A DNA stretch of 9,874 bases, from positions 1 to 9,874 of the forward strand of contig JALTID010000131.1 of assembly GCA_027004335.1 (NCBI GenBank), written 5' to 3'. A program made the position numbers and the translations under genes. Source of the DNA: JALTID01 sp027004335 [NCBI: bacterium]. GTDB taxonomy: Bacteria; JALSQH01. A model generated the notes under the pieces. That model was not told the DNA's origin. It was given only the letters and a program-made list of their open reading frames with translations, and did no database searches. Positions 1 to 9,874 of the stretch are shown piece by piece; positions within the stretch are counted from its first letter, which is position 1; the number at the start of each line of letters is the position of its first letter.

Positions 1-42
1 TCTGAAAAAGAACTTGAGGAACTTTTTGATCACGGGTATTAA
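1..42 (+). CDS. purB: Adenylosuccinate lyase, 3' end only, with early stop
   Basis: The window opens inside a reading frame that ends SEKELEELFDHGY and then TAA (40-42). I read it as the C-terminus of PurB, which makes AMP from adenylosuccinate and AICAR from SAICAR in purine synthesis. From memory, PurB proteins end in a pattern like Phe-Asp-x-x-Tyr-(Tyr/His)-Leu-x-x-(Val/Ile)-Asp-x-Ile-Phe. The first half is before the TAA. The second half, TRNIDYIFKRVFE, continues in the same frame up to a tandem TAA TAA at 82-87. The TAA sits where the second aromatic residue (Tyr or His) is expected. Its place directly before purC fits a common pur gene order. The identity rests on about 27 codons plus context, so it is likely rather than certain. 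The functional end may be 84 rather than 42. Confidence 0.6.
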   Translation, partial: SEKELEELFDHGY

Positions 43-102
43 ACCAGAAATATTGACTATATTTTTAAAAGAGTATTTGAATAATAAGAAAGGAGATACA
101 AA

Positions 103-813
103 ATGGTAGAAAAAAGAGAAAAGGTGTACGAGGGTAAAGCTAAAGTAATGTTTGCCACTGATAACCCGGATTTTCTGATCCAGCACTTTACCGATAATGC
201 GACTGCGTTCAATGGTAAGAAAAAGGGAATAATTAAAAACAAGGGGATAATCAATAATAAAATTACAGCTAAAATTTTTACCCTCCTTGAAGAAAACGGG
301 ATCCCCACGCATTTTGTGGAAGTTTTAAATGACAGAGAGATGCTCGTTAAAAAACTTGATATTGTGAAAGTTGAGTTAGTCATTAGAAATTACGCTGCTG
401 GTTCCATTGCCAGAAGACTGGGACTGGAAGCTGGAATTGAATTTCCCTTTCCCATTGTGGAGTATTTTTACAAAAGCGATGAATTAGATGATCCCATGAT
501 AAACGACTGGCATATAAAATATCTCAATCTTGCTACCCCTGAGGAATTAAAATACATGGTAGATGCAGCGTTGAAGGTGAATGATATTCTTAAGAAATTC
601 TTTGATGAGAGAAACATAAAACTTATTGATTTTAAACTTGAATTTGGCCGCCATGATGGTCAGATCCTTCTGGGAGATGAATTTGCTCCAGATGGTTCAA
701 GATTGTGGAATAAGCCAGATGATTATGTTTTAGATAAGGATAGATTCAGAAAGGACCTTGGTTTTGTAGAAGAGGCATATGAAGAGGTTTGCAGGAGAAT
801 TTGTGGAGAGTAA
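103..813 (+). CDS. purC: Phosphoribosylaminoimidazole-succinocarboxamide synthase
   Basis: SAICAR synthetase, 236 aa. It joins CAIR to aspartate using ATP in the cytoplasm, giving the substrate of PurB, whose gene ends just upstream. The length is the usual one for the short bacterial form. Visible family motifs are the N-terminal YEGKAK (9-14) of the ATP site, VIRNYAAGS (93-101), LIDFKLEFG (174-182), DEFAPDGSRLW (192-202) and RFRKDLG (214-220). The ATG at 103 follows AGGAG at 91-95 with normal spacing, and the frame starts at the canonical MVEKREKVYEGKAK, so the start is secure. The stop lies 2 bases before the purS ATG, so the two genes are surely co-transcribed. Nothing looks damaged. Confidence 0.97.
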   Translation: MVEKREKVYEGKAKVMFATDNPDFLIQHFTDNATAFNGKKKGIIKNKGIINNKITAKIFTLLEENGIPTHFVEVLNDREMLVKKLDIVKVELVIRNYAAGSIARRLGLEAGIEFPFPIVEYFYKSDELDDPMINDWHIKYLNLATPEELKYMVDAALKVNDILKKFFDERNIKLIDFKLEFGRHDGQILLGDEFAPDGSRLWNKPDDYVLDKDRFRKDLGFVEEAYEEVCRRICGE

Positions 814-815
814 GG

Positions 816-1064
816 ATGAGAGCAAAAATCCATGTTTATCTGAAGAAAAGCGTACTGGATCCTCAGGGGAAAACGATTCTGCAAACATTGCACAGACTGG
901 GGTACAGCAATGTAGAAGATGTAAGACTGGGTAAGGAATTCTACATTGAGCTTGATGAAACGGATCCAGAAAAGGCAAAGTTACAATTGGAAGACATGGC
1001 TAAGAAGCTTTTAGCAAACACAGTTATTGAAGATTTTGAGGTAGAGATAAAAGAAGAGAAATGA
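816..1064 (+). CDS. purS: FGAM synthase, PurS subunit
   Basis: Small structural subunit (82 aa) of phosphoribosylformylglycinamidine synthase. PurS bridges PurQ and the small form of PurL and is needed for passing ammonia between them. The sequence has the family pattern: an N-terminal strand (AKIHVYLKK), then VLDPQGKTI (13-21), LHRLGY (25-30), VRLGK (36-40) and the IELDE strand (44-48). I chose ATG 816 because the product then begins with the typical first strand and GGAG at 805-808 is well spaced. A TTG nine codons upstream (789) would add a non-conserved tail that overlaps purC. The stop overlaps the purQ start as ATGA. Its presence tells that the genome uses a small PurL. Confidence 0.95.
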
Positions 1065-1750
1065 AATTTGGAATTGTTATTTTTCCTGGCTCCAACTGTG
1101 AAAGAGATTGCTTCTATGTTGCAAAAAATGTTGTGGAGCAGGAAGCAGTTCATCTATGGCACAAGGAGAGGGATCTCCAGAATGTGGATGTTGTGATTGT
1201 GCCTGGTGGTTTTTCCTATGGTGATTATTTGAGGGCTGGGGGCATTGCAAGATTTTCTCCCATAATGAGCGAGATAATAAACTTTGCAGAGAAGGGTGGA
1301 CTTGTTATAGGGATCTGCAACGGATTTCAAGTTCTTGTGGAGAGCGGGCTTCTTCCCGGTGCCCTTATGGTTAATAAGAATTTGAAATTTATCTGTGAGG
1401 ATGTCTACCTCAGGGTGGAAAATAACAAAACACCCTTTACCAGACATTTTAAAAAAGGGGAAATTGTTAAGATGCCCATTGCCCATAAAGAGGGGAATTA
1501 CTACGCCCCTCCAGATATTGTAAAAGAATTAGAGAATAATGGAAGGGTGGTTTTTCGTTATTCAACAGAGGATGGTGAGATCACTGAAGAAGCAAATCCC
1601 AATGGATCTGTGAATAATATTGCCGGTATCATAAATGAAAAGGGAAATGTGTTAGGGATGATGCCGCATCCTGAGAGGATGGCGGAGACAATTTTAGGTG
1701 GAGACGATGGCAGGAAAGTATTTACTTCACTTCTGGAAATGGTATCATGA
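1061..1750 (+). CDS. purQ: FGAM synthase, glutaminase subunit PurQ
   Basis: Class I glutamine amidotransferase subunit (229 aa). It hydrolyses glutamine and supplies ammonia to PurL for converting FGAR to FGAM. The N-terminus [15 protein letters not shown] is the PurQ signature, followed by [14 protein letters not shown] (47-60). The nucleophile elbow GICNGFQ carries Cys86, and the His203/Glu205 pair lies in PHPERM (202-207), giving a complete catalytic triad. The length is normal. The start overlaps the purS stop (ATGA, 1061-1064) and the stop overlaps the xseB start (ATGA, 1747-1750), so translation is probably coupled through the whole unit. The usual next gene, purL, is absent here. Confidence 0.97.
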
Positions 1751-2004
1751 GCAGGGGAAAAAAGAATAAGGACATAGAAGCTATTTTTAAAAGGCTTGAG
1801 GAAATAGTTAAGGACCTCGAAGATGGTAATATCCCTCTTGATCAGGCTTTAAAGGAGTTTGAAGAAGGTGTTGCTATTGTGAGGGAAGCAGCAGAAGTTC
1901 TTGAAGAGGCGGAGAAAAAAGTTGAACTTTTGATAAAAGATAAAGAGGGAATTCTCAAAAGGGAACCCTTCAGATCTTTTACTGATCTTGATGAAGAAGA
2001 GTAA
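1747..2004 (+). CDS. xseB: Exodeoxyribonuclease VII small subunit
   Basis: XseB (85 aa) binds along the XseA large subunit to form exonuclease VII, which degrades single-stranded DNA to oligonucleotides. The protein is almost wholly helical, with the family pattern [19 protein letters not shown] (14-32), then [14 protein letters not shown] (35-48) and [11 protein letters not shown] (52-62), and an acidic tail. The length is typical. The ATG overlaps the purQ stop and has only a poor Shine-Dalgarno sequence, so it probably depends on coupling. No xseA is seen nearby. Its position directly after purQ is not the usual xseA-xseB-ispA context, so co-regulation with purine synthesis is inferred from overlap alone. 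Confidence 0.92.
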
Positions 2005-2407
2005 ATTTATTATCTATACCGATGGTGCCTCCAGAGGCAATCCGGGAAAATCAGGTGTTGGCTTCGTGATCTATGATGAAAAGGGTAATACAATATTCGA
2101 GGGACACAGATACCTGGGAATAGCTACCAACAATCAGGCGGAATACACAGCTCTTCTACTGGCTCTTAAAAAGGCGCTGGAGTTAGGTGCAGAGGAATTG
2201 GAGATAAGAAGTGATTCTCAATTGTTGATAAAGCAGTTAAGGGGAGAATATAGGGTAAAAAGTCCCAATATAATAACTCTGTTCATAAAGGCTAAGTCGC
2301 TTCTTTCTAATTTCAGGAGAACAACTTTTACTCATATACCCAGAGAACAGAATAAGAGGGCTGATTCCCTTGCCAATCTTGCTATTGATTCTAAGAAGGA
2401 AAATTAA
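1991..2407 (+). CDS. rnhA: Ribonuclease HI family protein
   Basis: Type 1 RNase H fold enzyme (138 aa) that cuts RNA in RNA-DNA hybrids, such as Okazaki primers or R-loops. The four acidic metal ligands are recognisable: Asp11 (YTDGASRGNPG), Glu51 (NNQAEYTALL), Asp75 (RSDSQLL) and Asp125 (NKRADSLA). The spacing resembles the short archaeal/Bacillus YpdQ-like group, which lacks the basic handle region of E. coli RNase HI, so reduced hybrid binding is possible. I chose ATG 1991, giving [12 protein letters not shown]. The TTG just before it adds one residue without support. The gene overlaps xseB by 14 bases and shows no own Shine-Dalgarno, suggesting coupling. Its stop shares TTAA with the opposing coaBC stop. 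Confidence 0.92.
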   Translation: MKKSKFIIYTDGASRGNPGKSGVGFVIYDEKGNTIFEGHRYLGIATNNQAEYTALLLALKKALELGAEELEIRSDSQLLIKQLRGEYRVKSPNIITLFIKAKSLLSNFRRTTFTHIPREQNKRADSLANLAIDSKKEN

Positions 2408-3603
2408 AGAAGATTTTTTATTTCATCTAAAATTGCATCTGCCAGGTCATCCTTGTTCTGAAGATCAAATCCTTTCTGTGTGCCATTTTTGAAGATCAGG
2501 GTTCCGTAGTTTGTCTCGCTTCCAAATCCTGCCCCTTCTGCTGTAAGATCATTGGCAAAAATAAGATCAAGATTTTTTCTTCTCATTTTTTCTACGGCAT
2601 GTTCCACAACCTTTTCAGTTTCAGCGGCAAACCCCATAACGATTCCATCCTTCATCTTCTTAGCCACACTGAAAATTATATCTGGAGTTTTAACAAGGGT
2701 CAGAATCTGTTTATTTTCCTTTGACTCTTTCTTTACCTTCTGTTTGTGTTTTTTCTCAGGTTTAAAATCAGCCACAGCAGCGGCACCTATGAAGAGTTTT
2801 GCCCCCTGGGTATTTTTTTCTACTGCTTTTAACATCTCAGTAGATGAAGTGACTTTTATAACTTTTACACCATCTGGTGCTTCAATTTCTGTAGGGCCTG
2901 AGATCAGGTAAACATCTGCACCTCTCTGAGATAGCTTCTTTGCCAGGGCATAGCCCATCCTCCCCGTGGATGGATTTGATATGAATCTTACCGGGTCAAG
3001 GTGTTCCCTTGTGGGTCCAGCTGTTACAACAGCTTTTATTCCTTTAAAATCCTTTGGAGTGAGAAGATCCTCTATTACCTCCACAATTTTTTCAGGTTCC
3101 TCCATCCTTCCCTTCCCCTCATAACCACATGCGAGAGATCCTTCACGGGGTTCTATGATAATATGCCCAAATTTTCTCAGCGTGCTGATATTCCTCTGGA
3201 CGATTTTGTTCTCATACATATGAACATTCATTGCCGGTGCAATCAGGATCGGTCTGGTATACGCAAGGGAAATTGTAGTAATAAAGTCATCTGCAATTCC
3301 TGAAGTCAATTTTCCGATAAAATTTGCAGTAGCAGGTGCTACCACAAAGGCATTAGCTTCATCGGGGAGGGTTATATGTTTTATTTCTGCACCATGAATA
3401 GTGTCAAAAGTAGATTCAATTACAGGATTCACCGAGAGAGTCTGGCAGGTGAGGGGAGTGATGAATTTTTTTGCATTTTCTGTTATAACGACATTTACAC
3501 TGGCACCCCTTTTTACAAGAAGGCGTACCAGTTCGCAGCTTTTATATGCTGCTATCCCGCCTGTTATACCCACAAGAATTTTTTTATCCTTTAATCTGTT
3601 CAG
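2404..3603 (-). CDS. coaBC: Bifunctional phosphopantothenoylcysteine decarboxylase/synthetase
   Basis: CoaBC (Dfp) makes 4'-phosphopantetheine precursors for coenzyme A: the CoaB half ligates cysteine to phosphopantothenate using CTP, and the FMN-dependent CoaC half decarboxylates the product. With the CTG start proposed here the protein is 399 aa and begins MNRLKDKKILVGITGG. CoaC (about 1-180) shows GGIAAYK, the His76 region, PAMNVHMYEN with Asn126, and ACGYEGKGRM with catalytic Cys159. CoaB (about 190-399) shows TAGPTREHLDPVR, SNPSTGRMG with Asn210, GAAAVADFKP, KVKK starting at Lys289, and GFAAET. These numbers fall at or within one residue of the E. coli sites as I remember them. The first ATG/GTG/TTG in frame, GTG 3573, would remove the first beta strand. 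The gene follows the MBL hydrolase gene with a CTGA overlap. Confidence 0.95.
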   Translation of the reverse strand: MNRLKDKKILVGITGGIAAYKSCELVRLLVKRGASVNVVITENAKKFITPLTCQTLSVNPVIESTFDTIHGAEIKHITLPDEANAFVVAPATANFIGKLTSGIADDFITTISLAYTRPILIAPAMNVHMYENKIVQRNISTLRKFGHIIIEPREGSLACGYEGKGRMEEPEKIVEVIEDLLTPKDFKGIKAVVTAGPTREHLDPVRFISNPSTGRMGYALAKKLSQRGADVYLISGPTEIEAPDGVKVIKVTSSTEMLKAVEKNTQGAKLFIGAAAVADFKPEKKHKQKVKKESKENKQILTLVKTPDIIFSVAKKMKDGIVMGFAAETEKVVEHAVEKMRRKNLDLIFANDLTAEGAGFGSETNYGTLIFKNGTQKGFDLQNKDDLADAILDEIKNLL

Positions 3604-4241
3604 AGGTAACCTCCTTCCTGCAAAAATGGGTTAAATTTCCTCTCTTCCTCAATGGTGGTTGGCTCCTCATGTCCTGAATATACTTTAACATCACCGGGAA
3701 GTGTAAGCAACTTCTCTTTAATTGATCTTATCAAAATTTCAAAATTGCCTCCGGGGAGATCAGTTCTGCCTATACTTCTTCTAAAAAGAGCATCACCACT
3801 GAAGAGAATTTTTTCCTTTTCGTTATAGAGGGAAATCCCTCCTGGAGAGTGCCCTGGTGTCTCAATTACCTTCAACTGGATCTCCCCGCAGTTAATTGTA
3901 TCTCCTTCTTCCACAAAAATATCGGGAGCAGGGACTTCCGGCGGTGAAAGCCCAAATAATCTTGCCTGAAGGGGGACACTTTTGAGAGTCTCTATTTCCT
4001 TTTTGTTTATAACAATTTTTGCACCGGTTTTTCTTTTTAGCGGCGCAGCTGCACCTACATGGTCAAAATGCCCATGGGTAAGGATAATGTATTTCAGATT
4101 TATACTTTCTTTCTCAATGTAATTTAAAAGTAGCTCCGTCTCATCTGCAGGATCAATGATTATTCCACAGTTTGTATCTTCATCAACTAAAATATATGTG
4201 TTGGTAAACGCTGCTCCCAAAATAAATCTCTTAACTTTCAC
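3600..4241 (-). CDS. MBL-fold hydrolase, glyoxalase II-like
   Basis: Metallo-beta-lactamase-fold hydrolase (213 aa), cytoplasmic by lack of any signal. It resembles the short GloB/YcbL group, which cleaves thioesters such as S-lactoylglutathione, but the true substrate cannot be read from sequence. All metal ligands are present: THGHFDH (His56, His58, Asp60, His61), His131 in TPGHSPGG, Asp150 in FSGDALF and His191 in YSGHEE. The stretch FRRSIGRTDLPGG (153-165) is typical of this group. The annotated start is GTG 4241; AAAGG at 4252-4256 is about 10 bases away. A CTG at 4247-4245 is closer to it, so a start two codons earlier is possible. It is first in an operon with coaBC; that link is genomic, and a metabolic tie is not evident. 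Confidence 0.88.
   Translation of the reverse strand: MKVKRFILGAAFTNTYILVDEDTNCGIIIDPADETELLLNYIEKESINLKYIILTHGHFDHVGAAAPLKRKTGAKIVINKKEIETLKSVPLQARLFGLSPPEVPAPDIFVEEGDTINCGEIQLKVIETPGHSPGGISLYNEKEKILFSGDALFRRSIGRTDLPGGNFEILIRSIKEKLLTLPGDVKVYSGHEEPTTIEEERKFNPFLQEGGYL
3610..3616 (-). promoter_or_regulatory. Ribosome binding site deciding the coaBC CTG start
   Basis: The minus strand reads AAGGAGG here, a perfect Shine-Dalgarno sequence inside the last codons of the MBL hydrolase gene. It lies 6 bases before CTG 3603-3601 but 36 bases before GTG 3573, too far to serve the latter. The CTG overlaps the hydrolase stop TGA (3602-3600), the same geometry as the ATGA overlaps elsewhere in the window. 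Confidence 0.75.
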
Positions 4242-4256
4242 TATCAGCTTACCTTT

Positions 4257-4289
4257 TTACACATTTTCTTCATATTTTTCTTCTTCCAT
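4257..4289 (-). CDS. Possible 10-codon leader peptide
   Basis: An ATG at 4289-4287 follows GGGGGG (4301-4296) at good spacing and is about 17 bases after the expected transcription start. It encodes MEEEKYEENV and then TAA. The frame is the same as that of the downstream hydrolase, whose GTG is 15 bases beyond the TAA, so this is either a short translated leader that feeds ribosomes to the hydrolase start, or the former N-terminus cut off by a stop. The peptide has no run of a single regulatory amino acid, although five of its ten residues are Glu. Translation is inferred, not proven. Confidence 0.35.
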   Translation of the reverse strand: MEEEKYEENV

Positions 4290-4310
4290 TATTTACCCCC
4301 CTGTTTTCTT

Positions 4311-4345
4311 AAATTATAGCAGTGGAATAAGGGTGAGGCAAAAAT
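4311..4345 (-). promoter_or_regulatory. Promoter of the MBL hydrolase-coaBC operon (repeat copy 1)
   Basis: On the minus strand, TTGCCT (4341-4336) and TATAAT (4318-4313) are separated by exactly 17 bases, and TGC before TATAAT gives an extended -10. This is close to the sigma70 consensus. The expected transcription start is near 4306. The whole 35-base block recurs at 6365-6399 with three mismatches, so it is also a direct repeat. Confidence 0.8.
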
Positions 4346-4425
4346 TGTTTAGATGCGCATATACATACTCTTCCCTTTTACTCAACTCCCCAATCAGTAA
4401 GTAAAGAGACATTGATTTAACTCCC

Positions 4426-4451
4426 GGTCACTTCGACACAGCTCAGTGATC
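4426..4451 (-). repeat. Degenerate palindromic repeat, copy 1
   Basis: The minus strand begins GATCACTGAGC and ends TCGAAGTGACC, with arms GATCACT and AGTGACC pairing at 6 of 7 positions. The core CTGAGC...TCGAAG is shared with the other copies in this cluster. Confidence 0.6.
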
Positions 4452-4552
4452 TTGAGATTTTTCATGCTTATCAAAGCCCCGTGCCTCTCAAAGGAAATGC
4501 CCGAGTTTAGCAAGAGGTGATCAACACAGTGCACTTATTTTTCTTTAGCATG

Positions 4553-4574
4553 GTCACTCGGGAGCGAGAATGAC
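4553..4574. repeat. Hairpin with 8-base-pair stem
   Basis: GTCA CTCG, loop GGAG, then CGAG, two unpaired A, and TGAC. The stem is perfect apart from the AA bulge. No T tract follows on either strand, so an intrinsic terminator is not supported. It lies within the palindrome cluster but its core differs from the CTGAGC...TCGAAG copies. Confidence 0.55.
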
Positions 4575-4610
4575 AACACACTTACCAACCTTGTTTATCC
4601 CTTATAGTGA

Positions 4611-4635
4611 GGTTCCTGAGTGTAATCGAAGGGCC
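4611..4635 (+). repeat. Degenerate palindromic repeat, copy 2
   Basis: GGTTCCTGAG at the left and TCGAAGGGCC at the right, pairing through G-C and G-T pairs. It keeps the CTGAG...TCGAAG core. Confidence 0.6.
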
Positions 4636-4646
4636 AAGCACATCCA

Positions 4647-4672
4647 GACTGCTTCGGCTTTGTTCAGCAACC
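4647..4672 (-). repeat. Degenerate palindromic repeat, copy 3
   Basis: The minus strand begins GGTTGCTGAAC and ends GCCGAAGCAGTC. Arms GGTTGCT and AGCAGTC pair imperfectly, and CTGA...CGAAG is retained. It is the most diverged of the clear copies. Confidence 0.5.
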
Positions 4673-4679
4673 TTAACAT

Positions 4680-4724
4680 GGCTCCGAGCTTGTCGAGGGG
4701 ACACTTCTACCGCGCTCAGCGACC
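4680..4724. repeat. Palindromic repeat copies 4 and 5, facing each other
   Basis: The left copy (4680-4703) reads GGCTCCGAGCTTGTCGAGG on the plus strand. The right copy (4699-4724) reads GGTCGCTGAGC...GTAGAAGTG on the minus strand. The two overlap by a few bases and are inverted relative to each other, so they could also fold as one larger cruciform. Confidence 0.6.
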
Positions 4725-4784
4725 TTTTCAGTGAGTAAATACTTTACACGATGTACCCCAAGGGAAGATTATTATCTATCCCCT

Positions 4785-6338
4785 TTACAATTTTTCATAC
4801 TGAGACGAAACAATATTCCTCTCTTCTTTGCTAAAGGTGATCCCAATTAAATATATCTCCTTATATTTTCCCCGATATTTCTCGTAATATTTCTTCTCCT
4901 TTATCTGATCCAGAGGTGATTTATCCTCTGAAAAATTCGCCTTTACCTTAAATTCCAGAATATAAACTTTGTCTTTTACAATAACTGTTAAATCTATCCT
5001 CCCTTTATTGGTCACATCTTCTGTAATAAGCGTTACCCCCAGTGATGCAAGGTAGGTATAGATTACGCTTACATAGTAACCTTCATAGGTGTCAATCTCA
5101 TTTTTTGTAAAATTCGTATAACTAATTGAGGAAAATAGGGCTTTAAAGTTATTTATTAAATCATCTACTCTCCCTTCTAAAAGGTATTCTTCTACTTCGG
5201 AGAGAAGTCTTGTTTTGGGATCTGTAGTTAAATCAGTTAAAAATTTCAATATGGTATTGTTAAGGCTCTTCTTGACTTCAAGATTTGGGTAACTGAGATA
5301 ATATATGTTACTCATATCCAGAGCTTGTCTTATATCCCTGATGGTTAAGTACCCCGTTTGCCACAAAAGGGCTTCTATTTCCATAGTATAAACATCAAAG
5401 CTACTCAATAATTCATCTGTAGCCTTTACTTCCTCAAGATCAGGTATAAAATACTTCTGTTTTTTCATCAACTTCATCAAAAATGCTGGTGTCCCTGTCT
5501 CAAACCAGTAGGAACAAAAGGAAAATCCTTTAGAAATAAACAACAATATATCAAAAGGATTGTACACTTTCTCACCTAACCAGCTATAACCATTGTACCA
5601 TAACTTTACCTGCTCAAGATCTGCTCCATTTAAATGCCCAGAAAAGTATTTCTCAAGCTCTTCCTGGGTGTATCCACAAAGAGCAGAATATCTTTTATCA
5701 ATGGTTATATCCTCGAGATTGTTAAGTTTGCTAAAAAGATTAACCTTACTGAATTTTGTAACTCCAGTTAAAAATACAAATCTTAAATACTCATCAAGAC
5801 CCTTTAATACTCCATAAAAATTTGCCAGAAGATCCCTTATCTTTTCCGCTTGCTCAGGATTTTCTATGTTATCTAAAATTGGTTTGTCATATTCATCAAT
5901 TAAAACTACCACCGGCATTTTGTATTTCTGGTAAGCCTTTTTGATCAAACAGAGGAAATAACTGCTATAAATTTCTCTGTTACATCCTGGTAATTCAAGA
6001 CTTTCCTCAATCCCCATAAGTGTGTCAGAAAGGGTTTTAAGAAATATTTCTGGTGTATCTGCATTAATCTCACTGAAATCTATTCTTATCACAGGATATT
6101 TTTTATTCCAGTCCCATTTGTCATAAATATATAATCCTTTGAGTAGTTTTTTATTTCCCTCAAAAATATTTTTTAAAGTATCCACAGTTAGAGTCTTCCC
6201 GAATCTCCTGGGGCGAGAAAGGAAATAGTATCTTCCACTGCGGATAAGTTCATATATCTGCCTCGTTTTATCAACATATAAAAATCCTTCATTGATAATC
6301 GTTTTTAGGCTGTTTAATCCAATAGGTAACTGTTTCAT
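4785..6338 (-). CDS. AAA-ATPase-like / PD-(D/E)XK nuclease protein (DUF1703 type)
   Basis: A 517-aa protein of a family that joins an AAA-ATPase-like domain to a C-terminal restriction-endonuclease-like fold. Its biological role is unknown to me; it is common in anaerobes and often multicopy. Seen here: YVDKT (21-25), a variant P-loop SRPRRFGKT (41-49), Walker B VVVLIDEYDKP (143-153), a sensor-like FLTGVTKFSKVNLFS (189-203), YNGY (248-251), and the nuclease region EGYYVSVIYTYLASLG (419-434), Glu440, GRIDL with Asp449, EFK with Glu462 and Lys464, and QIKEKKYYEKY (478-488). Both active sites look intact. ATG 6338 is chosen; GGGAGG (6355-6350) is 11 bases upstream. A TTG at 6395 falls in the promoter's -35. 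It has its own promoter immediately behind the glucosidase stop and sits between two direct repeats. No membrane segment is seen. Confidence 0.88.
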   Translation of the reverse strand: MKQLPIGLNSLKTIINEGFLYVDKTRQIYELIRSGRYYFLSRPRRFGKTLTVDTLKNIFEGNKKLLKGLYIYDKWDWNKKYPVIRIDFSEINADTPEIFLKTLSDTLMGIEESLELPGCNREIYSSYFLCLIKKAYQKYKMPVVVLIDEYDKPILDNIENPEQAEKIRDLLANFYGVLKGLDEYLRFVFLTGVTKFSKVNLFSKLNNLEDITIDKRYSALCGYTQEELEKYFSGHLNGADLEQVKLWYNGYSWLGEKVYNPFDILLFISKGFSFCSYWFETGTPAFLMKLMKKQKYFIPDLEEVKATDELLSSFDVYTMEIEALLWQTGYLTIRDIRQALDMSNIYYLSYPNLEVKKSLNNTILKFLTDLTTDPKTRLLSEVEEYLLEGRVDDLINNFKALFSSISYTNFTKNEIDTYEGYYVSVIYTYLASLGVTLITEDVTNKGRIDLTVIVKDKVYILEFKVKANFSEDKSPLDQIKEKKYYEKYRGKYKEIYLIGITFSKEERNIVSSQYEKL

Positions 6339-6364
6339 TGAAATATGATCCTCCCTTTTTATTA

Positions 6365-6399
6365 AAATTATAGCAGTGGAACGAGGGTAAGGCAAAAAC
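6365..6399 (-). promoter_or_regulatory. Promoter of the ATPase/nuclease gene (repeat copy 2)
   Basis: On the minus strand, TTGCCT (6395-6390) and TATAAT (6372-6367) are 17 bases apart, with an extended TGC before the -10. The expected start is near 6360, about 22 bases before the ATG. It matches 32 of 35 bases of copy 1 at 4311-4345, and weaker similarity continues through the A-rich stretch to the Shine-Dalgarno. Its first bases touch the glucosidase stop codon. Confidence 0.8.
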
Positions 6400-8597
6400 T
6401 ATCTGATCTCGATCTTCCAGCCCGATGGTTTTTTTCTTATCTGAACAGCAATCCCTCCCTCATTTCTTGTAACTGATATAGAAAACTTTCCTCCTCCAGC
6501 TGGAAGATCTTCTATCAGGATACTGTTTATTCCTGCGGGGAGATGAGGTTTGTTAAAAGAAATAATTTTATTAAGAGCGTCTAACTTAATTCCAAGCATT
6601 GCCTTTAACATAAGAAAAACACTCCCGCTGGCCCACGCCTGGGGGAAACACGCTGTGGGATAGGGTACTGGTCCATGAAACTCGCTGAGAGGAAATCCTC
6701 CGATGAGCTCCGGTATCCTGTAATTAGGATAATAGGAAGCAGCTTCAGTTATTCCCATGAAAATCTCTCCTATTTTCTCTCTGAAACTATATTTTGAAAA
6801 ACCATCACAGATTATGCTGTTATCATGGGGCCATACCGATCCGTTGTGATAGCTAATCGGGTTGTACCTCGCCTCCTTTTCTGAAAGAGTTCTTATGGCA
6901 AAGCCATTGTATATGTCACTTTCTGAAAGAGAATGATGAATAAGTTCTGCGTCACTTCTACTTACAGCCTCAGCAAAGAGAAGATAGCCCATATTGGAGG
7001 TTTTTATAGAACATTTTTTCTTTTTCCCATCAATTGCAAGTGCAAAAATTTTTCTCTTTTTATCATAGAAGTACTCTTTTATTCTCTGCCTGAATTTACT
7101 GGCTTTCTTCTTTATATCGGAATATTCTTCATCTGTTATCTTCTTTAAAAATCTCCCCAGATCAGCATAATCCAGCATCGCCCTATGCCTGTATCCCTGC
7201 GCTTCTACAGGAGCAAGAGGTGGCCTGGCAAGCTTCCCGTTTTTATAAAAAACAGAATCCCAGGAATCCTTCCAGCCCTGATTGGATAATCCTTTTGGAG
7301 ACCTCTTCACGTAATATAAAAAACCTTCATCAGATAGAAGAGGATTGTGAGACTTATCTGTGATCCATCTGTAAGCTTCTATAATGTGTTCCCATATATC
7401 TTTTATAAACTCTGAATCTCCACTGTTAAAAAGATAATTCCATGCAAGAATTATAAATAGCGGAGTTGAATCTACACTCCCATAATAAGGAATAAAGGGG
7501 ATTTCACGCATATTTGCCATTTCCCCTCTCCTTAGCTCATGGAGAATTTTACCGGGTTCTTCTTCAGTAAAATCATCAAATTTTTCTCCCTGATATTTTG
7601 ATAGAACTTTCAGGGTTCCTCTTGTCAATTCTGGATACCACGGCAGAAGTTGATAGGCGGTTATAATGGAATCCCTTCCAAAAATTGTGGAAAACCATGG
7701 AATACCAGCATATACAACAGGAGAGTCTCCCACCAGAGTTATCATAAGATTCAGATCCTTAGCTGCTCTCGAGAGGACCTCATTTACCTTTTCGTTGTCA
7801 CTCCTTATAAGAGTTATCTTTTTTAAATACTCCAGGAGCTTTTCTCTTCTCTTTGCAATGACCTCTGAGTAACTTTCAGTGATTTCTTTATCCTCCATGG
7901 AAGTCCTGAAAGTTATATCTACAGAGTTTCTCCTATCTCCTGCAGGGGAAAGAACAACTGGAATTTTTATCCTTGCAGTAGCAACAGAGTCCTCTACAGT
8001 TACATTAAGTAATTGAAATTCATTGCTTACCGTAAAGAAAGTTTTCCTTGTGATCTTATCCAGTCCAAGGTAGGAAAAAATGATTGTTTTATCATGAATG
8101 GATGGCATAGAGTTTTTACCTCTTTTTTTTCTCCTTTCACCTCTCACCTCGAAAATATCTTTGAAATCAGCCTTGATGCAGATTGTTATAAAAGTTTCTA
8201 TTTTTTTATCAGAAAAATTTTCTATGTGAAAATTCCCCCAGAGATCATCATCCATCAAAGCAAATGATTTTTTTACATATAGAGAAGATCTCGGCAGAAA
8301 TATTCCACTTACCTCCATATCTGGATTGGTAAATATTGACCTTACCTCTGCTCCCAGGTTACCTATGTCTGATGATAAGTAGATTAATTTCTTATCTGCA
8401 AAAGAAAATTCAAGTCCGCTCAGAAACCTTGTGTCTCTAAAATAATATCCCTGTTCAGATTCTCCCTGGCACGATATTTCTGCATTCTGGTCAAGGACAA
8501 CAAAGGCGTCATGTTCCTTCAATGTGTGCTTCTTTATGTTTGGTACTATGTCTGAATAAAGTACATACCACTCACCATCTATTAGTTTTTTCTCCAA
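6399..8597 (-). CDS. Glycogen-debranching-like glucosidase (GDE N-terminal domain family)
   Basis: A 732-aa protein of the family often annotated amylo-alpha-1,6-glucosidase. It has an N-terminal beta-rich glycogen-debranching domain (about 10-260, with YYFRDTRFLSGLEF at 51-64) and a C-terminal (alpha/alpha)6 barrel. Barrel motifs: AGIPWFSTIFGRDS (297-310), YYGSVDSTP (371-379), NQGWKDSWD (439-447), VEAQGYRHRA (464-473), YHNGSVWPHDN (583-593) and PVPYPTACFPQAWASG (643-658). Asp309, Asp444 and Glu465 are plausible acid/base candidates. There is no signal peptide, so it is probably cytoplasmic and acts on a glucan or glycoside; the exact linkage is unknown. The start is TTG 8597, 6 bases after a perfect AAGGAGG (8610-8604), giving 26 bases of overlap with the glycosyltransferase gene. 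The length is normal for the family. Confidence 0.88.
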   Translation of the reverse strand: MEKKLIDGEWYVLYSDIVPNIKKHTLKEHDAFVVLDQNAEISCQGESEQGYYFRDTRFLSGLEFSFADKKLIYLSSDIGNLGAEVRSIFTNPDMEVSGIFLPRSSLYVKKSFALMDDDLWGNFHIENFSDKKIETFITICIKADFKDIFEVRGERRKKRGKNSMPSIHDKTIIFSYLGLDKITRKTFFTVSNEFQLLNVTVEDSVATARIKIPVVLSPAGDRRNSVDITFRTSMEDKEITESYSEVIAKRREKLLEYLKKITLIRSDNEKVNEVLSRAAKDLNLMITLVGDSPVVYAGIPWFSTIFGRDSIITAYQLLPWYPELTRGTLKVLSKYQGEKFDDFTEEEPGKILHELRRGEMANMREIPFIPYYGSVDSTPLFIILAWNYLFNSGDSEFIKDIWEHIIEAYRWITDKSHNPLLSDEGFLYYVKRSPKGLSNQGWKDSWDSVFYKNGKLARPPLAPVEAQGYRHRAMLDYADLGRFLKKITDEEYSDIKKKASKFRQRIKEYFYDKKRKIFALAIDGKKKKCSIKTSNMGYLLFAEAVSRSDAELIHHSLSESDIYNGFAIRTLSEKEARYNPISYHNGSVWPHDNSIICDGFSKYSFREKIGEIFMGITEAASYYPNYRIPELIGGFPLSEFHGPVPYPTACFPQAWASGSVFLMLKAMLGIKLDALNKIISFNKPHLPAGINSILIEDLPAGGGKFSISVTRNEGGIAVQIRKKPSGWKIEIR

Positions 8598-9651
8598 ATT
8601 TTTCCTCCTTTAAATAGTAATAGGATTGTTCTTCTTTTATTAACCTCTGATAAATCTTTTCATAATTATCGACCATTTTCCCCACTGTGAAATTTTCCTC
8701 AAAATGTTTCCTGCACTGTTTCCTCTCTATTTTTTCTACATTTTTGATTGCGTCTGCAAGTTCTTCAAGAGAGTTTCTTAGGTATCCTGTCTCCCCATCT
8801 ATAATAGTTTCGCGGAGCGCACCACAGGGCCTGGCAATAACTGGAGTTCCACATGCCAGAGCTTCAATAGCTGTGAGACCAAAGGGTTCAGGCCAATCAA
8901 CGGGCATCAACAGAGCCTTTGCTTTCCCCACAAGTTCATTTTTTTCACTGTCATTTATCTCTCCAACATACTCTACAAGGGGGTGTTTCATAAGTTCTTT
9001 TATCTCCCTCTCATAATACTCCCTGTCAGCTCTATCAATTTTTGCGGCAATTTTGATCTTAATACCTGCCTTAATCGCAGCTTTGATAGCAAGATCAAGT
9101 CTTTTCTCAGGAGAAATTCTTCCAACGAAAACAACATAATCCTCAGGGTTTTCACTAAATGTGTAAAGATCCTCCGGTAATCCATGATAAACGACTCCCA
9201 GAAAATTACCTTCAGGCAAAAGCTCTTTCTGCGATTCGCTGATTGCTGTAAGTCTGATTTCTGGATGCTTTTTTACCATTTCCGTCAGGTAGGGTAGATC
9301 AAGTCTCCCATGCGTCGTGTGTATAATAGGTGTCTCTGTATACCGAGAGAAAGGAAACAAATAATAATCTATGTGGGAATGAACCAGGTCATAAATTTCA
9401 GAATCTCTTATCACTTTTTCCACCTGCATCAGAATATATGGAACTGGATCTTTAACTCCAGCCAGTCTCAATGCGTTAGGAACTATGGGGATCAATCTGG
9501 CTGAAGTTTTTGAGTCTCCACTGGCATATAAAGTAACCTCGTGGCCCCTTCTCACCAGTTCTTCTGTGAGATAGTGAACCACCCTTTCGGTACCTCCATA
9601 TAGTTTGGGAGGTACACTTTCAAAGAGAGGTGCGACCATGGCGATCTTCAT
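8572..9651 (-). CDS. GT4-family glycosyltransferase
   Basis: GT-B fold glycosyltransferase (359 aa) that transfers sugar from a nucleotide-sugar donor; the acceptor is unknown. The N-terminal half starts MKIAMVAPLFESVPPKLYGG, with the GGTERVV loop (19-25) typical of this subgroup, then HSHIDYY (91-97) and HTTHGR (111-116). The C-terminal half has VGRISPEKRLDLAI (176-189) with donor-phosphate residues Arg178 and Lys183, and EPFGLTAIEALACGTPVIA (255-273) carrying the E-x7-E motif (Glu255, Glu263). No signal or membrane helix is seen. ATG 9651 has a strong AAGGAGG about 7 bases upstream. The last 20 residues are charged, aromatic and not conserved-looking, and overlap the glucosidase start, so the two are made together. 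Synthase of a glucan or compatible-solute glycoside is one guess. Confidence 0.9.
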   Translation of the reverse strand: MKIAMVAPLFESVPPKLYGGTERVVHYLTEELVRRGHEVTLYASGDSKTSARLIPIVPNALRLAGVKDPVPYILMQVEKVIRDSEIYDLVHSHIDYYLFPFSRYTETPIIHTTHGRLDLPYLTEMVKKHPEIRLTAISESQKELLPEGNFLGVVYHGLPEDLYTFSENPEDYVVFVGRISPEKRLDLAIKAAIKAGIKIKIAAKIDRADREYYEREIKELMKHPLVEYVGEINDSEKNELVGKAKALLMPVDWPEPFGLTAIEALACGTPVIARPCGALRETIIDGETGYLRNSLEELADAIKNVEKIERKQCRKHFEENFTVGKMVDNYEKIYQRLIKEEQSYYYLKEEKFGEKTNRW

Positions 9652-9748
9652 AGTTCCACCTCCTTTTCCTTTATTTTTTATAAAATATAACCATGGTAAC
9701 TGAAGTTTAAAGATTGGTCATCTTGTTTACAAACCCACAACCCATAAT
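9652..9748. promoter_or_regulatory. Divergent intergenic region, likely promoters
   Basis: The glycosyltransferase operon must start here on the minus strand. Possible boxes are TTTAAA (9711-9706) with TATATT (9689-9684) at 16 bases, or TTGTAA (9732-9727) with TAAACT (9709-9704) at 17; both are weak, unlike the two promoters elsewhere in the window. An 8-base palindrome ACCATGGT sits in the middle. For the plus-strand gene no clear boxes were found. Confidence 0.35.
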
Positions 9749-9874
9749 ATGTTAATGATGAATGCTACAGCTGTTCTCTGGGTTATCCTTGCCATTATCC
9801 TTCTTGATTTTCTTCTGGATATTATTCTTGAAAATCTGAATCTCTCCTACCGCAAAAAGCCTCTTCCTGAAAAT
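9749..9874 (+). CDS. Likely M48 (Ste24-type) membrane protease, 5' end
   Basis: An open frame runs to the window edge. From ATG 9755 it encodes MMNATAVLWVILAIILLDF and continues with LLDIILENLNLSYRKKPLPEN. The hydrophobic stretch followed by Leu-Glu-x-Leu-Asn-Leu and then a Pro-Leu-Pro-Glu segment is what I recall from the N-terminal membrane domain of CAAX-protease/Ste24-type M48 zinc peptidases. ATG 9749, 9755 and 9758 are all in frame, and none has a visible Shine-Dalgarno, in contrast to most first genes here. The HExxH zinc motif would lie outside the window, so the family call is provisional. It is transcribed away from the glycosyltransferase. Confidence 0.5.
   Translation, partial: MLMMNATAVLWVILAIILLDFLLDIILENLNLSYRKKPLPEN

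Follow-up and report, generated by a model that had tools for sequence, protein, structure and literature searches.

The locus described here raises the question of why two nearly identical promoter-like sequences lie as direct repeats around a single ATPase/nuclease gene, one of them ahead of that gene and the other ahead of genes that include coaBC. The window, i.e., the whole stretch of 9,874 nucleotides that was analysed, is contig 131 of the draft genome G000 (JALTID01 sp027004335), which comprises 1,499,237 bases in 262 contigs and is 80.2% complete. The minus strand carries, in this order, a glycosyltransferase gene, a glucosidase gene of the glycogen-debranching type (6399-8597, minus strand; PF14742 and PF06202), one copy of the repeat (P2), the ATPase/nuclease gene, about 440 non-coding bases, the other copy of the repeat (P1), an MBL-fold hydrolase gene (3600-4241, minus strand; PF00753) and coaBC (2404-3573, minus strand; PF02441 and PF04127), which is the second gene downstream of P1.

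Each copy of the repeat includes a ribosome-binding site and lies on the minus strand, P1 at 4296-4344 (34-mer core 4311-4344) and P2 at 6350-6398 (34-mer core 6365-6398). Both read TTGCCT, a 17-base spacer and TATAAT with TG in front (TG-N-TATAAT). The -35, the spacer of 16-18 bases and the -10 of a sigma-70 promoter are thus present in both, and they were taken as putative promoters. Among 11 promoter-like sites in 3500-6600 they ranked as the top two, with 10 of 12 consensus bases compared with 9 for the others. The original prediction had described near-identical promoters in the same direction, with the same -35, 17-base spacer and extended -10, as direct repeats bounding the ATPase/nuclease gene and its palindromes, and this description was borne out: the cores are identical at 31/34 bases, whereas shuffled sequences reached at most 26/34. 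The distance of 2054 bases from start to start agrees with the predicted span, and P2 does adjoin the glucosidase, base 6399 being the last base of its stop codon and P2 starting directly after it. One detail was corrected, in that the 35-mers said to differ at three bases differ at four, the fourth being the pair 4345/6399; the count of three holds for the 34-mers. All three of these differences fall within the 17-base spacer, and both hexamers and the TG are identical. Uninterrupted identity reaches at most 17 bases (4311-4327). Without gaps, the likeness spans 49 bases (4296-4344 and 6350-6398, 41/49 identical) and covers the 5' leader and the ribosome-binding site; its limits are the stop codon of the glucosidase at one end and a point shortly past the ribosome-binding site at the other.

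This pair was also the best among all same-strand 34-mer repeats of the window. Thirty dinucleotide shuffles reached only 23-26, no other real repeat away from the P1/P2 diagonal exceeded 25, and chance similarity was ruled out by this comparison. The 14/17 match of the spacers has a binomial probability of about 2e-6, or about 2e-5 for 12/15 when the TG is left out. When further copies were sought in the genome, a degenerate 34-mer with up to three mismatches matched only the P1 and P2 places in the 80.2% complete assembly, and so a common regulon promoter, i.e., the same sequence before many unrelated genes, was rejected as well. A looser 15-base pattern round the extended -10 gave 111 matches compared with 65 for its reversed control; 30 of the 111 were taken as loci (P1 and P2 included) and the other 81 were judged by their 15 bases only. 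The best likeness to P1 or P2 among the other 28, in which one place is listed twice, was 26/49. Because of the excess over shuffles and the presence of only two copies in the genome at up to three mismatches, P1 and P2 are best read as copies by common descent, that is, as two descendants of one segment of about 49 bases, and a large regulon is not indicated.

The gene between the two copies (4785-6338, minus strand) encodes 517 amino acids from its ATG and is of the DUF1703 type. In the numbering of the long open reading frame, an N-terminal AAA-ATPase_like domain (PF09820, E 1.3e-62) covers residues 24-221 and a C-terminal PDDEXK_9 domain (PF08011, E 5e-23) covers residues 437-529. Inspection of the translation by eye found SRPRRFGKT, an arginine-rich variant Walker A of the RPRRFGKS type, together with IDEYD (Walker B DEYD), RIDLT and LEFK. 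The DUF1703 type and such Walker variants have been described (PMC1913061), and in our reading the D of RIDLT and the E-x-K of LEFK would be the catalytic residues of the nuclease. No PADLOC family of anti-phage defence and no NCBIfam model matched the protein at E 0.01, and PF09820 itself is listed for RdrA, PARIS 1 and Old-tin (PMC10952713). With a G+C content of 33.1%, the gene is below its neighbours: coaBC-MBL has 40.4%, the glucosidase 38.2%, the glycosyltransferase 40.6% and the pur-to-rnhA genes 39.0%. A sequence search that covered G000, the sister genome G001, plasmids and phages found relatives in 61 plasmid and 32 phage records, none of which reaches 60% identity; the closest copy in the own genome (C61a) is 73% identical and is broken off at codon 8. 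The window's contig holds no second family match at E 0.001.

The hallmarks of a transposon or insertion sequence were looked for, with negative results. The best inverted match between 120 upstream and 1500 downstream bases scored 21, below the 26 reached by shuffled direct matches, and thus no terminal inverted repeats were found. As to a regular target-site duplication, a direct repeat above the shuffles was found at 1/14 complete family loci, in a test to which repeats of a few bases are invisible.

Between the ATPase/nuclease gene and P1 lies a non-coding stretch (4346-4784) of degenerate palindromes of mixed type, the G+C content of which (45.1%) is above that of the neighbouring genes. 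Its predicted RNA folding was no better than that of shuffles (z -0.14) and no Rfam model matched the window at the gathering score, and an RNA element was accordingly rejected. The window had 0 matches to a REP-like palindrome pattern. Compared with 32 loci of the own genome (93,683 bases, overlaps included), the stretch matched only the locus that overlaps the window.

Whether promoters travel with genes of this kind was examined in the wider family. The PF09820 profile was run against 59 genomes, five of which had matches at E 0.001 and three above the curated cut-off, with 4 matches in G000, 8 in the sister G001 and 26 in the unrelated G050 (some of those in G001 and G050 are fragments). 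Promoter heads common to dispersed paralogs were found in G000, G001, G050 and the Calditerrivibrio plasmid pCALNI01. In G000, the alignment of the copies C61b and C7 begins 39 bases ahead of the ATG and ends 7 bases short of the stop. In G001, the first-subfamily copies C41 and C220 are alike at 44/49 bases from the promoter into the gene start, in an alignment that begins 35 bases before the ATG, and the third copy of that subfamily, C249, has only 15 upstream bases in common with them. Alignments among the second-subfamily copies C204, C89 and C13 begin 38-45 bases before the ATG, and one pair is 94.6% identical over 333 bases. Within about 90 bases before position 6573 of the C204 locus (L157), two tandem promoter-like sequences, each with TGCTATAAT, lie ahead of the family gene.

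For G050, 20 regions were fetched and 18 of the 26 matches were used (9 complete genes and 9 cut by contig ends); two partial regions were unused and six further fragments were excluded. Among the 56 pairs above the score limit, 8 begin within one base of the ATG and many begin near the promoter. As 12 of the 56 extend more than 100 bases upstream and one extends 186 bases beyond the stop, the boundary of homology is not always sharp. At the second-subfamily loci L181, L182, L183, L184, L186 and L188 of this genome, the leader ahead of the start codon contains a stretch resembling CCGCCGCAGGCG or CCTACCGGAGGTA. Among the five heads on pCALNI01, three have the same 60 bases, a fourth agrees with these at 55/60, and a fifth agrees with the three at 44/60 and with the fourth at 47/60; all five stand ahead of a family gene, two of which have decayed. 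In the pair 11137/37428 on this plasmid, the likeness begins 171-172 bases upstream and continues until 81-88 bases beyond the stop. Heptamer repeats of the GAACGTT/GAACATT type are also present directly downstream, and partly upstream, of three intact DUF1703 copies there (L197/L198).

Searches with the heads themselves covered three types, two of them in G001 and G000 and one in G050. The C41/C220 type was found at 2 places and the C204/C89/C13 type at 3 places in G001, both at 0 places in G000, and the G050 type was found at 4 places in G050. With the five heads on pCALNI01 the total is 14, all of which stand ahead of family genes, and a head before an unrelated gene is therefore exceptional. 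A promoter shared by descent is common within the DUF1703 family, and a copy before an unrelated operon is an exception. P2 matched none of five other heads of G000 and G001 at the reporting score, and when the window gene is aligned with the sister copies, the best alignments begin inside the gene. A degenerate 27-base promoter core had 0 exact matches in viral contigs. A downstream copy of the 120 upstream bases was sought at 14 complete family loci and was absent at 13, only the window gene scoring above its own shuffles (the downstream flank was 79 bases for one of the 13 other loci and 672-1500 bases for the rest). With a downstream copy at 1/14 loci, duplication of the promoter is not the usual insertion mark of the family.

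Exchange between heads and bodies was tested in two trios of copies, one from G001 (C220, C41 and C249) and one from G050 (C12, C27 and C31), and in both of them head and body came from different sources. The head of C220 is nearer to C41 (32/45) than to C249 (22/45) in a gapped alignment, whereas its first 180 coding bases are C249-like (57/60, 116/120). Positions 300-420 are unlike either, 540-1140 is nearer to C41, and after 1140 the gene is again C249-like to the end of C249 (112/120, 66/66). C12 is truncated at 204 codons; where it is last aligned ahead of the ATG, it matches C27 at 32/32 bases and C31 at 17/32, and its body at 180-540 is C31-like (117/120, 114/114, 119/120). These mosaics fit the intragenic recombination reported among DUF1703 paralogs in Cardinium (PMC6387759). 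A tree built from 15 proteins grouped the copies of the first subfamily by genome (2 from G000, 3 from G001 and 5 from G050); the two plasmid copies formed no group, and they and one outgroup row carried a long-branch warning.

A relative with a single promoter at an empty site was looked for in one other genome of the phylum, the sister G001, which is unassembled between the glucosidase and MBL genes. Its glucosidase contig starts 16 bases past the stop codon. Its MBL gene lies on another contig, where it is truncated near residue 116, and is followed by coaBC, rnhA, xseB, purQ, purS and purC as in the window; the two contigs presumably adjoin each other. At the end of these 16 bases stands TTTTGACC, which might, as a hint only, be a -35 at about the place of P2. 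More widely, 80 of 437 coaBC loci were kept and compared with the window proteins (tblastn, E 1e-8). Besides the sister, an MBL gene lies within 500 bases upstream of coaBC in 6/80 loci (L031, L032, L037, L040, L042 and L070). The glucosidase was detected in none of the 80 at this threshold, several of them ending near coaBC, and these loci are therefore uninformative on an empty site.

Taken together, these facts lead us to lean, with only modest confidence, towards the explanation that the segment of about 49 bases, with promoter and ribosome-binding site, was duplicated when a DUF1703 family gene came between the glucosidase and MBL-coaBC. One ancestral segment would have stood at the junction of the glucosidase and MBL-coaBC, and the place just past the glucosidase stop would be the older promoter position. 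A gene of the dispersed ATPase/nuclease family would then have arrived at the junction and the segment would have been doubled in the same event, duplication and arrival presumably being one; one copy would be left ahead of the ATPase/nuclease gene and the other ahead of MBL-coaBC, each driving its own gene or genes, and both are probably active. The identity of P1 and P2, their restriction to two copies in the genome, the low G+C content of the gene, and a multi-copy family with shared heads, mosaics and clusters by genome in the tree would speak for this explanation. The suggestion that the block was inserted or duplicated at a promoter is upheld to that extent, as regards copies by descent, a dispersed and recombining family and low G+C, and is weakened by the downstream copy being seen at only 1/14 family loci. 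Against it also stand the unassembled sister junction, where no empty site was seen, the failure of P2 to match any of five other heads, the alignments to the sister copies that begin inside the gene (with C61a cut off at codon 8), and the position of 14/14 heads ahead of family genes with homology that sometimes runs beyond promoter and gene.

The main rival holds that P2 is a family head that arrived with the ATPase gene and that P1 is the orphan head of a tandem copy whose body was deleted, now used by MBL-coaBC. Heads are indeed common to family genes at different loci in G000, G001, G050 and pCALNI01, and the plasmid carries tandem copies (37428 and 39095) whose heads are 44/60 alike, as well as bodies (17742 and 21039) that decayed behind kept heads. 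However, the gap from the P1 copy to the start of the MBL gene is just 54 bases, the window's contig bears no second family match at E 0.001, and none of the 14 heads elsewhere is an orphan, so that we regard this explanation as unlikely, although it is the strongest of the alternatives. It is very unlikely that the two copies were kept alike by one regulator binding the spacer of both, as a regulon of two members that arose by an old duplication with no link to the gene's arrival. The occurrence of the sequence at only these two places and the unchanged hexamers and TG would agree with such a regulator, but all three changes in the 34-mer lie in the spacer, where the operator would sit, and the likeness also spans the 5' leader and the ribosome-binding site. 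Convergence of two consensus promoters or plain chance is refuted for practical purposes by the 14/17 spacer, the 41/49 overall match and the shuffle test, even though loose 15-base matches are commoner than the reversed pattern (111 vs 65). A broader explanation, that DUF1703 genes are self-spreading cassettes of promoter plus ORF or of ORF only, the nuclease of which drives its own copying by break repair, with heads exchanged and a host promoter sometimes duplicated on insertion, is considered quite unlikely; if true, sister promoters at this locus would serve a selfish nuclease on one side and an essential operon for coenzyme A on the other.

Several known systems resemble the locus in part. 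In Cardinium cCpun, 25 DUF1703 paralogs (PF09820 + PF08011) were reported in a study of their expansion that stated their role as unknown (PMC6387759). Two-domain proteins, many paralogs per genome, recombination among paralogs and grouping of the members of one organism are common to that case and ours; shared heads, reassortment of heads and a putative promoter copy before an unrelated operon are seen here, whereas the word "promoter" occurs 0 times in the main text of that study. In Cardinium cTPut, DUF1703 fragments were listed as MITE candidates (PMC12039267), which likewise treats the family as repeated, possibly mobile DNA; unlike those fragments, the gene here is full-length and the inverted similarity of its flanks is below shuffled direct matches. 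The vlhA family of Mycoplasma (PMC6258824) likewise has numerous related genes with characteristic promoters; the proteins here are different. No title on shared or duplicated DUF1703 promoters was found in a search that had supplements and subscription journals outside its scope, and we do not claim that the subject is unpublished. As the promoters are often part of the copied or converted DUF1703 unit (in three genomes and one plasmid), they offer a handle on the spread and sustained expression of these genes. The general point, that DUF1703 promoters are often common to copies and sometimes exchanged, goes beyond the locus, which is itself a modest curiosity; it would show a promoter of the DUF1703 family, or one copied with a family gene, feeding a core metabolic operon.

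The two copies also bear on the stability and expression of the region. PMC5426353 deals with RecA-independent deletion between short direct repeats, and here, too, direct repeats flank a block that could be lost; the repeat, as seen in the assembled sequence, has an identical run of 17 bases. Recombination between P1 and P2 that removes 2054 bases is possible, as had been proposed, and should be rare, since the copies share only 17 identical bases in a row and are 2 kb apart. The ATPase/nuclease gene and coaBC may be under shared control, as was also suggested. In addition, the minus strand showed no terminator-like site from the ATPase/nuclease gene to P1, and transcripts from P2 may therefore reach MBL-coaBC as well. 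In the interval that separates P1 from the MBL start (4242-4296), a short minus-strand ORF, MEEEKYEENV followed by a stop, begins with an ATG at 4289 behind the GGGGGG of P1 and is in frame with the GTG start of the MBL gene at 4241; it could possibly encode a leader peptide.
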